Program-made: the position numbers and the translations under genes
IMG/VR virus record: IMGVR_UViG_3300042874_000443
Coordinates: 1-64,000 of that record
DNA length: 64,000 bases
Strand: one strand, 5' to 3'
Source: a virus
Part shown: in pieces, positions 1 through 64,000 of the stretch
Position numbering within the stretch: the first letter of the stretch is position 1
Layout of the letters: the number at the start of each line of letters is the position of its first letter
Notes under the pieces: model-generated
The model's input: only the letters and a program-made list of their open reading frames with translations
Databases searched by the model: none
What the model was told of the DNA's origin: nothing

Positions 1-202
1 CCGATCCAACAGTGCCGCCTGTGACTGCCCCGCCGATCGACATCCCACCACCGCCCGCACCCAGCTGCAGGATCGTTCCGTCGCTCTTGCGTGCGAACAG
101 CTCCGAGACCCCAAGGACGAGCTTGGAGTACTGGACGATGGCATTCGCTACGGCCGGAGGGTCCGCCGTCGAGATCGCAACGATGTTCTTGTTTACGCCC
201 AT
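1..202 (-). CDS. virion/fibre-like protein, N-terminal part (cut by window edge)
   Basis: The frame opens with ATG at 202 and runs off the left edge, leaving 67 residues. It starts MGVNKNIVAIST and becomes rich in Gly, Ala and Thr near the edge (LQLGAGGGG, then alternating G/T/V), as in the shafts of phage fibre or appendage proteins. No domain is recognisable in this piece. It diverges from the rightward small-gene run. TAAAAT lies five bases before the ATG, so the message may be leaderless. Function is inferred only from composition. Confidence 0.55.
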   Translation of the reverse strand, partial: MGVNKNIVAISTADPPAVANAIVQYSKLVLGVSELFARKSDGTILQLGAGGGGMSIGGAVTGGTVGS

Positions 203-207
203 ACACA

Positions 208-213
208 ATTTTA
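208..213 (-). promoter_or_regulatory. -10 box TAAAAT, 5 nt before ATG of the leftward gene
   Basis: On the minus strand TAAAAT is followed by five bases and then the ATG at 202, with no Shine-Dalgarno between. It resembles the TANNNT-N6-start arrangement seen at nine or more other genes in the window, one base shorter. Confidence 0.4.
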
Positions 214-225
214 GTGGAGAACCCT

Positions 226-438
226 GTGAAAGACCTCATTGAAGCCCTGACCATCCTCCTCAAGTACGGCAACCCGAGGAACCCGACGCACTGCGAGCAC
301 GACGTGTTGACCGTCTGTGGTATCGACCCCGAGAAGGTCGAAGCGGCGGACAAGAAGCGCCTCGACAAGCTCGGGTTCTTCGTGAGCGATGCAGACGGCG
401 ACCCGTGCTTTCAGTCGTTCCGTTTCGGGAGCGCGTGA
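226..438 (+). CDS. small conserved phage protein of unknown function
   Basis: This 70-residue protein starts at GTG 226, chosen because TGGAGA lies five bases upstream. Two Cys residues flank a His in the pattern HCEHDVL, followed by a second half ending DPCFQSFRFGSA. A segment with HCEHD, then PEKVEAADKKRL, then LGFF and a C-terminal SFRFGS is typical of a small protein I recall from many large phages, whose role is not known. It opens the rightward run and its TGA overlaps the next ATG. Confidence 0.75.
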   Translation: MKDLIEALTILLKYGNPRNPTHCEHDVLTVCGIDPEKVEAADKKRLDKLGFFVSDADGDPCFQSFRFGSA

Positions 439-758
439 TGGAACGCGAACCCAACATCTGGAAGGTCGTCCACAAGAAGGACGACGTCGAGACCGTCTAT
501 CTCGTGAGCGCGTTGTCGCAGCGTGATGCCGTCACGCAGGTGCTCGACGTGTTGTACGAGCGCAATTTCTTCCGCAAGGAAGACCCTGAGCGGCTCGCCA
601 ACGACCCGTTCGGCCTACTCGCCGCGGGTCAACATGGTTCGTGGACGAACACGAAGCTGATGAAGGACCACGGCATCTCGATGGGAGCTACGCTCTTCCA
701 GCCCGACCCGCCGTACAAGCTCTACACCCTCAACATGAAGACAGGAGCGATGACCTGA
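438..758 (+). CDS. hypothetical protein
   Basis: 106 residues from an ATG overlapping the previous stop (TGATG). The protein is soluble and charged, with no signal peptide, membrane segment or Cys. Its start (EPNIWKVVHKKDDVETVYLVSA) and the internal SQRDAVTQVLDVLYERNFF suggest a small alpha/beta fold. I do not recognise a family. It belongs to the tightly coupled run of small early-type genes. Confidence 0.7.
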   Translation: MEREPNIWKVVHKKDDVETVYLVSALSQRDAVTQVLDVLYERNFFRKEDPERLANDPFGLLAAGQHGSWTNTKLMKDHGISMGATLFQPDPPYKLYTLNMKTGAMT

Positions 759-1037
759 ATGAGGGTCGACCGTGTTGTGATGCACTCGTCGACGAGTGCA
801 ACGGTGTACTTGCAGCCCTCTTGGTGGGAGCGTTTGTTCGGTGCCAAGGTTCTCGTATGTGACATCGAACGGAAACGTGATGTCGACGAGGAGGGCGCGC
901 TCACGGGGCGCAGCAAACACACAGGGGAGAAGTTGGGTTGGATGCATTGGGGCTCGTTGATTCATCGAGCCCTGGAGTTTCAACCCGAGGCGTCTGAAGC
1001 CACGTCGTTGCCGGTGGCGAGGTCGTTGAAGCCATGA
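759..1037 (+). CDS. hypothetical protein
   Basis: 92 residues from an ATG directly after the upstream TGA. It contains a short hydrophobic, Trp-rich segment (QPSWWERLFGAKVLV) and a basic middle. The C-terminus overlaps the start of the first zinc-module gene by four bases (ATGA). No family recognised; the coupling suggests co-translation with its neighbours. Confidence 0.6.
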   Translation: MRVDRVVMHSSTSATVYLQPSWWERLFGAKVLVCDIERKRDVDEEGALTGRSKHTGEKLGWMHWGSLIHRALEFQPEASEATSLPVARSLKP

Positions 1038-1363
1038 CGAAGCTCCTGCCCAAGCGAAACATCTGGGCAGTTCGTGACGATGCTGGCCTCGTGCACACTG
1101 CGTCGGTCACCCGCTTCGTCGACGGGAAAGACAACATCACCGCGTTGCACGTGTCGACGGGTTGTGTGGTTCGCGTCGCTCAGATGCGAAATTCGAATGG
1201 TGAGCCGTGGACACGTTTTCAGTTGCCCAGGGTACTCATCTACGCAGCATCTGAGAGCACCAACTACGAAGATGTCGCCGTTCCTCGCTTCACGATCGTC
1301 GAGTGGGATGTTCGCGCGACGCCGACGTGCTTCGGCTGCGTGATGGCGGAGCCGTTGTCATGA
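1034..1363 (+). CDS. HCCC zinc-module protein 1
   Basis: 109 residues; first of fifteen neighbouring proteins sharing what I call the HCCC module: a His after Gly-hydrophobic-hydrophobic, an isolated Cys, and a terminal [TN]-C-x-x-C. Here the residues are GLVH (H21), C44 and TCFGC (C99, C102). One His and three Cys in this order is the ligand set of a single structural zinc. The spacing between the first Cys and the CxxC is longer here (54 residues) than in most siblings, with an insert around residues 50-95. No catalytic motif is present. Binding of zinc and any nucleic-acid or protein partner is inference. Confidence 0.8.
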   Translation: MTKLLPKRNIWAVRDDAGLVHTASVTRFVDGKDNITALHVSTGCVVRVAQMRNSNGEPWTRFQLPRVLIYAASESTNYEDVAVPRFTIVEWDVRATPTCFGCVMAEPLS

Positions 1364-1845
1364 CGCAGCGCGTGTACGTCATCTATTACGAGCATCGGCA
1401 CGGAACGGACGTTTCGGCGTACGCAACACAACAGGCCGCAAACCGCGCACGCGCTGACCTCGTGATGGACAACCTCGTCAACGAAGTCACCGACGAGAAC
1501 ATCATCACCATCATCAAGCAGTGCTACATCGAGGGCGAGTTTGACCGTTGCTACGATCTCTACAAGGAGTGCGTGGAAGACGAGAACATTACCATCGAGG
1601 AGTGCCGGCTCAATGATGCTTCCGTCGAAGGACGGTTCGTCGTCGTTGATGTTGACAGCGAGCTTGCGCACGTGGTGGCTCTATGGCCATATGCAGGCGA
1701 ACATGGTCTCACGCTCTGCCAGAAACACTTCTGTTGGTGGCGGGAGGGGATGGAGCGCTTCGGCATTTGCCCGGCGTACCTACCACATGACGTCCGCACC
1801 GTGACGTGTCTGGAGTGCATCGCCGGTGAACAAGCGCCAACGTAA
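1360..1845 (+). CDS. HCCC zinc-module protein 2, with N-terminal helical domain
   Basis: 161 residues; ATG overlaps the previous stop. Residues 1-90 form a separate domain, probably mostly helical (AANRARADLVMDNLVNEV, then an acidic stretch with Cys). The HCCC module is at the C-terminus: LAHVV (H104), LTLC (C120) and TCLEC (C150, C153). Two more Cys at 125 and 137 could offer alternative ligands. It is one of the few members in which the module is fused to something larger, so the module probably acts as an add-on. Confidence 0.8.
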   Translation: MTQRVYVIYYEHRHGTDVSAYATQQAANRARADLVMDNLVNEVTDENIITIIKQCYIEGEFDRCYDLYKECVEDENITIEECRLNDASVEGRFVVVDVDSELAHVVALWPYAGEHGLTLCQKHFCWWREGMERFGICPAYLPHDVRTVTCLECIAGEQAPT

Positions 1846-2254
1846 GAAGCGGCTCAAGAAGATCACGAACTACATGTCCGGGTTCCTCCGGGACGCGCTG
1901 AAGCACAAGATCGGTGAACAGTTGAACGCCGCGCGAATGCTCGAAGTTCAGACCATCATCGGCGACACCATCAAGGCGAAGCTCGCGCAGCCGTCGTTCG
2001 TTCATCAGATCTTGGAACCTATGCCGACGTACACGGCGCCCTTTCGTATGTGGCGCGAGCTTGGCGCAGGTCAGCTCACCCATCACGTAGGTGTGTACCC
2101 GTACATCCGTGGCGATGGTTCCACCATCTGGAAGCGCCTCTGTGATGATGCGACCGTCGACGAAACCTTCATCTTGTCCAACGACGAAGCGGTCAACTGC
2201 TTCGGATGTCTCGCCAAGGAGGACATCATCTATGCCTCCAAGACTGATCTCTGA
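1826..2254 (+). CDS. HCCC zinc-module protein 3, basic N-terminus
   Basis: 142 residues from GTG 1826, overlapping the previous gene by 20 bases. The N-terminus is very basic (NKRQRKKRLKK), which could contact nucleic acid, followed by a helical stretch to about residue 80. The C-terminal module has H86/H87, C106 in KRLCDD, and NCFGC (C125, C128). The usual Thr before the first Cys of the CxxC is Asn, as in member 10. Confidence 0.78.
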   Translation: MNKRQRKKRLKKITNYMSGFLRDALKHKIGEQLNAARMLEVQTIIGDTIKAKLAQPSFVHQILEPMPTYTAPFRMWRELGAGQLTHHVGVYPYIRGDGSTIWKRLCDDATVDETFILSNDEAVNCFGCLAKEDIIYASKTDL

Positions 2255-2447
2255 TCGCTTCCTCGACCGGCGCACGGGCATCGTGCACCTCGGCGAGAAG
2301 AACGAACGCGACATGCGTTCGGAATGGCCGTGGTTCAAGTGCGGCCTGATGACGGGCTTCACCGAAGCGACCGAGCTACCGCTCACGTGTATGGGTTGTG
2401 CGGCCGACGTGTCGATGCACGACTGGATGAAGGGTCCCCACGAGTGA
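2232..2447 (+). CDS. HCCC zinc-module protein 4
   Basis: 71 residues; ATG at 2232 lies 23 bases inside the previous gene. Nearly the whole protein is the module: GIVH (H19), FKCG (C37), TCMGC (C53, C56), with a short tail. It shows the minimal size of a free-standing module in this array. Confidence 0.75.
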   Translation: MPPRLISDRFLDRRTGIVHLGEKNERDMRSEWPWFKCGLMTGFTEATELPLTCMGCAADVSMHDWMKGPHE

Positions 2448-2647
2448 GTGAACAACACGTCGACTGGGCCGAGGTCAAGCTAGCCCGATACGGATATGTC
2501 ACTGGACACGATGGGTTACTCCATCGCGCCAAGCATGACGGTACCACTGCATGTGGTATGGGCCGGTCCCAGAATCCGACGTATCACGACGCGGGCCCTG
2601 CCACATGTCTCCGTTGCCTGGCAAGCAGACCGTGGGGTGATTTCTAG
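2444..2647 (+). CDS. HCCC zinc-module protein 5
   Basis: 67 residues starting at GTG 2444 (GTGA overlap with the preceding stop). Module residues are GLLH (H27), TACG (C37) and TCLRC (C55, C58). The H-to-C spacing of ten is the shortest in the array. The part from H27 onward resembles the small H..CG..TCxRCL zinc proteins I recall from phages of GC-rich hosts. Confidence 0.75.
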   Translation: MSEQHVDWAEVKLARYGYVTGHDGLLHRAKHDGTTACGMGRSQNPTYHDAGPATCLRCLASRPWGDF

Positions 2648-2674
2648 GGCTCTGTTTATCGTATCAACGTAGCC

Positions 2675-2690
2675 CTTGACGGAGGTCAAG
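2675..2690 (+). promoter_or_regulatory. hairpin presenting the GGAG ribosome binding site in its loop
   Basis: CTTGAC (2675-2680) pairs perfectly with GTCAAG (2685-2690), leaving GGAG as the loop; GGAGG is the only good Shine-Dalgarno before the following HTH gene. Such an arrangement can be bound by a protein or antisense RNA to block translation. It is five bases from ATG 2695 but 20 from ATG 2711. Confidence 0.5.
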
Positions 2691-2710
2691 CACTATGACA
2701 AAAAAAGCGC

Positions 2711-2968
2711 ATGTCCAAGAACAACGGAAAGACTGCGAAGGCTCCGTACCCGTACGAGTCGTTCGTGAAGAACTGGCAGAAGAGCGCGAACATCGCGGAG
2801 GTCGTCGCTGCAACGGGCCTGTCGCGCAACACGGTGTCGGCGATGTCGACCCGCCTCCGCAAGGAGGGCGTCAAGCTCAAGATGATGCCGCGTCGTACAG
2901 CACGTCCGATCGACGTGAACGTGCTGAACAAGATCGCGAAGGACGCGGCTCCGTCGAAGAGCGCGTAG
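2711..2968 (+). CDS. small helix-turn-helix DNA-binding protein
   Basis: 85 residues with a helix-turn-helix around residues 24-52: NIAEVVAATGLSRNTVSAMSTRLRK, where EVVAATG is helix 2, LS the turn and the Ser/Thr-rich stretch the recognition helix. Basic tails flank it. This small type, with a Trp before the HTH and RLRKEGVKLK after it, is common in phages and likely a regulator of phage or host promoters. The start is uncertain: ATG 2711 has no nearby Shine-Dalgarno. The ATG at 2695 does, but it is out of frame because of an A7 run. Confidence 0.8.
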   Translation: MSKNNGKTAKAPYPYESFVKNWQKSANIAEVVAATGLSRNTVSAMSTRLRKEGVKLKMMPRRTARPIDVNVLNKIAKDAAPSKSA

Positions 2969-2991
2969 AGCGCCTAGGGCACGTCAGCTAC

Positions 2992-3180
2992 GTGGGCGAC
3001 CACGTGTGCTTCGTACGAGATGAAGGCGGGGTCGTTCACATCGAACGGCCCCGTCATCATTTGCCCATCTGCCACGAGAACCGGCTCACCACAGGCTGGG
3101 ACGTCGTGTATCCCTGGCGCGACGCGTTCCCCACGTGCATGGAGTGCATCGTGATGGCGCCGGAGTACTACAACCTGTGA
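2992..3180 (+). CDS. HCCC zinc-module protein 6
   Basis: 62 residues if GTG 2992 is the start; the frame is open further upstream but only in the shadow of the HTH gene. Module: GVVH (H16), LPICH (C27) and TCMEC (C49, C52). It ends in a short aromatic tail (PEYYNL) whose TGA overlaps the next GTG. The start is the weak point. Confidence 0.7.
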   Translation: MGDHVCFVRDEGGVVHIERPRHHLPICHENRLTTGWDVVYPWRDAFPTCMECIVMAPEYYNL

Positions 3181-3359
3181 TCGTCGACTTCGACACCTAC
3201 CGTGTTGACGCGCGCGGGCTGGTTCACGGCGCGCATTACGGCAAAGGCTTCGACAGCAACATCTACCTGTGGTGCGGCCTCGAAGGCGGCAACGAGATGG
3301 ACCCCGCAGACGAGGACATGCTCACATGTTTGCTGTGCATCGGAAAGCGAGGTGAGTGA
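3177..3359 (+). CDS. HCCC zinc-module protein 7
   Basis: 60 residues from GTG 3177 (GTGA overlap). This is the most compact member: GLVH (H17), WCG (C33), TCLLC (C51, C54), and only five residues after it. The 16/18/3 residue spacing can serve as the reference for the family. Acidic overall. Confidence 0.75.
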   Translation: MIVDFDTYRVDARGLVHGAHYGKGFDSNIYLWCGLEGGNEMDPADEDMLTCLLCIGKRGE

Positions 3360-3928
3360 TGGGTGACATTGTTTGCTGTCCGCTTCAAGGCAACGACGGC
3401 GAGGGTCCCTCGTGCCACGCGCAGACGGTTCGCACTGCCCGTAAGGAGCACGTGTGCAGTGAGTGCGGTGAGACCATCACCAAAGGCACGAAGTACGATT
3501 ACTCGAGCGGTATCTGGGACGGTCGTGCCGAGTCGTACAAGACGTGCCTCCTGTGCGTCGAGATTCGCGATCACTTTGCGTGTGAGGGCTGGATCTACGA
3601 ACAGCTCTGGGGCGACCTGCAGGAGAACTTCTTCCCGGATATGAAGTGCGGCGGCCAATGCATGACCGGGCTGTCCCCCGATGCGAAGAGAAAGCTGATC
3701 GACGCTCGGATGGAATGGTATTTCGATCAGGACGAGATCAACGACGATGCGTGGGAGGACTGGCCCAAGAACAAGGACGTTCAACGCCCACGTTACGAGA
3801 AGCCTGTCGTCGAGGAGAAGGACGACTACTACAGCCTGCCCGAGGTCTACTGGCCGGAGCGCCTGAAGCAGGAAGAGATGATGCGGAAGTACTACGAGGA
3901 AGAGGAGAAGAAGAACAATGGCCGTTGA
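3359..3928 (+). CDS. phage zinc-ribbon protein with acidic C-terminus
   Basis: 189 residues; ATG 3359 overlaps the preceding TGA. A zinc ribbon spans about residues 31-65: CSECGETITKGTKYDY, then WDGRAESYKTCLLC. This C-x2-C...C-x2-C pattern with G-x-K/R-Y between is a widespread small phage domain of unknown role. The second half (residues 110-189) is highly acidic and Tyr-rich with EEEEKKN at the end, probably helical or disordered. It is a different zinc fold from the HCCC module around it, although its KTCLLC resembles the module's last motif. Confidence 0.75.
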   Translation: MGDIVCCPLQGNDGEGPSCHAQTVRTARKEHVCSECGETITKGTKYDYSSGIWDGRAESYKTCLLCVEIRDHFACEGWIYEQLWGDLQENFFPDMKCGGQCMTGLSPDAKRKLIDARMEWYFDQDEINDDAWEDWPKNKDVQRPRYEKPVVEEKDDYYSLPEVYWPERLKQEEMMRKYYEEEEKKNNGR

Positions 3929-4196
3929 TCCAAACCATCAAGTCGTCGCCGTGCGTCCTGAGTACTGCAACGGCGCAGGTCCCGCACGCAAGCACACCGT
4001 GTTCGTGCGGCTCGGTGATGGCAGCGACGTGACGGCGGAAGACCTCATCGCGCTCATTGAGGCGGGCGCGGCCTACCACATGATTCCGCCCGAGGGCGCA
4101 CCGGCTTACGAGGCGCACCTTGCGTCTGGCGGACTCCCTCTTATCTTGCAGGTACGCGTGTGCGACCTGTGCTTCAAGAAGGTTCTGTTCGCATGA
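3918..4196 (+). CDS. hypothetical protein, possibly DUF3892-like, with C-terminal CxxC
   Basis: 92 residues. The middle (VFVRLGDGSDVTAEDLIALIEAG) reads like small proteins in which a strand pair is followed by a helix beginning T-x-E-x-[LV]-I; DUF3892 is one such family, but the match is tentative. It ends with VCDLCFKK, a lone CxxC. The gene overlaps both neighbours. Confidence 0.6.
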   Translation: MAVDPNHQVVAVRPEYCNGAGPARKHTVFVRLGDGSDVTAEDLIALIEAGAAYHMIPPEGAPAYEAHLASGGLPLILQVRVCDLCFKKVLFA

Positions 4197-4465
4197 AGAG
4201 CGTCGACTACGTCTTCGACCCGCCGCTGTTCCTCATCATCCTGGGTTCAGCTCTCACGTATCTCTGCATCGGCGGGTTCACGTGGGGACTGACACCAGAA
4301 CGCTGGAACAACCCCTACAACTTCCCGGCGAAGCACGTCACCAGCATTTTCTGGCCGGCGACGCTCGCGGGCTACATCATCTATCGCATCGCGACGTTCG
4401 GTCCTCGTCTCATCAAGACGCTGCGTGAACGCAACAAGATCCCTCGAGCGGAGATCCACCAATGA
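4193..4465 (+). CDS. small membrane protein with two transmembrane helices
   Basis: 90 residues. Two hydrophobic segments are visible: about residues 8-31 (PPLFLIILGSALTYLCIGGF) and 52-70 (IFWPATLAGYIIYRIATF). The C-terminus is basic (RERNKIPRAE), suggesting it faces the cytoplasm. No holin or transporter signature. It is followed by two more genes with an N-terminal membrane segment, so three envelope proteins are encoded in a row. Confidence 0.7.
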   Translation: MKSVDYVFDPPLFLIILGSALTYLCIGGFTWGLTPERWNNPYNFPAKHVTSIFWPATLAGYIIYRIATFGPRLIKTLRERNKIPRAEIHQ

Positions 4466-4809
4466 GCGATGACGTCGACGAGTACATCAAGAAGAACCGC
4501 CGACGCAACGCTCGTTGGAAGACGGTCGGCTCTGTCGCTTCCACGACGGGCATTCTCCTCTGCGTCGCCGCGTTCCTCTTCGTGCAGTGCAACGGTTGCA
4601 AGGTCGGCGACGACCGCGCGATCGAAGCCGTCGAAGCCGCGGGCATGAAGAACGTCAAGCTCGGCGGCATGGACGCGTGGGCGTGTGGTGAGAGCGAGGG
4701 CTCGCGTCACTTCACCGCAACGAACCCACTTGGTGCCCAGGTCGAGGGCACGGTGTGTTGCGGCCTTACCGGCTGCGGTAAGGGCTGCACGATCCGCTGG
4801 GGTCGATGA
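4462..4809 (+). CDS. membrane-anchored Cys-rich phage protein
   Basis: 115 residues. A basic N-terminus (residues 8-20) is followed by a single transmembrane helix at about 22-44. The rest, likely outside the cytoplasm, carries Cys residues in ACGESEG, TVCCG and GCGKGCTIRW. The C-terminal half (ATNP, then GTVCCG, then a Cys before TIRW) matches a small protein I recall from many phages, often with KGCTIRF at the end; function unknown. ATGA overlaps on both sides. Confidence 0.7.
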   Translation: MSDDVDEYIKKNRRRNARWKTVGSVASTTGILLCVAAFLFVQCNGCKVGDDRAIEAVEAAGMKNVKLGGMDAWACGESEGSRHFTATNPLGAQVEGTVCCGLTGCGKGCTIRWGR

Positions 4810-5336
4810 CCTGGTGGCTCGTACCTGCGGGCCTCCTCGCGGGCGGATTCCTCTGGTTGTTGTTGCGGCGGATGCTCTTCGAAGACGACATCGCGACGAA
4901 GCACGTCAAGGAAGCGCATGCCCGCGCAGCGTTCTCGATCACCTGTGCCGAGCGAGAGATTCTCGAGGAGGATCTCAAGCGACAGCCCTATCCGCCGCCC
5001 CCGATGAAACCCGGCGAGTCGCCGTGGGATTGGACGCGCCGAGCCGCGGACGCGGGCTACATCAAGCTCAAGCCCTGGGAGCCGCCGTGGGGGTACCTTC
5101 GTATGCGTGAAGAAACTAAGAACGGCGTCGACATCACAATCAGCGTCAAGCTCTGGACCACGAACATCGAAGGCGTCCTCCATCGCGTGGGGCGTCTCCC
5201 TGTCGTGAGTGGTTCGTCGACGCCGGTGCTGCTCTGCGATACAACCACACGCGTGACGACACCGATCGTCGAGTACGATCGGGAGCGTTGCCCTCTCATC
5301 ACGTGCCTTCGTTGCATCGTGAACATAAAGGACTAG
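4806..5336 (+). CDS. HCCC zinc-module protein 8, membrane-anchored
   Basis: 176 residues with an N-terminal transmembrane helix at about 3-22 (WWLVPAGLLAGGFLWLLL) and a Pro-rich spacer (YPPPPMKP). The module is at the C-terminus: GVLH (H126), VLLCD (C144) and TCLRC (C167, C170), with an extra Cys at 162. The basic residues after the helix suggest the module faces the cytoplasm. It is the only member with a clear membrane anchor, so at least one module would act at the membrane. Confidence 0.78.
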   Translation: MTWWLVPAGLLAGGFLWLLLRRMLFEDDIATKHVKEAHARAAFSITCAEREILEEDLKRQPYPPPPMKPGESPWDWTRRAADAGYIKLKPWEPPWGYLRMREETKNGVDITISVKLWTTNIEGVLHRVGRLPVVSGSSTPVLLCDTTTRVTTPIVEYDRERCPLITCLRCIVNIKD

Positions 5337-5630
5337 ATGACCGACGAGCAGAAAGGCGTCCAAGCGTGCATCGACATCGTCAAGCGACGTCAGCAGTACT
5401 ACGAAAGCTACCGCTGCAACTGCAATCGTATCGCCCAGCTCGATGGTCATGCCGTCGGTTGTCGCGCTGAGATGATGGAGACGAAGCCTGCGACGTTCGC
5501 CACGCTCGACGACATCCTCGTTCATCTCGAGGCGCACCTTGGGCGACTGCAGAATCCTGCGCCACCGCCACGCACGTCGGCGTGCGGCTGCATCAACGGC
5601 TGCAAGGCTTGGGACTGCCAGAACCTGTGA
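5337..5630 (+). CDS. Cys-rich hypothetical protein
   Basis: 97 residues starting directly after the upstream stop. The Cys residues lie in two groups, YRCNCNRI near residue 27 and ACGCINGCKAWDC at the end, with a helical middle (TLDDILVHLEAHLGRL). Two CxC pairs suggest metal binding, but the HCCC order is absent. No family recognised. Confidence 0.6.
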   Translation: MTDEQKGVQACIDIVKRRQQYYESYRCNCNRIAQLDGHAVGCRAEMMETKPATFATLDDILVHLEAHLGRLQNPAPPPRTSACGCINGCKAWDCQNL

Positions 5631-5818
5631 ATTCGTCGCCTCGACGTGGTGACTGGACCGTCGTTGACGGCGCCGGCGTCGTTCACATCGTGAACTTTCC
5701 TGGACGCAGCGCCATGGCGTACAAGACTTGGTGCGGTCGTTCCTTCGGGAGCGACGAGATCCAGGCCGGCACTCGCATTCCTACGTGTCTCGAATGCATC
5801 TCCTGGGAGAACCGATGA
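5627..5818 (+). CDS. HCCC zinc-module protein 9
   Basis: 63 residues from GTG 5627 (GTGA overlap). Minimal module: GVVH (H20), TWCG (C36), TCLEC (C54, C57). Spacing is almost the same as in member 7, and the ends are only a few residues long. Confidence 0.75.
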   Translation: MNSSPRRGDWTVVDGAGVVHIVNFPGRSAMAYKTWCGRSFGSDEIQAGTRIPTCLECISWENR

Positions 5819-6066
5819 GCGCAATCGAAGACAAGGCTGCCCAGTGGCAGCCACCACTTCTCCTGCCCTCCGCCTTCCGGTGGAGGGATATCGCCACGCA
5901 GCTCGTACATCACGGCGCCGTGGTTCAACGCAGTGACGGGCGTGTGCTGGGCTACACCATCCTCTGTACCGAAACACTCGGCTTCCAGTGGAAGGAGCCT
6001 CCCCCCGATGAGGACGCGATGATCAACTGCCTTCAGTGCTTGGGTGCACGGGAGCAAGACGAATGA
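5815..6066 (+). CDS. HCCC zinc-module protein 10
   Basis: 83 residues. A Pro-rich N-terminal extension (residues 10-19) precedes QLVHH (H32/H33), TILC (C51) and NCLQC (C72, C75). The Thr before the CxxC is Asn here, as in member 3. ATGA overlaps connect it to both neighbours. Confidence 0.72.
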   Translation: MSAIEDKAAQWQPPLLLPSAFRWRDIATQLVHHGAVVQRSDGRVLGYTILCTETLGFQWKEPPPDEDAMINCLQCLGAREQDE

Positions 6067-6593
6067 CTCGTCCCCTTGGACGTGATCGTTGGAGCTTCTT
6101 GCACAATGCTGACCATGGTGACCAGCTCATTCACAGTGTGCTTGCGATGTACGACCCAACGTACAAGCAGCGTGGCGAGATGATCGTGCCTGTTCTTGGC
6201 ATCACTGAGTGTGGCATCTACGTCAAGCTTTTGAATGACACCACAGCGGTTGCTGAGCAGGGCGTCTACCTGGACGACAAACACACGGTGACGTGTATGC
6301 GTTGTGCGTCTGGCGTCTGCCACGACGGTATCAGCTTTCGGCAGGCTCAGAAGGAAGCGTTGTTCGGCGAACGCTACGGGCGCAAGTCGTACAATCATCC
6401 TGTGCAATCGAGTGCCGCAATGATACGCGGACACCAAGCTCATCGTACGTTGATCGACGAGGTTCAGAACATCGACTACGCCACGCTCGAGAAGCAGTGC
6501 GCGGAAGTCTACAAGAGGCTCATGGAATCGTACAAGATCCCATCAGAGTGGTGGATGGCTGCAGCGCTGGCCAAGCTGCCCGACCCGGTATGA
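6063..6593 (+). CDS. HCCC zinc-module protein 11, with C-terminal helical domain
   Basis: 176 residues. Here the module is N-terminal: QLIH (H24), ITECG (C50) and TCMRC (C78, C81), followed at once by another Cys and His (GVCHDG). Residues 95-176 form a helical extension (DEVQNIDYATLEKQCAEVY, then EWWMAAALAK). This domain order, opposite to members 2, 3 and 8, shows that the module is portable. Confidence 0.75.
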   Translation: MTRPLGRDRWSFLHNADHGDQLIHSVLAMYDPTYKQRGEMIVPVLGITECGIYVKLLNDTTAVAEQGVYLDDKHTVTCMRCASGVCHDGISFRQAQKEALFGERYGRKSYNHPVQSSAAMIRGHQAHRTLIDEVQNIDYATLEKQCAEVYKRLMESYKIPSEWWMAAALAKLPDPV

Positions 6594-6838
6594 CGTTGTA
6601 CAGCCGTGAGAACATGTTGTGGCTCTGGCTCGATCCGCTACGAAAACTCAAGCACCATGTCGTCAAGATGGTCTATGGAACGCCGCAAGGCGTTGACGTC
6701 GTTGAGTACGAGACGTACTGCAAGCACGCCGTGACTGTCGACGATGTCAACCCCCAGACCAAGGTGACGGGAGAGCCAACGTGCCTGCGTTGTATCGTTG
6801 CTGTGCCTCTTGATGACGTGTTACCTACCGAGGAGTGA
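6590..6838 (+). CDS. HCCC zinc-module protein 12
   Basis: 82 residues. The His motif is diverged (KLKHHVVK, H22/H23), then YCK (C44) and TCLRC (C65, C68). The tail is acidic (LPTEE). The start at ATG 6590 overlaps the preceding TGA by four bases. Confidence 0.72.
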   Translation: MTLYSRENMLWLWLDPLRKLKHHVVKMVYGTPQGVDVVEYETYCKHAVTVDDVNPQTKVTGEPTCLRCIVAVPLDDVLPTEE

Positions 6839-7047
6839 ACGCATGGAACAACGGCAAGCCCCTTGGCGTGCCCTTCTTCGGCAACAAGGGCAGCGCGCGG
6901 GAATTCGCCAAGAAGGGCGACAAGGCCAAGCGGCTCGCCATGATCAAACGGCGCCATCGCGTTTGGTTGCGTCAGCAGGCGGAGGACACCGTGCCGCTCG
7001 AGGACGAAAGCGCGGGTGGCGGTTCCGACGAGGTGTGGTTCGACTAG
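6835..7047 (+). CDS. basic hypothetical protein
   Basis: 70 residues from GTG 6835. The N-terminal 45 residues are strongly basic (REFAKKGDKAKRLAMIKRRHRVW) and the last 20 acidic, so it may bind nucleic acid. No Cys and no known family. It interrupts the series of zinc-module genes. Confidence 0.6.
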   Translation: MNAWNNGKPLGVPFFGNKGSAREFAKKGDKAKRLAMIKRRHRVWLRQQAEDTVPLEDESAGGGSDEVWFD

Positions 7048-7412
7048 AGCCCGCCGTCGAGGGCGCACACGGGGACCTCAACTACTGGGACGAGGTCTAC
7101 GACGACAGCCTGCATGACGAGGGAGCACACCACGCGGACTGTGAATACTGCGGCACGACGGGCGAATGGTGGGCGCCGACAATGCCGCCTCGTGCGTTTC
7201 TGCAAAACGGACTCGTCCACATGACGACGCTTTGGGATGGAACGCAGGCGTACTGTGGTGCACCCGCGGTGCCTTACGGCGTGACGCTCCACTCGACGGA
7301 CGCCGTGCACGCCTACGCGCGGCAACTTTCAGCGGAGGCGGGCGAGGTCACGTGCTTCGAGTGCATCGTGCGTGACTTTGATCTCGAGCCACGCGGGCGC
7401 TGGCGACGCTAA
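7035..7412 (+). CDS. HCCC zinc-module protein 13, extra CxxC
   Basis: 125 residues if GTG 7035 is used; no later in-frame start precedes the conserved part. An additional N-terminal CEYC pair (C36, C39) precedes the module GLVH (H62), AYCG (C74) and TCFEC (C107, C110), so the protein could hold two zincs. The insert between C74 and C107 is long. The basic tail ends RGRWRR. SD AAGGAGG follows the stop for the next gene. Confidence 0.72.
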   Translation: MVRLEPAVEGAHGDLNYWDEVYDDSLHDEGAHHADCEYCGTTGEWWAPTMPPRAFLQNGLVHMTTLWDGTQAYCGAPAVPYGVTLHSTDAVHAYARQLSAEAGEVTCFECIVRDFDLEPRGRWRR

Positions 7413-7427
7413 CAACAAGGAGGACCG

Positions 7428-7685
7428 ATGGCGGAAGAAGACGACCGCTGGGCTCTCGAGCATCTGAAGGATTGTGACGAACGAGAGAGTTCGTTCGGCG
7501 TCGGCACGTTTCGCTGGAAAGGCGAAGACGGGCTCGTGCACCGTGTGACGTGGTCACGCGGGACGCGTGGATGGTCGCGAGTGTGTGATGGTGTTGCGGT
7601 GGACCGCAAGGCGCTCAATGCGAAGGACCCGCACGACGACCCTGGCGCGGTGACGTGCTTCGCGTGCCTCGGCAATGGCGCCTGA
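7428..7685 (+). CDS. HCCC zinc-module protein 14
   Basis: 85 residues with a strong AAGGAGG site before ATG 7428. Module: GLVH (H38), RVCD (C53), TCFAC (C77, C80). The acidic N-terminal extension of about 30 residues contains one more Cys (C16). Unlike most members it has its own ribosome binding site, marking a translational restart in the run. Confidence 0.75.
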   Translation: MAEEDDRWALEHLKDCDERESSFGVGTFRWKGEDGLVHRVTWSRGTRGWSRVCDGVAVDRKALNAKDPHDDPGAVTCFACLGNGA

Positions 7686-7959
7686 AGCGTACACGCCTGG
7701 TTGGAAGGGTCCTGATGGGCTCGTCCACATCGCAGGCACGCACATTCGTTCGTGCGTGTTCGCCGAGTGCGGCATCGTCATCGCGACGGGTGCCAAGGAC
7801 GGACGGGACTGGCCGGAGTACGAGGTTTCGACCGATGTTCCGACGTGCTTGATGTGCATCGGAAGCGCGGTCGACTACTTGCCGTGGACCGCACATCAAG
7901 AGGTGGGCATCGGTGTCATCAACGTCAACGCGTTGTCGAAGCTCAACCTCAAGCTTTGA
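7675..7959 (+). CDS. HCCC zinc-module protein 15
   Basis: 94 residues, overlapping the previous gene by 11 bases. Module: GLVH (H18), AECG (C32; also C27) and TCLMC (C58, C61). A C-terminal extension of 30 residues (WTAHQEVGIGVINVNALSK) follows. It is the last copy of the array. Confidence 0.75.
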   Translation: MAPEAYTPGWKGPDGLVHIAGTHIRSCVFAECGIVIATGAKDGRDWPEYEVSTDVPTCLMCIGSAVDYLPWTAHQEVGIGVINVNALSKLNLKL

Positions 7960-8168
7960 TGTGGTATGTACCAGACATGCCTGCACCGATTGTCCCGGCC
8001 ACGATGGCAACCAGTCAGATCGTTCAGCTTCTCGACTGGTCCAAGTTGAAGAACTATATGTACCCTCCGTCGGCGGAGCCGTACCCAACAGACCTGCGGA
8101 TGATCGTCGACGCGATGATGGCGCAGCTTTGTACCGAGCTGGACCGTCGCGTTCCGATTCCGGCCTAG
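7959..8168 (+). CDS. hypothetical protein ending the rightward run
   Basis: 69 residues; ATG 7959 overlaps the preceding TGA (TGATG). No Cys. It has a Pro-rich start and a helical C-terminus (MIVDAMMAQLCTELDRRV). Its stop overlaps that of the convergent transglycosylase gene by four bases, leaving no room for a terminator. Confidence 0.6.
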   Translation: MWYVPDMPAPIVPATMATSQIVQLLDWSKLKNYMYPPSAEPYPTDLRMIVDAMMAQLCTELDRRVPIPA

Positions 8169-8692
8169 CTCTGGCTGCGCTTCGCTCGTTCTTTTTTGAT
8201 CCAACGAGCGCGGTGCAAGCGGACTTCGGGGATCGTGCAGATGTCGACATCGCGGCTACCGCGCACGCGCATGACAGGACCTTCGGCGCAGGCGTTGATC
8301 AACGTGTAGCCGCCGCCGTAGCCGAGTAGGGCGCAGCGCTCATCGCCTCGGCACGCGCGATACCAGTCCTGCAGGTGCTTGGCACCGATGAGGTAGCCCT
8401 CGAACAACGTCTGCGGCACGCACTTCGTTTCCATGATCGGCTGCATTACGCCGCATGCGGTCTTGCCCCTGACCACTGGGCCCACCACGTCGGTCTTGTA
8501 GCGGCTCTCGAAGAACGCAGTGCTGAGCAGTAGATCGGCATCGACTTCGTAGATGGCTGCCGACACGCGTGCGGCCATCAGGTTCTCCATCGCAGTCTCC
8601 GCGGTCAGGTATCGAGGCGCTGTTCGTTGCAGTGCCTCGGCCTCGTCCGATGTTGTGAACAGCGACAGGAACACCGTGATGATGTACGACAT
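8165..8692 (-). CDS. lytic transglycosylase (SLT-type) domain protein
   Basis: 175 residues from ATG 8692. A short hydrophobic N-terminus (SYIITVFLSLF) could be a signal sequence or signal arrest. The SLT signatures follow: catalytic-type Glu62 in AFFESRY, GVMQPI at 81-86 (the usual GLMQ), and LLGYGGGY near 122-129 (usual AYNGG). This family cleaves the glycan strand of peptidoglycan. With the spanin-like gene upstream on the same strand it suggests a lysis or entry function. TAGGGT lies seven bases before the ATG. Confidence 0.78.
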   Translation of the reverse strand: MSYIITVFLSLFTTSDEAEALQRTAPRYLTAETAMENLMAARVSAAIYEVDADLLLSTAFFESRYKTDVVGPVVRGKTACGVMQPIMETKCVPQTLFEGYLIGAKHLQDWYRACRGDERCALLGYGGGYTLINACAEGPVMRVRGSRDVDICTIPEVRLHRARWIKKERAKRSQS

Positions 8693-8711
8693 GCGGCGGA
8701 CCCTAACATGA

Positions 8712-9020
8712 TCACGTACTGGATGGCGGATGTGATGGTCCGGGCCGATCCCAGTCATCAAGCACGATGAACTGGTGAAATGCGCACGGTGGAAAAGGAC
8801 ATACATCGCTAGGTGTTACGATGCCGCCTTTGACCACGGTGTGATTGCTACCGAGTAGAGCAACCTTGCCGCATGTTGGGCAACACAGCTCTGCCCAGTA
8901 GGTGTTTGGGCGTCCGTTGCTGGCGCAGTGCGTAGCCCAGAATTCCAAGACACGTCGATAGGTTCCTGGGAGATGTGGATAGACCTGCTCGTTCGCGATC
9001 CGCTTGAAGCGGTACGTCAT
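8712..9020 (-). CDS. zinc-ribbon-like hypothetical protein
   Basis: 102 residues; ATG overlaps the stop of the spanin-like gene. Cys pairs ELCCPTCGK and DVCPFPPC are separated by about 20 residues containing two strands, as in a zinc ribbon. Residues 1-45 look helical. It lies between two lysis-type genes, but nothing in it shows an enzymatic role. Confidence 0.6.
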   Translation of the reverse strand: MTYRFKRIANEQVYPHLPGTYRRVLEFWATHCASNGRPNTYWAELCCPTCGKVALLGSNHTVVKGGIVTPSDVCPFPPCAFHQFIVLDDWDRPGPSHPPSST

Positions 9021-9460
9021 CGCTTGGGGGCGTACTGCATCGCCGCATCAGGGAGATCGTGCGGCAGCTCTTTGAACTTGGGACCTACAGGCGGTTTGAG
9101 CAGCGCGGGTTTGTCGCCCGTCGCGACCACAGGCAGTCGTGCTCCGCCTCCGACAGGCCGCGATGCGATGCGGTTGAGCGCGTCGAGCGTGTACTTGTCC
9201 ATCGCAGCGAGATTCGCTTCGAGCTTGATGATGAACTCGTGTTGCGCCACGACCTGCGTTTGCAGCTCTTTCACGGATACGGCGAGTGCGGCGTAGCCTG
9301 CGGTCGCGTCGTCCTGGCTCTTCTGGTACTTTGCTTTGATCTGGTCTCGGTTCTCGAGATACGTGAACAACGCGGGCATGATGGCGACGATGACGCCGGC
9401 CACAACCGCTGCGAGGGTCTTGGTCTTCGGTCGTGACTTCTTTTCAGTGGTCTCCGTCAT
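9017..9460 (-). CDS. spanin-like membrane protein with coiled coil
   Basis: 147 residues: a basic N-terminus (KKSRPKTK), one transmembrane helix at about 16-34, then a long charged helix (residues 38-100) with heptad-like spacing, and a Pro-rich tail. This is the layout of an inner-membrane spanin subunit, but such proteins share no sequence signature. The gene starts the leftward set spanin-like/zinc ribbon/transglycosylase. TATCAT lies exactly six bases before the ATG. Confidence 0.5.
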   Translation of the reverse strand: MTETTEKKSRPKTKTLAAVVAGVIVAIMPALFTYLENRDQIKAKYQKSQDDATAGYAALAVSVKELQTQVVAQHEFIIKLEANLAAMDKYTLDALNRIASRPVGGGARLPVVATGDKPALLKPPVGPKFKELPHDLPDAAMQYAPKR

Positions 9461-9466
9461 GGTGTA

Positions 9467-9472
9467 ATGATA
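9467..9472 (-). promoter_or_regulatory. leaderless-type promoter, TATCAT-N6-ATG
   Basis: TATCAT on the minus strand is separated by six bases (TACACC) from ATG 9460, with no Shine-Dalgarno, so transcription would begin at or next to the start codon. It faces the rightward promoter at 9513. Confidence 0.6.
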
Positions 9473-9512
9473 GGCGGATTTTTTTGGCCCCGACGCAAGT
9501 TACCGAACCGAC

Positions 9513-9518
9513 TATAAT
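9513..9518 (+). promoter_or_regulatory. leaderless-type promoter, TATAAT-N6-GTG
   Basis: A perfect TATAAT is followed by TTCCCC and then GTG 9525. No ribosome binding site is present. A TTTTTTTGGCCCC element (9479-9491) lies just upstream. Confidence 0.65.
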
Positions 9519-9524
9519 TTCCCC

Positions 9525-11039
9525 GTGAAGCCCCTCTCGTTCGCGCAGGTGTTGGATGGTCTCCTCCTGAGGGAGAAGACCGCCGAAATCTCGACGAGCC
9601 CACGCACGTTTTTCGTGCACGTACGGGTCCCGGACCATGTCGTGGAGGACCTTCGCGCGGTCCAGAAGCGGGTCATCCCGGACGAGTCGAAACACCAGGA
9701 CATCGACCACGTTACGTTGGTCTACACGAAGAAGCCCCTCGAAGACCATCCACCGGACAAGGTCTACGCTGCGCTCGAAGCACTGCGTCAGGTCGGCGAG
9801 AAGACCGAGCCCATCAACGCCAAGATCCAAGGCTGGGGCTACTTCGATGGCGCGTCGAAGGACGGCAAGACGACGACCGCGCTGGTCGCGCTGCTCGATG
9901 CACCTGGTCTCGAGCACCTGCACGTCGACATGTCCCGCGCGCTCAAGGACCTCGGCGTCACGCCGAGCGACAACCACGTGTTCACGCCGCACATCACGCT
10001 CGGCTACCTCGGCGAACACGGACGCGTGGACACGCTGCCGAAGCTCAGCGGCAACTTCACGATCGACAAGGCGCACGTCGCGTCGCGCGATCATCACGAG
10101 GTTCCGTTGAAGGGCACGGCATCGTCGATGGGGCAGAAGGCTGCCTCGTTCGCCGTCAAGGGCGCAGCGCGCGCGGGCATGCGCCAGATCCAGCAACACA
10201 TCGGTGCAGGCAACCTCGGTGCAGCGAATCGGCTCGCGACGACACCAGGCGTGCTCAAGCCTTCGGCCGCGGGCAGTCAGTTGCGCCACCTTGGGAGCGG
10301 GTCGGAAGGTACGGCAACGCTCGTCGCGCATCCCGAACACGGCGTCGCTGTGCGAAAAGTGTTCGACCCCCAAGGGTCAGCCGGACCTCTGATGGTCGCG
10401 AACAAGGCGCACATGGGACGTGCGTTGCAAGATCATCCGAACGTTGCACGTTTTTTGGGCGAGACGCCGACGCAGATTGGGCCCGCGCACTTCAGTGAGT
10501 ACGTGCACGGCACGCCAACGGCGAAAGCGCCGTCACCACTAACGAGCCTTGGCGGCGAGCCTCCCCTAGGAAAGGATACCGCGTCCGCAGCCGCCTCCGT
10601 CCGTGCAGCAGGTCCTCCGCACGGGATGGACCTGATTGATGTCGGTGAGCACAACATGATCACGACGCCGGGCAGCCAGCACAAGGTCATCGACTACATG
10701 CCCATTCCGAAGAAAGGCCCACACGGGGGACGGATGGATGTGGTTGACCGCGGCGCTGCTGCCGAAGCGGCGAATCGTCTTGGCGTCAATCACGCGCTCA
10801 CGAACTACCTCAAGGACCCAGCACGTCCAGGCAATCTGATGGCGCAGGCGTTCCGCGGGGCGCAGCCGCTCGTGCAGGAGCACAGTCCTCCGGCGAACCC
10901 GAAGTGGGCCTCGCTCGGCGAGGAAGCTGCTGCCTTCGCGATGAATCCGCGTGACGTGCAAGAGCAGCATCGCGGTTCTCCCGGCAAAGGCACGACGACG
11001 CCATCGATCGGTGGCGTTCCGCTTCAAGGGAGTCGTTGA
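9525..11039 (+). CDS. fusion of 2H phosphoesterase and protein-kinase-like domains
   Basis: 504 residues. Residues 28-190 read as a 2H phosphoesterase (LigT-like): the paired HVTLVY (62) and HITLGY (156) motifs are the two catalytic H-x-T repeats, so it may act on cyclic or 2'-5' phosphodiesters. Residues 255-395 read as a protein-kinase-like fold: Gly-rich GSGSEG near 257, AVRK with Lys278, a hinge-like SEYVHG, HGMDLIDVGEHN at 366-377 in place of the catalytic loop, and VIDY with Asp390 in place of DFG. A disordered linker follows residue 320. The start is GTG 9525, six bases after TATAAT. The 2H call is firm; the kinase call is inference. Confidence 0.75.
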   Translation: MKPLSFAQVLDGLLLREKTAEISTSPRTFFVHVRVPDHVVEDLRAVQKRVIPDESKHQDIDHVTLVYTKKPLEDHPPDKVYAALEALRQVGEKTEPINAKIQGWGYFDGASKDGKTTTALVALLDAPGLEHLHVDMSRALKDLGVTPSDNHVFTPHITLGYLGEHGRVDTLPKLSGNFTIDKAHVASRDHHEVPLKGTASSMGQKAASFAVKGAARAGMRQIQQHIGAGNLGAANRLATTPGVLKPSAAGSQLRHLGSGSEGTATLVAHPEHGVAVRKVFDPQGSAGPLMVANKAHMGRALQDHPNVARFLGETPTQIGPAHFSEYVHGTPTAKAPSPLTSLGGEPPLGKDTASAAASVRAAGPPHGMDLIDVGEHNMITTPGSQHKVIDYMPIPKKGPHGGRMDVVDRGAAAEAANRLGVNHALTNYLKDPARPGNLMAQAFRGAQPLVQEHSPPANPKWASLGEEAAAFAMNPRDVQEQHRGSPGKGTTTPSIGGVPLQGSR

Positions 11040-11536
11040 TGTTCGAGCGCCCTGTCTACGTGGGCGTGGGCGAATGCGACTGCAAGCGGGTCGACGCCAA
11101 GCTCTACCACGTGCTTGGAACGGACCTCGCGCATCGTCCGGTGTGCGAGATGTGTCTTGCTGTGCGCGGGTACGAAGTTCCTGTGCCGCGAACGGCGGAT
11201 GACCTCGAAGAGATCGACGGACGTCCGACGTGGAAGCCTCCGTTCACAACCCCCGAGCCGCCCGTCCATGCGGGACAGATGCGTCTTGGGCACGGCCATT
11301 TCTTTGAAGCTGTGCTCGGTAACGACGAGCAACTCGTCGGCTGGTTGCACACGCACCCCGATGCGCGCGATTCTTCGGGCATGCTCTGCCAGTCGTTCTG
11401 CGCGGTGCGTCCGCTCAACGGTACGCCTGTCCATCAGATCATCTGTGTGGACCCGCTGACGCTGCAGCCGAGTTTGCTTTGTCGAACGTGCGGCGCACAC
11501 GGGCACGTAACCAACGGACAATGGGAGCCTTGTTGA
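11039..11536 (+). CDS. Cys-rich zinc protein
   Basis: 165 residues (ATG 11039 overlapping the previous TGA). It holds an N-terminal set ECDCK...CEMC (residues 13-40), a middle with GHGHFF and WLHTHPD, and a C-terminal CRTCGAHGHV...C. The LHTHPD sequence is reminiscent of JAB/Mov34 metalloproteases (H-x-H-P-x(n)-S-x-x-D); here the residues are HTHPDARDSSGM, but the rest of that fold is not evident. Zinc binding is likely; an enzymatic role is uncertain. Confidence 0.65.
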   Translation: MFERPVYVGVGECDCKRVDAKLYHVLGTDLAHRPVCEMCLAVRGYEVPVPRTADDLEEIDGRPTWKPPFTTPEPPVHAGQMRLGHGHFFEAVLGNDEQLVGWLHTHPDARDSSGMLCQSFCAVRPLNGTPVHQIICVDPLTLQPSLLCRTCGAHGHVTNGQWEPC

Positions 11537-11537
11537 T

Positions 11538-13493
11538 ATGGGCGATTTGCTTTCAGTTGGATATGGCAGTGCTGGCGTCAGTACATTCCCAGAGCAGTGG
11601 TCGCGGCTCGCGTTGATCCCGTCGTTGGACGAAGACCTCGAGCAGTTAGTTTCTCAGATTGCTTTCAATACCATCCCTTCACACGGTGGTCATATTGTTG
11701 GGTTGTCGGTACGTATCACCGGCGCCTTTGTTGTTGGTTCGGTGACTGTGGTTGTCACCGTCAACGGAATACCTGGAACGCTGCAGGCGGTCCTGGCACC
11801 AGGTCCGACGGAGATCACAGTCTCTCAGCTCGGAGGTATCGACACCTACGCACCTGATGACACCATCGGTCTTCATCTCCTCACGAGCGCTGATTACGAC
11901 GACGGTGGATCACCGGTAGACCTCGAAGCATGGATTCAGGTTTCGTCAGCGACGACGGGTGGCGGCGGTGGCGGCGGTGCGTGGTTGACAGTGGAACCGA
12001 CGATACAGACGGGCTCGTTCACAGCATCGGCTGGAACGTTGTACCTCATGGGCAACCCGGGCAAGTTTGGAAACGCTACGCTTCCGCCAGCGTCGTCGAT
12101 GCCTCTCGATCAAGCCATCGCGTTCAAGTTGGTCGTGGACACGTCCGCATGGTCCATCCTCCCCGATGGCGGCGACACGATCGATGGGTTGAACGACCCG
12201 CTCAACTTCGTGCTCAACGAGACGATGAACGGTTTCGGCAATAGCTGGATCGTTCTCGTTTCCGATGGAAGTGGCAATTGGGAGGTCGTGTCGACCAATC
12301 GCACGCTTCGGTTGCTGCACAACTCCGCGCAGGTGGATACATCGTTCGGACGGCCGTTTGGCACCATTGACTTCCTGGGCAACATCATTGCCTCAGGTGT
12401 TGGTGGGGGACATGCGCAGGTCTATCTCGACACCGATCAGATGGCGCAGCCGTCGAGTGACTACACACTGACGTACAAGCCTGGTTCTGGTCTGCCGGGC
12501 CCATACATCTTCGAGTCCTTTTCGACGTTGTGTTCAACGATCGAAACGCTGCGTGATAACAACCGAGGCGCTACGTTCACGATCCTCTTCGACGATTCGA
12601 TCACAAGTCCCGCTGTAGTGCCGTCCGGCATCTACAACATGACCAACGTGACGTGGAAGGGCTACAACAAGCGAACGAGCGTGACCCCGCTTGGTGCTCA
12701 AGTTGAAGTACAGCAGGGCGTTCAGTTCTACGACCTCAGTAGTACCCCCAACTTCGGACAGCTCAAGCGGATCGAGGACAACATCCACATCACGTTCACC
12801 GGCACGACGCCGCCGAACGTGTGGACGAACGCCTTCGTGTCGAACATCCCAGGCCTCTTTCTTGACATCAGCCGCAACGCATCTATTCGCTGCACGGGGG
12901 CGGGCCCCTTCTACGACTTCACGACGGTCGCGTTCGTTCCGATGTACCTGCGCATGGATGGCGGTTCGTTCTTGAACGGAACGTATGAGGTGGTCCGGAT
13001 GACCGGCTCGTTCGGCCTTCAGATCTACATGGATAGCCATGTATGGGACTCCTCCGACGTCTCAAGCAACCTTGGTGACGATACACTTCGAGGCGATGCA
13101 AGTGCGGTGGTGACGGTTCGTGCGTCGCCACAGGTGAACCTGTCCGAGACGCAGACCAACCTCGTCAACCCGTTCATCGCGCTCTGGACGCCGCACAAGC
13201 GGTTCATCTATCCGCTGTCGTTCGTCAATGCGGGCACTGTACTTGTTCAGGGCGAGGTCAGTGTTTGGAGCGCGAGTGGCGCTGCGAACGTTCGGCTGCC
13301 TGCGGCGTACAACGCACGCGGACAGGTCTATACCATCAAGTCACACTACACGAGCACGTTCCCGCTCACGGTGACGTGTGATGGTGCGGATACCGTCGAC
13401 GGGGTTGCAACCTATCCGCTCGCGACAGCCAACAAGTCGGTGACCGTCATCTCTGACGGCATCAGTAACTGGGAAGTCATCGCGGCAACCTGA
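11538..13493 (+). CDS. fibre or appendage structural protein
   Basis: 651 residues, rich in Thr, Val, Ser and Gly. The segment after residue 140 is a poly-Gly linker (GGGGGGG). Two similar stretches, near 150-250 and at the C-terminus (DTIDGLNDP..., SDGSGNWEVV and DTVDGVATYPL..., SDGISNWEVI), are the repeat type common in phage fibre and surface proteins, where a TIDG turn is followed by a final SDG-x-x-NW. It heads a set of appendage genes. It probably binds a receptor or decorates the tail; the exact location is not readable. Confidence 0.7.
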   Translation: MGDLLSVGYGSAGVSTFPEQWSRLALIPSLDEDLEQLVSQIAFNTIPSHGGHIVGLSVRITGAFVVGSVTVVVTVNGIPGTLQAVLAPGPTEITVSQLGGIDTYAPDDTIGLHLLTSADYDDGGSPVDLEAWIQVSSATTGGGGGGGAWLTVEPTIQTGSFTASAGTLYLMGNPGKFGNATLPPASSMPLDQAIAFKLVVDTSAWSILPDGGDTIDGLNDPLNFVLNETMNGFGNSWIVLVSDGSGNWEVVSTNRTLRLLHNSAQVDTSFGRPFGTIDFLGNIIASGVGGGHAQVYLDTDQMAQPSSDYTLTYKPGSGLPGPYIFESFSTLCSTIETLRDNNRGATFTILFDDSITSPAVVPSGIYNMTNVTWKGYNKRTSVTPLGAQVEVQQGVQFYDLSSTPNFGQLKRIEDNIHITFTGTTPPNVWTNAFVSNIPGLFLDISRNASIRCTGAGPFYDFTTVAFVPMYLRMDGGSFLNGTYEVVRMTGSFGLQIYMDSHVWDSSDVSSNLGDDTLRGDASAVVTVRASPQVNLSETQTNLVNPFIALWTPHKRFIYPLSFVNAGTVLVQGEVSVWSASGAANVRLPAAYNARGQVYTIKSHYTSTFPLTVTCDGADTVDGVATYPLATANKSVTVISDGISNWEVIAAT

Positions 13494-13506
13494 TCAGGAG
13501 CACCCT

Positions 13507-14223
13507 ATGGAGACCGACCTCATCAAGTTGCACAGGGCCGCAGAAGAGACAGCCCCGGATGCTCGTCTCGAGGAACGAGACGCTGCACTCGCGCGCCTTC
13601 AGCTCACGGACAAGCACGTTGTGTGCGATGTGCCCGCGTGGGGTGGGTACTTTTCGCGCGGTGTTGTGAACCCAGCGCGCGTGATCTGTTTGGACCCGAC
13701 CCCCGCGATCGTCAACTGTCCTGGTGCCAAGGTCATCGGGTCGGGCCCGCTGGAACATTCGCTCCGCACTGCAAGCGTCGACCGTCTTGTGAGCCTGGTC
13801 GGGCTTCATCACCACCCGAGACCCCAGATGTACGTCAAGGAGTCGTTCCGTGTGTTGCGGTCGACCGGTGTTGCAGTGTTCTCTGAGGTGCTCGCGGCGT
13901 CTCCTGTCGCCGTCTTCTTGAACGAAGACGTCGATCGCTACGCCCAGCGAGGACACAAAGGCATCTTCTTGCCCGTTGGAGGTCTTGCCTCACTGCTGAC
14001 AACCGCGGGGTTTCAGTCCGTGGTCGAAGAAGTGGTGAATCTGAAGTGGCGGTTCGATAACACTCTCCAGATGACACGCTTCGTTATGCGTCTCTTCGCG
14101 ATGGTGAAGGCCACCGATATGCAGGTCCAGACGGCCCTCGAGAAGTGTTTCACGATCACCAACGAAGGCGGGAAAGTCTGTTTGCCGTGGCCCTTGGTCT
14201 ACGGTGTTGGAGTGAAACCATGA
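13507..14223 (+). CDS. class I SAM-dependent methyltransferase-like protein
   Basis: 238 residues with SD AGGAG before ATG 13507. The order of motifs matches methyltransferases of the Methyltransf_11 type: VVCDVPAWGGYFS (motif I, with the usual GxGxG altered to PAWGG), VICLDPTP (motif II Asp), then VDRLVSLVGLHHHPRP and FRVLRSTGVAVFSEV (motifs IV-V). The altered Gly loop may reduce SAM binding. Sitting between fibre genes, it could modify a surface glycan, a fibre or a small molecule. Confidence 0.65.
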   Translation: METDLIKLHRAAEETAPDARLEERDAALARLQLTDKHVVCDVPAWGGYFSRGVVNPARVICLDPTPAIVNCPGAKVIGSGPLEHSLRTASVDRLVSLVGLHHHPRPQMYVKESFRVLRSTGVAVFSEVLAASPVAVFLNEDVDRYAQRGHKGIFLPVGGLASLLTTAGFQSVVEEVVNLKWRFDNTLQMTRFVMRLFAMVKATDMQVQTALEKCFTITNEGGKVCLPWPLVYGVGVKP

Positions 14224-15632
14224 GCACTACTCGGCGTCCAGGAAGCCACCTTCAGCGTTTCCGCACCACAGGACTCCTTTCGGCTGGTGGACCCGGCGGC
14301 GAAGCCGAGCACGTGAACTTGTGTGCCCTTGACGTCAACGGCGTCACGCAGCTGTTCGCGTACGACAGCGACAATTTTCTGTACCAGATTTCGCCGTCCA
14401 CAGGCGGCACCTCGGTCGTGATGACGTTCTCGCCGGAGGGCGGATCCGCTACTGGACCGCTGGTCTTCGATGACTGGAACCAGCTCTACAACCAGCTCGT
14501 GGCGATGCGGCTCGCTGCCGATTCATCGAACAGCAGCGTTCAGAGCAGGGGCATCTTCTACATCGTCATCGAGCCCTCGGAGGGCGACACCTTCATCCCC
14601 AATGGCAGCTACGATCTCGATCGTGTCGTGTTGATGGGAAGTTCTTGGCACAGCCAAGTCGATGTCACCTTCGAGGTCGACAACACCACGATCACGAACC
14701 TCCGCACCATCATTGGTCTGAACATCAAGGGAGGCGTCAACAGCGTCTTCACACCTCTCGGGATCGTGGTGACAGGTGCTTTGGAGGCGTACCGCACCAT
14801 CTTCCGTCGCCAGTTCACGGGGCTCCCTCCGCTCACCGTGCCTGGCAGTGCCGCGATCTACCTTCGAGATGGAAGCCAGTTCCTGGACACGGATCCGGTG
14901 ATCGATGTCAGTGGAGACGTGAACATCTACCTCGATGGGCCGGGTACCTTCGTGTTCTCGGGCTCGCTCGGCGGCACCGGACAAGCCTTTACACACATCC
15001 GCGATGCCAACGCGCGGTACCAACCCACGCAGCCGAACATCACGAGCGTGTTCGTGGCGCAGGAAGTTCCGGTGTGGGTGTCGGTCGACATGACCAACCC
15101 GGACGGGGTACTTCGCGGCGAGTACGGGATGTTGATGTCCTTCGCCAGCTCGTCACCAGGCGAGGGACCGAACGACGTCAACGGCAATGTGTTCATGAAC
15201 GTCGGAGGCTCGTCGGGCAACGCTGACTGGTGTCCGATGGGAACGACGACAGTCCTCCGCGCGACAACGCCTGGCGTTGGCGCAGGTGAATCCGTCGAAG
15301 TGATCATGTGGCACGGCAACTCCAGCGCGGTCACGTTCACCAACGGCACAGGGCATATCGTCCAGGTGACAGCCGTCGCCCGCGGTGACATCCTCGGCTC
15401 ACCAGCCGTCCAGATGTTCTCGCAGAAGTTCTGCGTGCGGACGGACGGGTTCATCACGACGATCGCAGGCCTCGGGACGATGGAGCAAGTCGGCGACGCC
15501 GCAGCAGCGAGCTGGACGCTCGTCCCATCTATCGGCGTAGGACCGGATCATCTTGTTCTGACATTCAACACAGGAACGACTACATCCTTGGCGACTATTT
15601 ACGCCAAGGTGATCATCGATAAGGTTCCCTGA
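14220..15632 (+). CDS. fibre-like structural protein
   Basis: 470 residues, ATGA overlap with the methyltransferase gene. The sequence is dominated by short beta-type repeats rich in Thr, Val, Asp and Gly, from about residue 100 (YDLDRVVLMGSS, LRTIIGLNIKGG, AAIYLRDGSQF, VNIYLDGPGTF), a pattern expected of a beta-helix. It resembles the middle of the 11538 gene (a TIRN/ITFTGTTPP-type region), so the two may be paralogous appendage proteins. Confidence 0.65.
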   Translation: MSTTRRPGSHLQRFRTTGLLSAGGPGGEAEHVNLCALDVNGVTQLFAYDSDNFLYQISPSTGGTSVVMTFSPEGGSATGPLVFDDWNQLYNQLVAMRLAADSSNSSVQSRGIFYIVIEPSEGDTFIPNGSYDLDRVVLMGSSWHSQVDVTFEVDNTTITNLRTIIGLNIKGGVNSVFTPLGIVVTGALEAYRTIFRRQFTGLPPLTVPGSAAIYLRDGSQFLDTDPVIDVSGDVNIYLDGPGTFVFSGSLGGTGQAFTHIRDANARYQPTQPNITSVFVAQEVPVWVSVDMTNPDGVLRGEYGMLMSFASSSPGEGPNDVNGNVFMNVGGSSGNADWCPMGTTTVLRATTPGVGAGESVEVIMWHGNSSAVTFTNGTGHIVQVTAVARGDILGSPAVQMFSQKFCVRTDGFITTIAGLGTMEQVGDAAAASWTLVPSIGVGPDHLVLTFNTGTTTSLATIYAKVIIDKVP

Positions 15633-15635
15633 ACC

Positions 15636-16289
15636 ATGCGCATCGATTACAACACACCGAACCAGCACGTCCCCGTCTATCTCTACGACGCGGCACGGCA
15701 GCCGGTCACTGGGTTTGTTCCTGCGGTGGGACAGGTACAGCTCAGTCTCGACGGTGCTGCATGGACGGACTATATCGGAACGTGGTCTGAAGACGCAGAT
15801 GGCGTCTATGACCTCGAGTTCGATCAGTCCGAGACTGCCGCATTCAGTTTCGTGTGGGTGAAAGTTGATGCCCCCGGTGCTGAGCGTGTGATGTTCTCCG
15901 TGGACATTGGTGACCGTGTCATCGTCAATACGGCAACAGCTGTCGCCCGACGTTTCCCTATCTACCTCACCGACATCACTAACACGCCGTTGCCTGGCCT
16001 CAACCTTGTTGGCGCTTCACAAGTACAGATCGGCAAGAACGGTGGTGGTATGGTTGACGTTGCAGGCGCACTTGCTGAAGTGGGCGGCGCCAACAATGGC
16101 CAGGGCGGGTATTACTACGAAGCGACGATCCCAGAGATCAATACAGTCGGTTACGACATTCTCAAGGTGTTCCCAACAGGGCTTCCCCAGACACGTTACG
16201 TGTATGTGTGGAACGTCATTCCCGTGCCTTCTAGCGGCGGCGGCGGCGGCGTCTTGATCGGCTCGAACATCCTACGCGGAGGCGCCTGA
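15636..16289 (+). CDS. virion protein with two Ig-like repeats
   Basis: 217 residues. Two similar halves, near 10-90 (VPVYLYDAARQPVTGF, VQLSLDGAAWTDYIGTWSEDADGVYDLEF) and 105-200 (FPIYLTDITNTPLPGL, VQIGKNGGGMVDVAGALAEV...GYYYEATI), suggest duplicated beta-sandwich domains. A poly-Gly stretch follows at the C-terminus. Likely part of the tail-fibre set; no specific family. Confidence 0.6.
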   Translation: MRIDYNTPNQHVPVYLYDAARQPVTGFVPAVGQVQLSLDGAAWTDYIGTWSEDADGVYDLEFDQSETAAFSFVWVKVDAPGAERVMFSVDIGDRVIVNTATAVARRFPIYLTDITNTPLPGLNLVGASQVQIGKNGGGMVDVAGALAEVGGANNGQGGYYYEATIPEINTVGYDILKVFPTGLPQTRYVYVWNVIPVPSSGGGGGVLIGSNILRGGA

Positions 16290-16924
16290 TGTACGTCAAA
16301 CTTGGAGACACCATTCGCGGGACGTTCGGTACGTCGGACTTCTCGACGGGCGCATCTATCAACGCCGATGTCTTGCCGACATGTGTCGTGCTCGATCAAG
16401 GTGTCCTCATGGGATATGCCCCTGTGGTCGTCAATCAAGCCATTGGCCTCTATGAAGTTCCCGTCGATGTGACCCTCGGGAACCTGTTCGCAGTTGGGCG
16501 TGCGTACAGCTTGTACGCCGTGGCTATCGTGGGGGGCATCACCGCGCGCGCTCCTGTTGCAGGCATCTCGTCATTCAACGTGACGATGCGAGGCCCGGAT
16601 GACGCCGTCAGCGTGTCCAACCTCAGTTCCATCGTGAACGCGATCCTCGACGAGCTTCTGACAGGCCACGCGATCGTCGGGTCGGTTGGCGACGCTATCG
16701 CGATCGCTGCTGGGTTGCTCCAAGGCAACTTCTTCATGGACCAGACTAACAACTCGGACCCGAACGGACAGACCGCGGCACGGCTTCGCGTCTTCCGCAC
16801 AGGCGCCGCTACTGCCCTCGCAACGAACGGCGGGTCTGGCGAAGGTGAGTTTGCTACCTTCCTGGTGACCACGACGTACGCGGGCGTCAACAAGATCGCG
16901 ACTCACCGGGTGGTCCGCGTATGA
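16289..16924 (+). CDS. virion-associated hypothetical protein
   Basis: 211 residues. It begins with a beta-rich half (KLGDTIRGTFGTSDFSTGA, LGLYEVPV-type strands) similar in style to the preceding gene, then a helical segment (SSIVNAILDELLTG...) and a Gly/Thr-rich end. Co-directional and one-base-overlapping neighbours indicate one transcription unit with the fibre genes. Function not recognised. Confidence 0.55.
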   Translation: MYVKLGDTIRGTFGTSDFSTGASINADVLPTCVVLDQGVLMGYAPVVVNQAIGLYEVPVDVTLGNLFAVGRAYSLYAVAIVGGITARAPVAGISSFNVTMRGPDDAVSVSNLSSIVNAILDELLTGHAIVGSVGDAIAIAAGLLQGNFFMDQTNNSDPNGQTAARLRVFRTGAATALATNGGSGEGEFATFLVTTTYAGVNKIATHRVVRV

Positions 16925-17241
16925 GCAGCGGTGGTCCCCTCGCAACCAAAGGCGTTCATACCGGCAAAGGCGTCACGGTCGCGACCAAGGGCATGGTCTC
17001 CTCTTCGGAGGCCGCTGACGGCGCCGGAGGGTTGCAAGGCGAACCGTTGGTTCTGCCGATCCCACGTCTTCCGATTCGGATCATCATCCCTACGGCTGCC
17101 AACTCTGCACTCATGGTCGTCGAGAACATCTTCGACAATCTTCGTGTTCAGCAGGCGTCCAACATCGCGGTGCCCAGCATGTACAAGCGGGCCTATCTTG
17201 TTGCCTACGAGACCGACGAGACCGCCGTCGTGACTCCGTGA
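16921..17241 (+). CDS. hypothetical virion-associated protein
   Basis: 106 residues, ATGA overlap. The Gly/Thr-rich N-terminus (GGPLATKGVHTGKGVTVATKG) repeats a TKG triplet; the second half is mixed alpha/beta. No Cys, signal peptide or membrane segment. No family recognised; the role is inferred from position only. Confidence 0.5.
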   Translation: MSSGGPLATKGVHTGKGVTVATKGMVSSSEAADGAGGLQGEPLVLPIPRLPIRIIIPTAANSALMVVENIFDNLRVQQASNIAVPSMYKRAYLVAYETDETAVVTP

Positions 17242-17245
17242 CGGC

Positions 17246-17518
17246 ATGTCCCGAACTTCACCGACCGATCAAGAACGCCTGCTGAAAGGGCTCGCCAACC
17301 TGGAACTCCAGGTCAGCGCGCTTCAGACATCCACGAAGGACGGCACATTGCCCGGGATGTTGAAGCAGACCCGCCGCACGATTCTGGGGTCTGCCGTCGT
17401 CGTCGCGGTCGCGTTGATCGTTTCGTCCCTCATCAAGTTCTGGGGCGACGAGCGTGTCCGATCCCTGGAAAAGCGGATTGAACTGCTCGAACAGGTCCGT
17501 GATATGAGGCAACCATGA
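17246..17518 (+). CDS. membrane protein with one transmembrane helix and flanking coils
   Basis: 90 residues. An N-terminal helical stretch (residues 8-35), a transmembrane helix at about 48-66 (ILGSAVVVAVALIVSSLI), and a short C-terminal charged helix (VRSLEKRIELLEQVRDM). The layout fits a small envelope protein or a holin/spanin partner, but no signature decides this. Confidence 0.6.
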   Translation: MSRTSPTDQERLLKGLANLELQVSALQTSTKDGTLPGMLKQTRRTILGSAVVVAVALIVSSLIKFWGDERVRSLEKRIELLEQVRDMRQP

Positions 17519-17853
17519 AGCGCGCCATCGAGATCATTCCTGCGAAGCCTGACTACGTACCGTTCACGCTCGACGTCAAGGCGCCGGGTATCGTGCGCAA
17601 TGTGGTGACGGGGTTCGAACCGCCCAGCACCATCATCCCTGCGTCGATGGGGAAACCCCCTCAGGCAGAGTTGAAGCCGCTCGCTGCCATCGTGTTCGAG
17701 GTCGACCCCGACGGTGAGGAGAAGAAGCGCGACTTCGTCTGGTTGCCTGCCGGCAAAGCGCTCGAGTATCCCGGCACGCTCGAGTGGCGCGCCAACTACG
17801 TCGACGAGGTCACAGGCACGCCGCTGTTCTTGTACGAGGCCACGCCTGCGTGA
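17515..17853 (+). CDS. hypothetical protein
   Basis: 112 residues, beginning within the last bases of the previous gene (ATGA). It is beta-rich, with VPFTLDVKAPGIVRNVVTG, IVFEVDPDGEEKKRDFVWLP and ALEYPGTLEWRANYVDEVTG, suggesting a single beta-sandwich. No family recognised. Probably in the same unit as the fibre genes. Confidence 0.55.
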   Translation: MKRAIEIIPAKPDYVPFTLDVKAPGIVRNVVTGFEPPSTIIPASMGKPPQAELKPLAAIVFEVDPDGEEKKRDFVWLPAGKALEYPGTLEWRANYVDEVTGTPLFLYEATPA

Positions 17854-18119
17854 TCGGGTTCTACGAATCTAGACGGGAGACGTTCACGTACTCGGACAAC
17901 GTCACGACGAGCACAGCGACCACAGGCGGTCAGTGGATAACAGTTACGTCGACATCCTGCGCATCGAACGTTGCCGTCGCGTACGAACCGCCGCCGTATC
18001 GTCGTCCTAAGCCACCGTTCATACCCTTCGAGCCTGTTCGCATCCCGCGATATATGGCGCCACCTCTGTCGATTCCGTGGCCGGCGGCGCTGCGCAGGTT
18101 TCGTGGAGACCTCGTGTGA
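17850..18119 (+). CDS. Pro-rich hypothetical protein
   Basis: 89 residues from GTG 17850 (GTGA overlap). The first 45 residues are Thr/Ser-rich, the rest Pro-rich (EPPPYRRPKPPFIPFEPVRIPRYMAPP). Low complexity makes homology unreadable. The GTGA overlaps on both sides support a real gene. Confidence 0.5.
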   Translation: MIGFYESRRETFTYSDNVTTSTATTGGQWITVTSTSCASNVAVAYEPPPYRRPKPPFIPFEPVRIPRYMAPPLSIPWPAALRRFRGDLV

Positions 18120-18298
18120 CGTGGGGTCCCATTCTGCGAAAGCGCCGTGAGTGGGACGAACGTTTCATCAAGGCCCTGGCTCGCCTCGAAGAAGAACGTC
18201 AGAAACAAGAACAATGTGGTGGGTGTGGGCGTACGTTCGCCGAGCACCCCTTCGAAGATTACGAGGAGTGTGTGCGCAAGTTGTTGAACGACGTCTAA
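18116..18298 (+). CDS. small protein with CxxC-H-C pattern
   Basis: 60 residues from GTG 18116. A charged helix (KRREWDERFIKALARLEEERQKQ) is followed by CGGCGRTFAEHPFEDYEEC, a compact C-x2-C...H...C set that could bind zinc. A 6-bp hairpin (18291-18305) spans its stop codon. Confidence 0.55.
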   Translation: MTWGPILRKRREWDERFIKALARLEEERQKQEQCGGCGRTFAEHPFEDYEECVRKLLNDV

Positions 18299-18319
18299 GA
18301 GACGTGCTACGGACGGTGG

Positions 18320-18643
18320 ATGTCGACCAAAGAACAAGCGCTGTGGATGCTGGATGCATCCGAAGTGCGTGCAGGCCAAACATGGCAGCACGCGAAGAGT
18401 GGGCGGCGGTATACGGTGATCGCTACCGGCGTCGACGAAGCGACGCTTGCGCCGGTCGTCATCTACGCCGGTTCCGATGGAGTGGTGTGGGTGCGCGCTC
18501 TCGAGGTCTTCGTCGGCAACACCGACGAAGGCAAGGCACGCTTCCAGTTGATCGAGGACCTCGATCACACGGAGCAGACCATTCCTTTCCAGCGCACGGG
18601 CGGATGGCGCCCCACCGACGGTTTCGAGGAGCGTCCGTCGTGA
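18320..18643 (+). CDS. DUF1653-like protein
   Basis: 107 residues. The middle reads AGQTWQHAKSGRRYTVIATGVDEATLAPVVIYAG...WVRALEVFVG, which matches the DUF1653 pattern (G-x-[YW]-x-H-x-K-[GS]-G-x-x-Y-x-V, then VVY and W-x-R-x-x-x-x-F). The biochemical role of this family is not known. It heads the cassette with dCMP deaminase, and its stop overlaps that gene's GTG. Confidence 0.7.
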   Translation: MSTKEQALWMLDASEVRAGQTWQHAKSGRRYTVIATGVDEATLAPVVIYAGSDGVVWVRALEVFVGNTDEGKARFQLIEDLDHTEQTIPFQRTGGWRPTDGFEERPS

Positions 18644-19227
18644 GGCCGGACTGGGACGAGTACATGATGCGTTTCGCGTACACCGCCGCGATGCGTGCCA
18701 CGTGCCCTCGCCGCAGTGTCGGCGCCATCATCATGGATTCCGACCATCGCATCGTAGCCACGGGCTACAACGGTGCTGCTCGTGACCTTCCGTCCTGCGA
18801 CCAGGTTGGTTGCCAGATGGTCGAGGGGCACTGTGTGCGGACTCTTCACGCCGAATCGAACGCGATCGATTTCGCAGGGCGTTTCGCACAACGCTGCACC
18901 CTCTTCGTGACGGTGACACCGTGTTGGGATTGTGCCAAGCGAATCGTCAACTCCGGCATCACACGTGTTTGCTACGACGAGCACTACGAGAGCCGGTACG
19001 GCAAGAGCACTGACGTTCCCGACTATCTCCGCGAGGGCGGCGTCATCGTGGACCGCATGGATGAATCCGTGATGACGCGCTACAAGTCGCTCATGGCGCT
19101 TCTGGTGATGCCTGTCGACGCGACAAGCACGGGCCCGCACGCATCGATCGTCCCGCCGGCGGCATGCGCGATCCATCGCTTCGAAGGCGATGGTCCGTGT
19201 GTTGTCTGCGGCACCTCAGGTAGTTGA
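18640..19227 (+). CDS. deoxycytidylate (dCMP) deaminase
   Basis: 195 residues from GTG 18640. The zinc-dependent CDA motifs are intact: CPRRSVGAII near residue 22, HAE at 70-72 (ligand His and catalytic Glu), and TPCWDC with C95 and C98. This enzyme converts dCMP to dUMP and feeds thymidylate synthesis. The insert with Cys and His (SCDQVGCQMVEGHC, residues 52-65) matches the extra structural zinc of dCMP deaminases. A C-terminal extension with C...H...C-x2-C is unusual. The first gene of the RyR/SLOG set follows eight bases after its stop. Confidence 0.88.
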   Translation: MRPDWDEYMMRFAYTAAMRATCPRRSVGAIIMDSDHRIVATGYNGAARDLPSCDQVGCQMVEGHCVRTLHAESNAIDFAGRFAQRCTLFVTVTPCWDCAKRIVNSGITRVCYDEHYESRYGKSTDVPDYLREGGVIVDRMDESVMTRYKSLMALLVMPVDATSTGPHASIVPPAACAIHRFEGDGPCVVCGTSGS

Positions 19228-19234
19228 GGTGCGG

Positions 19235-19747
19235 ATGTCCCCGTATGACGACGGCTGGCTCATGGGGATGGACATCCCTTGCGTCCGTCTAGGTTGGCGG
19301 GGTAAACATTGGAACATGACCAAAACGTACGAGGAAGTTCGCCTGGTGTGCGCGGAGGCAGCGCACGAGACGAACCGCGTGTATTGCCAGGCGTTGGGGG
19401 ACTTCTCCCAGCCCTCGTGGGGCGCCGCCGAAGACTGGCAGCGCACGAGCGCGATCAAGGGCGTCGACGGCGTGTTCGCCGGCAACGGCCCTCGCGCCTC
19501 GCACGAGAGCTGGCTCGCCGAGAAGGCAGCCACGGGCTGGAAGTTCGGGCCGGTGAAGGATGCCGAGAAGAAGGAGCACCCGTGCTTCGTCTCCTACGAC
19601 GAGCTTCCGCCCGAGCAGAAGCAGAAGGACCACGTGTTCGTTTCGACGGTGCACGCGATGGCAACAGCGCTCGGTCACCCGGTACCCGGCATCTCGCCCG
19701 CGGTCACCGTGAACGACGGCCTGAAGGTCACGACGCGCCCGGCATGA
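19235..19747 (+). CDS. RyR-domain protein 1
   Basis: 170 residues; ATG 19235 is preferred because GAGG lies five bases upstream and it clears the deaminase stop. The part from about residue 45 to 140 reads as a RyR domain: NRVYCQALGD near the start, SWGAAEDWQRTSAIKGVDGV, a W and GWKFGPVKDAEKKEHPCFVSYDEL, and ending QKQKDHVFVSTVHAM. In eukaryotes this repeat occurs in ryanodine receptors; prokaryotic copies are linked with nucleotide-centred conflict systems. The ligand is unknown. Confidence 0.8.
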   Translation: MSPYDDGWLMGMDIPCVRLGWRGKHWNMTKTYEEVRLVCAEAAHETNRVYCQALGDFSQPSWGAAEDWQRTSAIKGVDGVFAGNGPRASHESWLAEKAATGWKFGPVKDAEKKEHPCFVSYDELPPEQKQKDHVFVSTVHAMATALGHPVPGISPAVTVNDGLKVTTRPA

Positions 19748-20091
19748 AGGCGCGGGACGCTGCGTTTACTGCGTGCGCGAAGGTCGCGCTGCTCAACGAC
19801 TTCGACCCGCTCGAGTGGGACGACGCTCCATCCTGGCGACAGGAAGCGGCGTTCGCCATCGCAGAAGCGGCCCTCGACACCAACAACCCGGACGCCACGC
19901 GCGCAGCATGGTTCACGAAGATGGTCGAGATGGGGTGGAAGTGGGATCGCTTCCTCGACGTCGAAAAAAAGACGCACCCCGGGATCGTCACCGGCGAGCT
20001 GACGCGCGGCGGCTCGAAGCACTGGGAGAACGTCGTCAAGCTGGTCCGTGTGTGCGGCCGTGCCGGCGGCGTGCGGATGTTGGGGCCATGA
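19744..20091 (+). CDS. RyR-like domain protein 2
   Basis: 115 residues, ATGA overlap. It parallels its neighbour: WRQEAAFAIAEAALD for the first helix, a shortened middle, GWKWDRFLDVEKKTHPGIVTGELTRGGSKHW for the second half, and a final helix WENVVKLVRVC. Tyr/Cys residues of the first copy are replaced, so it is a diverged paralogue. Two RyR-type proteins side by side are uncommon and suggest a heteromer or two ligands. Confidence 0.7.
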   Translation: MKARDAAFTACAKVALLNDFDPLEWDDAPSWRQEAAFAIAEAALDTNNPDATRAAWFTKMVEMGWKWDRFLDVEKKTHPGIVTGELTRGGSKHWENVVKLVRVCGRAGGVRMLGP

Positions 20092-20582
20092 TCGTCGCGT
20101 TCACCGGGCATCGCCCCGACAAGCTCGGTGGCTGGGACCCGTTGCACCCGGTTGTATTGCGTATACGCAAAGCGCTACGTAATGGCCTCGCAGCCAACTG
20201 GCCGCTCTGCGCCATCTCGGGGATGGCTCTTGGCGTCGATCAATGGGCGGCCGAAACGTGCGTCGAGCTGGGCATTCCGTTCGTTGCAGCGTTGCCGTGC
20301 GACAACTGGGGCGAGCAGTGGCCGACGTTCTCACGCACGCGCATGGAAGCGCTCATCGCGAAGGCCAAGGAGATTCACGTCATCAGCCCCGGGCCCTACA
20401 AACCCTGGAAAATGCAGCGACGGAACGAGTGGATGGTGGACCACTGCAACCTGCTCATGAGCGTTCACGATGGTTCGGCAGGGGGGACGTACAACTGCCT
20501 GGCATACGCTGCAGAGGTTGGTCGAGACGTGCTGCCGCTCGAGTGGCGTGACACGGTACCATGTGCTGATGTCGCACGATAG
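20088..20582 (+). CDS. SLOG-family (DprA/YspA-like) protein
   Basis: 164 residues, ATGA overlap. It opens with VAFTGHRPDKLGGWD, then CAISGMALGVDQWAAETCVELGIPFVAALPC, and later MVDHCNLLMSVHDGSAGGTYNC. GHRP, SG-x-A-x-GVD-x-WAAE and DG-x-x-GGT-x are the landmarks of the Rossmann-like SLOG fold that binds nucleotides or their derivatives. Close relatives are phage and bacterial proteins of unknown substrate. With the RyR pair it makes a probable nucleotide-sensing or nucleotide-clearing cassette. Confidence 0.8.
   Translation: MIVAFTGHRPDKLGGWDPLHPVVLRIRKALRNGLAANWPLCAISGMALGVDQWAAETCVELGIPFVAALPCDNWGEQWPTFSRTRMEALIAKAKEIHVISPGPYKPWKMQRRNEWMVDHCNLLMSVHDGSAGGTYNCLAYAAEVGRDVLPLEWRDTVPCADVAR
20557..20562 (+). 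promoter_or_regulatory. possible leaderless-type promoter, TACCAT-N6-ATG
   Basis: TACCAT followed by GTGCTG and ATG 20569. It lies inside the end of the SLOG gene, so the match could be chance, but the spacing is the one seen at the intergenic cases. Confidence 0.35.
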
Positions 20583-20754
20583 TTTGCTCTGGTTTCCGGA
20601 TGTCTTCGTTCGTCGACAAGGGGCGGCGTTGACGGAACGAACCAAGCCAGGGCGGTTGCTCATGGCGATGACACCCGAGCACCGCGCGCGCCTCGTGAAG
20701 ACGTTGAACGGGCCACCACCTGCTGATTGGTGGGTGAAGATTCTTTGTGGTTAG
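20569..20754 (+). CDS. hypothetical protein
   Basis: 61 residues; no Shine-Dalgarno, overlapping the SLOG gene by 14 bases. Sequence features are few: a central RLLMAMTPEHRARLVKTLNG helix and a Trp-rich end (ADWWVKILCG). Its 3' end overlaps the convergent HNH gene, so the present C-terminus might have been altered by that insertion. Confidence 0.5.
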   Translation: MSHDSLLWFPDVFVRRQGAALTERTKPGRLLMAMTPEHRARLVKTLNGPPPADWWVKILCG

Positions 20755-21166
20755 GGGTCCTTGTGGTGTTAGAACGCTTGAATGTGCGCTCGGCATGGCA
20801 ATTTGCACACACAAGGTCGCACTTGGCCACTTCGTTCAATACAGCCTTCTTACTGTTCAGGCTGCGCATACGCGATACGTCATACGATTTGACACCACGC
20901 ACATGGTCGAACTGAAGCACGTAATATCGGAATTTCTTTTGACAGTCTGTGCATCGTTTGTTGTCTTTTAATGCACGGATAAACGCCATTAGCTCCAATT
21001 TGTGGCGCTTGTTCCGTTCCCGGTAGTATTCTTTGTTCGCATGATAGTGTGCCTTGGATCGTTTTGAGGCTATTTTCTTCCAACATGTCTTACACGCCCA
21101 CTGATATTTGCGGGTACCGTTTTTATTGAAACCGTTGACATGAAAGTCTCGCTCACGTTGTTTCAT
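20660..21166 (-). CDS. HNH homing-type endonuclease next to tRNA genes
   Basis: 168 residues if ATG 21166 is used. The frame is open upstream through the tRNA and includes a RCGRC pair, so part of a zinc ribbon would be lost with this start. Present are WACKTCWKK, a basic helix-rich region, CTDCQKKF, FDHVRG (first HNH His) and VCANCHAER (second). The gene is distinctly A/T-richer than its surroundings and lies head-on against the SLOG cassette, as expected for a mobile endonuclease. No self-splicing intron is evident. Confidence 0.8.
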   Translation of the reverse strand: MKQRERDFHVNGFNKNGTRKYQWACKTCWKKIASKRSKAHYHANKEYYRERNKRHKLELMAFIRALKDNKRCTDCQKKFRYYVLQFDHVRGVKSYDVSRMRSLNSKKAVLNEVAKCDLVCANCHAERTFKRSNTTRTPNHKESSPTNQQVVARSTSSRGARGARVSSP

Positions 21167-21191
21167 TTTTTTACAACGGCCGCATCGTTTG

Positions 21192-21268
21192 TGGAGCGTC
21201 GGATGGGACTTGAACCCATGCGCGTTCAGTTCATTAGGCTGACTGCTCTGCCGCTGAGCTACCGACGC
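21192..21268 (-). tRNA. tRNA, anticodon uncertain (AAU if a 7-nt loop is assumed), CCA encoded
   Basis: The minus strand gives a perfect 7-bp acceptor stem (GCGTCGG/CCGACGC), D-arm GCTC...GAGC, T-arm ATGGG-TTCAAGT-CCCAT, discriminator T and an encoded CCA. The anticodon arm is odd. TCAG/CTGA pairs enclose CCTAATGAA, so either the loop has nine bases or there is a C-A mismatch around CTAATGA. The second reading gives anticodon AAU (Ile), rare in bacteria. The tRNA is secure, its specificity is not. Confidence 0.85.
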
Positions 21269-21349
21269 GTTGCGCATACTGTAAGAGTATCGAATTTTAG
21301 TCCGTGAGTCATCACTCCTCTCGGGTTACGGTCATCACAATAAGTACCG

Positions 21350-21421
21350 TGGGGACGGATGGGTTCGAACCACCGACGCAGGCCCTTTCGAGCCATCGCT
21401 CTACCACTGAGCTACGTCCCC
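21350..21421 (-). tRNA. tRNA, anticodon uncertain (GAA or CGA)
   Basis: Minus-strand cloverleaf: acceptor GGGGACG/CGTCCCC, D-arm GCTC-AGTGGTA-GAGC, T-arm GGTGG-TTCGAAC-CCATC, discriminator A. CCA is not encoded. The anticodon arm around GGCTCGAAAGGGCC pairs poorly, with GGC/GCC as the only clean part. By numbering the anticodon is GAA (Phe) with C at position 33, or CGA if shifted by one. Confidence 0.85.
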
Positions 21422-21423
21422 GG

Positions 21424-21516
21424 TGACCTGTCGAGGGATTGCACCTCGCCCTTCGCGCGCTTCTCGGTTCATGACGCCGAGTCCTTCGAGAACGTTCAGC
21501 TCGAGCTGAACAGGCC
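21424..21516 (-). tRNA. tRNA-like element, possibly degenerate type II tRNA
   Basis: Two bases upstream of the previous tRNA on the same strand. GGCCTGT (5') pairs with ACAGGTC (3'), CGAGG-TGCAATC-CCTCG looks like a T-arm, CTCGG/CCGAG encloses CGTCATGAA like an anticodon arm, and A-CCG follows the acceptor. The D-arm region is too long (28 bases) and contains an 18-bp palindrome. It may be a decayed tRNA; CAU would be the anticodon in a 7-nt loop. Confidence 0.35.
21494..21511. repeat. 18-bp perfect palindrome
   Basis: GTTCAGCTCGAGCTGAAC is its own reverse complement over all 18 bases. It lies in the D-arm position of the tRNA-like element. It could be a recombination or binding site, or the result of decay of that element. 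Confidence 0.6.
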
Positions 21517-21579
21517 ATGGCGGAGCTGGCACGACGTTAGCGCTGCACGCAGCGGTTTACGTTTTTCCGCACCAGCTCC

Positions 21580-21601
21580 AAAAAGGTCAACCAAAGGTTG
21601 A
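21580..21601 (-). terminator. intrinsic terminator after the peptidyl-tRNA hydrolase gene
   Basis: On the minus strand TCAACC-TTT-GGTTGA is followed by CC and TTTTT. It lies 13 bases beyond the stop of the gene ending at 21614. The stem is short (6 bp), so efficiency may be low. Confidence 0.55.
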
Positions 21602-21613
21602 TGTTTGTGGCGC

Positions 21614-21937
21614 TTACCTCACGAGCGGCAACGCCGACACCACCTTTCCAATCGCTTTGCGATCCGTGGATGGTGCGATTCCAATCGCCATGGCTTCACC
21701 GGCGTGCGGACCGGCGTCCTCGACAATGAGCTGGTGGGTCAGCGAGTTCTCGCCGAGCGCCGTCGCGATACGCCGCAACGTGGTCTCGTCGGGCACCTGC
21801 AGCGCGACCACGATGGTCGGTGGGTGGCCGGAGGCCTCGGAAGCCGCGTGGCACACCTGAGCCATCTGGACACCGTGCGGAAGGTCGTTGCGAATCACGG
21901 TGTAGAGGACTTTGGGTTGGTTGTCGCTCATGACCAC
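21614..21937 (-). CDS. Pth2-type peptidyl-tRNA hydrolase
   Basis: 107 residues. The start of the fold reads VLYTVIRNDLPHGVQMAQVCHAASEA, close to the Pth2 pattern of a strand with R-x-DL, G-x-x-x-A-Q, and H-A. It is followed by VVALQVPDETTLRRIATAL and an end with IVEDAGPHAG, matching the family's VxDAGxTQ-like motif. Such enzymes release peptides from stalled tRNA. GTG 21937 is preferred (GAAGG six bases upstream); ATG 21931 is also possible. It is next to the tRNA genes, which fits a translation role. A damaged second copy lies at 22571-22632. Confidence 0.8.
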   Translation of the reverse strand: MVMSDNQPKVLYTVIRNDLPHGVQMAQVCHAASEASGHPPTIVVALQVPDETTLRRIATALGENSLTHQLIVEDAGPHAGEAMAIGIAPSTDRKAIGKVVSALPLVR

Positions 21938-21957
21938 ACGCGACCTTCGCTACATGC

Positions 21958-21963
21958 TAACGT
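21958..21963 (+). promoter_or_regulatory. leaderless-type promoter, TAACGT-N6-ATG
   Basis: TAACGT, then GGAACG, then ATG 21970. The divergent Pth2 gene starts at 21937, so the two transcripts begin back to back. Confidence 0.5.
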
Positions 21964-21969
21964 GGAACG

Positions 21970-22572
21970 ATGCGCAAGCTCACTAGGAAGCAGGTCTTGT
22001 CGATCCCACGACTCCTCCGTGACGGCATGACGTGGACGCGAGCAGCCGAGCACCTCGGCATCTCGAACTCGATGTTCGCGGTGATCCTTCAAGGCCGGTC
22101 GTACCCGGACGTTCAAGCGGCGCTCCAACCGAAGCTGGAAGCTACACGCCAGTACCTGAAGACGTTGCCTAAGCCCACGCACTACACCTGCGCGAAGTGT
22201 CGGAAGGACTTCCCTCGTACGGAGGAATTCTTCTCGCCGTTGAGCAACCGGCGTGCTGGCTTTGAGGGTCGCTGTCGAGCGTGCAAAAGCATGCAGAACC
22301 GTGACCGTCATCAGAAGTATCGCCTGGAGGCGCTGTGCCACTACGCGGGGGGAGACCCCACGTGCGCGTGCTGCGATGAGGACACCATCGAATTCTTGAC
22401 CTTCGACCACATCAACGGTGGTGGAGCCAAGCATCGTGAGTCCTTGCGAGGCAAGGCTGCGAGCTTCGCCTTGTGGCTGAAGAACAACGGCTATCCAGTC
22501 GGATACCGGGTTCTCTGCATGAACTGCAACCTGGCCATCGGCATCTACGGAACCTGTCCTCACCAGCGGTAG
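21970..22572 (+). CDS. HNH endonuclease with N-terminal HTH
   Basis: 200 residues. Residues 8-45 contain a helix-turn-helix (WTRAAEHLGISNSMFAVIL). A zinc ribbon follows (YTCAKCRKDFPRTEEFF...CRACKS), then CACCDE, TFDHINGGG (HNH first His) and VLCMNCN (last part), giving an HNH nuclease with two Cys pairs. Free-standing, similar in layout to the LAGLIDADG gene at 32490 in having an HTH in front. It sits between an intact pth2 gene and a pth2 fragment, so it probably moved in there. Confidence 0.82.
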   Translation: MRKLTRKQVLSIPRLLRDGMTWTRAAEHLGISNSMFAVILQGRSYPDVQAALQPKLEATRQYLKTLPKPTHYTCAKCRKDFPRTEEFFSPLSNRRAGFEGRCRACKSMQNRDRHQKYRLEALCHYAGGDPTCACCDEDTIEFLTFDHINGGGAKHRESLRGKAASFALWLKNNGYPVGYRVLCMNCNLAIGIYGTCPHQR

Positions 22573-22632
22573 CGCGACCTGCACCCCGCGGGGGAGATCC
22601 GAGCGCACAACGGTATAGAGAACCTGGGAGGG
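22571..22632 (-). pseudogene. fragment of a second pth2-like gene
   Basis: The minus strand encodes VLYTVVRSDLPRGVQVA, matching VLYTVIRNDLPHGVQMA of the intact gene at 21614-21937 in 13 of 17 positions. It then runs directly into LPLVR, which is how the intact protein ends. The middle is missing. The fragment begins where the HNH gene stops. No sensible start or remaining fold is present. Confidence 0.65.
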
Positions 22633-22776
22633 GGAGCTAACCGGCGAGGCCGGCGAATCCTGACAGTCGATGCATGCCCTGACGATAGGGCCGCCCGGAG
22701 CATCCGTCAAGGGGTCTAAATCGACCCTCCGAATCTGGCAAAAGGATACGTAGGGGATTGCCGCATAAACATCGGA

Positions 22777-22782
22777 TAGGAT
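22777..22782 (+). promoter_or_regulatory. leaderless-type promoter, TAGGAT-N6-GTG
   Basis: TAGGAT, then TCATCG, then GTG 22789. The gap upstream (22633-22776) holds no gene; I see only a GGGTCTAAAT element at 22712, repeated near 23068. Confidence 0.6.
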
Positions 22783-22788
22783 TCATCG

Positions 22789-22977
22789 GTGATCGAGCAA
22801 ATGCCCAGGGTGTTCACGTTCGCGCTGGTCGACGTAGTGTCCGAGGACGTCAAGCTCTCCAAGGGGAAGGCGAGGAAAGCCATCCTGCGAGGGTACGTCT
22901 CGGTGAACGGGACAGTGGTTCGTGACCCCGAGATGCGGGTGCACGACGGCATGAAGATTGTGTTCAAGCGACAGTAG
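22789..22977 (+). CDS. small S4-like RNA-binding domain protein
   Basis: 62 residues. The core LSKGKARKAILRGYVSVNGTVVRDPEMRVHDGMKIVF matches the S4 domain pattern (S-x-x-x-A-R-x-x-I-x-x-G-x-V-x-V-N-G, then a D and a final G-D-x-I-x-V). The domain binds structured RNA. A stand-alone copy near tRNA and pth2 genes suggests action on tRNA or the ribosome. The start is GTG 22789 by the promoter arrangement. Confidence 0.75.
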   Translation: MIEQMPRVFTFALVDVVSEDVKLSKGKARKAILRGYVSVNGTVVRDPEMRVHDGMKIVFKRQ

Positions 22978-23003
22978 AGACACTTTGCTCGGTTGAGGGG
23001 AGG

Positions 23004-23230
23004 TGATGTCCGTGGACATCCGCCCCATTCGTTAACCTATAGGACGGCAACTGGACCCGGCCTATAGGGTCTAAATATGCCCTTAAAACAGGGCATAAGG
23101 ATGTGTAGATAAACACTGTCTTCATATCCTTGGATATGTAGCTAATGAGCCTCACCTGAGAGGCCTCACCGTCCATGTTGGGCTTGTGAGGATTCATGGT
23201 GGCATTAGCTACATAGCCAAGGGTATGAGG
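23004..23230 (+). ncRNA. structured noncoding region, possible RNA element
   Basis: No ORF is supported between 22978 and 23262. Structure is dense: GATGTCC-GT-GGACATC (23004-23019); the palindrome CCTATAGG twice (23036-23043, 23061-23068); TATGCCCT-N6-AGGGCATA (23076-23097). The largest is a long imperfect stem, in which CTTCATATCCTTGG (23120-23133) and ATGTAGCTAATG (23136-23147) pair with CATTAGCTACAT (23203-23214) and CCAAGGGTATGAGG (23217-23230). The enclosed loop has CCTCAC/GTGAGG. Whether it is transcribed is not known; an origin or a recombination site is possible instead. Confidence 0.5.
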
Positions 23231-23238
23231 CAACAACA

Positions 23239-23250
23239 GCCCTGACGGGC
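23239..23250 (+). promoter_or_regulatory. leader hairpin GCCCTGACGGGC, copy 1
   Basis: GCCC-TGAC-GGGC, directly before AAGGAG (23251) and ATG 23263. It is preceded by CAACAACA, as in copy 3. Confidence 0.6.
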
Positions 23251-23262
23251 AAGGAGACGCTG

Positions 23263-23505
23263 ATGTCCAAGATTCTCTCGTTCGAAGAGTGGTGCAACGC
23301 CACTGGAGCAAACGGCCCCGAGTTTGCCATCTATCCGATGTACGAGGCGTACCTCGACCGCCTGAGCGGCGAGTGTCACTCGTGCCGCAAGGTTCGGCCG
23401 CTCAACAACCACGGAGCGTGCAGCTCGTGTGAGCGCGACAGCGTGTACGAGGCGCACAACAAGGCTTGCTACTGCGACGCGTGGGAAACCTGCGACGCTC
23501 GATAA
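23263..23505 (+). CDS. Cys-rich small protein
   Basis: 80 residues with SD AAGGAG. Two Cys pairs, ECHSCRKV and GACSSCERD (residues 37-56), and CYCDAWETC at the end suggest one or two zinc sites. The N-terminus is helical (SFEEWCNATGANGPEF). No family recognised. First of three genes with the GCCCTGACGGGC leader, so probably co-regulated with DUF3228 and the membrane protein at 25373. Confidence 0.65.
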   Translation: MSKILSFEEWCNATGANGPEFAIYPMYEAYLDRLSGECHSCRKVRPLNNHGACSSCERDSVYEAHNKACYCDAWETCDAR

Positions 23506-23533
23506 GTTCTCAAGACGTTCGAAACACCTAACC

Positions 23534-23545
23534 GCCCTGACGGGC
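23534..23545 (+). promoter_or_regulatory. leader hairpin GCCCTGACGGGC, copy 2
   Basis: The same 12 bases 14 nt before ATG 23560. Here the following segment is AAGAAACAGGAACC, with a weaker Shine-Dalgarno than copies 1 and 3. Confidence 0.6.
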
Positions 23546-23559
23546 AAGAAACAGGAACC

Positions 23560-24174
23560 ATGACCAAGATCGTTTGCAACACGTTCGTGAAGCGCCAGAC
23601 CGCCGAATCGCCGTTCAGCTTCTTCGCTGACATGCCGCCGTGCCCGACCCACCCCGACGGCCGGACGGCCGCGTGGGGTTCGCTCGAGGCCCACATCGAG
23701 GAGTGCGTGGACGAGCCGCTGAAGCTCGATGCCGTCATCAAGGACGGCTACAAGCCGGGCGTGAAGGTCGTGACGATTCCGGGGGCCGCGTTCGGATCTC
23801 ACGGTTTCTACAGCGGCGTCGTCGCCGTCACCGAGAAGACGCCGCTCATGGCGCGGTTCGCCGCTCGTCGTGAAGGCGAGGCTCCGTTCATGGAGGTCCT
23901 GGCACAAGGTCCCAAGCTCCCCGCGGAGGTGGTGGACATCATCCTCTACAGTCGCGAGCTGCTCATCGCCGAGGGCGAACCGGGCGACCCGACCGCCGAC
24001 TACGAGATCGTGTCCATCAATGCGCGCTCGAGTCTCGCACCCGAGCCGATGACGCCGATGGCGATGGCGAGGAACTTCCTCGGGCTCGCGGGCGGTACGA
24101 AGGCGGAGTACACGGCGCAGCAGTTCGCTGATGCCATCGTGTTCTGGTCGCAGCACGCGATGCGCGGGGCGTAG
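23560..24174 (+). CDS. DUF3228 family protein
   Basis: 204 residues. The C-terminal half reads ADYEIVSINARSS, PEPMTPMAMARNFL, GGTKAEYTAQQFADAIVFWS. This is the conserved end of DUF3228, a small family of bacteria and phages without a known activity. The N-terminal part (CNTFVKRQTAE, then PPCPTHPDGR and a Gly-rich GFYSGVV) also fits. Length is normal for the family. It is expressed behind the shared leader hairpin and followed four bases later by a methyltransferase gene. Confidence 0.82.
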   Translation: MTKIVCNTFVKRQTAESPFSFFADMPPCPTHPDGRTAAWGSLEAHIEECVDEPLKLDAVIKDGYKPGVKVVTIPGAAFGSHGFYSGVVAVTEKTPLMARFAARREGEAPFMEVLAQGPKLPAEVVDIILYSRELLIAEGEPGDPTADYEIVSINARSSLAPEPMTPMAMARNFLGLAGGTKAEYTAQQFADAIVFWSQHAMRGA

Positions 24175-24177
24175 TTC

Positions 24178-24831
24178 ATGATGACGGAAGGCGAACGTTC
24201 GGCGTACTTCCGCCAGCGCGAGGTTGAACAAGCTGCGCTGGAACAGCAGCTTGATTCGCTTCCCGACGACGACTATCGGGGACGCTTCGAGCTAGCGAGG
24301 CAAGCGACCGCAGGCGCGTGGCGCCGCGGATCGCTGCTTTCTCCGTTCGAGGTGCGACACGCCCTCGTCCAGAAGTACGCGTTTGCCGTTCCTTGCGACG
24401 AAGCCCTTGATGCGCTCGCTGCGCTCGGGCCCATCGTTGAAATGGGAGCAGGCTCCGGCTACTGGGCGTATCTGCTGCGTAAGCGGGGCGTCGACATTCA
24501 GGCCTACGACAAGCACCCAGGTACCAACAACCACTACAAGTTCACTCATCGGTGGACAGGTGTGGTTCATGGCCTGCCTGGCAAGTTGAAGAAGCGTGCT
24601 GACCGTGCGCTCTTCCTGTGTTGGCCGAACTACAACTCGTCCTTCGCATCCGACTGCCTTCGGTACTACACGGGCAATTCTGTGGCGTACATCGGTGAAG
24701 GCGGATATGGGTGCACAGGAGATGAGGCGTTCCATGCGGCGCTTGACCGTGATTGGAGCGAGGTGAAGGAAGTACGTCTTCCCCAATGGGAAGGCATCCA
24801 CGATGCCCTGTACATCTACAGGCGCCAATGA
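24178..24831 (+). CDS. class I SAM-dependent methyltransferase-like protein
   Basis: 217 residues (ATG 24178 or the adjacent ATG 24181). Motif I is complete: VEMGAGSGYWAYLL at 87-100, then GVDIQAYDKHP with the acidic residue of motif II and ALFLCWPNYNS as motif IV. After this the sequence resembles small-molecule or protein methyltransferases rather than DNA ones, since no DPPY/NPPY is present. The helical N-terminus (residues 5-60) may cap the active site. The substrate cannot be read. Confidence 0.72.
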   Translation: MMTEGERSAYFRQREVEQAALEQQLDSLPDDDYRGRFELARQATAGAWRRGSLLSPFEVRHALVQKYAFAVPCDEALDALAALGPIVEMGAGSGYWAYLLRKRGVDIQAYDKHPGTNNHYKFTHRWTGVVHGLPGKLKKRADRALFLCWPNYNSSFASDCLRYYTGNSVAYIGEGGYGCTGDEAFHAALDRDWSEVKEVRLPQWEGIHDALYIYRRQ

Positions 24832-24849
24832 CATTTCAACGGAGGAACA

Positions 24850-25335
24850 ATGGGTACCGCAGTAACGAGGTTGGTTCGTAGCAAGAAAATCGGTAACTAC
24901 AAGGACGCCAAGAAGTCGATCTTCATCGATGTCACGGAGATCGACGTGGCACGGGCGCAGGTCATCGCGCCTGACCAGTGCGCTATGGCCAAAGCGACTT
25001 GCCGCGCTATTCCCAACGCGCTCAAGACGTTCTTCTACGAGTACGGCGCGTACATCGCGACGTTCGATCCTCGAACGAAGAAGAAGGAGACGCTGCGCTA
25101 CATTCCGTCGCCCGAGGCACGGAAGGCGATCGCGGTGTTCGATGCGACGGGCAGGTTCACGCCTGGCCGGTATCGACTCGACGCGCCATACGGCTCGTCG
25201 ACGTTGGTGAACATTCGCAAGCGCAGCAAGAAACGTCCTGGTCGTCACAAGCCAGGCAAGACCAACATCACACGCCCCGTTCGGGATCTCACCGGGTCTC
25301 GACGTGGACGCCTTCAGTTCGCGTTCGCGTACTGA
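24850..25335 (+). CDS. basic hypothetical protein
   Basis: 161 residues with GGAGG five bases before ATG 24850. The protein is very basic overall, particularly KRSKKRPGRHKPGK near residue 125 and RRGRLQF at the end. The middle has RYIPSPEARKAIAVFDATGRF. Likely nucleic-acid binding, no family recognised. Confidence 0.62.
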   Translation: MGTAVTRLVRSKKIGNYKDAKKSIFIDVTEIDVARAQVIAPDQCAMAKATCRAIPNALKTFFYEYGAYIATFDPRTKKKETLRYIPSPEARKAIAVFDATGRFTPGRYRLDAPYGSSTLVNIRKRSKKRPGRHKPGKTNITRPVRDLTGSRRGRLQFAFAY

Positions 25336-25345
25336 AACAACAACA

Positions 25346-25357
25346 GCCCTGACGGGC
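25346..25357 (+). promoter_or_regulatory. leader hairpin GCCCTGACGGGC, copy 3
   Basis: ACAACAACA-GCCCTGACGGGC-AAGGAGA, the same string of more than 20 bases as in front of the 23263 gene. It is 15 nt before ATG 25373. Confidence 0.6.
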
Positions 25358-25372
25358 AAGGAGAACAGGTAC

Positions 25373-26998
25373 ATGTCAGCAGCACGCTCGAAGCGGCAGT
25401 CCATCCCGAAGATGGACACCCAGGTGGAGGTTCCCACCGACGACACCAACAAGCCGTCCATCTGGGCGCGCATCAAGACTGCGGCGCAGAAGACCATGAC
25501 GGTCGTTGCGAACGCGTCGAAGAAGACGGCGGCCGTCATCGCCAAGCCTTTCAAGGCCGCTGCGAAGAAGGTCGCCCCGCCGATCAAGTCGGCTGCGAAG
25601 AAGATGGCGTGTTGGGCGCGCCTCGTGGCGTATCGCGTGAAGCACGCGGTTCGTCCCGTTACTAACTTCCTCGAGAAGCTCTGGCACCGTGCGCTCAAGC
25701 CGATGTGTCAGTTCGTGCTGCTGACCACCGCCGTCACGGTGGGGTTCATCTGTGCGTACCTTGCGCCCTTGGCCACGGTGCTCACGCTCATTGTTGCCGC
25801 GGGCGTGTTCTTCCTGCTCGCGTCGGCTGTCTCGTCTACCGATGAGATTCGTCAGGCGCTTCCGTTGATTCCTCGTGAGCGTTGGTTCGTGCGAGCTGTC
25901 GCGCGCGCCTCGCTCGCGTTTGTGTGGGGTATCGAAGCACTGGCGCGACTTCTCCGTGTTGCGGCGTACGCGGGCTCGCTCCTGTTGCTCGGCCTCATGT
26001 GCGCGACCTCGGCGTCGTTCGCATTCTTCATGCTGACGTTCGTCGTGCTGTCGTACCTCCAGGTGAAGGGCGCATCGACCATCGCGTTCTACGCGTGGTG
26101 CGTCGTTACCGGAAACTGGGGCACGCTGCTCGTCTTCGCGCTGTTCGACACGACGGTTCTCATGACGCGCGCAACGCGCGTGACACGCACGGCGACGCCG
26201 ACTGCGACCGTTCCCGAGCGTACCGAGGCTTCAGCCTCGCGCGAGTCGTCTCGTTCGATCGTTCTCGACGCCGAAATCGTCGTCGAGGATGCGGTTCGCG
26301 TCGTCACTCCGTCCGACGCTCCTGGCCAGCCGCATCTCTGGACGCGCGGGAACTTCCTGCGTGCGAAGGGAACCGAAGAGCTGTGGGGCACTGTGCACGA
26401 TGTAGCGCCTGTGAGCGCGCCTGACTGGGCGGAGCAGTGGGACGCGAGCACGCCGTGCAACGCGTGTGATGAGCCGAAGGGTGGTCTGCGTGTGACCACG
26501 GACGGCCCCATCGACACCCACGGGCTCTGCGGAGCGTGCTTCGATCTGCAGTGCGAAGAGGATGCGCTCCGGTTCACCGGAGTGTCCCTCAAGGCACGCA
26601 GCCTCCAGGTGCAGCTCAACGCGACGGGGATCGCCTCGACGCCGGAGTACTCGGCGAGCAAGTTCAACAACAACGCGTTGCACTGGCTCACCACCGCGTG
26701 GTGGCGCGACCGCTCGGGGAAGTCTTTCGAGCGGGAGTGGAGCTGTCTCCACGACGGTAACGTTGTGGCGGCCGTTCGACACAACTACAAGAGGAACGTC
26801 TATCTGGTGACGGTCCTCGGAAAGACTGTGTCGTCTACGAAGACGACGCTGGGCGCTGCGAAGCGTCTCGCGTCGGATACCATCAACGACGAGGGCAATG
26901 CCGTGTCCCGGATGGTGGAGACGCTTGGCGACTTGGCCGATAACATCGGCGAGAAGTTGGTGCCTCCATTGTTGTTCCCAGGCACCAAGAAAGGTTGA
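25373..26998 (+). CDS. large membrane protein with Lys/Ala-rich N-terminus and zinc pair
   Basis: 541 residues. Residues 1-100 are Lys/Ala/Pro-rich (KKTAAVIAKPFKAAAKKVAPP), resembling histone-H1-like tails. Five to six hydrophobic segments follow (about 113-132, 135-155, 180-250 in several pieces, then YAWCVVTGNWGTLLVFALF). A cytoplasmic C-terminal domain has CNACDEPKG and LCGACFDLQC (a probable zinc ribbon) near 360-395. No transporter signature is visible. It has the shared leader hairpin and a strong ribosome binding site, so it is probably well expressed. Confidence 0.7.
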   Translation: MSAARSKRQSIPKMDTQVEVPTDDTNKPSIWARIKTAAQKTMTVVANASKKTAAVIAKPFKAAAKKVAPPIKSAAKKMACWARLVAYRVKHAVRPVTNFLEKLWHRALKPMCQFVLLTTAVTVGFICAYLAPLATVLTLIVAAGVFFLLASAVSSTDEIRQALPLIPRERWFVRAVARASLAFVWGIEALARLLRVAAYAGSLLLLGLMCATSASFAFFMLTFVVLSYLQVKGASTIAFYAWCVVTGNWGTLLVFALFDTTVLMTRATRVTRTATPTATVPERTEASASRESSRSIVLDAEIVVEDAVRVVTPSDAPGQPHLWTRGNFLRAKGTEELWGTVHDVAPVSAPDWAEQWDASTPCNACDEPKGGLRVTTDGPIDTHGLCGACFDLQCEEDALRFTGVSLKARSLQVQLNATGIASTPEYSASKFNNNALHWLTTAWWRDRSGKSFEREWSCLHDGNVVAAVRHNYKRNVYLVTVLGKTVSSTKTTLGAAKRLASDTINDEGNAVSRMVETLGDLADNIGEKLVPPLLFPGTKKG

Positions 26999-27001
26999 GC
27001 C

Positions 27002-27280
27002 ATGAAGATCGACTTCGGAGCGATGAAGATTGTCACCGAAACGACGAAAAATCGCGTCTATATGACCGCGGTAGACCCCAGCAATGATCGCGAGATCGTG
27101 ACAGGGTCAGGCGCCTCGGTGCACGAAGCCGCGGAGTGGCTCATCAAGAACGCTAACCGACTCGCACGGAGCGTCAGAGCATCGATCCTGGAGATGAAGT
27201 TCCTCACGAAGGAAGAGATCGATGAAGCTGTTTTTCACGATGAACAGCGTAGTACGGCTGCGGCGAACGCCAACGGCTGA
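27002..27280 (+). CDS. hypothetical protein
   Basis: 92 residues starting three bases after the previous stop. Small alpha/beta type: MKIVTETTKNRVYMTAVD, then ASVHEAAEWLIKNANRLA, ending acidic. No Cys, no signal peptide. No family recognised. Confidence 0.6.
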   Translation: MKIDFGAMKIVTETTKNRVYMTAVDPSNDREIVTGSGASVHEAAEWLIKNANRLARSVRASILEMKFLTKEEIDEAVFHDEQRSTAAANANG

Positions 27281-27300
27281 CCTACACTTCTGGTGCTTCC

Positions 27301-27627
27301 ATGAGCAACAACGAGTTCAACTGTCTGTCCAATGCCCTGCTTCAAGCGGGGCTTCGTTGCGCGTTGCCTGTTGCGTTCGCAGTACCGGAACGCGTTCGCG
27401 AGATGATGGAAGGTGTCGACGTGCGCAACGTGCGCGCGGTGACGCTTCACCAGTGTCCGCGTCCGAAGGGCACCATCGTGAACTACGAGGTCGAGGTTCA
27501 CCTGAAGGGCGGGGCGTGCAAGTCGAGCGAGTTCCAGGCCTCCGGGTCGGACCTCGATCATGACACGTACGTTCTGTACGACAGGAATCGCGATGGGTTG
27601 ATGAAACACCTGCACCTACTGCACTAG
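27301..27627 (+). CDS. hypothetical protein
   Basis: 108 residues. It begins with LSNALLQAGLRCALPVAFAVPERVREMMEG (helical), then beta strands VNYEVEVHLKGG. No good Shine-Dalgarno precedes ATG 27301, and the -10-like TACACT is 12 bases away. Function unknown. Confidence 0.6.
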   Translation: MSNNEFNCLSNALLQAGLRCALPVAFAVPERVREMMEGVDVRNVRAVTLHQCPRPKGTIVNYEVEVHLKGGACKSSEFQASGSDLDHDTYVLYDRNRDGLMKHLHLLH

Positions 27628-27630
27628 CAG

Positions 27631-27636
27631 TAGAAT
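27631..27636 (+). promoter_or_regulatory. leaderless-type promoter, TAGAAT-N6-ATG
   Basis: TAGAAT, GTAGGC, ATG 27643. The intergenic gap is only 15 bases and there is no Shine-Dalgarno. Confidence 0.6.
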
Positions 27637-27642
27637 GTAGGC

Positions 27643-27867
27643 ATGCGACATCGACGCGTGCTGCTTTGCCTGCCGGATCAACCGTCAGAAGAAGTTCTGG
27701 CGGTTGCTCGGATAGTTAAAGCGGCTTTAGCCGCACAGTTTCAAGTACATCTACGTCTAGACGATGAGGACGACGACGAGCTTACGCCTGTCGACAATCC
27801 TCTGCACGACCAACCTATCGTCCTTCAAATCACTGAAGGCGGTATCACCCCACCTGCCGGTGGATAA
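27643..27867 (+). CDS. small acidic protein
   Basis: 74 residues: a basic start (RHRRVLLCL), a helix (EEVLAVARIVKAALAAQF), then LRLDDEDDDEL and a Pro/Gly-rich end. Probably leaderless. No family recognised. Confidence 0.55.
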   Translation: MRHRRVLLCLPDQPSEEVLAVARIVKAALAAQFQVHLRLDDEDDDELTPVDNPLHDQPIVLQITEGGITPPAGG

Positions 27868-27877
27868 AGGATCAACC

Positions 27878-28228
27878 ATGCCCGCGAAGATCATTCTGAC
27901 TGTGGAAGACGATATCTCGGAAGAAGAACAGAAGGACCTGCAATACCTGCTCAGCGACGCGTTGATGGAGTTCGCCACGCGCCGCCACCCCGCCAAGGAC
28001 TACGTGGCCAATCGCTACCCGGACAAGGACACGTTGTTCAACAGGCTCGACAAGGTCGCGCAGGTCGAGCGGCGCTCTGACCTCGCGCGCAAGTTGCATA
28101 ACGCTGCGTTGAGCCCGGAGGTCCTCCGTCTCGAGACGCCCGTTGCAACACAGGCACGGACGTGCGAAACGTGCGGCTACGATGTTCCGACGGAGTGCGA
28201 CGGTCTCAAGTGCAGGGGGCTCGCGTGA
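27878..28228 (+). CDS. hypothetical protein with C-terminal zinc-like CxxC
   Basis: 116 residues with AAGGA upstream. Acidic helical N-terminal part (DDISEEEQKDLQYLLSDALMEFATRRHP), then a basic stretch and a C-terminal CETCGYDVPTECDGLKC. The end could form a small zinc site. GTGA overlap with the next gene. Confidence 0.62.
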   Translation: MPAKIILTVEDDISEEEQKDLQYLLSDALMEFATRRHPAKDYVANRYPDKDTLFNRLDKVAQVERRSDLARKLHNAALSPEVLRLETPVATQARTCETCGYDVPTECDGLKCRGLA

Positions 28229-28527
28229 GCGTCGCTGACAAGATGAAGGGTTCCTGGTTCGCGCAGTGGGGGAACTGGGGCATTCGTATCTCTTGGCAGA
28301 ACGGCGCTTGGGAGGCGAAGGTGTGGCAGTGGCGGCGTGGTCGTGCCCTCGAGCGACAGTACGTGCTCGCGACGCAGACAGGCTTCGCAACGTCGAACAC
28401 CGCTGTCGAGTGGGCGTGGAGTGAGATGCAGAAGGATGGCGCTAAGATCTTCGTTCTGAGCGCGCCCGAGGGTTTCTCGCCCATCGGAATGCTGCCGTTT
28501 CGCCCCATGCTTGAAGCGGTGGCGTGA
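28225..28527 (+). CDS. Trp-rich hypothetical protein
   Basis: 100 residues from GTG 28225. The first half is rich in Trp (GSWFAQWGNWGIRISWQNGAWEAKVWQW), the second helical (TAVEWAWSEMQKDGAKIF). No family recognised. Tightly coupled to both neighbours. Confidence 0.6.
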   Translation: MSVADKMKGSWFAQWGNWGIRISWQNGAWEAKVWQWRRGRALERQYVLATQTGFATSNTAVEWAWSEMQKDGAKIFVLSAPEGFSPIGMLPFRPMLEAVA

Positions 28528-28835
28528 TGCCGAACGACGCTGACAGCCAGACCGTCGTACAGATGTTCAACAGGGCGTGCTCGGACCAGGGTGAGGATGT
28601 TGCGGCGTTGGCGGAGGTGATCGCCGCATTGTCACCACGTGGGTATCTCGAGTTCGCCATGCAGGTTGTGGCGGAGGCGAGGGCACGTGAACAGTTACGC
28701 GTTCACATGTGGACCATGAATCGAGAGCTGGCCAAGCTCCGCTTGTTCATCGACGCCGTGCGCGTCTTCTGGAAGACCCCACAGGACGTGCGCGTGGGTT
28801 GGATACGCGAGATCCAGACACATGCCTGTGCGTGA
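28527..28835 (+). CDS. helical hypothetical protein
   Basis: 102 residues (ATG 28527 overlapping the previous TGA; GTG 28524 also possible). Predicted to be mostly helical: VVQMFNRACSDQGEDVAALAEVIAAL and LEFAMQVVAEARAREQL. It ends the unit before the Dam methylase promoter. Confidence 0.6.
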   Translation: MPNDADSQTVVQMFNRACSDQGEDVAALAEVIAALSPRGYLEFAMQVVAEARAREQLRVHMWTMNRELAKLRLFIDAVRVFWKTPQDVRVGWIREIQTHACA

Positions 28836-28859
28836 TCGCAGTGTGATCTCGCGCCGTTG

Positions 28860-28871
28860 TTTTTTGGCCCC
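28860..28871 (+). promoter_or_regulatory. TTTTTTGGCCCC element, copy before the Dam gene
   Basis: One of three places (also 9479-9491 and 31585-31597) where a run of six or more T is followed by GGCCCC just upstream of a promoter. No strong hairpin precedes it here, so it is not simply a terminator. Confidence 0.4.
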
Positions 28872-28898
28872 TTAGTTTACAAGATAAACCTTCCAGTG

Positions 28899-28904
28899 TA
28901 GGGT
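28899..28904 (+). promoter_or_regulatory. leaderless-type promoter, TAGGGT-N6-GTG
   Basis: TAGGGT, TCTTCG, GTG 28911. No Shine-Dalgarno is present. Confidence 0.55.
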
Positions 28905-28910
28905 TCTTCG

Positions 28911-29741
28911 GTGTCGGCCGCGCCAATCATTAAGTGGGTTGGAGGAAAGTCGAAGCTCCTCCCTGAACTGCGTGCGCGTCTACCCAAGACGTACAAGCGT
29001 TACTTCGAACCGTTCCTGGGCGGCGGCGCTTTGTTCTTCGCGTTGACGCCCAAGGACTCTGTTCTTGGCGACATGAACGGGGCCTTGATCGAGATGTACA
29101 AGGCGGTTGCCTTGGACGTCGATAACATCATCGAAACGCTCGACATGCATCGCCGTGCGCATGCGCGCGAGGCTTACTACTACGAGATTCGTACGATGTG
29201 GAACGAGGGGTGCTGGGCGGATGTCCCGGCGGCACGTGCTGCCGCGTTCATCTACCTGAACAAGACGTGCTTCAATGGCCTGTGGCGCGTGAACCGAAGC
29301 GGCGAGTTCAACGTCCCCCGCGGCGACTACGCGAACCCCACGGTTTTTGACCCTGCTGCGCTTCGTGCCGCTAGCGACGTGTTGCGCAAAGCCAGTCTTC
29401 GAAAGACAGGATACGAACAGACGACCGCTTCTGCGACGGCAGGCGACTTCGTGTACTTCGACCCGCCTTATGACCCGGTGTCCAAGACGTCCAACTTCAC
29501 GTCGTACACGAAGGACGCATTCGGCAAAGACCAGCAGAAACAGCTCGCGAACCATGCACGTGAGCTACACAAGCGCGGTGTCTACGTGATGGTGTCCAAC
29601 AACGACACTGAATACGTGCGGTCGTTGTATGAAGACTTCTGCATCGATACTGTTCAGTGCGGGCGCTCCGTCAACAGTAAGGGTGACAAGCGCGGCAAGG
29701 TCAACGAAGTGATCGTCACATCTTATGGAGCCACCTCGTGA
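28911..29741 (+). CDS. Dam-type DNA adenine (N6) methyltransferase, D12 class
   Basis: 276 residues. Motif order is that of the D12/Dam class: IKWVGGKSKLLPEL at 7-20 (X), FEPFLGGGALFFAL at 32-45 (motif I), and VYFDPPYDPV with DPPY at 184-187 (motif IV). Length is typical for the family. No restriction gene is nearby, so it is an orphan enzyme, likely protecting phage DNA or regulating it. It starts the unit Dam/HAD/DUF4326 with ATGA overlaps. Confidence 0.9.
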   Translation: MSAAPIIKWVGGKSKLLPELRARLPKTYKRYFEPFLGGGALFFALTPKDSVLGDMNGALIEMYKAVALDVDNIIETLDMHRRAHAREAYYYEIRTMWNEGCWADVPAARAAAFIYLNKTCFNGLWRVNRSGEFNVPRGDYANPTVFDPAALRAASDVLRKASLRKTGYEQTTASATAGDFVYFDPPYDPVSKTSNFTSYTKDAFGKDQQKQLANHARELHKRGVYVMVSNNDTEYVRSLYEDFCIDTVQCGRSVNSKGDKRGKVNEVIVTSYGATS

Positions 29742-30361
29742 AGCCAGTCATTCTGCTCGACATCGATGGCGTCGCTGCCAACTTCATCGAAGGTTGCAAA
29801 GTTCCGGTGAAGAAGATCACAGGCCGTGACTTCCATCATGACGACATCGACCAGTTCATGATCGAGCGCGCACTGAATCTCGACGAGGAGCAGACCAAAC
29901 AACTCTACGATCACGTCATGGCGCCGGGCTGGTGTCGCAGTCTTCCCGTGTATGAAGGCGCCAAGGAGAGCGTCGCCGAGCTGCAGACGTTCGCCGAGGT
30001 CGTGCCTGTGACCTCACACTTCTGGTCGAGCAAGCACTGGGTCTTCGAGCGCGACGAGTGGATCCTCGAACACTTCGGCATCCACCAGAAAGAGGTTGTG
30101 CACACGCACTCGAAGTTCCGTGTCGACGGCGACATGCTCATCGACGACAAGACGTCACACCTCGTGGCGTGGAAGAAGAAGCACCCCTACGGTTGTGCGG
30201 TGCGGTTCCTGCGTGCATACAACGCCAAGGAAGATTGGCGGAAGCCAGACGGCACGTCGGAGTTTCCGAACAGCGACTGGGGTGTTGTTGCGTTGGACTG
30301 GCCTCATCTCGCCCGTTTCGCGAAGATGCACTTCGGCGTCGAAGGAGGCAGCTCGCGATGA
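29738..30361 (+). CDS. HAD-family nucleotidase-like protein (5'(3')-deoxyribonucleotidase type)
   Basis: 207 residues. LLDIDGVAANF near residues 5-15 is HAD motif I (D-x-D-G-[VT]); VVPVTSHFWSS about residue 90 has the Thr/Ser of motif II; VDGDMLIDDKTSH near 130 has the acidic pair of motif IV. The overall layout resembles 5'-nucleotidase C enzymes, which remove phosphate from deoxyribonucleotides. Coupled to the Dam gene and to DUF4326, consistent with a role in nucleotide metabolism. Confidence 0.75.
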   Translation: MKPVILLDIDGVAANFIEGCKVPVKKITGRDFHHDDIDQFMIERALNLDEEQTKQLYDHVMAPGWCRSLPVYEGAKESVAELQTFAEVVPVTSHFWSSKHWVFERDEWILEHFGIHQKEVVHTHSKFRVDGDMLIDDKTSHLVAWKKKHPYGCAVRFLRAYNAKEDWRKPDGTSEFPNSDWGVVALDWPHLARFAKMHFGVEGGSSR

Positions 30362-30660
30362 AGAAGGCTCTCGTCGTGAACCTGCGGAACACTGCGTACG
30401 ACGTGGACATCACGCGCGCCACGAAGTGGGGCAATCCGTACACGCACGAGAAGGACAAGCGGACGCTCGCCAAACACGTCGTCGCCACGCGTGCCGAAGC
30501 CATCGCGAAGTACGAGGAGTGGGTGAAGCAGCAGCCACATTTGATGGCCGCGCTCCCTTCCTTGAAGGGCAAGGTGCTCGGCTGCTGGTGCAAGCCCCTC
30601 GCGTGCCACGGCGACGTGCTCGCGCGCCTTGCCAATGGAGACGACTATGAAGAAGCGTAA
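30358..30660 (+). CDS. DUF4326 protein
   Basis: 100 residues. It reads VNLRNTAYDVDITRATKWGNPY, then YEEWVKQQP and LKGKVLGCWCKPLACHGDVLARL. R-x-T-x-WGNP and LGCWC-x-P-x-x-CHG are the signatures of DUF4326, frequent in phages; its activity is not established. ATGA overlap with the HAD gene. Confidence 0.85.
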   Translation: MKKALVVNLRNTAYDVDITRATKWGNPYTHEKDKRTLAKHVVATRAEAIAKYEEWVKQQPHLMAALPSLKGKVLGCWCKPLACHGDVLARLANGDDYEEA

Positions 30661-30805
30661 GAAACGGTTCGTACGCGTCTTAGACGTCGCCACCATCGAC
30701 ACATATTTAGCGCGTGCGGCGGAGACCGCCCGCGAAGTACGTGAACAATTGGCACCTTGTTTTACCGTTCCGGCATCTCTTCACGGTGTTAAAATTCGCG
30801 GGTAA
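30647..30805 (+). CDS. small basic protein
   Basis: 52 residues in a frame overlapping the end of the DUF4326 gene: MKKRKKRFVRVLDVATIDTY, then LARAAETAREVREQL. ATG 30647 follows AATGGAGA at a good distance. The size makes it uncertain, but the start context and bias support it. Confidence 0.5.
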   Translation: MKKRKKRFVRVLDVATIDTYLARAAETAREVREQLAPCFTVPASLHGVKIRG

Positions 30806-30836
30806 TCATTGGTATACGACTGCGAAGGGAGAATGC

Positions 30837-31058
30837 ATGCCACGCGATAACAGCGGTGATGACGCTCACAGCATGGGCGAAGGGAAAGTTCTGCGTGAGA
30901 CCGAGAAAGCAATCTTGGTTTCGCTAGAAGGAGCCGGCGAGAAGTGGATTCCGAAGTCCGTCGTGCACGATGACTCGGAGATCTGGAAGAAGGACGACAC
31001 CGGCAAACTCGTCGTGAAGATGTGGTGGGCTGAAAAGAACGTGCTCAACGATGCCTGA
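30837..31058 (+). CDS. hypothetical protein
   Basis: 73 residues from ATG 30837, chosen because AAGGGAG lies just upstream; the open frame extends further but without a start signal. The protein reads as a small beta-barrel: GKVLRETEKAILVSLEG, EKWIPKSVVHDDSEIW and GKLVVKMWWAEK. This W-I-P-x-S-x-V pattern occurs in many small phage proteins of unknown function. Confidence 0.68.
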   Translation: MPRDNSGDDAHSMGEGKVLRETEKAILVSLEGAGEKWIPKSVVHDDSEIWKKDDTGKLVVKMWWAEKNVLNDA

Positions 31059-31266
31059 TGAAAACCGTGTCGTTGCTGCAATCATGGATCTGACGAAACA
31101 GGTTTCACGCGCGGCATGGGCGCTCGAGGCCGTCGCCATCAGTAAGAGCGACGGTGAAGACTTCGAAGACGACCCATGTCGTTGCTGCAGTTCACAGCTA
31201 GTGCCTGTGTTGGCCGATGTGTGTCCTGCGTGCCTCGAACCCAAGAAGGAGAAGACCGATGGCTGA
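31051..31266 (+). CDS. small zinc-ribbon-like protein
   Basis: 71 residues. An N-terminal helix (VVAAIMDLTKQVSRAAWALEAVA) is followed by CRCCSSQLVPVLADVCPACLE, a four-Cys ribbon. Overlaps both neighbours. Confidence 0.65.
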   Translation: MPDENRVVAAIMDLTKQVSRAAWALEAVAISKSDGEDFEDDPCRCCSSQLVPVLADVCPACLEPKKEKTDG

Positions 31267-31555
31267 CATCGAAGACAAGCTGAGTGACTTGCAGCTGCAG
31301 GTCTACAACATGATCAAGACGGCGGGATGGGATGGGTGTACAACCGACGAGATCGAAGCGAAGCTTGGACGGACGCACCAGAGCATCTCGGCACGCGTGA
31401 ACGAGCTGGCGAACTGGAAGCCCAAGCCGCTCATCGAAGCGCGTGCCGCCAATCGCAAGACGCGCGCGGGCAAGGGCGCAGCGATCTACATTCTCGCGGG
31501 TCTGCGTCGCGCGAACCCTGACCGTGACGCCGCCGACGAGGCCGCGAAGGTGTAG
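31259..31555 (+). CDS. winged-helix DNA-binding protein
   Basis: 98 residues. It reads DLQLQVYNMIKTAGWDGCTTDEIEAKLGRTHQSISARVNELANW, a winged helix with recognition helix HQSISARVNEL, then a wing ending in IEARAANRKTRAGKGAAIYI. Phage proteins of this layout resemble MarR-like or replication-initiation winged helices. It is the last gene before the terminator. Confidence 0.75.
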   Translation: MADIEDKLSDLQLQVYNMIKTAGWDGCTTDEIEAKLGRTHQSISARVNELANWKPKPLIEARAANRKTRAGKGAAIYILAGLRRANPDRDAADEAAKV

Positions 31556-31563
31556 AACAAGGG

Positions 31564-31591
31564 CCGGACCGTCGGGTCCGGTCCTTTTTTT
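31564..31591 (+). terminator. intrinsic (rho-independent) terminator
   Basis: CCGGACC-GTCG-GGTCCGG, a perfect 7-bp GC-rich stem with a 4-nt loop, followed by TCC and a run of seven T. It ends the early accessory unit. The T run overlaps a TTTTTTGGCCCC element. Confidence 0.9.
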
Positions 31592-31604
31592 GGCCCCGAT
31601 CTCC

Positions 31605-31610
31605 TATAAT
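31605..31610 (+). promoter_or_regulatory. promoter -10 box TATAAT with short leader
   Basis: CCTATAAT 25 bases before ATG 31636, with AAGAGGT between, so this transcript has an ordinary leader. It restarts transcription after the terminator for the virion genes that follow. Confidence 0.65.
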
Positions 31611-31635
31611 TCCGGCACACCCCAAGAGGTCTGAG

Positions 31636-32154
31636 ATGCCCCTTCTGACGATCACGAACCTGCTCACGAGCCCTCTCGCCATTCAGGACCCAACGGGCCT
31701 CTATGGGACGTCGTTGTCCGTTCCCGCCAGCGGATCGCTCTCCAACGTGGTGATTTCGTTGCCGGCGCTCGGTGCGATCGAGCCACAGCTCGTTGCGCAG
31801 GCAGCGGCGTCTCACATCACGTGGACAATCGCTGACGACCCGGCGTCGACGGCGGACTCGCCGCCCGAGTCCATCACGACGGTCCTCGTCACGCCGCACA
31901 ACGCGGCCGCAGGCGCGCAGAACATCCGGACCAACCTGACGATTGCTGGCGCCGTCTCGGTCGTGCTGTCCGCGGGTGCCAAGATCGGTCAGCAGGTCAC
32001 CGTGCTCGACGGCAAGGGTGACGCAGGTGCGAACAACGTGACCGTGACCGTTGCTGGCGGTGGCACGATCAACGGCACGGCGGTGATCAGCGCCAACTAC
32101 GGCGCTGCGACGTTCCTCAAGACCGCAGCCACGGTCTGGCAGCGCATCGCCTGA
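31636..32154 (+). CDS. virion surface protein, beta-rich
   Basis: 172 residues. Beta-rich and Thr/Val/Ala/Gly-rich: SLSVPASGSLSNVVIS, then TIAGAVSVVLSAGAKIGQQVTVLDGKGDAGANNVTVT, ending with VWQRIA. The second half resembles the SDG-NW type of fibre repeat (VLDGKG..., TINGT...). Own promoter after the terminator. Likely a capsid decoration or fibre protein. Confidence 0.6.
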   Translation: MPLLTITNLLTSPLAIQDPTGLYGTSLSVPASGSLSNVVISLPALGAIEPQLVAQAAASHITWTIADDPASTADSPPESITTVLVTPHNAAAGAQNIRTNLTIAGAVSVVLSAGAKIGQQVTVLDGKGDAGANNVTVTVAGGGTINGTAVISANYGAATFLKTAATVWQRIA

Positions 32155-32160
32155 TAGGCG

Positions 32161-32481
32161 ATGGCCGCGCATCACGCTGACGCCGGCCAGGTGATGCCGG
32201 CTGAGCGGGTCGCGCGCGCGGCGATCCGCTACCACAAGTTCCCGACCGCAACTCGGCAGGTGTCGATTCGGAACACGGGAACGAACACGTTGTGGGTCAG
32301 CTTTGACCGGCAGGCGTGGTTTGATATCGCGGCGGGCACGTCGTTTGATGACCGAATCTCGACGCCGGGATTCTGGTTCTGCACGCAGCTCGGTAAGACG
32401 TTGTTCGTCGTGAACGGGCTGTCATTGAACTTGCTCAGCCTCGAGAGACCGGCGCCCACCAACGAAGAGCTTGAAGGATAG
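32161..32481 (+). CDS. virion-associated beta-sandwich protein
   Basis: 106 residues. ATRQVSIRNTGTNTLWVSFDRQAWFDIAAGTSFDD has the pattern of small phage proteins that present an Ig-like or jelly-roll fold (I-x-N-x-G-x-x-x-L-x-V-S-F). It probably belongs with its upstream neighbour. A homing endonuclease gene begins nine bases later. Confidence 0.55.
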   Translation: MAAHHADAGQVMPAERVARAAIRYHKFPTATRQVSIRNTGTNTLWVSFDRQAWFDIAAGTSFDDRISTPGFWFCTQLGKTLFVVNGLSLNLLSLERPAPTNEELEG

Positions 32482-32489
32482 CCCTTTAC

Positions 32490-33278
32490 GTGTTATCCAA
32501 CAACATGCGTGAACGCTCGCCTCGTCGTGTGCAGGTTCTACGGATGCACGACGAAGGGTTAAGCGCCGCGCAGATCGCACGTGTGCTTGGCATCAGCCGT
32601 GTCGCCGTTGGACACCATCTCCACGAAGAGGGAAGATCCGGTAAACAATACGGCTATGTCAAAGAGATTACTCCCTGGCAAGAAGCCGTGCTCATTGGGA
32701 CGATGATGGGCGACGCAAGGCTCTGTCGGGGCGCTGATCATCACAACGCACAACTCAAACTTGGGCACAGCACCAAGCAGCTCGCGTACATGTTGTGGAA
32801 GAAAGAGCAGCTCTCTTCTTTCTTCATGGATGAGGTTGAGCCGTACGTTCGTACGACCAAAGAAGGGTATGAGACATGCGAAATACGGTCCCGCTCCCAC
32901 CCCATCCTGACGTCATACCTGGAGTTATTTTATCCTGAAGGTGAGAAGCGCGTCTCGCGTCCTCTCCTCCAGAGGATTGAGGATCATGATCACTTTGCAG
33001 TGATCATGGCACTTTGGTACATGGATGATGGGCACCTCGCTCAAGATTCTGCGAGCATAGTCGTTGGAAACATGGACGACTCTCAGTATGAGATGTTGTT
33101 TACTTGGTTTGACGACCAAGGCTGGAAGGGCACCCCGCGTAAGCAACGTTCCAATTGTTGGACGTACTTTATAACCAGCTCAGCAAGTTTGCGTTTTGCT
33201 GAGGTAATCGCACCGTATATACATCCATCGATGTTGTACAAACTGCCCAGTGCGAAACAACGACGCAAGATTGAGTAG
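32490..33278 (+). CDS. LAGLIDADG homing endonuclease with HTH
   Basis: 262 residues. Residues 12-45 are a helix-turn-helix (AAQIARVLGISRVAVGHHL). Two LAGLIDADG-type motifs are present, AVLIGTMMGDA at 66-76 and AVIMALWYMDDG at 170-181, so one chain makes a complete endonuclease. Base composition is less GC-rich than its neighbours. No intron or intein is evident; it is a free-standing insertion between two virion genes. GTG 32490 is the annotated start (MLSNNM), though ATG 32505 is possible. Confidence 0.88.
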   Translation: MLSNNMRERSPRRVQVLRMHDEGLSAAQIARVLGISRVAVGHHLHEEGRSGKQYGYVKEITPWQEAVLIGTMMGDARLCRGADHHNAQLKLGHSTKQLAYMLWKKEQLSSFFMDEVEPYVRTTKEGYETCEIRSRSHPILTSYLELFYPEGEKRVSRPLLQRIEDHDHFAVIMALWYMDDGHLAQDSASIVVGNMDDSQYEMLFTWFDDQGWKGTPRKQRSNCWTYFITSSASLRFAEVIAPYIHPSMLYKLPSAKQRRKIE

Positions 33279-33341
33279 GTGAAGCGTGCCCTTCACGCAC
33301 TATAGTATCCAAAAAACGCGTTCAATCTGATCTTCGCGTGG

Positions 33342-33752
33342 GTGCAGCCGCCTCCGCCGGACGGGAAGACGTTCTTCGGGCAGCCGAAGTTCTCGTCGCT
33401 GAACCTCTTCGACAAGCCCATCGAACCTGGACAGGTCGTTGTTGCGTATCACGACGCGCAGCCGTTCACACGGTTCTACGGCTCGGTGGCGTCGGACCAA
33501 CCGCTCGAGATGAACCTCTCGTTTTCGAACGAAGAGACGGACGTCAAAGGCGACTACATCACCGACGAGAACATCTCGACGTTGAATTTCGACGCCGAGG
33601 CGCTCAAGCAGATGTACGAGCCTGCCAAACAAGGGCCCACTGGGAAGTACTTCTGCACCATCTTCGGGCGCTACTTCCGTGTGCAGGTCAAGAACGTCGG
33701 CACCGAGCCCACGAAAGTGTTGCGTGTCTTCGTCCGCGGCTCGGTCTTCTAG
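33342..33752 (+). CDS. virion-associated protein downstream of the endonuclease
   Basis: 136 residues from GTG 33342; the frame is open back to 33306 but no ATG is found, so the true N-terminus is uncertain. Beta-rich: IEPGQVVVAYHDAQPFTRFYGSV, EMNLSFSNEE, FGRYFRVQVKNVG. It reads like a structural protein with an Ig-type fold. The insertion just upstream may have removed its original start. Confidence 0.6.
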   Translation: MQPPPPDGKTFFGQPKFSSLNLFDKPIEPGQVVVAYHDAQPFTRFYGSVASDQPLEMNLSFSNEETDVKGDYITDENISTLNFDAEALKQMYEPAKQGPTGKYFCTIFGRYFRVQVKNVGTEPTKVLRVFVRGSVF

Positions 33753-33754
33753 TT

Positions 33755-33760
33755 TATACA
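33755..33760 (+). promoter_or_regulatory. leaderless-type promoter, TATACA-N6-ATG
   Basis: TATACA, GTAAAC, ATG 33767. No ribosome binding site, although the upstream gene ends only 14 bases before. Confidence 0.55.
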
Positions 33761-33766
33761 GTAAAC

Positions 33767-34006
33767 ATGGCCAAGCACTCGATTCGGTCGCCTGTAGGCG
33801 GCAGCGTGTGGACGCACTCGGTTGGCGTAGGTCAACGCGTCGTCGCAGGCACCACGCTCCTCATCTGCGAGGTCATGAAGACCGAGTTCCCGATCGAGAC
33901 GCCTGTTGACGGAGAAGTGACGTGGCTCGCCGCGTGCGGGCAGACACTCGAGGCCGACGACCTCGTTGCTACAGTGGACGACTCGCCAGCGCCTTTGCGG
34001 CCATGA
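33767..34006 (+). CDS. stand-alone biotinyl/lipoyl-attachment domain protein
   Basis: 79 residues. The sequence covers one biotinyl/lipoyl domain: IRSPVGGSVWTHSV, GVGQRVVAGTTLLICEVMKTEF, ETPVDGEVTW, and ADDLVATVDD. The EVMKTE motif is equivalent to the E-[AV]-M-K-[ML] loop whose Lys receives biotin; Met before and a hydroxylated residue after the Lys argue for biotin rather than lipoate. No carboxylase is nearby. The start is ATG 33767. It could be biotinylated by the host ligase and displayed on the virion or act as a decoy. Confidence 0.75.
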   Translation: MAKHSIRSPVGGSVWTHSVGVGQRVVAGTTLLICEVMKTEFPIETPVDGEVTWLAACGQTLEADDLVATVDDSPAPLRP

Positions 34007-35456
34007 CGCCGAGCGGGATCGATGCGCCAATCGCAGCCGTCTCACCACCCGTGAACGGACTCTTCATGTACGGCGTCCAGCCCGCACCCGAATCCGTACG
34101 TTGACCGCTGTGCAGCGAGAGTAGCTTCTGGTGGCGCGTCAGACCTGACGGGTCGATGCCGCGTTGCGCGAGTTGCTGGTCGAGCATGTTGCCCCAGCCC
34201 TCTTGCGGGCGGACCTTCATCATCACGCCGCCACCGAGGTCGATGGTGTCGCCTCCGAGCGTCTCGAAGGCCTTGCGGCCGACGCCGATCGATTTCTCGT
34301 AGTCGAGAAGGTCGTGCGTACGTGCGCCACGTCCACGCTTGAGCACCTGTTGCTTGATCGTCGCCGGGTCCTTGTGGATGTGAATGGCGACGTCGAACAG
34401 CTCGGGGTCGTAGCTGCGCAGGAGCTGCTGGTGCTCGAGGATCTCGCCGGCGTGTGGCGCGTATGGCGTCTTCTCGATGTCGCCGCCTCCCATGAGCTGG
34501 TGGAAGCGAAGGTTCGGACGCCAATCGAGCCCGTGATGGCGTAGGCCCATCTGCGACGCGAGTGCCTTCGAGAGCACGGTCTTGCCTGCGCCCGATGGAG
34601 CGTCGACTGCGATGCGGAGGCCTGTGGGGTTGATGCCGCGTTCCATCAGTGCTTGGTGCGCGCGTGCGGCCTGGCCCTGCACTTCTTGTGGAATCTCCTG
34701 TGCGACGTCTTTCTGGTGGATGTCGCCGGGTGCGTTGAGGCGGTCTGCGATGTCTGCCCGAATGCCGGGCTTGGACGCAAGGATGCTTCCGCCGACAGCA
34801 AGCGGAATCCCGATGCCTGCGGCCGTCGCGAGCGGCCCCGCGATCTTGAACACGTCCGCGCCCACCTTGCGGAGCACCGCGGTGGCTGCTGTTGATTCTG
34901 GAGTATGCGGACGGCGCATCGGTGTTGGAGCGGCGCCCGTGCTTGGACCGTGCAGCCCTGCGAGCACACGGTCCATGTGGTCCGCGTGTGCGCCCGGATC
35001 CATTTGTTTGGGTGGACCCTTCCAACCAGGCGCGGGACCCACCTGTGTGGATTCACGTGTACGAGGTGCTGTCGGAAGATTCGTCAACACCTGTTGTTGA
35101 AATCCAGCGGCACCGCCCGGCGTCGTCGACGACAGACCGCGTTGATCGAGCACGCGGTTCGCGCGCGCGAGCCCGAGCGATCCTTGTGTGTGGTCACTGC
35201 CCGCCCACGGCAAGCTGTGCGCGAGGTCTCGCATCTGTGTGCGCTGCGGGGTCATCGGCAATTCGCCGCCGGTGGCATGTTCACGGAACATCTGCCCCAG
35301 GCCTGGCTGCGCCTTTGCGAGCGGCTGCGCGCGCATTTGCGTGAGCTTGTTTTCCATCGCGGGCGCGAGGGCACGTCCACCACGCGTTGCAGCGTTCTCG
35401 AGCGCACGCGCGTACGTGCTGCCTTGGATGGCGAACTTCAACCAGCCGATGCCCAT
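33969..35456 (-). CDS. P-loop kinase-like protein with long N-terminal region
   Basis: 495 residues. Residues 1-200 are low-complexity (Gln/Pro/Gly-rich). Hydrophobic stretches lie near 205-228 and 475-490. A nucleotide-binding site follows at 283-294 (AVDAPSGAGKTV, Walker A), then FDVAIHIHKDPATIKQQVLKRGRGARTHD, typical for the lid of small-molecule kinases or uridine-kinase-like enzymes. The gene belongs to the leftward virion block. Its start (WLKFAIQGSTYARALENAATRGGRAL) recalls the short Gly/Ala/Phe motif of neighbouring proteins. The substrate is unknown. Confidence 0.65.
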   Translation of the reverse strand: MGIGWLKFAIQGSTYARALENAATRGGRALAPAMENKLTQMRAQPLAKAQPGLGQMFREHATGGELPMTPQRTQMRDLAHSLPWAGSDHTQGSLGLARANRVLDQRGLSSTTPGGAAGFQQQVLTNLPTAPRTRESTQVGPAPGWKGPPKQMDPGAHADHMDRVLAGLHGPSTGAAPTPMRRPHTPESTAATAVLRKVGADVFKIAGPLATAAGIGIPLAVGGSILASKPGIRADIADRLNAPGDIHQKDVAQEIPQEVQGQAARAHQALMERGINPTGLRIAVDAPSGAGKTVLSKALASQMGLRHHGLDWRPNLRFHQLMGGGDIEKTPYAPHAGEILEHQQLLRSYDPELFDVAIHIHKDPATIKQQVLKRGRGARTHDLLDYEKSIGVGRKAFETLGGDTIDLGGGVMMKVRPQEGWGNMLDQQLAQRGIDPSGLTRHQKLLSLHSGQRTDSGAGWTPYMKSPFTGGETAAIGASIPLGVMAAKALASRPL

Positions 35457-35459
35457 AGG

Positions 35460-35771
35460 CTACGACCTCAGCGCGCCCATAGAGGGCGGCGGCTGTGCCG
35501 ACGGATCGCCGGCAAGTTCTGGCGGCATGCCGACAGTCGAGCCCATACCGGGCGGCGTTGGTGGCGACGTCGAAGGCATCTGCAGTGGAACGGTTCCGTC
35601 GAGCGCTGGAAGCGTTTCGCCTGGCACGTGTGACATCGGCGGCGTGTCCGTCGGCGGGATGTCCTTGCCGTGTTCGACGTCAGCCATGAACTGGTCAACC
35701 TGTGTTGGTGGGCCGAGTGCGAACTTCACGAGCGCGGCCTTGAGTCCGTTCATGTACGCCTGTTTCAACAT
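35460..35771 (-). CDS. small virion-associated protein with AYxxGxxxALxKF start
   Basis: 103 residues. The N-terminus is LKQAYMNGLKAALVKFALG, one copy of the motif found in several virion genes. The rest is Pro/Thr/Gly-rich, probably disordered. Its start codon overlaps the stop of the next upstream gene. Confidence 0.55.
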   Translation of the reverse strand: MLKQAYMNGLKAALVKFALGPPTQVDQFMADVEHGKDIPPTDTPPMSHVPGETLPALDGTVPLQMPSTSPPTPPGMGSTVGMPPELAGDPSAQPPPSMGALRS

Positions 35772-36289
35772 TAGAAGGTTCCTGACGTTGGTGCGTACAC
35801 GAGGTCGCGTCCTTCGCGGTCTCGTTTGTTCTGCTCGTGCATGCCGTACGCGAGAGCACCACCGGCGGCGAGCGCGCCGTAGCCAAGGCCCTTCCCGAGC
35901 ATCTTGCCGACGGGGCGCATGAAACGTCCTGGACCGCCGCCGCCACTACCACCGCCGCCGCTCATGCCGCCGCTGCCGCCACCGGCAGCCGCGGACCCGT
36001 GACCCTCGAACGCACGCGCAGGTGGAAGCTGCACAGGTTGCGTGTTGATGTTCGCGGCTTGCTGTTGCGCGACGCCTTTGTGCATGTCCGCCCAGGACGC
36101 GCCTTGCGGTGCAGCCGGTGCAGCGGGCGCAGCGGGGGCCTTCGGTATCGAATGAAGATCCGCATGTAGCCCCGCGATCGCAGGATGCATGGGCTTGCCC
36201 GCAGGCATGCCGATAGCCCCGCGCGCGATCTTCACGCCGAAACGTGTGAGGGCGTTGTCACGACCGCGTTGGAACGCCGCGATCAACAT
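35771..36289 (-). CDS. Gly/Ala-rich virion-associated protein
   Basis: 172 residues beginning LIAAFQRGRDNALTRFG, the same motif. A Pro/Ala/Gln-rich middle and a Gly-only stretch precede a C-terminal hydrophobic Gly-zipper segment (GYGALAAGGALAYGM). Likely a virion component that touches membrane. Family not recognised. Confidence 0.55.
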   Translation of the reverse strand: MLIAAFQRGRDNALTRFGVKIARGAIGMPAGKPMHPAIAGLHADLHSIPKAPAAPAAPAAPQGASWADMHKGVAQQQAANINTQPVQLPPARAFEGHGSAAAGGGSGGMSGGGGSGGGGPGRFMRPVGKMLGKGLGYGALAAGGALAYGMHEQNKRDREGRDLVYAPTSGTF

Positions 36290-36292
36290 CGG

Positions 36293-36658
36293 TCATCCGA
36301 CCGCGAGGAAGACGACGGACGCAGGCCCCGTCGTCGTGATGAGCGCCGAGATCGGAAACGGCGTGCTCGGATTGCACCACTGGAAGTGTCCGCCCGGTGC
36401 GAGCGGCCACGCGTCGAGGCCGCCGTTGAACTTGATCGTCGCCGAACCCGAGAGACACACGACGGTGACGCCCTTGGCACCTGCAGCTGCGAGCGTGTCC
36501 AGATGGACGATGTCGTCCACGACCGCCACCGTGTACGCGCGCTGGAAGTCTGCGCGGTTGACGTACGGGATGGTCGCCGCGAGGCTGATGGGGGAAGGGG
36601 AGCCGCCGTCGACGAAGGCAGCGGACACCGCACCCGCGACCGAGTAGTTCTGCGCCAT
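36293..36658 (-). CDS. virion surface protein, beta-rich
   Basis: 121 residues, beta-rich and similar in type to the 31636 protein: FVDGGSPSPISLAATIPYV, VTVVCLSGSATIKFNGG, ending in VVFLAVG. A TATAAT box lies six bases upstream of the ATG, so it has its own promoter. Likely a decoration or fibre-associated protein. Confidence 0.55.
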   Translation of the reverse strand: MAQNYSVAGAVSAAFVDGGSPSPISLAATIPYVNRADFQRAYTVAVVDDIVHLDTLAAAGAKGVTVVCLSGSATIKFNGGLDAWPLAPGGHFQWCNPSTPFPISALITTTGPASVVFLAVG

Positions 36659-36664
36659 GCACTA

Positions 36665-36670
36665 ATTATA
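36665..36670 (-). promoter_or_regulatory. leaderless-type promoter, TATAAT-N6-ATG
   Basis: CTATAAT, then TAGTGC, then ATG 36658 on the minus strand; no Shine-Dalgarno between. Confidence 0.65.
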
Positions 36671-36686
36671 GTGGACGGGCGCGGGA

Positions 36687-37679
36687 TTACATCTCGAAGG
36701 CGATGGACGCGATCGGCCTGTTTTGGTCGCCGTACGAGCCGTCCTTCGTGCCCACACCGTACGGGCGGTAGGCGGCATTCGCGAGCTGGCCGATGTTGTC
36801 TGGGGTGATCTCGACCCACTGCATCGGGCGTGCGGAGTAGCCGCTTGAACCACGCGTTCCGTCCGCTGCGATCCGGTACATCTTGTGGTCGCGGAAGCAG
36901 AACAGCACGGTGTGGTGGTCCTTGTTCCAGCCGGTCGAGAGCTTGGTCGACTGGCTGCACAGCACGAACGTCGGCAGCGTGTCGCGACGGTCGTACAGCT
37001 CGCGCGCGTCCACGATACCCGCGAGGCCGAGACGCTTCGCACCTGAACCGTCCGGCGGAACACGAAAGCACACGTCGCCGAAGCCGCGGTACGGGCCCGC
37101 ACCAGGGTTCTGGTGAACGTCAGGCGACGCTTCGAGCAGCGTCATGAGCGAAGGAATGTTCCCCGCGTGCGTGAAGTCTTCGTTGCGACGCATGAGCCAC
37201 GACATGAAGAAGTTCGTCCACGATGTGCAGTGGAACGCGGGATACGTCTTGTTGAGGACGTTCGGCCACTCTCTCACAGTGCCGCCCATCTTCCCTGCGC
37301 CGTAGGTGATGACGAACTTGCCATCGACCCACAGTCCGCGTCCCGGACCGTAGCGAACCGGCTTGCCTGTGATCGCTGTGACGAGCGCCTGGAACGCGAG
37401 CCATGTTTGATCGTTGCACGGCACGATGTTCGAGGGTGTGCCAGCAACATCGCTGGCAGCCTTGCGCAGCACGATTGCCGCGTCCAGCGCCCCCAACGTG
37501 TGCGGTCCTGCGATGCCGTCGTCGTCGATGTCAGGACGATCGACCTGGAATGCAAGCACGGCGGCCGTGGTTCGCTTGCCGTAGTCACCGTCGATGTCGC
37601 CGGGGTCGTAGCCCGCAGCCTTCAGCTTGAGTTGGAGCAGCTCGACGGGCGGACCCTTGTCACCTGGCCGGAGGATCAT
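36687..37679 (-). CDS. endolysin-like protein with N-terminal peptidoglycan-binding domain
   Basis: 330 residues from ATG 37679. Residues 1-65 match the PG_binding_1 fold: GDKGPPVELLQLKLKAAGYDPG, IDGDYGKRTTAAVLAFQ. The catalytic part is not a muramidase or amidase I recognise. A Cys in FHCTSWTNFFMSWL and a His in DHHTVLFCF hint at a papain-like or NlpC-type peptidase, as in the next gene. It lies in a set with that gene, a lipoprotein and a holin-like protein, so it is probably for lysis. Confidence 0.65.
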   Translation of the reverse strand: MILRPGDKGPPVELLQLKLKAAGYDPGDIDGDYGKRTTAAVLAFQVDRPDIDDDGIAGPHTLGALDAAIVLRKAASDVAGTPSNIVPCNDQTWLAFQALVTAITGKPVRYGPGRGLWVDGKFVITYGAGKMGGTVREWPNVLNKTYPAFHCTSWTNFFMSWLMRRNEDFTHAGNIPSLMTLLEASPDVHQNPGAGPYRGFGDVCFRVPPDGSGAKRLGLAGIVDARELYDRRDTLPTFVLCSQSTKLSTGWNKDHHTVLFCFRDHKMYRIAADGTRGSSGYSARPMQWVEITPDNIGQLANAAYRPYGVGTKDGSYGDQNRPIASIAFEM

Positions 37680-38437
37680 GCGGTCTCCTTGATCGCTGCG
37701 AGCTGGGCGTACATGACACCGAGCAAGAGCTGGTCTGTCTCCTGGCTGTCGACGAACACCCAGTTCTCCTCGCGGTAGTAGTCCGTCCAGGCGATCTCTT
37801 CGATGACTTCCTGGTCCCACGGCACGGGAAACTCCTCACCGTTCTGGAAACCGAAGACGGGATACGCGTGCCCGCCGAGAGAGCGTGGCTCGTCGTTCGC
37901 TGTGCGCTTCTCCTTCGGCGTCAGTTCCCACCGCAGATCACGATCATCGTCGAGCTTCGCGGGGAGGCCTGCTGCGACGTAGAGCGACCCGAACGTGGAG
38001 AGCGCGCTCTGGCGTTCGTTGAGGTCACGGTCGCTCACGCGCGCGAACGCCACGACCTTCACCGTGCTGCCGTCGTCGAGCTTGAAGCCGATGTTGCGGC
38101 AGTAGTTCAGGGCGTTGATCGGCATCTGTCCGACGTCGGCCCCGTCCGTACTGTCGAGGTACGCCTTGATGACGTGCTGGCCGGTGATGTTGAGCACGCG
38201 GCCCTTTCGAGCCGCGTTGTTCATCATGATGCGCGCGATGCCGGCGAATGTGCAGCAGCCATACTGGTCGTTGCCGAGAATGTTCCAACGCGCGTTTCGT
38301 GGACGCGTGTCGACGTAGTACGGCGGCGTGCGAAGCGGGTCTGCGCGGAGGAGCGCCTTGTGGACGCTCTTGTACAACACGGTCTTCGGGTCGTGTTTCG
38401 ACGAGACCGAGCCGAGCTTGCCGCGCGTCAGCGTCAC
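37676..38437 (-). CDS. putative cysteine peptidase (papain-like fold)
   Basis: 253 residues, ATGA overlap. GNDQYGCCTFAGIARIM near residue 57 fits the catalytic Cys helix of C1-like phage proteins (N-x-x-x-G-x-C-x-x-[AF]), and LGGHAYPVFGF near 190 carries the partner His. TDYYREENWVFVDS follows. The family occurs in phages as a hydrolase of unknown target; here the lysis context makes a peptidoglycan cross-link a reasonable guess. Confidence 0.6.
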   Translation of the reverse strand: MTLTRGKLGSVSSKHDPKTVLYKSVHKALLRADPLRTPPYYVDTRPRNARWNILGNDQYGCCTFAGIARIMMNNAARKGRVLNITGQHVIKAYLDSTDGADVGQMPINALNYCRNIGFKLDDGSTVKVVAFARVSDRDLNERQSALSTFGSLYVAAGLPAKLDDDRDLRWELTPKEKRTANDEPRSLGGHAYPVFGFQNGEEFPVPWDQEVIEEIAWTDYYREENWVFVDSQETDQLLLGVMYAQLAAIKETA

Positions 38438-38844
38438 AGCTTACACGCCGACTTGGTGCCGTCTTCGCGCACGCAGGTGGTGGAGTACACGGCACCCTCA
38501 CCGACTTCCTTGCGGAATGCGTCTGCCGTGTCACGAGCGGTCTTCGCCTGATCCGGCGTCGCGCGCGTACCACTGAGGAACCACTGCGTCAGCTCCATGA
38601 TGAAGCAGCCGCCGACGTCCTTGCCGGCCTGCGTAGCGCGAAGCTTCACGTCTGGCCACGAGATGGACCCACCACCGAGGATCGGTCCCTTGAACTCGTT
38701 GATGAGGTTGTCGATCTGCGGGCGGTTCGCGCCGAGGCAGTCGACGACCGCGTTGATCACTGGGCCGACAGGTCCCGGACCGTTGGGGCATGCGGTGGTG
38801 CTGGCGAGACCGACGACGAGAGCGAGGATGAGGAAGAAGCGCAT
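38434..38844 (-). CDS. exported, possibly lipid-modified protein
   Basis: 136 residues. A clear signal sequence, RFFLILALVVGLASTTAC, ends in a Cys at 19. The bases of a lipobox are imperfect (T-T-A-C rather than L-x-[AG]-C). Further Cys lie in VVDCLG, GGCF, TTCV and ACKL, suggesting disulfides outside the cytoplasm. Between a peptidase and a holin-like gene it could be an outer spanin subunit. Confidence 0.55.
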   Translation of the reverse strand: MRFFLILALVVGLASTTACPNGPGPVGPVINAVVDCLGANRPQIDNLINEFKGPILGGGSISWPDVKLRATQAGKDVGGCFIMELTQWFLSGTRATPDQAKTARDTADAFRKEVGEGAVYSTTCVREDGTKSACKL

Positions 38845-38855
38845 GGTGAGGCCTT

Positions 38856-39353
38856 TCAGGTCGACGCGGTGGTGGTGACGGGGGTGGTGACGGGCTCGGT
38901 CGCTGTCTCGGGTGTGGTTGTTGTCTTCGTCTCGAGCAGCGCGCCTGCCATCAGCGTCTTCGGAAGGTTGTGCACCGCTGACTCGATGAACGTGATGAGC
39001 AGCTTGGTGACGGCTGCATCGTCTGCGAGACCCAAGACTGTCATCAACTCCTTCAGGCCCTTCGTACCGAGATGGGATTTGAGGTTTGCGATTGCGAGGT
39101 CGCGGGCCTTCAGTAGTTCTTCAGACGTGGCTTTGTCTCCGAGCCCCGAGACAATCGTCTGCTGGATCTCCGTCACGACGGAGAATGCGAGCTGGGAGAG
39201 GCGCTCGAGAACGCCCGCGACGCTCTCGTTCTTCACCTTCGCCTTGATCCACGCGGGCAACATCATGGATGCCCACGCGACGAAGAGGCCCACGAGCGGC
39301 AGTACGACGCCCTTCACGATCAACATGCCGATGGTCTCGATCTGGTCTTGCAT
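38856..39353 (-). CDS. holin-like protein
   Basis: 165 residues from ATG 39353. A single membrane segment (MLIVKGVVLPLVGLFVAWASMMLPAWI in two parts, residues 10-36) is followed by a charged helical domain (ESVAGVLERLSQLAFSVVTEIQQ...) and a Thr-rich tail (TTTTPETATEPVTT). This layout is like LLH-type phage holins. Position in the lysis set supports the call. Confidence 0.55.
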   Translation of the reverse strand: MQDQIETIGMLIVKGVVLPLVGLFVAWASMMLPAWIKAKVKNESVAGVLERLSQLAFSVVTEIQQTIVSGLGDKATSEELLKARDLAIANLKSHLGTKGLKELMTVLGLADDAAVTKLLITFIESAVHNLPKTLMAGALLETKTTTTPETATEPVTTPVTTTAST

Positions 39354-39613
39354 CAGAAGTCTCCCTTGCTCGGCACGCTGACCGAGCCTTTTTCCGCCGG
39401 CTTGTCGCCGTGCGAGTGAACGTAGCCCGCCTTGTTTTTCAACGAGGTGCGCGACATCGGAACGATCGTCGTACACGAATGTCCGCCGAGCATTTCGTCT
39501 TTGCTCGAGACCGGCTGGTCGCACGCAGCGCACACGGCGATTTCATCCTCCGTCATGTGCATGTGTTCGAAGCGATTCCCGCAGTCGCAGACGTACTCCC
39601 GGATCTTGGGCAC
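39353..39613 (-). CDS. FmdB-type zinc-ribbon protein
   Basis: 86 residues from GTG 39613. PKIREYVCDCGNRFEHMH...AVCAACDQP matches the zinc ribbon of FmdB-like regulators (Y-x-C-x-x-C-G, then C-x-x-C). The end is disordered. TATCAT lies five bases before the GTG. Probably a small regulatory or scaffold protein of the phage. Confidence 0.7.
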   Translation of the reverse strand: MPKIREYVCDCGNRFEHMHMTEDEIAVCAACDQPVSSKDEMLGGHSCTTIVPMSRTSLKNKAGYVHSHGDKPAEKGSVSVPSKGDF

Positions 39614-39618
39614 GCGGA

Positions 39619-39624
39619 ATGATA
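39619..39624 (-). promoter_or_regulatory. -10 box TATCAT, 5 nt before GTG
   Basis: CCTATCAT, TCCGC, GTG 39613 on the minus strand. One base shorter than the commonest spacing of the leaderless set. Confidence 0.5.
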
Positions 39625-39648
39625 GGCGCCGCTTACCTGATAAACAAG

Positions 39649-41388
39649 TCAGCAGAGGTCTGACGTTGGCACGACATTCGTGAAGCCTGCATTGGGGTTA
39701 GCTGCACTGTCCGTCGCCGTCGCTGTTCCGTCTTCTGCGATGACCGGCGTACTCGCGACAGGAGGCTCTCCTGTCAGTGGATCGATGTTCGGTGTACCGG
39801 GCGGGTACGGCGTCATGTCCGGTTGGAAGACCACCGTCTCTGCCTGTGTGACGGCGGTATCGATCGCAGCGAGAAGACCCATCAACGGATTTGCCGCATT
39901 CGCGGGACCGAACAGCGCGTCGAAGAATGCGAGGATGTTCGCCAGGTCCGCAAGACGAGGCGCCCCGGCGACAAAGCAGATACCGCAGACATACTCGCCG
40001 TTGTCGAAGGGCGGGCGTGAGCCGTCCGACGTGTCTTCTAGACGACGCGCCAGCTCTGACAAGAGGAACGCGTTGCCCCCTGTGCCGCTCGACATCTGGG
40101 TGACGTAGAGGCTTGGAATAGGTCTCGACAGTGAGGTCTGCAGACTTTGTACATCATGGAGAAGCTCTGTTGCTCGTGCAGAGAGACGCGCTGCTGAACC
40201 TTGTGCAAGCTTCAGGGCGTTGCCCAAGCGGTCCTTTGACCCTTTCGACGGTGAAAGCACCGACTTCGTTTGAGCAATCAAACTCTCGGCCGCTTTTGCA
40301 AGAACTGGAAACGCCGCTAAAGCGTTGGGTGTTGCGACCCAGTCGGGTGACTTGCCTGTCTGCGGTGGAGTGGGCGCTGACGCTACAACTTTTGCCACAT
40401 TGGAAACACGGTCATAAGCAAGGGTAAAGGTTGCGTCCACTTCTGTGCCCGTGCATTGCCATGCCACACAGTAGTAGACCGGCACTTTGGGATCGAGAGT
40501 GACGTCGGTATCTAGGTATGACGACGTTTTTCCGTCGCCTATCGAGATGACGGTGGCGTTACCTGACGTCATACCTTCCGTCAGGTTCTGTGTGGAGAAG
40601 AAGTTCAAAACCGAACGGGCAGATGCCGCACCACCATCAGTGGATCGAATGATGGCGTACTTGGTGACGGTTGCGGTTACTCCAGGAAAGTATGGAGAGG
40701 TGAATGGACCTGTCGGTGCGTCCCAGTTTATCTGGACAGCAATGCCCGGCGTTCCTGTAGATGTAACAATCTTGGCCGTTACGTTTTGAGGAATAGGTAC
40801 AGTGCGTGCGGCCAGTCCGTTGCCCCCTTTGGGGCGTGTTAGCTGGTCCAGTGTAGAGGCCGCAGATGTGATTGCGGCGTATCGAGAAGCACCTACCAAT
40901 AGCACCGCCATCGCTACCGCATCTGTAGAGCTGTCGTACTGCGGTCGATTCGGGTCTAGGGGGTCCATTAGCGACGTGGCGAACGCGTTGTAGAAACCCG
41001 CGTTACCCCCGCTCTTCGTGACGAGGGTTGCGTATGCATCTGCTGTAATCGTATTTGTTGGACCAAGCGCGATGTCTAGCGCGTCTTGTAAATCATCTAA
41101 CGTTGGCGGTAATGCAGCCGGTTCTGGTACCGGAAACGTTTTGGTGATTGGAACGGTGAGCATGTGAATACGTGCGCCACTCAACATGCTCTTCAACGTA
41201 TTGAGAATTGCCTTGATGACCGCTTCTGTTGGATTGGGCCGCGACGGCAATGAGAATGTAGATATCAGCGTGAGGTCACTTGCCAGGCTGCTGAGCAGGC
41301 CTGTTAACGCGCCTGACGCTGCTTCCACCGCAGACATGAGCGCGCTGGGCAGTAATTGGTTCGGATTGATTGTGTTCCAGTCGCTCAT
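39649..41388 (-). CDS. large virion protein, probably baseplate or tail
   Basis: 579 residues. N-terminal and C-terminal helical parts flank a central fibronectin-III-like stretch, near residues 200-335 (VTAKIVTSTGTPGIAVQINWDAPTGPF... and KVPVYYCVAWQC). Its place, two genes after the spike, suggests a baseplate component. No family recognised. Base usage here is slightly less GC-rich than in the head block. Confidence 0.55.
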   Translation of the reverse strand: MSDWNTINPNQLLPSALMSAVEAASGALTGLLSSLASDLTLISTFSLPSRPNPTEAVIKAILNTLKSMLSGARIHMLTVPITKTFPVPEPAALPPTLDDLQDALDIALGPTNTITADAYATLVTKSGGNAGFYNAFATSLMDPLDPNRPQYDSSTDAVAMAVLLVGASRYAAITSAASTLDQLTRPKGGNGLAARTVPIPQNVTAKIVTSTGTPGIAVQINWDAPTGPFTSPYFPGVTATVTKYAIIRSTDGGAASARSVLNFFSTQNLTEGMTSGNATVISIGDGKTSSYLDTDVTLDPKVPVYYCVAWQCTGTEVDATFTLAYDRVSNVAKVVASAPTPPQTGKSPDWVATPNALAAFPVLAKAAESLIAQTKSVLSPSKGSKDRLGNALKLAQGSAARLSARATELLHDVQSLQTSLSRPIPSLYVTQMSSGTGGNAFLLSELARRLEDTSDGSRPPFDNGEYVCGICFVAGAPRLADLANILAFFDALFGPANAANPLMGLLAAIDTAVTQAETVVFQPDMTPYPPGTPNIDPLTGEPPVASTPVIAEDGTATATDSAANPNAGFTNVVPTSDLC

Positions 41389-41531
41389 TTACGCACCAGC
41401 TTAGCCATGCGTTCCATGCTCTGCCGACGACGTTCGATGTCTACACGTAATGCACGCGTGTACAACTCGATCATACGTGCAAGGACAGACCCTATTGCGG
41501 GTGTCGTAGTCCACTGCGGGTCGTCAGGCAT
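41385..41531 (-). CDS. tiny helical protein between spike and baseplate genes
   Basis: 48 residues in an otherwise empty 150-base gap. MPDDPQWTTTPAIGSVL, then RMIELYTRALRVDIERRRQ and MERMAKLVRK. It starts three bases after the spike stop (TAG-CC-ATG) and ends overlapping the next ATG (ATGA). These junctions are strong support for a small gene. Confidence 0.65.
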   Translation of the reverse strand: MPDDPQWTTTPAIGSVLARMIELYTRALRVDIERRRQSMERMAKLVRK

Positions 41532-41533
41532 GG

Positions 41534-42955
41534 CTACTCGGTTTTGACCTTGGTGGAGAGCGTTCCAGGGTACGCGCTGATGGCTGAGATCACCGCGGAT
41601 CCGAACGCAGAGACTGCGGCTGAGAGTGCCGCCAGTGCGATGGGCGTTGTTACGGGCGGTCCTGGAAACGCAGCACCGGCAGCGCTGGATGCTGCGGCGC
41701 CTGCGACCAGGGCGGCAGCGGCGGCACTGATGGGCGCAAAAACCTGGCTACCCACGTCAAGACCGCGCGCGACCGGCTGCACGGCGCTCTTGCCAAGCTT
41801 CACCTGAAGGCCTTCAACCGTGTTTGTACGTACCGCTGACGTCGTTGAGTCGCCGTCGACATCGGTTTTGTCGTTGCCGCCCACTTTGGTAGAGCGGTCG
41901 CCGGCGATCGCATTCGTCTGATCACCGCTGACGCCGACCTCGTGTCCGCCGCCGATAAACGTTGTTGCGTTGCCGGCGACCGAGCGCATCTCATCACCGC
42001 CCACCGACTCCGTGAAGTTCTGGTCGATCGTCGCGGCCCAATCACCGTGGATCAGTGCGACGTCGTTGCCGTCGATCGCGGCTGCGCGGTCGCCCGCTAT
42101 GTCGTGGCGAACTTGTGCGGTGCCGCTGGGACCCGACGAGATGTCGACGCCGCCTTCGCCGAAGAGTTGCACCTTGCCGTCGGACCCTGCGCGTAGACAG
42201 AACAGTAGCTTTCCTTCGGGCTCGAGGATCCGGAAGTCGAGTACGTCACCCGTCGCACCCAGGTCCAAACGGATCGTCCAGTGTTGTTCGTCGAGCCCTG
42301 TTTGTGCCGCTTGGTTGGAACCTGCTCGAAGAATGAGCGACGTCTTGCCGCGGTCGTTCTCGATGCGGAGCTGCCCGAAGTCCGTGAACTGCTGCAACCG
42401 ACGCGCGATCAAACGCAGCGTCCCTGACGGTCCGATCGACTGCACGTGCGCCGACGGGCTTCCCAGGAGTGCAACACCTCCCTCGAGCACGGCGACGTGT
42501 TGTCCCATCGAACCGACTTGCGCCCAGTCGCCCGAGCCCATGTCCGTCGGTGCGCCCGGCGGCTTGTAGTTGTTGTTGCCTTGTGTCGGTTGTGTGGGGT
42601 CGCTGTCGCCGACGCCTTCGACGCCGGTCAACGTGGGTGCGGGGATCGCCGACTGCGTCTGCCCCGGTAAGTCGATGCACCCCATGATCGTGGGAAAGCC
42701 GAGGCCCCAGAAGATGACGACCGAGGTTCCGATGGGGAGGTGGTCATATCCGGTGGCGGTCCCTTTGATCTGTGGGACGTCTTGAAGAGGACGTCCGCTG
42801 TGGGTTCGAACAACAGACGTGTGCGTCGCGGAGTTGTACGCGAGGACTTCGCCTAGTTCGTAGAGGCCGACTGCGCCTTGGGGTTCGCCCGTACGCGCCA
42901 GCCCGGCTGAGCCCATGTTGGCGGCACCTCGTGGTGGGCTGAGCGGGTCCTTCAC
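41534..42955 (-). CDS. tail spike / baseplate hub protein (gpV/gp5-like)
   Basis: 473 residues. Residues 30-95 look like the OB-fold of spike proteins: LGEVLAYNSATHTSVVRTHSG, LPIGTSVVIFWGLG, MGCIDLPGQ. From about 270 to 370 a repeated pattern (VGGDEMRSVAGNATTFIGGG, VGVSGDQTNAIAGDRSTKVGG) suggests a triple-stranded beta-helix, the membrane-piercing needle of contractile tails. A Gly/Ala-rich C-terminus follows. Confidence 0.72.
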   Translation of the reverse strand: MKDPLSPPRGAANMGSAGLARTGEPQGAVGLYELGEVLAYNSATHTSVVRTHSGRPLQDVPQIKGTATGYDHLPIGTSVVIFWGLGFPTIMGCIDLPGQTQSAIPAPTLTGVEGVGDSDPTQPTQGNNNYKPPGAPTDMGSGDWAQVGSMGQHVAVLEGGVALLGSPSAHVQSIGPSGTLRLIARRLQQFTDFGQLRIENDRGKTSLILRAGSNQAAQTGLDEQHWTIRLDLGATGDVLDFRILEPEGKLLFCLRAGSDGKVQLFGEGGVDISSGPSGTAQVRHDIAGDRAAAIDGNDVALIHGDWAATIDQNFTESVGGDEMRSVAGNATTFIGGGHEVGVSGDQTNAIAGDRSTKVGGNDKTDVDGDSTTSAVRTNTVEGLQVKLGKSAVQPVARGLDVGSQVFAPISAAAAALVAGAAASSAAGAAFPGPPVTTPIALAALSAAVSAFGSAVISAISAYPGTLSTKVKTE

Positions 42956-42967
42956 GTCCCGACCGTA

Positions 42968-43321
42968 TCACGGCTTCTGAGAGGGAGTCGGCGCGTTCGT
43001 CGGCGGGACGGAGTACTCGTTTGACCGAGACCGATGACGTTGGTCAGGGAAACGACGTTCGGACCATTTGAACGCTACGTAGAAGTTGACGATGACGATC
43101 AGGTGAAAGGCGTGCGTTGCGAGTACGAAGAACTGCTCCGAAGCACCGTCGACCAACACGATGCCGAGCATGACGTTCGTGTACATGAACAAACACAACG
43201 CAGCGCAGATGGCGAGGCTGACCGGATTCTTCCGGTTCCTCCACCCACGTAGGAAACGTAGAGCGAGGGGCACCCATGCGATCGCGAGGGCGACCGACAC
43301 TGCTGCGAGGACGTACGTCAT
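42968..43321 (-). CDS. membrane protein with three transmembrane helices
   Basis: 117 residues. Hydrophobic segments at about 2-24, 36-54 and 68-85 (FHLIVIVNFYVAF), with a basic tail (RRFPDQRHRSRS). Possibly one of a set of holin-like proteins with the next two genes. Confidence 0.6.
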   Translation of the reverse strand: MTYVLAAVSVALAIAWVPLALRFLRGWRNRKNPVSLAICAALCLFMYTNVMLGIVLVDGASEQFFVLATHAFHLIVIVNFYVAFKWSERRFPDQRHRSRSNEYSVPPTNAPTPSQKP

Positions 43322-43551
43322 GCTTTTTTGGCGGTCGTTCGGTGGCCGTTGTGGGCTTCCACGAGCGGGAATTCGGCCGTCGGGTCTTTGCCGAAACGCT
43401 CACGGTACTTGGTGACGACGCTGTTCTTGAGCGCGTCGACCTCCGGGTCGAGGCGTTGATGGAAGACCTTGTTGCGTCGTCCACAGCGGATCTCGGTCCA
43501 AATGACCAACCCCACAACCAACGCCAAAACGCCCGTTACGATCCAGGACAT
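43318..43551 (-). CDS. small membrane protein with one N-terminal helix
   Basis: 77 residues: a transmembrane helix at 3-21 (WIVTGVLALVVGLVIWTEI), then a basic and helical rest (EVDALKNSVVTKYRERF). ATGA overlap with the next gene. It could be an inner-membrane spanin. Confidence 0.58.
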   Translation of the reverse strand: MSWIVTGVLALVVGLVIWTEIRCGRRNKVFHQRLDPEVDALKNSVVTKYRERFGKDPTAEFPLVEAHNGHRTTAKKA

Positions 43552-43560
43552 GGTGCTCCT

Positions 43561-43833
43561 TCAGGCGTGAGGGGGATTTATCGGCGGGCGCATGGCCGGC
43601 AAACCGTCGACGGTCTTCGCCATGACCGTGACGGTCGTGAGCAGATTCTGAATGGTGTCGGTGAAGCGGTCCATCCGCTTCTCGACGCGCCACATGAACC
43701 AGAGGCTGACGAAGATCGGAAATCCGAACTCACGTAGTAGAGCAGCTGCATCCGCAGTGCCCCTGCCGGTTCCATCTGCTCCGAGGCAGAAGAACGCGAC
43801 TGCGAGAACCACCCATTCACGTGCGAAGCGCAT
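43561..43833 (-). CDS. BhlA/holin-like membrane protein
   Basis: 90 residues. Two hydrophobic stretches: EWVVLAVAFFCLGAD at 6-20 and GFPIFVSLWFMWRVEKRMDRF at 37-57. The second, an aromatic-rich helix ending in basic residues and followed by a helix (TIQNLLTTVTVMAKTV), resembles the BhlA/UviB small holin family. Positioned directly after the tube candidate. Confidence 0.55.
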   Translation of the reverse strand: MRFAREWVVLAVAFFCLGADGTGRGTADAAALLREFGFPIFVSLWFMWRVEKRMDRFTDTIQNLLTTVTVMAKTVDGLPAMRPPINPPHA

Positions 43834-43835
43834 CT

Positions 43836-44597
43836 TCAGACGTCGGTGGGCTGGAGGCTCTTGTTGTCGTTCGCCTCGATGGACGCTTGGTCGTTGTCGA
43901 TGAAGCCGAGGATGGCGTCGATCGACGTTGCCGTGATGCCGCCACCGCCCTGTGCATTCGGGCGCAGGCCGGGCTTCGTCAGGCTGCCGAACGGTAGGAG
44001 ACGATCCGACATACCCGAGACGTTCTCGAGCACGAGGTTCTGTCCGGCGTTCCAGCCGATGGCGTACGACGTGATCATCGACAGTTCGGCGTAGAAGCCG
44101 CCGCAGAAGCCGTGCGTCTTGTCGCGGAACACGCAGCCCATCCCGAACGGGATCAGGAACAGCTCGGAGTCGAGGTTGATGAAGTACTTCTTGCTGCCCG
44201 GGTCGGCGTCCGTCGCTTGATCGTCGAACTGCGCGGGGTCGATGCCGCCGGAGACCGCGTTGTGATAGAGGACGCGGAGCAGGTTGCGTCCGTTCACGAA
44301 CAGACGTCCCATCGTCCACTGCGTCTGCGCCTTGCCGCTGACGTAGAACGAGCGGCCCGAGCCGATCGCCATCATCGGCTGCGTCGGCTTGGTCTGTGTG
44401 AAGTTGACCGCCTGCAGCATCCCGATGGGAAGCAGGTTCGCTGCACCCTGCGAGAGGTTCTGGCGACGTGCGGGGCCGGCGAGCACGAGCGTGTCGTCCG
44501 GATGCGCTGCGGTGTACGCAGCGTTGTCCATCACGCGCTCGACGTAGCTCTGCTGGAACGCCCAGGTATCGAATCCTTGAACTACGCCGAGTGCCAT
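43836..44597 (-). CDS. tail tube candidate
   Basis: 253 residues. It reads IGSGRSFYVSGKAQTQWTMGRLFVNGRNLLRVLYH, then YFINLDSELFLIPFGMGCVF and ISMITS-type strands, ending with disordered residues. A single-domain protein of about 250 residues, two genes after the sheath, with a repeated pattern of strands, fits a tail tube or related virion protein. No definitive signature was found. Confidence 0.42.
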   Translation of the reverse strand: MALGVVQGFDTWAFQQSYVERVMDNAAYTAAHPDDTLVLAGPARRQNLSQGAANLLPIGMLQAVNFTQTKPTQPMMAIGSGRSFYVSGKAQTQWTMGRLFVNGRNLLRVLYHNAVSGGIDPAQFDDQATDADPGSKKYFINLDSELFLIPFGMGCVFRDKTHGFCGGFYAELSMITSYAIGWNAGQNLVLENVSGMSDRLLPFGSLTKPGLRPNAQGGGGITATSIDAILGFIDNDQASIEANDNKSLQPTDV

Positions 44598-44608
44598 AAC
44601 GTTCTCCT

Positions 44609-45538
44609 TCAGGCTTTCATATAGCGCAGGCCTTTGGTGGCTCCAATTGTGCCACCAACGGACGCGAGAAGATCGGGGAGTGACATGCCGACGCCCGGCA
44701 CGGTGATGTGACGGCCGAGAAGCTTTTCGAGGCCCATGCCTCCGAGCGCACCGAGGCCGCCGCCGAGAAGGCCGCCGCCGGCCATACCGCCGAACGTGCG
44801 CGCGGCAGCGCCGGGACCGTGCTTGACGCCCTGTTCTACGACGCTGTAGCCGGGGATCTCTCCCTTCAGGATGTCGCTCACAGGCTCACGTTCGACGTGC
44901 TCGCTCTGTTTCAGCGTCGGCTGCAGCATCTGTGCGCCTTGCAGTGCCCAGGGTGGGATGTCTTGGGACGTTGCGTCAAGCGCGTACGGCGCTCCTGGTG
45001 GCACAGAGGGCGCCGCCGTTTCTTCCGCTTTTTCGCCGAGAAGCTTGCCGGCCGTGCCCATCGTGAGAGTGCCGAGGAGGGCGCCTAGCTCGGGGTTGTT
45101 GAGGTAGCGGCGCCCCAGGTTGAATCCGGCGTAGCCGCCGATCGCGGGACCCGCTACCGCGGGAAAAACGGACGAGAGGCTGCCGCCCTTGAAGATGCTC
45201 GTCAAACGCGACAGGCGGTCCATCACACCCGGCGAAGAAGGTGCCGGTGCGGAGGGCGCGGCTTGGCGCGCAGCCATTGCGCGTTCGATGTCGCTCATAC
45301 GTTGCGTCAGCTCGCCGCCTTGCTGTTCGATGAGATTGGCGCGTTGTCCGAGACGCCCGTGGAGGGCACCTGCACCAGCGCCCATTGCGACGTCGCGTAG
45401 TGGGTGATCGTCACCGCTGACGAGACTCGTGAGTCCACCGAGCGCTCCACCCGCAAGCGCTCCGCCCAGTGGAGAGTTCGTCAGCAACTTGCTGACGTCC
45501 ACAGGCAGCGCAGCGATCTTGAAGCGTTCGACGGTCAT
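44609..45538 (-). CDS. virion-associated protein with Gly-zipper segments
   Basis: 309 residues. Gly-rich helical segments at about 25-65 (GGALAGGALGGLTS), 130-170 (AVAGPAIGGYAGFNLG) and 250-275 (GGMAGGGLLGGGLGALGGMG) could insert in or cross a membrane. The rest is helical and disordered. Similar to the next gene, 45538, in style. Perhaps tape-measure-like or an ejected protein; function unknown. Confidence 0.55.
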   Translation of the reverse strand: MTVERFKIAALPVDVSKLLTNSPLGGALAGGALGGLTSLVSGDDHPLRDVAMGAGAGALHGRLGQRANLIEQQGGELTQRMSDIERAMAARQAAPSAPAPSSPGVMDRLSRLTSIFKGGSLSSVFPAVAGPAIGGYAGFNLGRRYLNNPELGALLGTLTMGTAGKLLGEKAEETAAPSVPPGAPYALDATSQDIPPWALQGAQMLQPTLKQSEHVEREPVSDILKGEIPGYSVVEQGVKHGPGAAARTFGGMAGGGLLGGGLGALGGMGLEKLLGRHITVPGVGMSLPDLLASVGGTIGATKGLRYMKA

Positions 45539-46548
45539 CAGTTCATCATCTGCTGCTGCTGCGGCTGTTGCTGTTGCGGCATCATCTTCTGACCCAGCGC
45601 ACCGCCGGCCATCGAGCCGACCATGTCAGTGGCGGCGCCGCCGATGCCGCCGGTCATCTTCGGAAGCGCCTTGCCCGCCACCCCTTGCAGCATCTTGCCG
45701 CCAGCGCCGCGTGCGAGCGCGCCCGCGCCTGCGCGAAGGGCGGTTCCACCGAGTAGTGCGCCTACGAGTGGAAGGATCGCCTCTTTGATCTGGAACGCAG
45801 CCGCAGCCGCCTTGATGCCGAGGTTGTAGTTCTCCTCGAGTCCTGCTGCCTTTGCAGCGAACGGCGACGTCGCGTGCATGCGATCGAGCGCCGCTTGTGG
45901 AAGCGGCGGCGGACCCTTCGGCCCCTTTGCGGCCGCCGGGATCGGTGGCGGCTTTGTCGGACGACCGCCGCCCATCACTGATGCAGCAGCAGCCGCGGGT
46001 GACATGGGGCCGCCGGCACCGCCGAAGATGGCGGCCTTCTCGCTGAGGCCGAATGCTGCGAGCGCTGCGTGCTTGCCGCGCAAACGATCGATCGTGCTGC
46101 GGTCGTCTTTGCCGCCGAGATGACCACCGATCGCAGCGCCGCCCACGCCACCGATCTGTTTGCCGAGATTCGCGCCCGCCTCTGGATTCATGTGAAGGGC
46201 CTGCGCGAGTAGGCTGCCGAGACCTCCCCCTGCGAAGCCGCCAACCGAGTGCCCGATGCCGGCGTCGATGGCTGCGTCGAGACCGCGCCCGGGATCGGCG
46301 CCAAGACCTGCACCGATCGCAGCGCCCGCCTGTCCGCTCAGCGGACCGAGCGCACCTGCTTGACCCATGCCGGACCCCAGACCGCCGATGAGCGCACCCA
46401 TCCCGCCCTGGTTCGCGAGCTTCTCCTCGTGCCCTCGGGGCTCACGTTCCACGATGATGTTGACGCCAGGACCGCCGTGCTCGCGCGTGTTCCTCTCGGC
46501 GCCCTTGACGAGATCCGCGATGAACTTGTCGAAGAAGCTATCGGACAC
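45538..46548 (-). CDS. virion-associated protein with Gly-zipper segments
   Basis: 336 residues. It starts SFFDKFIADLVKGAERN, has Gly-zipper stretches at about 50-80 (GALIGGLGSGMGQAG), 100-150 and 280-330, a Pro-rich centre, and the segment HAALAAFGLSEKAAIFGG that resembles the AYxxGxxxALxKF motif. The C-terminus is Gln-rich. Probably the paralogue of 44609. Function unknown. Confidence 0.55.
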   Translation of the reverse strand: MSDSFFDKFIADLVKGAERNTREHGGPGVNIIVEREPRGHEEKLANQGGMGALIGGLGSGMGQAGALGPLSGQAGAAIGAGLGADPGRGLDAAIDAGIGHSVGGFAGGGLGSLLAQALHMNPEAGANLGKQIGGVGGAAIGGHLGGKDDRSTIDRLRGKHAALAAFGLSEKAAIFGGAGGPMSPAAAAASVMGGGRPTKPPPIPAAAKGPKGPPPLPQAALDRMHATSPFAAKAAGLEENYNLGIKAAAAAFQIKEAILPLVGALLGGTALRAGAGALARGAGGKMLQGVAGKALPKMTGGIGGAATDMVGSMAGGALGQKMMPQQQQPQQQQMMN

Positions 46549-46558
46549 GCGGGACTCC

Positions 46559-48916
46559 TTACGCGACGAGGTGCAGTTCGATGACGTTGAGCGGCTTCGG
46601 CAGGCCGATCGCGCAGTAGATGAGCACGCGGTCGCCTGACGTCGGCGAGACGTCGAGGCTCGTGATCTCGAACGACGTCAGCGGCGCACCGATCTTGGCG
46701 ACCGTGCGCAGAAGCAGCAACTGCGACCCCGTGATAAGAGCACCGTGGAGCTGCGTCAGCGTGTCGACGGTGACGTTGTACTGGCCGAGGAAGTCTTCGA
46801 GGATGTCGACGAAGAACAGCGACACGAAGTCGAAGTTCTTGACGACCGAGAACTCCCCCGACTCGAGCGTCGACGGGTCGGTGGTGAGCTGGTGGATCGT
46901 GTACGGCAGCGACGTTGTCGTCTGCTGCGCGAACACGTACCAGCCACCGTTCGAGATGTCGGTGAGCTGGCTGTCGGTGAAGTACGTGTTCGAGTTGAAG
47001 ATCTGGCTGACACCGGCGATGCCGATGTTGGTGAACCCCTGCTGCGACGGAAGGCCCGCCGTCATGCCGCCGACCGCACACGCCAGGTAGAACCCAGGCT
47101 GGTTGTCGCCGTCGGTCACGCCCGCGACGTCGCAACGATCCGGCCACACGAGGATCGTGCGCTTGGAGTTGAACGACTGTGCGACCGCGACCAGGTCCGT
47201 CACCTGCTGGCTCTTCGAGAGCGTGCGAACGATCTGGAAGTTGATCGTAGTGAGGCCGACGAGAGCGCCGCCAATGCGCTTCACGCCGTGGGGCAGCTCG
47301 TTCATGACCGTCGAGCTGTCCTGGCCGTTGTTCACGATCTGCAGGCGCTGGTCACTGATGACGTTGTTCACGACAAGCGTCGTGAATACCGTCGCATCCG
47401 TGATCGTGGCGTTGGGGTCGACGGGGATCTGGATCAGGTCACCCGCAGCGACGCCGCTCGCGACGAACGTCCCGCTCGGGTCCTTCAGGATGAGGTAGAG
47501 GTCGTCGCCCGCGGCTGTCGTCGTACCGACGAGAGGTGCCGATGCGATGCGCACGGTGACACCATCCGCCTCGAGAATCGCGCAGGTGATGTCAACGGCG
47601 CCTGCGCTCGCGAACGGCGTCGCCGTGTCGACTTCGAGAATCGCAGCCGTGGCCACCGACGCGATCGGATAGTCGCCGAGCGCGACCACACCCGCTGCAC
47701 TGGTCACGGTGACACGCAAGATGTCACTCGGGATCACGCCGTTGGTGATGAGGCTCGCGATGCCCGTGAGCGTGATGCGGACGATCGCGGTTGGCGCAGT
47801 GCCGGCAACCTGGATTGATTCACCCGTTGCCGATGGTTCGATGATCGTCTTGGTGATGGGCAGCGTGCCGTTGCCGATGACGACACGGAAGCGCTGCGGA
47901 CGGCCGTGCACGTCGTCAGGCAGTGCAAGCCCGACGCAGTCCGAGTTCCACATCGCGAAGATCGGGATGTCGGTCGTCAGCGGGATGATGGCGTAGATGT
48001 CCGGGCGCGCGGAGATGAGGTCACGCACTTGCGTGTGCCCCACCAGGTCATCTGACAGCACGCCGATGAACTGCACGACTGAGGTCGTGTTTTGGAGCGC
48101 CACGAACGCACCCGCGGCGAGCGGGTTGCGCGCGTCGATGCGCCCGATCTTCGAGAGGATCTCGTCCGTGGATTCGATCGTGTCGAGATCCACGAGGTCC
48201 TGACGGAGCGAGATGTACTGCTCGTAGACCACCGCGTACGACACCACGTGGGTGCCCTGGTTGGTGACCGGCAACGTCACACCGCCCGAGATTCGGGTGA
48301 TGTTTCCGTTGGTGGTGACGAACGACGAATCGATCTGGACGTCGTTGATCTGACGCTCGATGCGGAACACCTGCGCGATGCCCGGAACGAACAGGCCGCC
48401 GGTGACGTCCGAGGTCACCGTGAGCTGTGTGTCCGACACGACGGAGGCGACCGTGCGCGAGATGAAGTTCACGCCGTCCGAGATCGTGATGCGGTCGCCT
48501 GGCAGCACGCGCGTGTTGCCGGTGTTCCACAGCGCGGTTGCCGAATCGATCACGTTCGGCGTGGCGACGGTGGTGACGCCGTCTGCGCCGCTTGCGATGA
48601 TCACGCGCGCGTTGTCGAAGAAGATCGCGACACTGTCACCGTCGAGCAGGGCTCCCACCTCGTTGTTGGGGGGCTCCGCCACGACGATGTAGTTCGGCCC
48701 CACGGGAGTTGCCGTTGCCGGGTTCCCTTCGAGCACGCCGTAGGGCGTCGCCACCAGGATGTCGGCCTTGTCGGCGTAGTCCGTGGTTCCAGGTTCGAAG
48801 TAGTCCTGGATGTGGAAGGCCGGGCCCACCACGAGGCAGTTGAGATCCGGGGACGTCGGCGTAACCGTCGGCGTGGCCAGGTCCTGGTAAACAAGTACGA
48901 CCGGTCGAATGGCCAT
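46559..48916 (-). CDS. tail sheath protein
   Basis: 785 residues. The N-terminus, VLVYQDLATPTVTPTSPDLNCLVVGPAFHI, is like other sheaths of this size, and a region with VPGIAQVFRIERQIND matches sheath domain II. The C-terminal quarter (VDILEDFLGQYNVTVDTLTQLHGALITGSQLLLLR, ending in strands) is the conserved part that contacts the next ring. The size and its place in the tail block agree. Its presence makes the phage a myovirus. The gene is preceded by a TATAAT promoter with a ribosome binding site. Confidence 0.78.
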   Translation of the reverse strand: MAIRPVVLVYQDLATPTVTPTSPDLNCLVVGPAFHIQDYFEPGTTDYADKADILVATPYGVLEGNPATATPVGPNYIVVAEPPNNEVGALLDGDSVAIFFDNARVIIASGADGVTTVATPNVIDSATALWNTGNTRVLPGDRITISDGVNFISRTVASVVSDTQLTVTSDVTGGLFVPGIAQVFRIERQINDVQIDSSFVTTNGNITRISGGVTLPVTNQGTHVVSYAVVYEQYISLRQDLVDLDTIESTDEILSKIGRIDARNPLAAGAFVALQNTTSVVQFIGVLSDDLVGHTQVRDLISARPDIYAIIPLTTDIPIFAMWNSDCVGLALPDDVHGRPQRFRVVIGNGTLPITKTIIEPSATGESIQVAGTAPTAIVRITLTGIASLITNGVIPSDILRVTVTSAAGVVALGDYPIASVATAAILEVDTATPFASAGAVDITCAILEADGVTVRIASAPLVGTTTAAGDDLYLILKDPSGTFVASGVAAGDLIQIPVDPNATITDATVFTTLVVNNVISDQRLQIVNNGQDSSTVMNELPHGVKRIGGALVGLTTINFQIVRTLSKSQQVTDLVAVAQSFNSKRTILVWPDRCDVAGVTDGDNQPGFYLACAVGGMTAGLPSQQGFTNIGIAGVSQIFNSNTYFTDSQLTDISNGGWYVFAQQTTTSLPYTIHQLTTDPSTLESGEFSVVKNFDFVSLFFVDILEDFLGQYNVTVDTLTQLHGALITGSQLLLLRTVAKIGAPLTSFEITSLDVSPTSGDRVLIYCAIGLPKPLNVIELHLVA

Positions 48917-48949
48917 GGGTCAGTTCTCCGAGTCCATAGGGTTGCGGAA

Positions 48950-48955
48950 ATTATA
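48950..48955 (-). promoter_or_regulatory. promoter -10 box TATAAT before the tail sheath
   Basis: CCTATAATTTCC on the minus strand, 33 bases before ATG 48916, with CGGAGAA near the start codon. An ordinary leader, unlike the N6 group. Confidence 0.6.
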
Positions 48956-48987
48956 GGGTGTTGGGCCAAGTTTCGCGACGAGAGCTG

Positions 48988-49695
48988 TCACTTCGGTTGG
49001 TCCTGCCAAGACAGGGCAACGCTCTCGAAGAACTCGGTGGCCGACTCGACCCCCGAGCGTACGATGTCCAGCTCCAGCTCGCGGAGCAGTGGTGCCGTCG
49101 GTGCGTTGGTCCAGCGGAGCGGAACTTGTACGACGAAGGTCACCGACGTCGTCCACTGGTCCTTGTCGCGCTGCGACGGCTGCGTGCGACTCACGGTGAT
49201 CGGCGTCATGTCGTGAAAGCCGAACTTGGCCTGGATGAGGTCGCTCGAGGCCTGCAGAAAAACGCCCACGATGTCACCGAGCGATGCGCTCTCTGCACGC
49301 TTGCCCGTCACACACTCGATGAGGATCGGGATGGACTGCAGGTTCCAGAAGCCTTCGAGCCCCGTCTTGAGGTTCAAGCCTGCACGGTCTCCCAGCACGA
49401 CACGACCCATGGTTTGGTCATCACAGTCCACGTAGACGGCGGGACGGAAATTCCGGTGGGTCTTGTCTTCGTTGAAAGCACTCTCGACTGCCAGCTTTGT
49501 CTTCTTGATGTCCGAATTCCATCGCCACTGGAAATCCTCAGGGACGATACGATTCCCAAACCTGCGTCTGATGATCTCAACGAACACCCCAAGCACCGCC
49601 AGCTTCGACCCTGGTCGGATGCTGTCGGGTTGCGTTTCTTCCGGCGAAGGTTGGTTCTTCGGGTCCGGAACGTATGAGGGATAGTTGTCCGCCAT
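48988..49695 (-). CDS. neck or tail-completion protein
   Basis: 235 residues. It has a disordered acidic start, then LAVLGVFVEIIRRRFGN, SIPILIECVTGKRAE and LGDIVGVFLQASSDLIQAKFG, a mix of strands and helices common in tail terminators. The position immediately before the sheath gene supports a role at the head-tail joint. No direct family match. Confidence 0.5.
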   Translation of the reverse strand: MADNYPSYVPDPKNQPSPEETQPDSIRPGSKLAVLGVFVEIIRRRFGNRIVPEDFQWRWNSDIKKTKLAVESAFNEDKTHRNFRPAVYVDCDDQTMGRVVLGDRAGLNLKTGLEGFWNLQSIPILIECVTGKRAESASLGDIVGVFLQASSDLIQAKFGFHDMTPITVSRTQPSQRDKDQWTTSVTFVVQVPLRWTNAPTAPLLRELELDIVRSGVESATEFFESVALSWQDQPK

Positions 49696-49698
49696 GAC

Positions 49699-50541
49699 TC
49701 AGTACAGTTGCGGCGTTGTAGCAGGGTCCACGAGAAGCTTGTATTCGACAGAGTTACGGCCTAGCAACGAAGTAGATAGTTTCTGATGTACGGTGACGCT
49801 CTTCAGCTCCGTGTGATGAACACGTTGAACCTGATAGCGGTCATTACGTACCAGGTCGACCACGATGTCCTTGTACTCGACAAGTGGGTAGTCCAGGATG
49901 TTGAAGTCCGCGAGTCGAACATCACTGTCGCCATGCGCCATGATGTTCGTTTCAACGGTTGCGGCTTCACGCCTTCCACGGATGAGTGTCGGCGTCCAAT
50001 ACCCGCCCACGAACGATGTGCCGAAGCAGACCAGACAATGCTCGAGAGTCGACTCCTTGTTCACAGGGTCGTAGCACTCGGGACAACGGTCGCCCCAACG
50101 GCGGCGCTTGAGCAAGATGAGCGGGATGCCGTTGAGGTTCTTGTAGCCGACCGCCTGGTCGTGAAGGATCTTGCGTTTGAACAGACGCGTCCGTCTGTCG
50201 AGGCCGGGCTCCACAGGTTCCGGATGACTGTGGAACTCGTTTGCGGAACCCGACGGGGGTGTGACCGTGACCTGGTAGTAGATCACGCGCGCGAGTGAGA
50301 ACAGGTTGACGCCTTCACGTCCCGCGTTGCGGGGGTCCGCGGGAGGCAAGTTGAATTGATCGTCGACGAAGTTGTATGCGTCACGTAGTCCTGTTGCGAT
50401 CGATTCCCAAGGACCGTCTGGACCTTGCGCACGTGCGATGTCGACGAAGAACGACCCGCTCTCCTCTGATTCAACGTCCCACTGCACGAACACGGCGGTC
50501 GGGAACAACGCGGTGGTCCGCGTGATGTGGACGTCAGCCAA
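49699..50541 (-). CDS. neck protein with embedded Cys pair
   Basis: 280 residues. Residues 10-105 read as a fibronectin-III-like domain (AVFVQWDVESEESGSFFVDIAR). Near residue 150 a four-Cys unit, CPECYDPVNKESTLEHCLVC, suggests a zinc. The last part is alpha/beta (YPLVEYKDIVVDLVRNDRY...). Together with 48988 it fills the neck position. Confidence 0.55.
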   Translation of the reverse strand: MADVHITRTTALFPTAVFVQWDVESEESGSFFVDIARAQGPDGPWESIATGLRDAYNFVDDQFNLPPADPRNAGREGVNLFSLARVIYYQVTVTPPSGSANEFHSHPEPVEPGLDRRTRLFKRKILHDQAVGYKNLNGIPLILLKRRRWGDRCPECYDPVNKESTLEHCLVCFGTSFVGGYWTPTLIRGRREAATVETNIMAHGDSDVRLADFNILDYPLVEYKDIVVDLVRNDRYQVQRVHHTELKSVTVHQKLSTSLLGRNSVEYKLLVDPATTPQLY

Positions 50542-51325
50542 GAGCCGCCGGCCCCGGCTCAGGATCGCCGAAACCGCCCCCGATGTTGGTTGTGTCGACG
50601 GGGTTATCGAACTCGCGGAACATGCGATCGATGCGTTGCTCGCCTTCAGCGCCCCAGCCGACAGGGGGCGACAGGCGCGTGCGGCGTTCTTCGTACGGGT
50701 TCACTGTCGGACCGCGCTGCTCGTGCATCGAGTGGCCTTCGGAACCGGGGAGCATGAAGTCGGCGAGCTTGCGCGCGACCTTGTGTAGTCCGCCCGTCAT
50801 CCGCCCCGGCTCATCAGCGCTGTTGCGAATGCCTTGGTGGCGGAACAGATCCGCGAACGCGGACCCCGCTTGTTCGTCTGCAGGGCGTCCATCACGCGTG
50901 CGTGCGAGCGCGGAGTCCGCCGTCGTTGCCGAGTGGTAGTGCGGGCTCGTCGACGGGTTGTTCTGTTGCGACGGATCGCCGCCCAGCATGCCCATGTTGA
51001 AGTCCGCGGCCTTCACGGGAATCGTGCGCGGCTTGTCGCACGGACCGTAGTGCTTCGTCTTGCGACACGTCGTGCACATGTCTTCGGCCGACAGCTTTCG
51101 GATGGGTTCCGAACGCGACTGTCCCTGCTCGTGCGCACTGAAGATCTGCGCGACCTGCTGTGGATCGGTCGGCGCCGACAGGTTCTGCTGCGCGGTTTGC
51201 GACAGCGTGGGCGATGTCGGCTGCGTGATGGTCGCGACGTTCGGATTCGTGGGCGCGGGAAACCCCAGCTTGTAGCGCGCGAGCGCCGCGAGCTGTCCGT
51301 CTGCGTATGACAACTCGAGGGTCAT
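50534..51325 (-). CDS. virion protein with YADGQLAALARY start
   Basis: 263 residues, starting MTLELSYADGQLAALARYKLG, another copy of the AYxxGxxxALxKF motif. A small Cys/His site (MCTTCRKTKHYGPC) near residue 85. The middle and end are disordered and Pro/Ser/Asp-rich. Overlaps both neighbours by a few bases. Confidence 0.55.
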   Translation of the reverse strand: MTLELSYADGQLAALARYKLGFPAPTNPNVATITQPTSPTLSQTAQQNLSAPTDPQQVAQIFSAHEQGQSRSEPIRKLSAEDMCTTCRKTKHYGPCDKPRTIPVKAADFNMGMLGGDPSQQNNPSTSPHYHSATTADSALARTRDGRPADEQAGSAFADLFRHQGIRNSADEPGRMTGGLHKVARKLADFMLPGSEGHSMHEQRGPTVNPYEERRTRLSPPVGWGAEGEQRIDRMFREFDNPVDTTNIGGGFGDPEPGPAALG

Positions 51326-51726
51326 GGCGCGACAACATCCCCTGGGAGCGGCATGCTGCTCGTCGCGTAGTCGTCGTCGTTTCGTTGAAACGCTCGGTCG
51401 ATCACGCTGCGTTGCCGACGTCCTGTGTCTTCAGGTTCCCCAGCTTGCGCGCCTGCTCCGTCGGTGGAGGTCGAAGCACCCATCCCAACGTTGGACGCCT
51501 TCTTGAGCTTGGGAACGAAGTCGTAGTCGCTCTCGACCTTGTTCGCACCGAGCGGCGACGGCACACTGGGCGGCGGGATTGGAGGCAAGTCGCTCGCCTT
51601 CGGCAACTGAATCCCAACGGACTTGAAGCCCGGCTGCTTGAAGCCGCCCTCCGCTGTTTTCACCACGCCGAAGGCCGCGAGCGCTGCGCGCCCGCCCTCG
51701 ACAGCTCTCTGGCGCAACAGCGACAT
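51322..51726 (-). CDS. virion protein with GxxAALAAFG start
   Basis: 134 residues. LLRQRAVEGGRAALAAFGVVKTA is the same type of N-terminus. The rest is Pro-rich and charged, probably disordered. Short, coupled to the 50534 gene (ATGA). Confidence 0.52.
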   Translation of the reverse strand: MSLLRQRAVEGGRAALAAFGVVKTAEGGFKQPGFKSVGIQLPKASDLPPIPPPSVPSPLGANKVESDYDFVPKLKKASNVGMGASTSTDGAGAQAGEPEDTGRRQRSVIDRAFQRNDDDYATSSMPLPGDVVAP

Positions 51727-51736
51727 GGGGTGGTTG

Positions 51737-51913
51737 TTACTTCTGCGGCGTGCGGAACAGGCTGTTGAGCGGGTTCGCGGCGACCTTCGGTGCTTCGATG
51801 AGGCCGAGCGCTTCGGCTTCCTTGCGGACTTCTTCGGCGGTCTTGTAGCCAGCGCGCGCGAGGGCCTGCTGGACGCCGTACTCGTGCGCGGTCTTCAGGT
51901 GGGTGTTCGACAT
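51737..51913 (-). CDS. small head protein with leaderless start
   Basis: 58 residues; no other frame fills this 180-base interval. MSNTHLKTAHEYGVQQALAR, then AGYKTAEEVRKEAEALGL, ends NSLFRTPQK. It carries the same HEYGVQQALARAGY motif. TATAAT lies exactly six bases before ATG 51913. Confidence 0.7.
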   Translation of the reverse strand: MSNTHLKTAHEYGVQQALARAGYKTAEEVRKEAEALGLIEAPKVAANPLNSLFRTPQK

Positions 51914-51919
51914 GGTTGA

Positions 51920-51925
51920 ATTATA
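51920..51925 (-). promoter_or_regulatory. leaderless-type promoter, TATAAT-N6-ATG
   Basis: CCTATAAT, TCAACC, ATG 51913 on the minus strand. Confidence 0.65.
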
Positions 51926-51934
51926 GGGCGAATT

Positions 51935-52222
51935 TCACCCAATGACTTCTTGTCCGAACGTTCCATCTGCACGACCGGGCGCGATCTGGTCGTACGTCGT
52001 GAAGTGGTCCCACAACCAGTCCGGCATGTTGGCGCGCGCTGCGCCCGCTGATGCCGCCGAGGCGCCATCCCCCGGTGTTTCACGACGGGCGTATGGAATA
52101 CGGTCGGTTCCGTGGCTGACCTCGTCGCCCTTGGGTGCAACGCCGGCGTCCGCGCCCATCGCGTTGGCGAACTTCGCGAAGGCCGCACGCGTACCGCGCG
52201 CGTATGCGGCGCGTAACGTCAT
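51935..52222 (-). CDS. virion protein with AAYARGTRAAFAKF start
   Basis: 95 residues: MTLRAAYARGTRAAFAKFANAMGAD is the clearest copy of the shared N-terminal motif. The rest is Pro/Ala-rich and ends with DGTFGQEVIG. Coupled to the connector gene upstream (ATGA). Confidence 0.55.
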   Translation of the reverse strand: MTLRAAYARGTRAAFAKFANAMGADAGVAPKGDEVSHGTDRIPYARRETPGDGASAASAGAARANMPDWLWDHFTTYDQIAPGRADGTFGQEVIG

Positions 52223-52698
52223 GAGTGATTGAACCTCGAGACGTTCCGGTAGCCGGAGCTGAGCGTTGCGTACGCAGCTTCCATGTTGTTCTGTGTCTTC
52301 ACACCACGCGTCAGCTCATCCCATTCGGCCTTGAGCTGTTGTGCGAGCTGCGAATAGAGCTGCGCCTTGTCCGAGATTCCGATGGGCGCGATGTCGCCGT
52401 CTTGAACGGTTGCTTGATTGCGCGCTTGCATGAACGATTCGCTCATGAGCAGGAAGCGCGTGGTGCCGATCAGCAACAGATACCGTAGCTGTGGCGGGAA
52501 GTTTGACGGCGTGAAGTTCGTCTGTGGCGTCACCGTATTGAACGCACTCGCAGCCATTTCGAGCGCCAGGTTCAATTCGACATCCGTGAACTGCACGTCA
52601 TCCAGCAGGATGTTGTTGTTCGCGTAATCACGCATGAACATGCGGACCTGGTCTTTGGAGACCACCGTCGGTGTTGTTGGTGTACCGACGATCGGCAT
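52219..52698 (-). CDS. head-tail connector or neck protein
   Basis: 159 residues, mostly helical with LRYLLLIGTTRFLLMSESF and a C-terminal QLAQQLKAEWDELTRGVK. Helix-rich proteins of this size next to capsid genes are typically connectors, but no signature is specific. Confidence 0.45.
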   Translation of the reverse strand: MPIVGTPTTPTVVSKDQVRMFMRDYANNNILLDDVQFTDVELNLALEMAASAFNTVTPQTNFTPSNFPPQLRYLLLIGTTRFLLMSESFMQARNQATVQDGDIAPIGISDKAQLYSQLAQQLKAEWDELTRGVKTQNNMEAAYATLSSGYRNVSRFNHS

Positions 52699-53204
52699 CA
52701 GCGCACGTACGTCTTCTCGAGGCTCGCGACGACCTGCGCGATCTGCGCGGCACCCGAAGCGGTGGTGACGATACGGATCGCTTGATACGGCAGGAGGATG
52801 GTCTTGAACCGTGCTTCGTCGAGCGCGATGAAGCGGACGCCGGTGGCTTGTTCGATGATGATCGCTTCCCCTGCTAGGATTGCAGGTAGGTCATCGTTGA
52901 TCGTCGCCGGGTTGAGGTTCACGAGCGATACAGTGATGTCGCCGGCTGCTCCCAGGTCGACATGGATCTGACTACAGACCAGCGACTCGACGTTGTTCCA
53001 GAAGAACAGTCCGCCGCCACTCGCTGCGAGAGACGCGTACTTGTAGCAACTGTTGCCGGGCTGCAGCGGACTGTCCGCACGCACGGCGCCCAGCTGCGGC
53101 AGCGCGCCCGTGAACGTCTGTCCGGCCGCGACCTGCTGCTGGATCGCCGTCGAGATGGACTGCGCAACACGCGACGTGACCGGAGTGATCGACGGGGAAG
53201 CCAT
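52698..53204 (-). CDS. capsid-associated beta-rich protein
   Basis: 168 residues. It begins with a helical stretch (SRVAQSISTAIQQQVAAGQ), then a beta domain with ASGGGLFFWNNVESLVC, ITVSLVNLNPATI and ITVRF-type strands. Likely a capsid decoration or connector protein. A TACAAT box lies 11 bases upstream of the ATG, with AGAGG between. Confidence 0.5.
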   Translation of the reverse strand: MASPSITPVTSRVAQSISTAIQQQVAAGQTFTGALPQLGAVRADSPLQPGNSCYKYASLAASGGGLFFWNNVESLVCSQIHVDLGAAGDITVSLVNLNPATINDDLPAILAGEAIIIEQATGVRFIALDEARFKTILLPYQAIRIVTTASGAAQIAQVVASLEKTYVR

Positions 53205-53232
53205 GGGATGCCTCTATTGTAGGGGTGGGCGC

Positions 53233-53637
53233 TTACTTGCGCGAGCGCTTGACCGGCGGCTCGGGCATCGGAGGAGGCTCCGACGCTGCTTCGGGCTCGG
53301 GCTCCTTGGTGCGCTCGACGAGCGTTTCGACCTCGGCAGGCGGCATCACCTGCGTGGCCTCGGGCGTGACCGCAACAGGCGCGGGCGGTGCGGGCGGCGG
53401 CGGGGGTGCAACGACCGCAGCCTTGGGCGCTGCGACGGCGCCAACCGCGGTCACGCTGACCCAGTTCGCCTTCTTCACGCGTTCGACGATCTCGTGCTCC
53501 GCGGTCTCGGCGGAGATCGTCTTGCTGGCGCCTTGGCTTCCTGCAGGATGCAGAACGAGCGCTACGCCGTTCTCGTCTTGCAGGGGTGACAGCGAAAGGA
53601 TGCTGCCCTGCTTGTTCGTGATCGTGAAGTTCGACAT
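53233..53637 (-). CDS. Pro/Ala-rich virion protein
   Basis: 134 residues from ATG 53637, with AGGAGA upstream. Residues 1-62 are a small alpha/beta unit (FTITNKQGSILSLSPLQD... LVLHPAGSQ... ISAETAEHEIVERVKKANWVSV), the rest is poly-Pro/Ala and acidic and ends KRSRK. It lies just downstream of the capsid gene. Confidence 0.55.
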   Translation of the reverse strand: MSNFTITNKQGSILSLSPLQDENGVALVLHPAGSQGASKTISAETAEHEIVERVKKANWVSVTAVGAVAAPKAAVVAPPPPPAPPAPVAVTPEATQVMPPAEVETLVERTKEPEPEAASEPPPMPEPPVKRSRK

Positions 53638-53664
53638 GGGTGTCTCCTGTTGCTGAAACGACGA

Positions 53665-53707
53665 AGGCCTTCTTCCTGTGTCCCCAAGCAAGGGAGGAAG
53701 AAGGCCT
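53665..53707 (-). promoter_or_regulatory. 13-bp hairpin between capsid gene and the next gene
   Basis: AGGCCTTCTTCCT and AGGAAGAAGGCCT are exact complements separated by 17 bases. No U-tract follows on either strand, so it is unlikely to be a simple terminator. It probably stabilises or processes the capsid mRNA, or attenuates readthrough. Confidence 0.6.
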
Positions 53708-53734
53708 CAGCCTACCCTGGGGCAGGGGCGAAGA

Positions 53735-54670
53735 TCAGACGAACGGCAGGTCGATGCGCTGCGTCGCCAGCGTGTTGCCGATACCGATGCCCGGAGCTGC
53801 GTAGCTCCAGAACTCGATGATGTCGGCTTCCTGCTTGATGTACAGGGTTGCGTCCTGCAGCAGGAAGAACACGCCGAGGTAGTTCTGCGGCGCGAACACG
53901 TAGACCGAGCGGCGCGTGCCGCCGGCGACGTCGTCGACGATCTCGCGCTTGATGGTCGAGACCACCGGGATGCCCCACAGCTTCTCCTCGGCCTCGATGC
54001 CGAGGTCGTAGTGGCGCGACGCGACGTCGTTGCCGACGCTGGTCGCCGGCAGGTCGAGCGCCTCGTAGTACGTCGACTTGCTCATCAGCAGCTTGCCGAT
54101 GGGCTGGCGACGGTTGACGAGGCCCTGGAAGCCGAGCTTGAACGCGCTCGAGTTGAACGCACCCGCCGCCGTGATCTGCGCCGGCGCCAACGCGAGGATC
54201 GCGTTGATGGTGTCGGTGAACTTCGTGTCCTCCTGGTCGGCCATGTCCTTGACCGAGTTGTCGGACAGGATCTTGCGGATGTCGTTCTGGTACGTCATCA
54301 GCTCGAACTTGTTCTTGGTGAAGCGCTGCGACTCCGTCTTGCCGAAGTAGACGGAGAAGCGGCGACCACGGAACCACGTACGCTGCGCGGTGCCGTTGAA
54401 CGGCACGAACGTGGCGACGGAGTCGGGCTCCTTCTCGACGATCTTCTTGGGCTGGTCGGTGTTCTCGTCGCGATCGATCTCGTCGTCCGCCAGCATGACT
54501 GGCTCGATGATCTCGCGCGCGAAGGACTCCTGACGGAGCTTCTGGCGGATGAAGGCGGTGCCTTCGGCTTCGGCTTCTTTCGTCCGTCCATCCTCGACCT
54601 TGCGGACGAAGTTGGAGTTGATGAACTGAGCCGAGACCTGCTGGGTCTGTGTCTTGTACGCTGCCGACAT
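53735..54670 (-). CDS. major capsid protein (HK97 fold)
   Basis: 311 residues. The sequence has the features of phage capsid proteins: charged N-terminal arm (QQVSAQFINSNFVRKVEDGRTKEAEAEG), E-loop-like segment (TWFRGRRFSVYFGKTE), spine helix (YQNDIRKILSDNSVKDMADQ), P-domain, and YLGVFFLLQDATLYIKQEADIIEFWSYA at the C-terminus. The size is right for a capsid protein without a long scaffold. AAGGAGAAC lies upstream of the start. It is between decoration-type genes and the prohead protease further upstream. Confidence 0.8.
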   Translation of the reverse strand: MSAAYKTQTQQVSAQFINSNFVRKVEDGRTKEAEAEGTAFIRQKLRQESFAREIIEPVMLADDEIDRDENTDQPKKIVEKEPDSVATFVPFNGTAQRTWFRGRRFSVYFGKTESQRFTKNKFELMTYQNDIRKILSDNSVKDMADQEDTKFTDTINAILALAPAQITAAGAFNSSAFKLGFQGLVNRRQPIGKLLMSKSTYYEALDLPATSVGNDVASRHYDLGIEAEEKLWGIPVVSTIKREIVDDVAGGTRRSVYVFAPQNYLGVFFLLQDATLYIKQEADIIEFWSYAAPGIGIGNTLATQRIDLPFV

Positions 54671-54698
54671 GGTGTGTGGTTCTCCTTAGTCCGGGGGC

Positions 54699-55163
54699 TC
54701 AGAGGGCTGCGGTATCGCCGCCGGTGTAGAACACGACGATCGTGCCGTCGGTCGCGGTGTTGTCCTGGAGGACCTCACCGATGATCTGGTTGGTGGCGAC
54801 AGCGACCTGCCACTTGCCGGCGCTGAACGTCAGCTTGGTGCCCGGTGTGTAGACGCCCGCGTTGAAGTTCGACGGGTCGAGCTTGAACTCCGCGTTCATG
54901 CGGAGGCCGACGACCTTGTGGACGAACTGCGAGGAGAAGTCGTCGTTGCCGGCGACCACGATCCACGTTGAGACCGGGTTGGTCGTCGCGCGGTTCGGGG
55001 TCGTCGCTGCGACGGCCTTGCCCGTGGCATTGACCGTGACGACCGTGCCCATGGGCAGGAGGTCATCCACGTTGGGTACGGTCTGGTTGATGATGAAGGA
55101 TTCGTCGATTGCGCCTTCACGTGGCCAACCGCGCAGAACGTCGAACTTGCTGTTCAGGATCAT
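54699..55163 (-). CDS. capsid decoration-like protein
   Basis: 154 residues, all beta: ILNSKFDVLRGW, LPMGTVVTVNATGKAVAAT, FKLDPSNFNAGVYTPGTKLTF, IIGEVLQDNTATDGTIVVFYTG. These features (a strand pair V-x-x-G-x-x-V near residue 40 and a terminal DG-x-[IV]-[VI]-x) fit phage decoration or cement proteins. Located directly before the capsid gene in transcription order. Confidence 0.58.
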   Translation of the reverse strand: MILNSKFDVLRGWPREGAIDESFIINQTVPNVDDLLPMGTVVTVNATGKAVAATTPNRATTNPVSTWIVVAGNDDFSSQFVHKVVGLRMNAEFKLDPSNFNAGVYTPGTKLTFSAGKWQVAVATNQIIGEVLQDNTATDGTIVVFYTGGDTAAL

Positions 55164-55187
55164 GTGAGTCTGCCTCCGGGAAGTGCG

Positions 55188-55541
55188 CTACGAGATGATG
55201 AACTTGAGAAACCGCTCGTCTGCAGCGTCCGCTGCTTCCTTCACGGTCTGAGGTTGGTGGTCTGCTTCCGTCGTCGCACCTGCGCCGAGCGGAGTCACGA
55301 TACCGGCTTGCTTGGACAGCAGGTCTTCGACCACATCGAGGGATGCGTCGTCGGCCTTGGCCAGCTTCTGACGGACGATGTCCGGCAGTTCTTCGCCGTG
55401 CGTCGCGACGTGCACCGCCGCGATCTTGTCGAGACGCACCTGGCGTGCGGCTGCGACGGACGAAGTCTTCTCGCTTTCGACCTGGTCGACATAGTCGGCC
55501 ATGGCGTCGAATACAGCGGCGAGCTTGGCGTGTTCAACCAC
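55188..55541 (-). CDS. small helical head protein
   Basis: 117 residues from GTG 55541, overlapping the previous tiny gene. Mostly helical and acidic: AKLAAVFDAMADYVDQVES, LPDIVRQKLAKADDASLDVVEDLLSK. Perhaps a scaffold-type protein. No family. Confidence 0.5.
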   Translation of the reverse strand: MVEHAKLAAVFDAMADYVDQVESEKTSSVAAARQVRLDKIAAVHVATHGEELPDIVRQKLAKADDASLDVVEDLLSKQAGIVTPLGAGATTEADHQPQTVKEAADAADERFLKFIIS

Positions 55542-55689
55542 GAATGCCTCCGAGCTTGGAGCGGAGTGTTCCGAAGCCGGCCGCCGCGACGAGTACGGCT
55601 GCCGCCTTCTCCTTGCGGATCTCGGCGTGCTTCGCGCCCTGCGTACGCAGGTCGCTGGCGATCGAGCGGAGCATCTCGGAGTCCTTCAT
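55534..55689 (-). CDS. tiny helical head protein
   Basis: 51 residues: MKDSEMLRSIASDLRTQGAK, then HAEIRKEKAAAVLVAAAGFG. No other frame fits the interval; the start lies a few bases inside the end of its upstream neighbour and its stop overlaps the next GTG. Basic helical. Confidence 0.62.
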   Translation of the reverse strand: MKDSEMLRSIASDLRTQGAKHAEIRKEKAAAVLVAAAGFGTLRSKLGGIRG

Positions 55690-55901
55690 GGCGTCCCCAT
55701 GAGATCATCGTACGACACATCGTTCGACGCCGTGCGAATCTCGTTGGCGAGTGCGCGCAGGCCGCGCGCCATCTCGGTCTTGGGTTGTGCGGCCGCGACC
55801 TTGATCGCCGTCGCTTCGGCGGTCTTGCGATGTGTTGCTTCGTTCGCTGCGGCGAGAACCTCGTCCACGACCAGCGACAGGTGTTGCTGCGCGCGGCTCA
55901 C
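55686..55901 (-). CDS. small helical head protein
   Basis: 71 residues, predicted entirely helical: QQHLSLVVDEVLAAANEATHRK, then EMARGLRALANEIRTASNDV. Overlaps the neighbours on both sides. No family. Confidence 0.55.
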   Translation of the reverse strand: MSRAQQHLSLVVDEVLAAANEATHRKTAEATAIKVAAAQPKTEMARGLRALANEIRTASNDVSYDDLMGTP

Positions 55902-56173
55902 GGCATGCCTCGATGCGTGTACGAGTGGAGCGCATCAATGATCTGCGGTCCGGCCATGCCGGTCGCCATGCCCGCGCCGAAGGAGGTGTTGCGCGCGCGC
56001 TCGCGCTCTTTTTCGTCGTGCGCATGCGTGAGCAGCGCACCGAGACCGGCGCCGCCAAGCGCACCGGCTCCACCCGCGAGCAGCGCTTTGACGAGCGCTG
56101 GGTTCTCGGCGGTCTTCGTCTCGGCCGCCTGCTTGAGGCGACCGACGACGTCGATGTGGACGAGGTTGGACAT
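55898..56173 (-). CDS. small Gly-zipper head protein
   Basis: 91 residues. It has LKQAAETKTAENPALVKALLAGGAGALGGAGLGALLTHAHDEKERERARN, a Gly-zipper helix followed by a basic-acidic stretch. It repeats the theme of 58561 and 59124: a KALLxGGxGALGG segment inside an otherwise helical protein. Confidence 0.55.
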   Translation of the reverse strand: MSNLVHIDVVGRLKQAAETKTAENPALVKALLAGGAGALGGAGLGALLTHAHDEKERERARNTSFGAGMATGMAGPQIIDALHSYTHRGMP

Positions 56174-56178
56174 GTGGT

Positions 56179-56763
56179 TCAGCGCGCGCTCTCGATGATC
56201 GCGAGCGTGTCCTTGAAGCCGCTGACGAAGGACTCGCTCGCGGCCTTGTGGATCTGCTCGACGGTGTCGTTCCAGCCCTTGGCGTATGCCGCCTCGGCGA
56301 GCTTCTCGAGCTGCTGCGTGGTGGCAGAGAAGCCCAGCTCCGCGGCCTCCTTGACCAGTTCGGGGTTCTCGGCAGCGAACTTCTCGAAGTCCGATGTCCC
56401 CCCTGCAACTGCGGCGGTCTTGGTGGGCTGCGTGGCGGCGACCTTTGCGGCTGCCTCCTGGTACTGCGCACCGCGCGCCATGAAGCCGTCCATCACAGCG
56501 GCGCCGTAGAGCTGCGCCTCCTTGACGAGTGCTTCGTGCTCGGCCTTGCTCAGGTCGGCGGCGATCTTGGTGAGGTCCTCGACCGGCGAGGCTTGGCTCG
56601 CGGTCTTGGCTTGTGGCGCCGTGGCTTCCTTGAGCGCCTGCTTGAGGCGTTCGCCGGCGTCGCTCGATGGAGACGACGATCCCGACGGCGTGGCTGCGGG
56701 CGCCGCAGCGCTCGCGGTCTTTTCGCCGCCTTTGATCATCCCGAGTGCGTCTGAGAGCTTCAT
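56179..56763 (-). CDS. helical head protein
   Basis: 194 residues, Ala/Glu/Lys-rich and probably coiled: AGERLKQALKEATAPQAKTASQ, EDLTKIAADLSKAEHEALVKEAQLYG, and FAAENPELVKEAAELGFSATTQQLEKLAE. The frequent K-[TA]-A steps (KTAS, KTAA) are common in the block. A scaffold or internal head role is possible. CCTATCAT lies 24 bases upstream, with TGGAGA for the ribosome. Confidence 0.55.
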   Translation of the reverse strand: MKLSDALGMIKGGEKTASAAAPAATPSGSSSPSSDAGERLKQALKEATAPQAKTASQASPVEDLTKIAADLSKAEHEALVKEAQLYGAAVMDGFMARGAQYQEAAAKVAATQPTKTAAVAGGTSDFEKFAAENPELVKEAAELGFSATTQQLEKLAEAAYAKGWNDTVEQIHKAASESFVSGFKDTLAIIESAR

Positions 56764-56821
56764 GGGTTGCCGTCTCCAGTTACGGTGAAAATGATAGGGG
56801 GCTGTTCACTGAAAAACAAAC

Positions 56822-58564
56822 TCAAGTCAACACGATGGCTCCGAGCGCTTCGGCGACCCCATCCAGGCTCGCTGCTGACGCCACCTTGATACTCGAAAAG
56901 TCACACGAGTGCGTCGTCGGTAACGCGCATTCGATGAGATGCACGATCGACGCTTGGGACGCCGATTTGGCCACCATCTCCGTGATGTCGGGGATGTCGT
57001 AGCCCTCGTCCGTACGCATCGTTCCACCCGGGCGCTTGCCGAGTGTGGCCATACCGAGCGCTCCTGCACCGATTGCAAGAGGTGTCTTGAATCGACGCAT
57101 CCAAGGGAATGCGGTGAGCGCTTTGTATCCGCCCAATAGTAGACCAGTACCACCGAGCACCTTGCCGATATGCGCACGTGTCACGGCGTCTTGCGCATCG
57201 ATCGCTGCACCGCGTGTCGTTTCGTATGGCCCCATGTGTAGCACGTCTGTCGTGGGCGCTGCATCAGGACGGAGCCCAGCACCTTCGGGAACGAGACGGC
57301 GGTAGAGCATCTCGCCGACGTACGCACGCTTCTCGTTGACGCGCCCGAAGTAGCCGTGCAGCTCTTTGGCGATCTTCGAAGACTCGAGCGCGCCCCCGTC
57401 GATCACTTCGTCGAGAAGCTCTGGACGTTCCGCGAAAAGTCCTAGCGACCAACGTGCGGCGGCCGCCACCTTCGCGACCATCACAGTGGTTGGCGCGAGC
57501 GCGACACCCGCGAGCTTGCTCATCGCGAGCGGAACAAACTCCGCGTCTTTGAGCACGACGCCGTACGCGGCTGCCGCACTGAGCACCTCACCCAGAGGCC
57601 ATGCGCGCAATGCGTTGACGTCGATGCTCGCGGCCTTCGCGAGGCTTGGGCCGGCGTGGTCACGGAACTTCACGATGAACGACTTCTCGTCCGGTGTGAG
57701 CGTGCTCGACGCCAGAGGCTCCGCACGGATCACCTTGTCGATGTCCGAGAGCTTCTGCGTGGCTCCGCTCTTGAGCGTGAGGCGCTCGGTGACTTCACCG
57801 AGATCGGCCGACAGGCGAACCGTTGCAACATCCGCGACCTTCTTGAGTGTGTAGCCGGTGCGGTCCGCGGGACGGAACACACGGCTGATGTCGAAGAAGT
57901 CGGGCGACGGGTTGTGGACGTAGTCCTTGAACCCGTGCTCGTCGACAACGTTCATCGCGAACTTCACGTGGTCGCAGTAGTCCGCACGGGTCGGCGCTTC
58001 GTTGCCACAGCGTGCGCACACGTCGCGCTTGATGCGGCAGCCCATGCTGACAGGTACGAACTCGCCATCGCTCGCACGCTTGACCCACTCGGGGTCCTTG
58101 TCGTTGTCGACCGAGACGAGAAGCTCCACGCGGTGCATGCGCGGGTTCCAGAACGCCTTCTTCACCACACCCGATGCTTTCGACGGGTCGCGGTTCGCGT
58201 GGTGCTTGAACGCGTGGGCGGGGTTCTTCTCGAACGAGGCGTAGTGCTCGGTCAGCTCTTCGCCGGGCGGTACGAACCACCGGCGATTGATCGACGCGAT
58301 CTTGCCTCGTGCGGGAACCGGGAATTCAGGGAAGCCGTCGCCGTTGCGGTTCGGGCCGTACGTCTCTTCGGCGCCGAGTGCGTTGAGCAGCATCGCCGTC
58401 TTGCCGGGCTCGGGCGCGACGTGCTTGATGTAGTCGAGAGCCTCGGAGGCGTACTTCGAGACGCGGCTCGTGTCGACGCTGCGGCCGCTGTTCCACGGCA
58501 GGATGATCTGGACCGTGGGTTCTCCGGTCGCGAAGTAGTCGTCCAGCTCGATGATCTTCTTCAC
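56822..58564 (-). CDS. prohead maturation protease with embedded zinc site
   Basis: 580 residues. Residues 60-180 fit a phage prohead protease: ETYGPNRNGDGF near 67-78, AFKHHANRDPSKASG with His121 or 122, and GEFVPVSMGCRI with Ser173. A His and a Ser in S-x-G are the catalytic pair of this Ser protease group. An insert, VCARCGNEAPTRADYCDHVKF at 182-202, could bind one zinc. The C-terminal 300 residues are helical and may act as scaffold. No separate scaffold gene is evident. Confidence 0.72.
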   Translation of the reverse strand: MKKIIELDDYFATGEPTVQIILPWNSGRSVDTSRVSKYASEALDYIKHVAPEPGKTAMLLNALGAEETYGPNRNGDGFPEFPVPARGKIASINRRWFVPPGEELTEHYASFEKNPAHAFKHHANRDPSKASGVVKKAFWNPRMHRVELLVSVDNDKDPEWVKRASDGEFVPVSMGCRIKRDVCARCGNEAPTRADYCDHVKFAMNVVDEHGFKDYVHNPSPDFFDISRVFRPADRTGYTLKKVADVATVRLSADLGEVTERLTLKSGATQKLSDIDKVIRAEPLASSTLTPDEKSFIVKFRDHAGPSLAKAASIDVNALRAWPLGEVLSAAAAYGVVLKDAEFVPLAMSKLAGVALAPTTVMVAKVAAAARWSLGLFAERPELLDEVIDGGALESSKIAKELHGYFGRVNEKRAYVGEMLYRRLVPEGAGLRPDAAPTTDVLHMGPYETTRGAAIDAQDAVTRAHIGKVLGGTGLLLGGYKALTAFPWMRRFKTPLAIGAGALGMATLGKRPGGTMRTDEGYDIPDITEMVAKSASQASIVHLIECALPTTHSCDFSSIKVASAASLDGVAEALGAIVLT

Positions 58565-59121
58565 GGTAGAAGGCCTCGCAACAGGCGCGAAGCTTCACCG
58601 CGGTGGATGATGAGACGAACGAGCGCCGCGTGTTTGGCGTCCGGGTCCGTCAGCTCGTGACACGCAGCCTCGAGTACGTCGTCAACCAGGATCGCAGCTG
58701 CGATCTTGTCGGGCGTCATCTCTTCTGGGGCCGGAGGCAGCGTCGTCGGGGCGCTCGAAGCGATCGGATGCGGTGCACGTTTGAACGCGTTTCCGAGCGC
58801 TTCCATACCGCCGACACCCGCAGCTGTCAGAAGTGCCTGGTTGCGCGCGTCGCGCAAGACGTCCGCGCTGTGTCGCTGCGCGTCTCCCAAGAACATGTGG
58901 CCTGCGGCGAGAGCGGGAACGCCGAGACCGACGCCCCAGCCGAGACCGCGTTGCAGTGCGCTGATGGCCGCGGGGTCGATCGCGGCTTGCTTGAACAAGC
59001 CGAACGCAGCGAAGTCGGCCATCGCGAGCTTCTCGCGCAGCGCCTGCGACGCAGGACGTGCCGACGCCACCTTCTCGGCGAGAAGGACGGACGTGGCGAG
59101 AGTCTTGGCGAGGGTCGACAT
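58561..59121 (-). CDS. helical head protein
   Basis: 186 residues. KTLATSVLLAEKVASARPASQALREKLAMADFAAFGLFKQAAI, followed by a Gly-rich segment (LGWGVGLGVPALAAGHM) and a helical end. The MADFAAFGLFKQAA stretch resembles the short motif in other genes of the block. Overlaps the protease gene start by four bases. Confidence 0.52.
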   Translation of the reverse strand: MSTLAKTLATSVLLAEKVASARPASQALREKLAMADFAAFGLFKQAAIDPAAISALQRGLGWGVGLGVPALAAGHMFLGDAQRHSADVLRDARNQALLTAAGVGGMEALGNAFKRAPHPIASSAPTTLPPAPEEMTPDKIAAAILVDDVLEAACHELTDPDAKHAALVRLIIHRGEASRLLRGLLP

Positions 59122-59123
59122 GA

Positions 59124-59570
59124 TCAGCGAAGTGCTTGCGCAACTCCCTGGCTCAGTTCAGGCGGCAGACCATGGAGACTGGTGCCGACGCCTGTTAGGC
59201 CGCCGAGCAACGCGCCCAGTACGCCCGCAGGAAGCGCGCTTTGCTGTTGCTGGTAGGGGTCGTTCGACATGAGCTTGGGTGCCATTCCGATGCCCGCACC
59301 GACGGCGGCAGGCATTGCAGCCCGACGCAAGAGTGCCATGAGCGCAGGGCTCTCGGCGATCTTCTCGTTGGTCAGCGTGGCGTAGGCCGCGATGCCGTCA
59401 GCGATCGAGCGTGCTTCCTTGCGACGCATGAAAGCCTTCATGGCGATCGTTCCGACGGCTTCTTTGATCGTCAGCTCGGGAAGTCCGAGCATTGCGCCGG
59501 CGATCTTGTGGAGACCTTGTGCGGCGACAGCGGCTGTGACGTGCGAGGGGATGAGGTCGTCGAGGTTCAT
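59124..59570 (-). CDS. helical head protein with Gly-zipper
   Basis: 148 residues from ATG 59570. Helical start (SHVTAAVAAQGLHKIAGAML), then AIADGI-type repeats and PAAVGAGIGMAPKLM...GVLGALLGGLTGVG. It fits with the 55898 and 58561 type. Confidence 0.52.
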   Translation of the reverse strand: MNLDDLIPSHVTAAVAAQGLHKIAGAMLGLPELTIKEAVGTIAMKAFMRRKEARSIADGIAAYATLTNEKIAESPALMALLRRAAMPAAVGAGIGMAPKLMSNDPYQQQQSALPAGVLGALLGGLTGVGTSLHGLPPELSQGVAQALR

Positions 59571-59572
59571 GG

Positions 59573-60670
59573 CTATCCTTCGGCACGTGTCCAACGCGCC
59601 CAACCCGGGCCAGCTTCCACCGTACCGCCATCACTGGGATAGCGATAAGTGGGTTCATATGGATTGATGGGTCCGGCGGAAGCGGATGGTGTCGCCAAGC
59701 GTTGATGCAGGGCACCACCAAGCCCTCCGACCGCAGCACCGCCAAGCGCCCCGCGCATGGCACCGTGCATCCGGTCGTCAGGGTTGGCCAGCGCTCCGCT
59801 GACTGCACCCACGCCCCCGCCCATCAAAGCTCCGCGTCCGAGCGCCGGCAGTAGTTCTTCGATACCTGCACGCTTGTCTCCACCGCCTGTGACGGCGCGC
59901 TCGGAGTCGGCGAGCAGCTTGATCGACATGTAGTCCGGGCCCGAGCCGGACATGACAGCCTGGCGAAGGAACGAGCGTACCGCGTTCTTGTCGGTGGAGA
60001 GCACCGGCGCGAAGCGGGTCATCGTGTGATAGGCCTCCATCAACGTCGCGTCGTCGGCGCTCGCGAGGACCGAGTCGGTCTTCTTGAGGTCGCCGATGAT
60101 CGCTTCGCGCGCGGACGCATCGCCGGCGTGTCCTGCGGCCTCCATCGCTTTGTTCGCGATGTCGCGCAGGAGACCGACGCTGGATTTGCCGATCTCCGTG
60201 CCTGCTGCCTCGATCGCCTTTCGGCCGCCGAGGCTGAACGGGTCCTGGCGCTGTCCGAACTCTTGGCCGAACAGTTTCTTCTCGACGAGTTTGGAGAGCC
60301 CCGAAGCGACACCGCCTGCAGGGGCGCCGCCGATGGCGCCGAGGCCGCCCATCACACCACTGCCGAACGACTTGGCGGGCCCTGACTGCCCCGCGCTTTG
60401 TGCGCCCGAGCGCGCGCGGCTGAACAGCGCGTAGAGTGGATTGTATGGCGTCATCGCGCCCGAGGGCGGCTGCGGCGCTGCCCCCGTCTTGAACGTTCGG
60501 TCTCCCTGGTTGAGCGCATGCTCGGTCGAACGCGACCGCTCCAACGCCTTGTGGACGATTCCGGGGATCATCATGCCGACCGCGAGGGGCAGCATGACGC
60601 CCGCGCGCTTCTCGACATGTCGACGCATGCCTTCGCGCGCGACCAGTTCGAGGACATCGCTCAGCTGCAC
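59573..60670 (-). CDS. virion protein with Gly-rich segments
   Basis: 365 residues from GTG 60670 (overlapping the previous stop). Helical segments (LSDVLELVAREGMRRHVEKRAG, LRDIANKAMEAAGHAGDA) alternate with Gly-zippers (GSGVMGGLGAIGGAPAGG, LGRGALMGGGVGAVSG, ALGGAAVGGLGGAL) and a Pro/Tyr-rich end. Looks like an internal or ejected protein. Confidence 0.55.
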   Translation of the reverse strand: MQLSDVLELVAREGMRRHVEKRAGVMLPLAVGMMIPGIVHKALERSRSTEHALNQGDRTFKTGAAPQPPSGAMTPYNPLYALFSRARSGAQSAGQSGPAKSFGSGVMGGLGAIGGAPAGGVASGLSKLVEKKLFGQEFGQRQDPFSLGGRKAIEAAGTEIGKSSVGLLRDIANKAMEAAGHAGDASAREAIIGDLKKTDSVLASADDATLMEAYHTMTRFAPVLSTDKNAVRSFLRQAVMSGSGPDYMSIKLLADSERAVTGGGDKRAGIEELLPALGRGALMGGGVGAVSGALANPDDRMHGAMRGALGGAAVGGLGGALHQRLATPSASAGPINPYEPTYRYPSDGGTVEAGPGWARWTRAEG

Positions 60671-61605
60671 TGCGTCCTCGCGTAGGCGGCGCCGTTCTTG
60701 AGACGCATCGCTTCCTTCGCGATCTTCACCATCGTGGCGAAGACACGGTTGGTCTCGGTGTCGTCTACGAGGTGTCGGTCGGCGAGTGTGGCCGTCTTGG
60801 TTGCAGCGTCGTCGAACGAGAGCTGTGGGAGGTTTCGCGCAGCCTTGACCATGTTCAGCACGACGATGCCGACCTGGTCGTTGTGTAGCGCGAGCGCGTC
60901 TTTCTCGAACGCGTCGGGCGACGGTGCGCCGTGCGCGCGGTTGAGGTGCTGCTGCAGGTTGGCGAAGGCGTCTTCGAACGCCCACTCGGCCTGCTTGTAC
61001 TGGTCCTCGAGCACGTCGGCGAGCTTGTTCATGCGGCGCGAGCGGAACGCAGCTTCCTTGGGCTCGTCCTTTTCAGGAGGCTTCGGCGGCGCCTTCTTCT
61101 TCGGCTTGTCCGCGTCGTCCTTGGCCTTCTGTTTCTCGCCCTTGGGGAACGGCCCGTCGTTGTCGTCATCGTCATCGTGGACGTGGACTTCGGGATCGTC
61201 ACCGTGGACGTGAACGTTCTGGTCTGCGCCGCCGTGCATCTCGTCGGGCAGGGGACCTTCATCACCGTCGGGCTCGGTGTGCGGCATTCCGCCAGGCATC
61301 GCGCCCGCTCCTGCGTCCATGTGCGGGACGTCGGTCTGTCCGACGATCTGCTGCATGATCTGGCGCGGGTCGATCGGGTCGAACTCGTGCGTCATGTCGG
61401 CGCCGCCCTGCGCCTTCTGTTGATCCATCAGACGCAGGAACGCCATCGTGTTGGCGGACTGCACGAGGCGCGCGATCTGGTCGGGGTTCAGCTCGCCGCC
61501 CATGGCTTCGGCCGTCGCCGCGTCTGCGAGCTTGTCACCGTGCATGAAGCGATCGACGACGCGTTCCGCCATCTGATCGAAGTCTTGCTCTCGAAATGCG
61601 CGCAT
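60661..61605 (-). CDS. head protein with acidic, His-rich linker
   Basis: 314 residues from ATG 61605. Helical N-terminal part; residues 100-180 are very acidic with His and Pro (NVHVHGDDPEVHVHDDDDDND), then a Lys/Pro stretch, and a helical end (LEDQYKQAEWAFEDAFANLQQHLN). The VHVHxDDxxVHVHDDDDD stretch could bind metals. Probably an internal scaffold-like protein. Confidence 0.55.
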   Translation of the reverse strand: MRAFREQDFDQMAERVVDRFMHGDKLADAATAEAMGGELNPDQIARLVQSANTMAFLRLMDQQKAQGGADMTHEFDPIDPRQIMQQIVGQTDVPHMDAGAGAMPGGMPHTEPDGDEGPLPDEMHGGADQNVHVHGDDPEVHVHDDDDDNDGPFPKGEKQKAKDDADKPKKKAPPKPPEKDEPKEAAFRSRRMNKLADVLEDQYKQAEWAFEDAFANLQQHLNRAHGAPSPDAFEKDALALHNDQVGIVVLNMVKAARNLPQLSFDDAATKTATLADRHLVDDTETNRVFATMVKIAKEAMRLKNGAAYARTQCS

Positions 61606-62276
61606 CAGTGAAGAATCTCCCCATGGGGCACGACGTCTTCTGCGTGCCACGTCATCTCACGGTGCTTCAACTTGAGCAACGTTTCGGCCACGCTGGGGAT
61701 GGTCCGCTTGGCGGCTGCACCGGCCGCGCTCGTTGCAGTCTTCATCAGCTGGTGCGCGGCGACAGCGTCGGCGCTCGCGATGTTCGATGCGCGCAGCGTA
61801 CTCAGGCCACGGAAGTACGTCTCACGCATGACCTGCTGGTTGACGTGGTCAGGCTCGAGCTTGGAGGGCAGGCCGCACAGGTGCGCGATTGCTTCGACGC
61901 CGTCGAAGTGCAGCGCGCGTTCGAGCAAGAGCTTGCCCGCGTGCGTGCCTTTGTACTGGTGCACCCAGCGCATCATCTCCAGCTTGTCACGGAACATGAA
62001 GAGGTTGCAGCAGAGATGACGGTAGGGCGCGAGGACTTCGAGCGGGAAGCCCAGACGCTCGCTGATAGCGTTGTCCGATGCGCCCGCGATGATCCACGCC
62101 TGAAGCAGCTCGCGCTCGAAGGTGTCTTCGTACGCGTCGACCACACGGATGATCGTATCGCCTCCGATGTTGGCGTGCCGGAGCTGCCACAGCGCGGCCT
62201 CGAATGACTGCGCGGGCGCATCGGCTGCAAGCAGCGCTGCGCGATAGCGGTCGTCTGGCTGGCGCTCACGTCGCAT
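61605..62276 (-). CDS. head-associated protein
   Basis: 223 residues. Fairly ordinary alpha composition: IIRVVDAYEDTFERELLQAWIIAGASDNAISERLG looks like a helix-turn-helix, with HLCCNLFMFRDKLEMMRWVHQYKG following. An HTH in a head block is unexpected; it might be a small terminase-like or connector protein. ATGA overlap with its neighbours. Confidence 0.5.
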   Translation of the reverse strand: MRRERQPDDRYRAALLAADAPAQSFEAALWQLRHANIGGDTIIRVVDAYEDTFERELLQAWIIAGASDNAISERLGFPLEVLAPYRHLCCNLFMFRDKLEMMRWVHQYKGTHAGKLLLERALHFDGVEAIAHLCGLPSKLEPDHVNQQVMRETYFRGLSTLRASNIASADAVAAHQLMKTATSAAGAAAKRTIPSVAETLLKLKHREMTWHAEDVVPHGEILH

Positions 62277-64000
62277 GGTCGTCGGGGTCCTTGACCGATT
62301 GCACGCCTCGGCTCAAGCGGAGCACGAGGTCACCGAGGCCCTTGAACGTGGACTGGAGGTTCTCTTCCAGGCCCGAGAAGGTCTGCTCGCCGATCTGCGG
62401 CTTGAGATCGGACTCCTGCATCCACAGCGTCAACATGACGCGCGCGAGGTTGTCGACCGCCTTCTCGAGGTTCGGCAGGTACTGACCAACCACGCCATGC
62501 AATGCCGGCGACTGTGCGAGCGTCGCCACGGCAGCGGCGTCGAACATGTCGGCTGAATGCAGCTGCGCTGCTTGATCGAGGAAGTGCGGATTGACCTCTT
62601 GCGGCAACGTCTGAGCGTTCGGACCGTTGGGCGGCATCATTGCCATCGGCGGCTGTTGCTGCTGTCCTTGCGACGGATCCATGCCGGGCTGTCCGCCCAT
62701 GCCCCCCATCATTGATGGGTCTTGTCCCATGCCCGGCTGTCCGCCCATGGACGGGTCCATGCCCATCGACGAATCCATGCCTGGTGCGTATGCGCCAGGA
62801 CCTGCATCAGGGCCGAACATTCCACCAGGGCCAGCGTCGACGGTACCAGGTGGCCCCATGTCAGGCTGTCCGCCCATCATTGACGGGTCGCCTGCAGCCG
62901 GTGGGAACGCGCCACCTGGCGGCATGCCCGGCGGAACGGCAGCGCCCATCGACGGGTCCTGAGGCGGCTGGCCCATCCCCGCGGTCATGCCCGGCGGCGT
63001 GCCCGGAGCACCGGTTGCGAGGTTCATCGAAGACGGAGGTGCGCCCATCGCTTGCGTCTGCACGCTCGGCGCGGGCGGTGCGCCGCCTGCGATCTCGGAC
63101 GATCGTTGCAGCAACATCTGGATGGTCTGCTGCTTCTCGACCAGCTTCTGCATCTCCTGCTGGATGTGCTGGTCCATCTCCATTGCGGCGAGGTCCAGCG
63201 GTGCAGGCGGAGGCGGAGCAGGCGGCGGCCCCATCGCGGCCATCGCTGCGTCCTGTCCGAGGTTTGGGTCGCCTTCCATGCCGGGGTCGCCGCCCGGGGG
63301 ACCTGCGTCGGCGCCACCGTTCGACGGCGGCGACTTCTTCTTCGGCTTGTCACCGCTGTCCGACTTCTTCTTGTCACCGCTGTCCGACTTCTTCTTGTCG
63401 TCGTCTGCGGCGAGCTTGTCGAGTCGCATCTGCACGTGCGCGAGCTGCGTCTTGGACGCGATCCACGCTACGGCAGAACGGGCGGATGCTGCCTTCACGA
63501 GAAGCGCCTCGGCGTCATCGACTGAGATGACGCACGCGTGCGCGAGCTTCTTGAGCGCGGGCACGAAGTTCATCGGCGCCATGCCGTTGATGGAGAACTG
63601 GTTGGCGCCGGCGTCCTTGATCGACACCTTCTTCGCGCCGACTGCCGACAGCATCGACGAGACGCAGGCCTGCAGATCGAGCGCGGATGTGAACCACGCG
63701 CGTTCGTTGAGACGCTCCTTGAGCGGGACCCAGATGAAGTCCGGCGGGAGGTAGACGATGTCCGCGCCCTTCGGCATCCAGATCGCGCCGTACGGGTGTG
63801 TTGGGTCGGTGGAGATCGTCTTCTCGGGACCGTAGTCGCCTTCAGTCGCACGGATGCGACGAACGCCGTCCGAGCCCGTCGAGATCGACTTGATCGTGAG
63901 CGGCACCGTGGCCTGGAACGTCGTGCCCTTCTGACGCACGAAGAATCCCTTGCCGGCTTTCGGTTCACCGCTGACGTCGGTGAACAGGCGCTTGTGCAGT
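62266..64000 (-). CDS. large virion protein, 5' end outside the window
   Basis: The frame is open to the right edge (it reads LHKRLFTDVSGEPKAGKG before the GTG at 63939), so the start lies outside. The first 180 visible residues are alpha/beta (ISTGSDGVRRIRATEGDYG, ISINRRW-type strands). A Lys/Asp-rich repeat follows (KKKSDSGDKKKSDSGDK). Residues about 230-430 are Met/Pro/Gly/Asp-rich with PGMDPS-type repeats, and a helical C-terminus ends it. No portal or terminase signature is visible. Likely a large internal or surface head protein. Confidence 0.6.
   Translation of the reverse strand, partial: LHKRLFTDVSGEPKAGKGFFVRQKGTTFQATVPLTIKSISTGSDGVRRIRATEGDYGPEKTISTDPTHPYGAIWMPKGADIVYLPPDFIWVPLKERLNERAWFTSALDLQACVSSMLSAVGAKKVSIKDAGANQFSINGMAPMNFVPALKKLAHACVISVDDAEALLVKAASARSAVAWIASKTQLAHVQMRLDKLAADDDKKKSDSGDKKKSDSGDKPKKKSPPSNGGADAGPPGGDPGMEGDPNLGQDAAMAAMGPPPAPPPPAPLDLAAMEMDQHIQQEMQKLVEKQQTIQMLLQRSSEIAGGAPPAPSVQTQAMGAPPSSMNLATGAPGTPPGMTAGMGQPPQDPSMGAAVPPGMPPGGAFPPAAGDPSMMGGQPDMGPPGTVDAGPGGMFGPDAGPGAYAPGMDSSMGMDPSMGGQPGMGQDPSMMGGMGGQPGMDPSQGQQQQPPMAMMPPNGPNAQTLPQEVNPHFLDQAAQLHSADMFDAAAVATLAQSPALHGVVGQYLPNLEKAVDNLARVMLTLWMQESDLKPQIGEQTFSGLEENLQSTFKGLGDLVLRLSRGVQSVKDPDDHAT

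Follow-up and report, generated by a model that had tools for sequence, protein, structure and literature searches.

A small module with one His and three Cys has been amplified to about 30-33 copies in a 157-kb myophage record, and fifteen of these copies are arrayed at positions 1034-7959 of the window, the 64,000-nucleotide stretch of that record analyzed here. This array lies at one end of a larger set, which extends beyond the window, and a second array lies at 150.8-154.5 kb of the same record. Three related phages (G007, G002 and G003) carry 37, 44 and 78 copies, confined to one strand in each of these genomes. Since 34 relatives at a greater distance, two named ones and six well-known phages all lack the module, the expansion is a property of one clade, a group of environmental bacteriophages with about 30-78 copies per genome. 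Searches with single modules (tblastn) against isolate phages and plasmids gave chance-level matches only; the best, in a mycobacteriophage, was rejected and runs antisense to an annotated gene. In a search aimed at the host, the tail sheath and ribonucleotide reductase found no relative among 85,000 prokaryote genomes. From the sequences, we tentatively read the copies as zinc-pinned mini-scaffolds whose variable loops would give each one its own binding partner, a host factor or a defence protein, a reading to which we give somewhat less than an even chance.

The initial annotation had described fifteen genes sharing one pattern, several little longer than the module, one with a membrane helix and one with an additional CxxC, and all of this holds. 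The fifteen ORFs are present, all on the + strand, and each encodes hydrophobic-x-H, one Cys and then [TN]CxxC[ILVA]. Several barely exceed the module in length, a hydrophobic helix is found in 4806-5336, and the extra CxxC is in 7035-7412. The array has the following composition, all numbered copies being detected by the family HMM (orthologs are given as genome and position):

1034..1363, + strand: copy 1, 109 aa, module from 1082; orthologs G002:65158 and G007:160017
1360..1845, + strand: copy 2, 161 aa, N-terminal extra domain, 4-nt overlap with the copy 1 stop; orthologs G002:65301 and G007:159541
1826..2254, + strand: copy 3, 142 aa, N-terminal extra domain; orthologs G002:66031 and G007:159125
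2232..2447, + strand: copy 4, 71 aa, nearly the module alone; G002:66248 is 87% identical
2444..2647, + strand: copy 5, 67 aa, 4-nt overlap with copy 4; ortholog G007:158732
2711..2968, + strand: non-module gene, weak helix-turn-helix match, syntenic in relatives
2992..3180, + strand: copy 6, about 62 aa, start codon at 2992 or 3004; ortholog G007:158219
3177..3359, + strand: copy 7, 60 aa, 4-nt overlap with copy 6; strong ortholog not found
3356..3928, + strand: non-module zinc protein of the known phage family phrog_19515
4806..5336, + strand: copy 8, 176 aa, N-terminal hydrophobic (probable membrane) helix; module 74% identical in G002:67691
5337..5630, + strand: non-module gene, 86% identical in G002
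5627..5818, + strand: copy 9, 63 aa, modeled with AlphaFold2; orthologs G002:68608 (79%) and G007:157301
5815..6066, + strand: copy 10, 83 aa, 4-nt overlap; ortholog G007:157011
6063..6593, + strand: copy 11, 176 aa, C-terminal extra domain, 4-nt overlap; orthologs in G002 and G007, and G003:180875
6590..6838, + strand: copy 12, 82 aa, 4-nt overlap; orthologs G002:69338 and G007:156278
6835..7047, + strand: non-module gene, also in G002 and G007
7035..7412, + strand: copy 13, about 125 aa, additional CxxC ahead of the module, start uncertain; strong ortholog not found
7428..7685, + strand: copy 14, 85 aa; ortholog G002:69669
7675..7959, + strand: copy 15, 94 aa; orthologs G002:70264 and G003:182970

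These ORFs form a single family, as had been proposed, and profile and leave-one-out tests unite them. In all fifteen, the His, the Cys and the CxxC stand in the same register and the profile detects the module. An HMM built from the 15 recovered unseen further copies elsewhere in the 157-kb record (best E 1.7e-8), and therefore the shared motif is not due to chance. When left out of the model in turn, each of the 15 ranked 31st or better among 3231 ORFs, of which about 31 are true family members, and 13 reached E<0.05 alone. The iterated family model gave no match among 9059 reversed ORFs, and none among 12377 ORFs of other viral loci that had been preselected by the DNA pattern of the motif.

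The module spans 40-60 residues in the order strand, strand (GLVH), strand (C), strand, loop, TCxxC and helix. The presumed zinc ligands, kept in every copy according to the initial annotation, are indeed essentially invariant: in an alignment of 148 copies from four phages the three Cys are present in every row and the His in 147, and these four residues probably hold one zinc ion. Most other columns are variable, and the loops differ in length, with 3-33 residues between His and Cys and 8-35 between Cys and CxxC. For copy 9 (5627-5818), AlphaFold2 predicted a compact fold of four strands followed by a helix (beta-beta-beta-beta-alpha; pLDDT 79). In terms of secondary structure, the ligands fall within a strand, directly after a strand and where the helix begins. 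Besides the ligands and the core hydrophobic, glycine and aspartate positions, no active-site-like residue is conserved in the module alignment. Conservation across the 148 copies exceeds the four ligands, including a D-x-x-G-[LV]-V-H strand and a TC[LV]xC[IL]A helix. This could suggest that the core docks on one shared phage or host hub, with the variable loop recruiting differing clients, and the combination of the module with unrelated extra domains fits such adaptors. However, a 45-residue core needs those conserved positions for folding anyway and no hub is known, so we consider adaptors unlikely.

Nucleic-acid binding is common among small zinc folds, and each copy might instead regulate transcription or translation at a different phage or host DNA or RNA element. 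This would agree with the weak helix-turn-helix gene located within the array and with a two-module protein (153615-154157 of the record), conserved in four phages, whose middle region is predicted as helix-helix-wing-helix with moderate local confidence only. However, the model of this protein is poor overall (mean pLDDT 46), there is no conserved basic face, and the median net charge of the module is -1; among 180 modules, 14 are at +4 or above and 35 at -4 or below. This charge disfavors RNA or DNA binding as a general role, RNA-binding variants having been among those first suggested for the array, and regulators of either kind seem quite unlikely. Inhibitors or adaptors, also suggested there, are possible.

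Comparison with databases gave no convincing Pfam, PHROG, NCBIfam, PDB or fold match for the module. The Cys...CxxC part has a weak local match to DUF3039 (PF11238; 18.3 bits, E 3.6e-4, best in G007), which in three of the phages involves a single ortholog group, that of the first module in the two-module protein. However, half of the model is uncovered, E<0.1 was reached in only 2 of 148 copies scanned, and none of the four phage records exceeds the curated cut-off of 22.7 bits. By its name, zf-HC3 (PF16827) is also a one-His three-Cys zinc finger, but its best E was 0.013, in 1 of 148 copies, and none of the four records passes its 25-bit curated cut-off. No PHROG family was matched by more than two of 148 members scanned (best E 0.017), and the best NCBIfam hit among 31 members had an E of 0.15. 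Profile searches of the PDB with the module gave best E values of 0.24 and 1.3, and Foldseek of the predicted fold 0.62 in the PDB and 0.093 in a viral library. The phrog_19515 protein (3356-3928) is likewise a small Cys-rich phage protein, in the same operon and with a TCLLC motif, but its Cys pattern is different and the family model misses it.

For the repeated duplication under selection for diversity suggested in the initial annotation, the comparison of copies gives no support as a recent or ongoing process. One-to-one collinear orthologs were found for 23 copies in G002 (median identity 52%) and 20 in G007, and a strong ortholog in one or both exists for 13 of the 15 copies in the window, the exceptions being 3177 and 7035. 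Identity to the other phages is 34-87%, and pN<pS in all ortholog pairs, with pS near saturation. Therefore each copy probably has its own job. In contrast to the orthologs, paralogs in one genome are barely recognizable, with a similarity of only about 35% in short segments. Most duplications are old, and the copies have been kept as separate genes, with copy turnover on a conserved backbone between related phages. Near relatives are 99.9-100% identical over the arrays and the remaining relatives are far more diverged. Recent duplication as the origin of the fifteen was rejected; repeated DNA in the window largely reflects the codons for the TCxxC motif. G002 has a 124-nt exact tandem duplication (L018:8365-8488 and 8569-8692) that yields a truncated copy at 70549, thus duplication does still happen. 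Tandem copies persisting by chance with little function would produce such a case; this explanation is nevertheless very improbable for the family, in view of the collinear orthologs with pN<pS throughout, the lack of near-identical paralogs in the window's phage and the intact ligands of all but one of the 148 aligned copies. It is largely refuted for conserved copies and could hold for some extra G003 copies.

The module genes are tightly packed and 69% can start in a 4-nt overlap with the preceding stop, as in the window at 1360, 2444, 3177, 5815, 6063 and 6590. Most likely the proteins are made from translationally coupled operons. A sigma-70 promoter scan gave no match. A conserved element of 36-49 nt before the second array was discarded, being the coding end (VCDDxDEMPNM) of the upstream gene. 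Large phages package many small proteins, and the module proteins might be virion components, for example ejected with the DNA, instead of early intracellular proteins. However, the arrays run in the direction of the replication genes (polymerase, primase and helicase) and against that of the tail genes, and one copy (92749-93009) overlaps the DNA polymerase ORF at its end; packaging is thus improbable.

In the mini-scaffold reading, a zinc ion held by the His and three Cys would pin a very small scaffold, and the length-variable loops and N- or C-terminal additions would give each copy a distinct binding surface. The proteins would be produced together, probably early in infection, and each might bind and divert its own partner, with host factors and defence proteins as the likeliest targets. 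Because the hosts of related phages differ, individual copies would be gained and lost from one phage to another. Supporting observations are the invariant ligands among otherwise variable columns, the predicted compact fold with its ligand placement, the coupled starts, purifying selection on one-to-one orthologs, copy turnover, the replication-gene strand and the lack of an active-site-like residue. Counting against it, the orthologs bear no sign of the positive selection that an arms race might produce, and none of the named anti-defence proteins resembles the module proteins in sequence or fold.

The diverged paralogs in arrays, conserved copy by copy and turning over between relatives, have the properties of a viral multigene family. 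In eukaryotic DNA viruses, the African swine fever virus MGFs and the poxvirus ankyrin and Bcl-2-like families include several antagonists of host defence. These too comprise many diverged paralogs in arrays per virus, individually conserved among relatives and gained or lost between isolates; however, they act in eukaryotic hosts with larger, unrelated folds. T4 also has many related genes within one genome, its homing endonucleases, but these are mobile and spread by homing, while the module genes are tiny, arrayed, collinear between phages and without sign of mobility. Our search of the literature on paralog families, gene arrays and small phage zinc proteins yielded no description of a comparable family, in agreement with the initial annotation, and we know of no other phage multigene family this large. 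It is possible, if doubtful, that up to about 78 mini-binders per genome form a modular repertoire, specialized copy by copy to neutralize or redirect many host proteins or defence systems, as a phage counterpart of the immune-evasion multigene families of large animal viruses.

The module is a new family for annotation libraries. Even without a function, 30-78 copies in one clade and none in the distant relatives and known phages tested raise the question of how and why one fold was amplified. Should the copies prove to bind different targets, a single genome would offer tens of natural host-directed mini-proteins on one 40-60-residue scaffold for parallel comparison, and phages, like large eukaryotic viruses, could rely on a large multigene family.

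All fifteen ORFs in which the initial annotation had described an H-C-CxxC pattern (a module of 40-60 residues with presumed zinc ligands) are present on the plus strand at 1034-7959. A profile built from the fifteen modules and run against every ORF of the 157,408-base IMG/VR virus record, whose bases 1-64000 form the window, regained all of them, plus unseen copies at 92.8 kb (E 1.7e-8), 141.6 kb and 145.7 kb and a new second array at 150.8-154.5 kb. When each copy was left out and the profile was made from the other fourteen, every one ranked in the top 31 of 3231 ORFs. Alone, 13 of the 15 reached E <0.05; the weakest, copy 4 (2232-2447; E 1.5) and copy 15 (7675-7959; E 0.68), were strongly detected once relatives entered the profile. 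No split into unrelated families appeared, and the fifteen stand as one family, as had been proposed. The iterated profile had no match in 9059 reversed ORFs, and none either in other viral DNA (641 kb) preselected by the motif DNA pattern. Across a 148-row alignment that draws its copies from four phages, the three Cys never vary and 147 rows keep the His; conservation is next highest at the T preceding CxxC, at the G and D that come before the GLVH strand, and at the residues following CxxC. A family-like ORF at record 99674-99844 lacks the middle Cys, the sole such copy seen in this phage.

Related contigs were reached via the tail sheath. At E<=0.01 the family profile counted 30 copies in the record of the window's phage, and 44, 37 and 78 in the related phages G002, G007 and G003; the iterated profile gave 33, 46, 40 and 72, respectively, in the parts fetched. 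Within a given genome, one strand holds every copy. Further contigs were found by DNA pattern or via a conserved two-module protein: G044 has 31 module matches over 36 kb and, where the two were compared (12.5 kb), is 99.9% identical to G007; G046 has 28 matches over 25 kb, G045 has 9 and G047 has 6. Copies were absent from thirty-four phages with a sheath 24-50% identical, from Salmonella phage Arash and Vibrio phage D69, and from T4, phiKZ, SPO1, Jay2Jay, phiCbK and Atu_ph07. A marginal, partial match in one mycobacteriophage (E 0.006) was not supported by the iterated profile. A pattern scan of 2.9 million viral contigs returned 23 stretches, and those confirmed by the profile were known clade contigs or G046 and G047, which share samples of origin with clade members. 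Therefore, within the collections and profile used, and with low-GC versions covered by a sample only, the expansion is a trait of one phage clade.

The phage is contractile-tailed, with tail sheath and baseplate hub encoded; that the copies are virion proteins is improbable. The phage also encodes a primase, a helicase, a ribonucleotide reductase and a DNA polymerase A that carries a fused uracil-glycosylase-like domain. The uracil-glycosylase-like domain is N-terminal in the polymerase (record 89804-92800; L003:7305-10301), whose 3' end is overlapped by a module ORF. The ribonucleotide reductase (record 103111-106371; L004:1612-4872) has a LAGLIDADG insertion, probably an intein. The window contains a tRNA gene with anticodon AAT (Ile) and another with an unassignable two-base anticodon:

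21192-21268, minus strand, tRNA gene
21349-21421, minus strand, tRNA gene

The record is probably incomplete, since both ends fall in a stretch that is ~29 kb long in G002, with further copies near 40, 45-48 and 60-62 kb and collagen-like repeats. The 30-33 copies counted are therefore a minimum. These long repeats lie on the minus strand of G002 (L017:8850-12568, about 52.7-56.5 kb) and possibly caused the assembly break. A 126-nt repeat with a 63-nt subunit, present about seventeen times (L023:17564-19735), adjoins the array region of G003.

Start codons of array genes were picked from upstream context. A 4-nt overlap with the stop of the preceding module gene is possible as start for 6 of the 15 window copies, and a start within a 4-nt overlap with the upstream ORF for 131 of 191 copies pooled from four genomes. 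Given this frequency, the module genes look like translationally coupled operons. Inside the array, 3356-3928 encodes a small, Cys-rich phrog_19515 protein unlike the module and ~80% identical in G007. The gene that precedes the second array ends in an unusually conserved C-terminal peptide, VCDDxDEMPNM (L001:10092-10127; also in G002, G003, G007-like and G045 contigs).

Copies pair one-to-one with partners in other phages: 26 of 33 have a reciprocal best match in G002, at a median identity of 54%, and 23 have one in G007 (52%); the best within-genome paralog has ~35% identity over short stretches, significant for just 13 of 33. By global alignment, strong pairs number 23 for G002 and 20 for G007, with order kept inside each of the two blocks (reversed in G007, whose record has the other orientation), and several non-module genes between copies are also syntenic. 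Among the window's fifteen, a strong ortholog exists in G002 for ten and in G007 for ten, while two lack one in either phage. Individual copies are gained and lost on this conserved backbone. With G003 just two pairs are strong, and most of its 70-odd copies are without clear partner, so a large part of this set either is particular to G003 or has diverged too far. Duplication is still going on: a 124-nt exact tandem repeat in G002 (L018:8365-8488 and 8569-8692) yields a truncated module copy. A duplication ratchet as the explanation of the copies is very improbable. Median pN/pS is 0.47 (G002) and 0.42 (G007), with pN>=pS in no pair, which shows purifying selection on orthologous copies; with pS close to saturation, a few sites may still be under positive selection.

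An AlphaFold2 model of copy 9 (5627-5818), run with the 148-row alignment, consists of four strands followed by a C-terminal helix (pLDDT 79, pTM 0.68). Strand 2 contains His19, and Cys35 comes just past strand 3, Cys53 right before the helix and Cys56 within its first turn, an order that would be as expected of a one-zinc treble-clef-type finger. The model had no match among PDB or viral structures. Loops vary from 3 to 33 residues between His and Cys and from 8 to 35 between Cys and CxxC. Modules are slightly acidic on average (median charge -1), and nucleic-acid binding by the copies is unlikely. At least 40 residues follow the module in the ORF for 12 of 180 modules; other copies have N-terminal regions, and one a hydrophobic helix. 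Copies serving as adaptors for a common hub are a minor possibility. The two-module protein (record 153615-154154; L001:13616-14155) is also present in G002, G007 and G003, and the region between its modules may be a winged-helix.

No library family was matched significantly by the module. The best lead, DUF3039, at 18 bits and under its cut-off, was weakly matched by the first module of the two-module protein. DUF3039 and zf-HC3, which occur elsewhere, are the nearest named small zinc proteins of similar make-up, and the module was found to belong to none of the named zinc families. The literature on phage families yielded none like it, which is weak evidence as most subscription papers lie outside coverage. 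Large eukaryotic viruses are known to carry multigene families, and the module set works like one. It is a new protein family, arranged as a multigene family of a size unusual for a phage.

The genes are many, small, individually conserved and tightly packed on the replication-gene strand, with an invariant presumed metal site and a variable surface. We tentatively favor a reading in which zinc would pin a minimal scaffold, and the loops and tails of every copy would make its own binding face. The set would be produced early, with separate copies acting on separate partners. Since copies turn over among related phages while those kept stay under purifying selection, the likeliest partners would be defence proteins or takeover targets.
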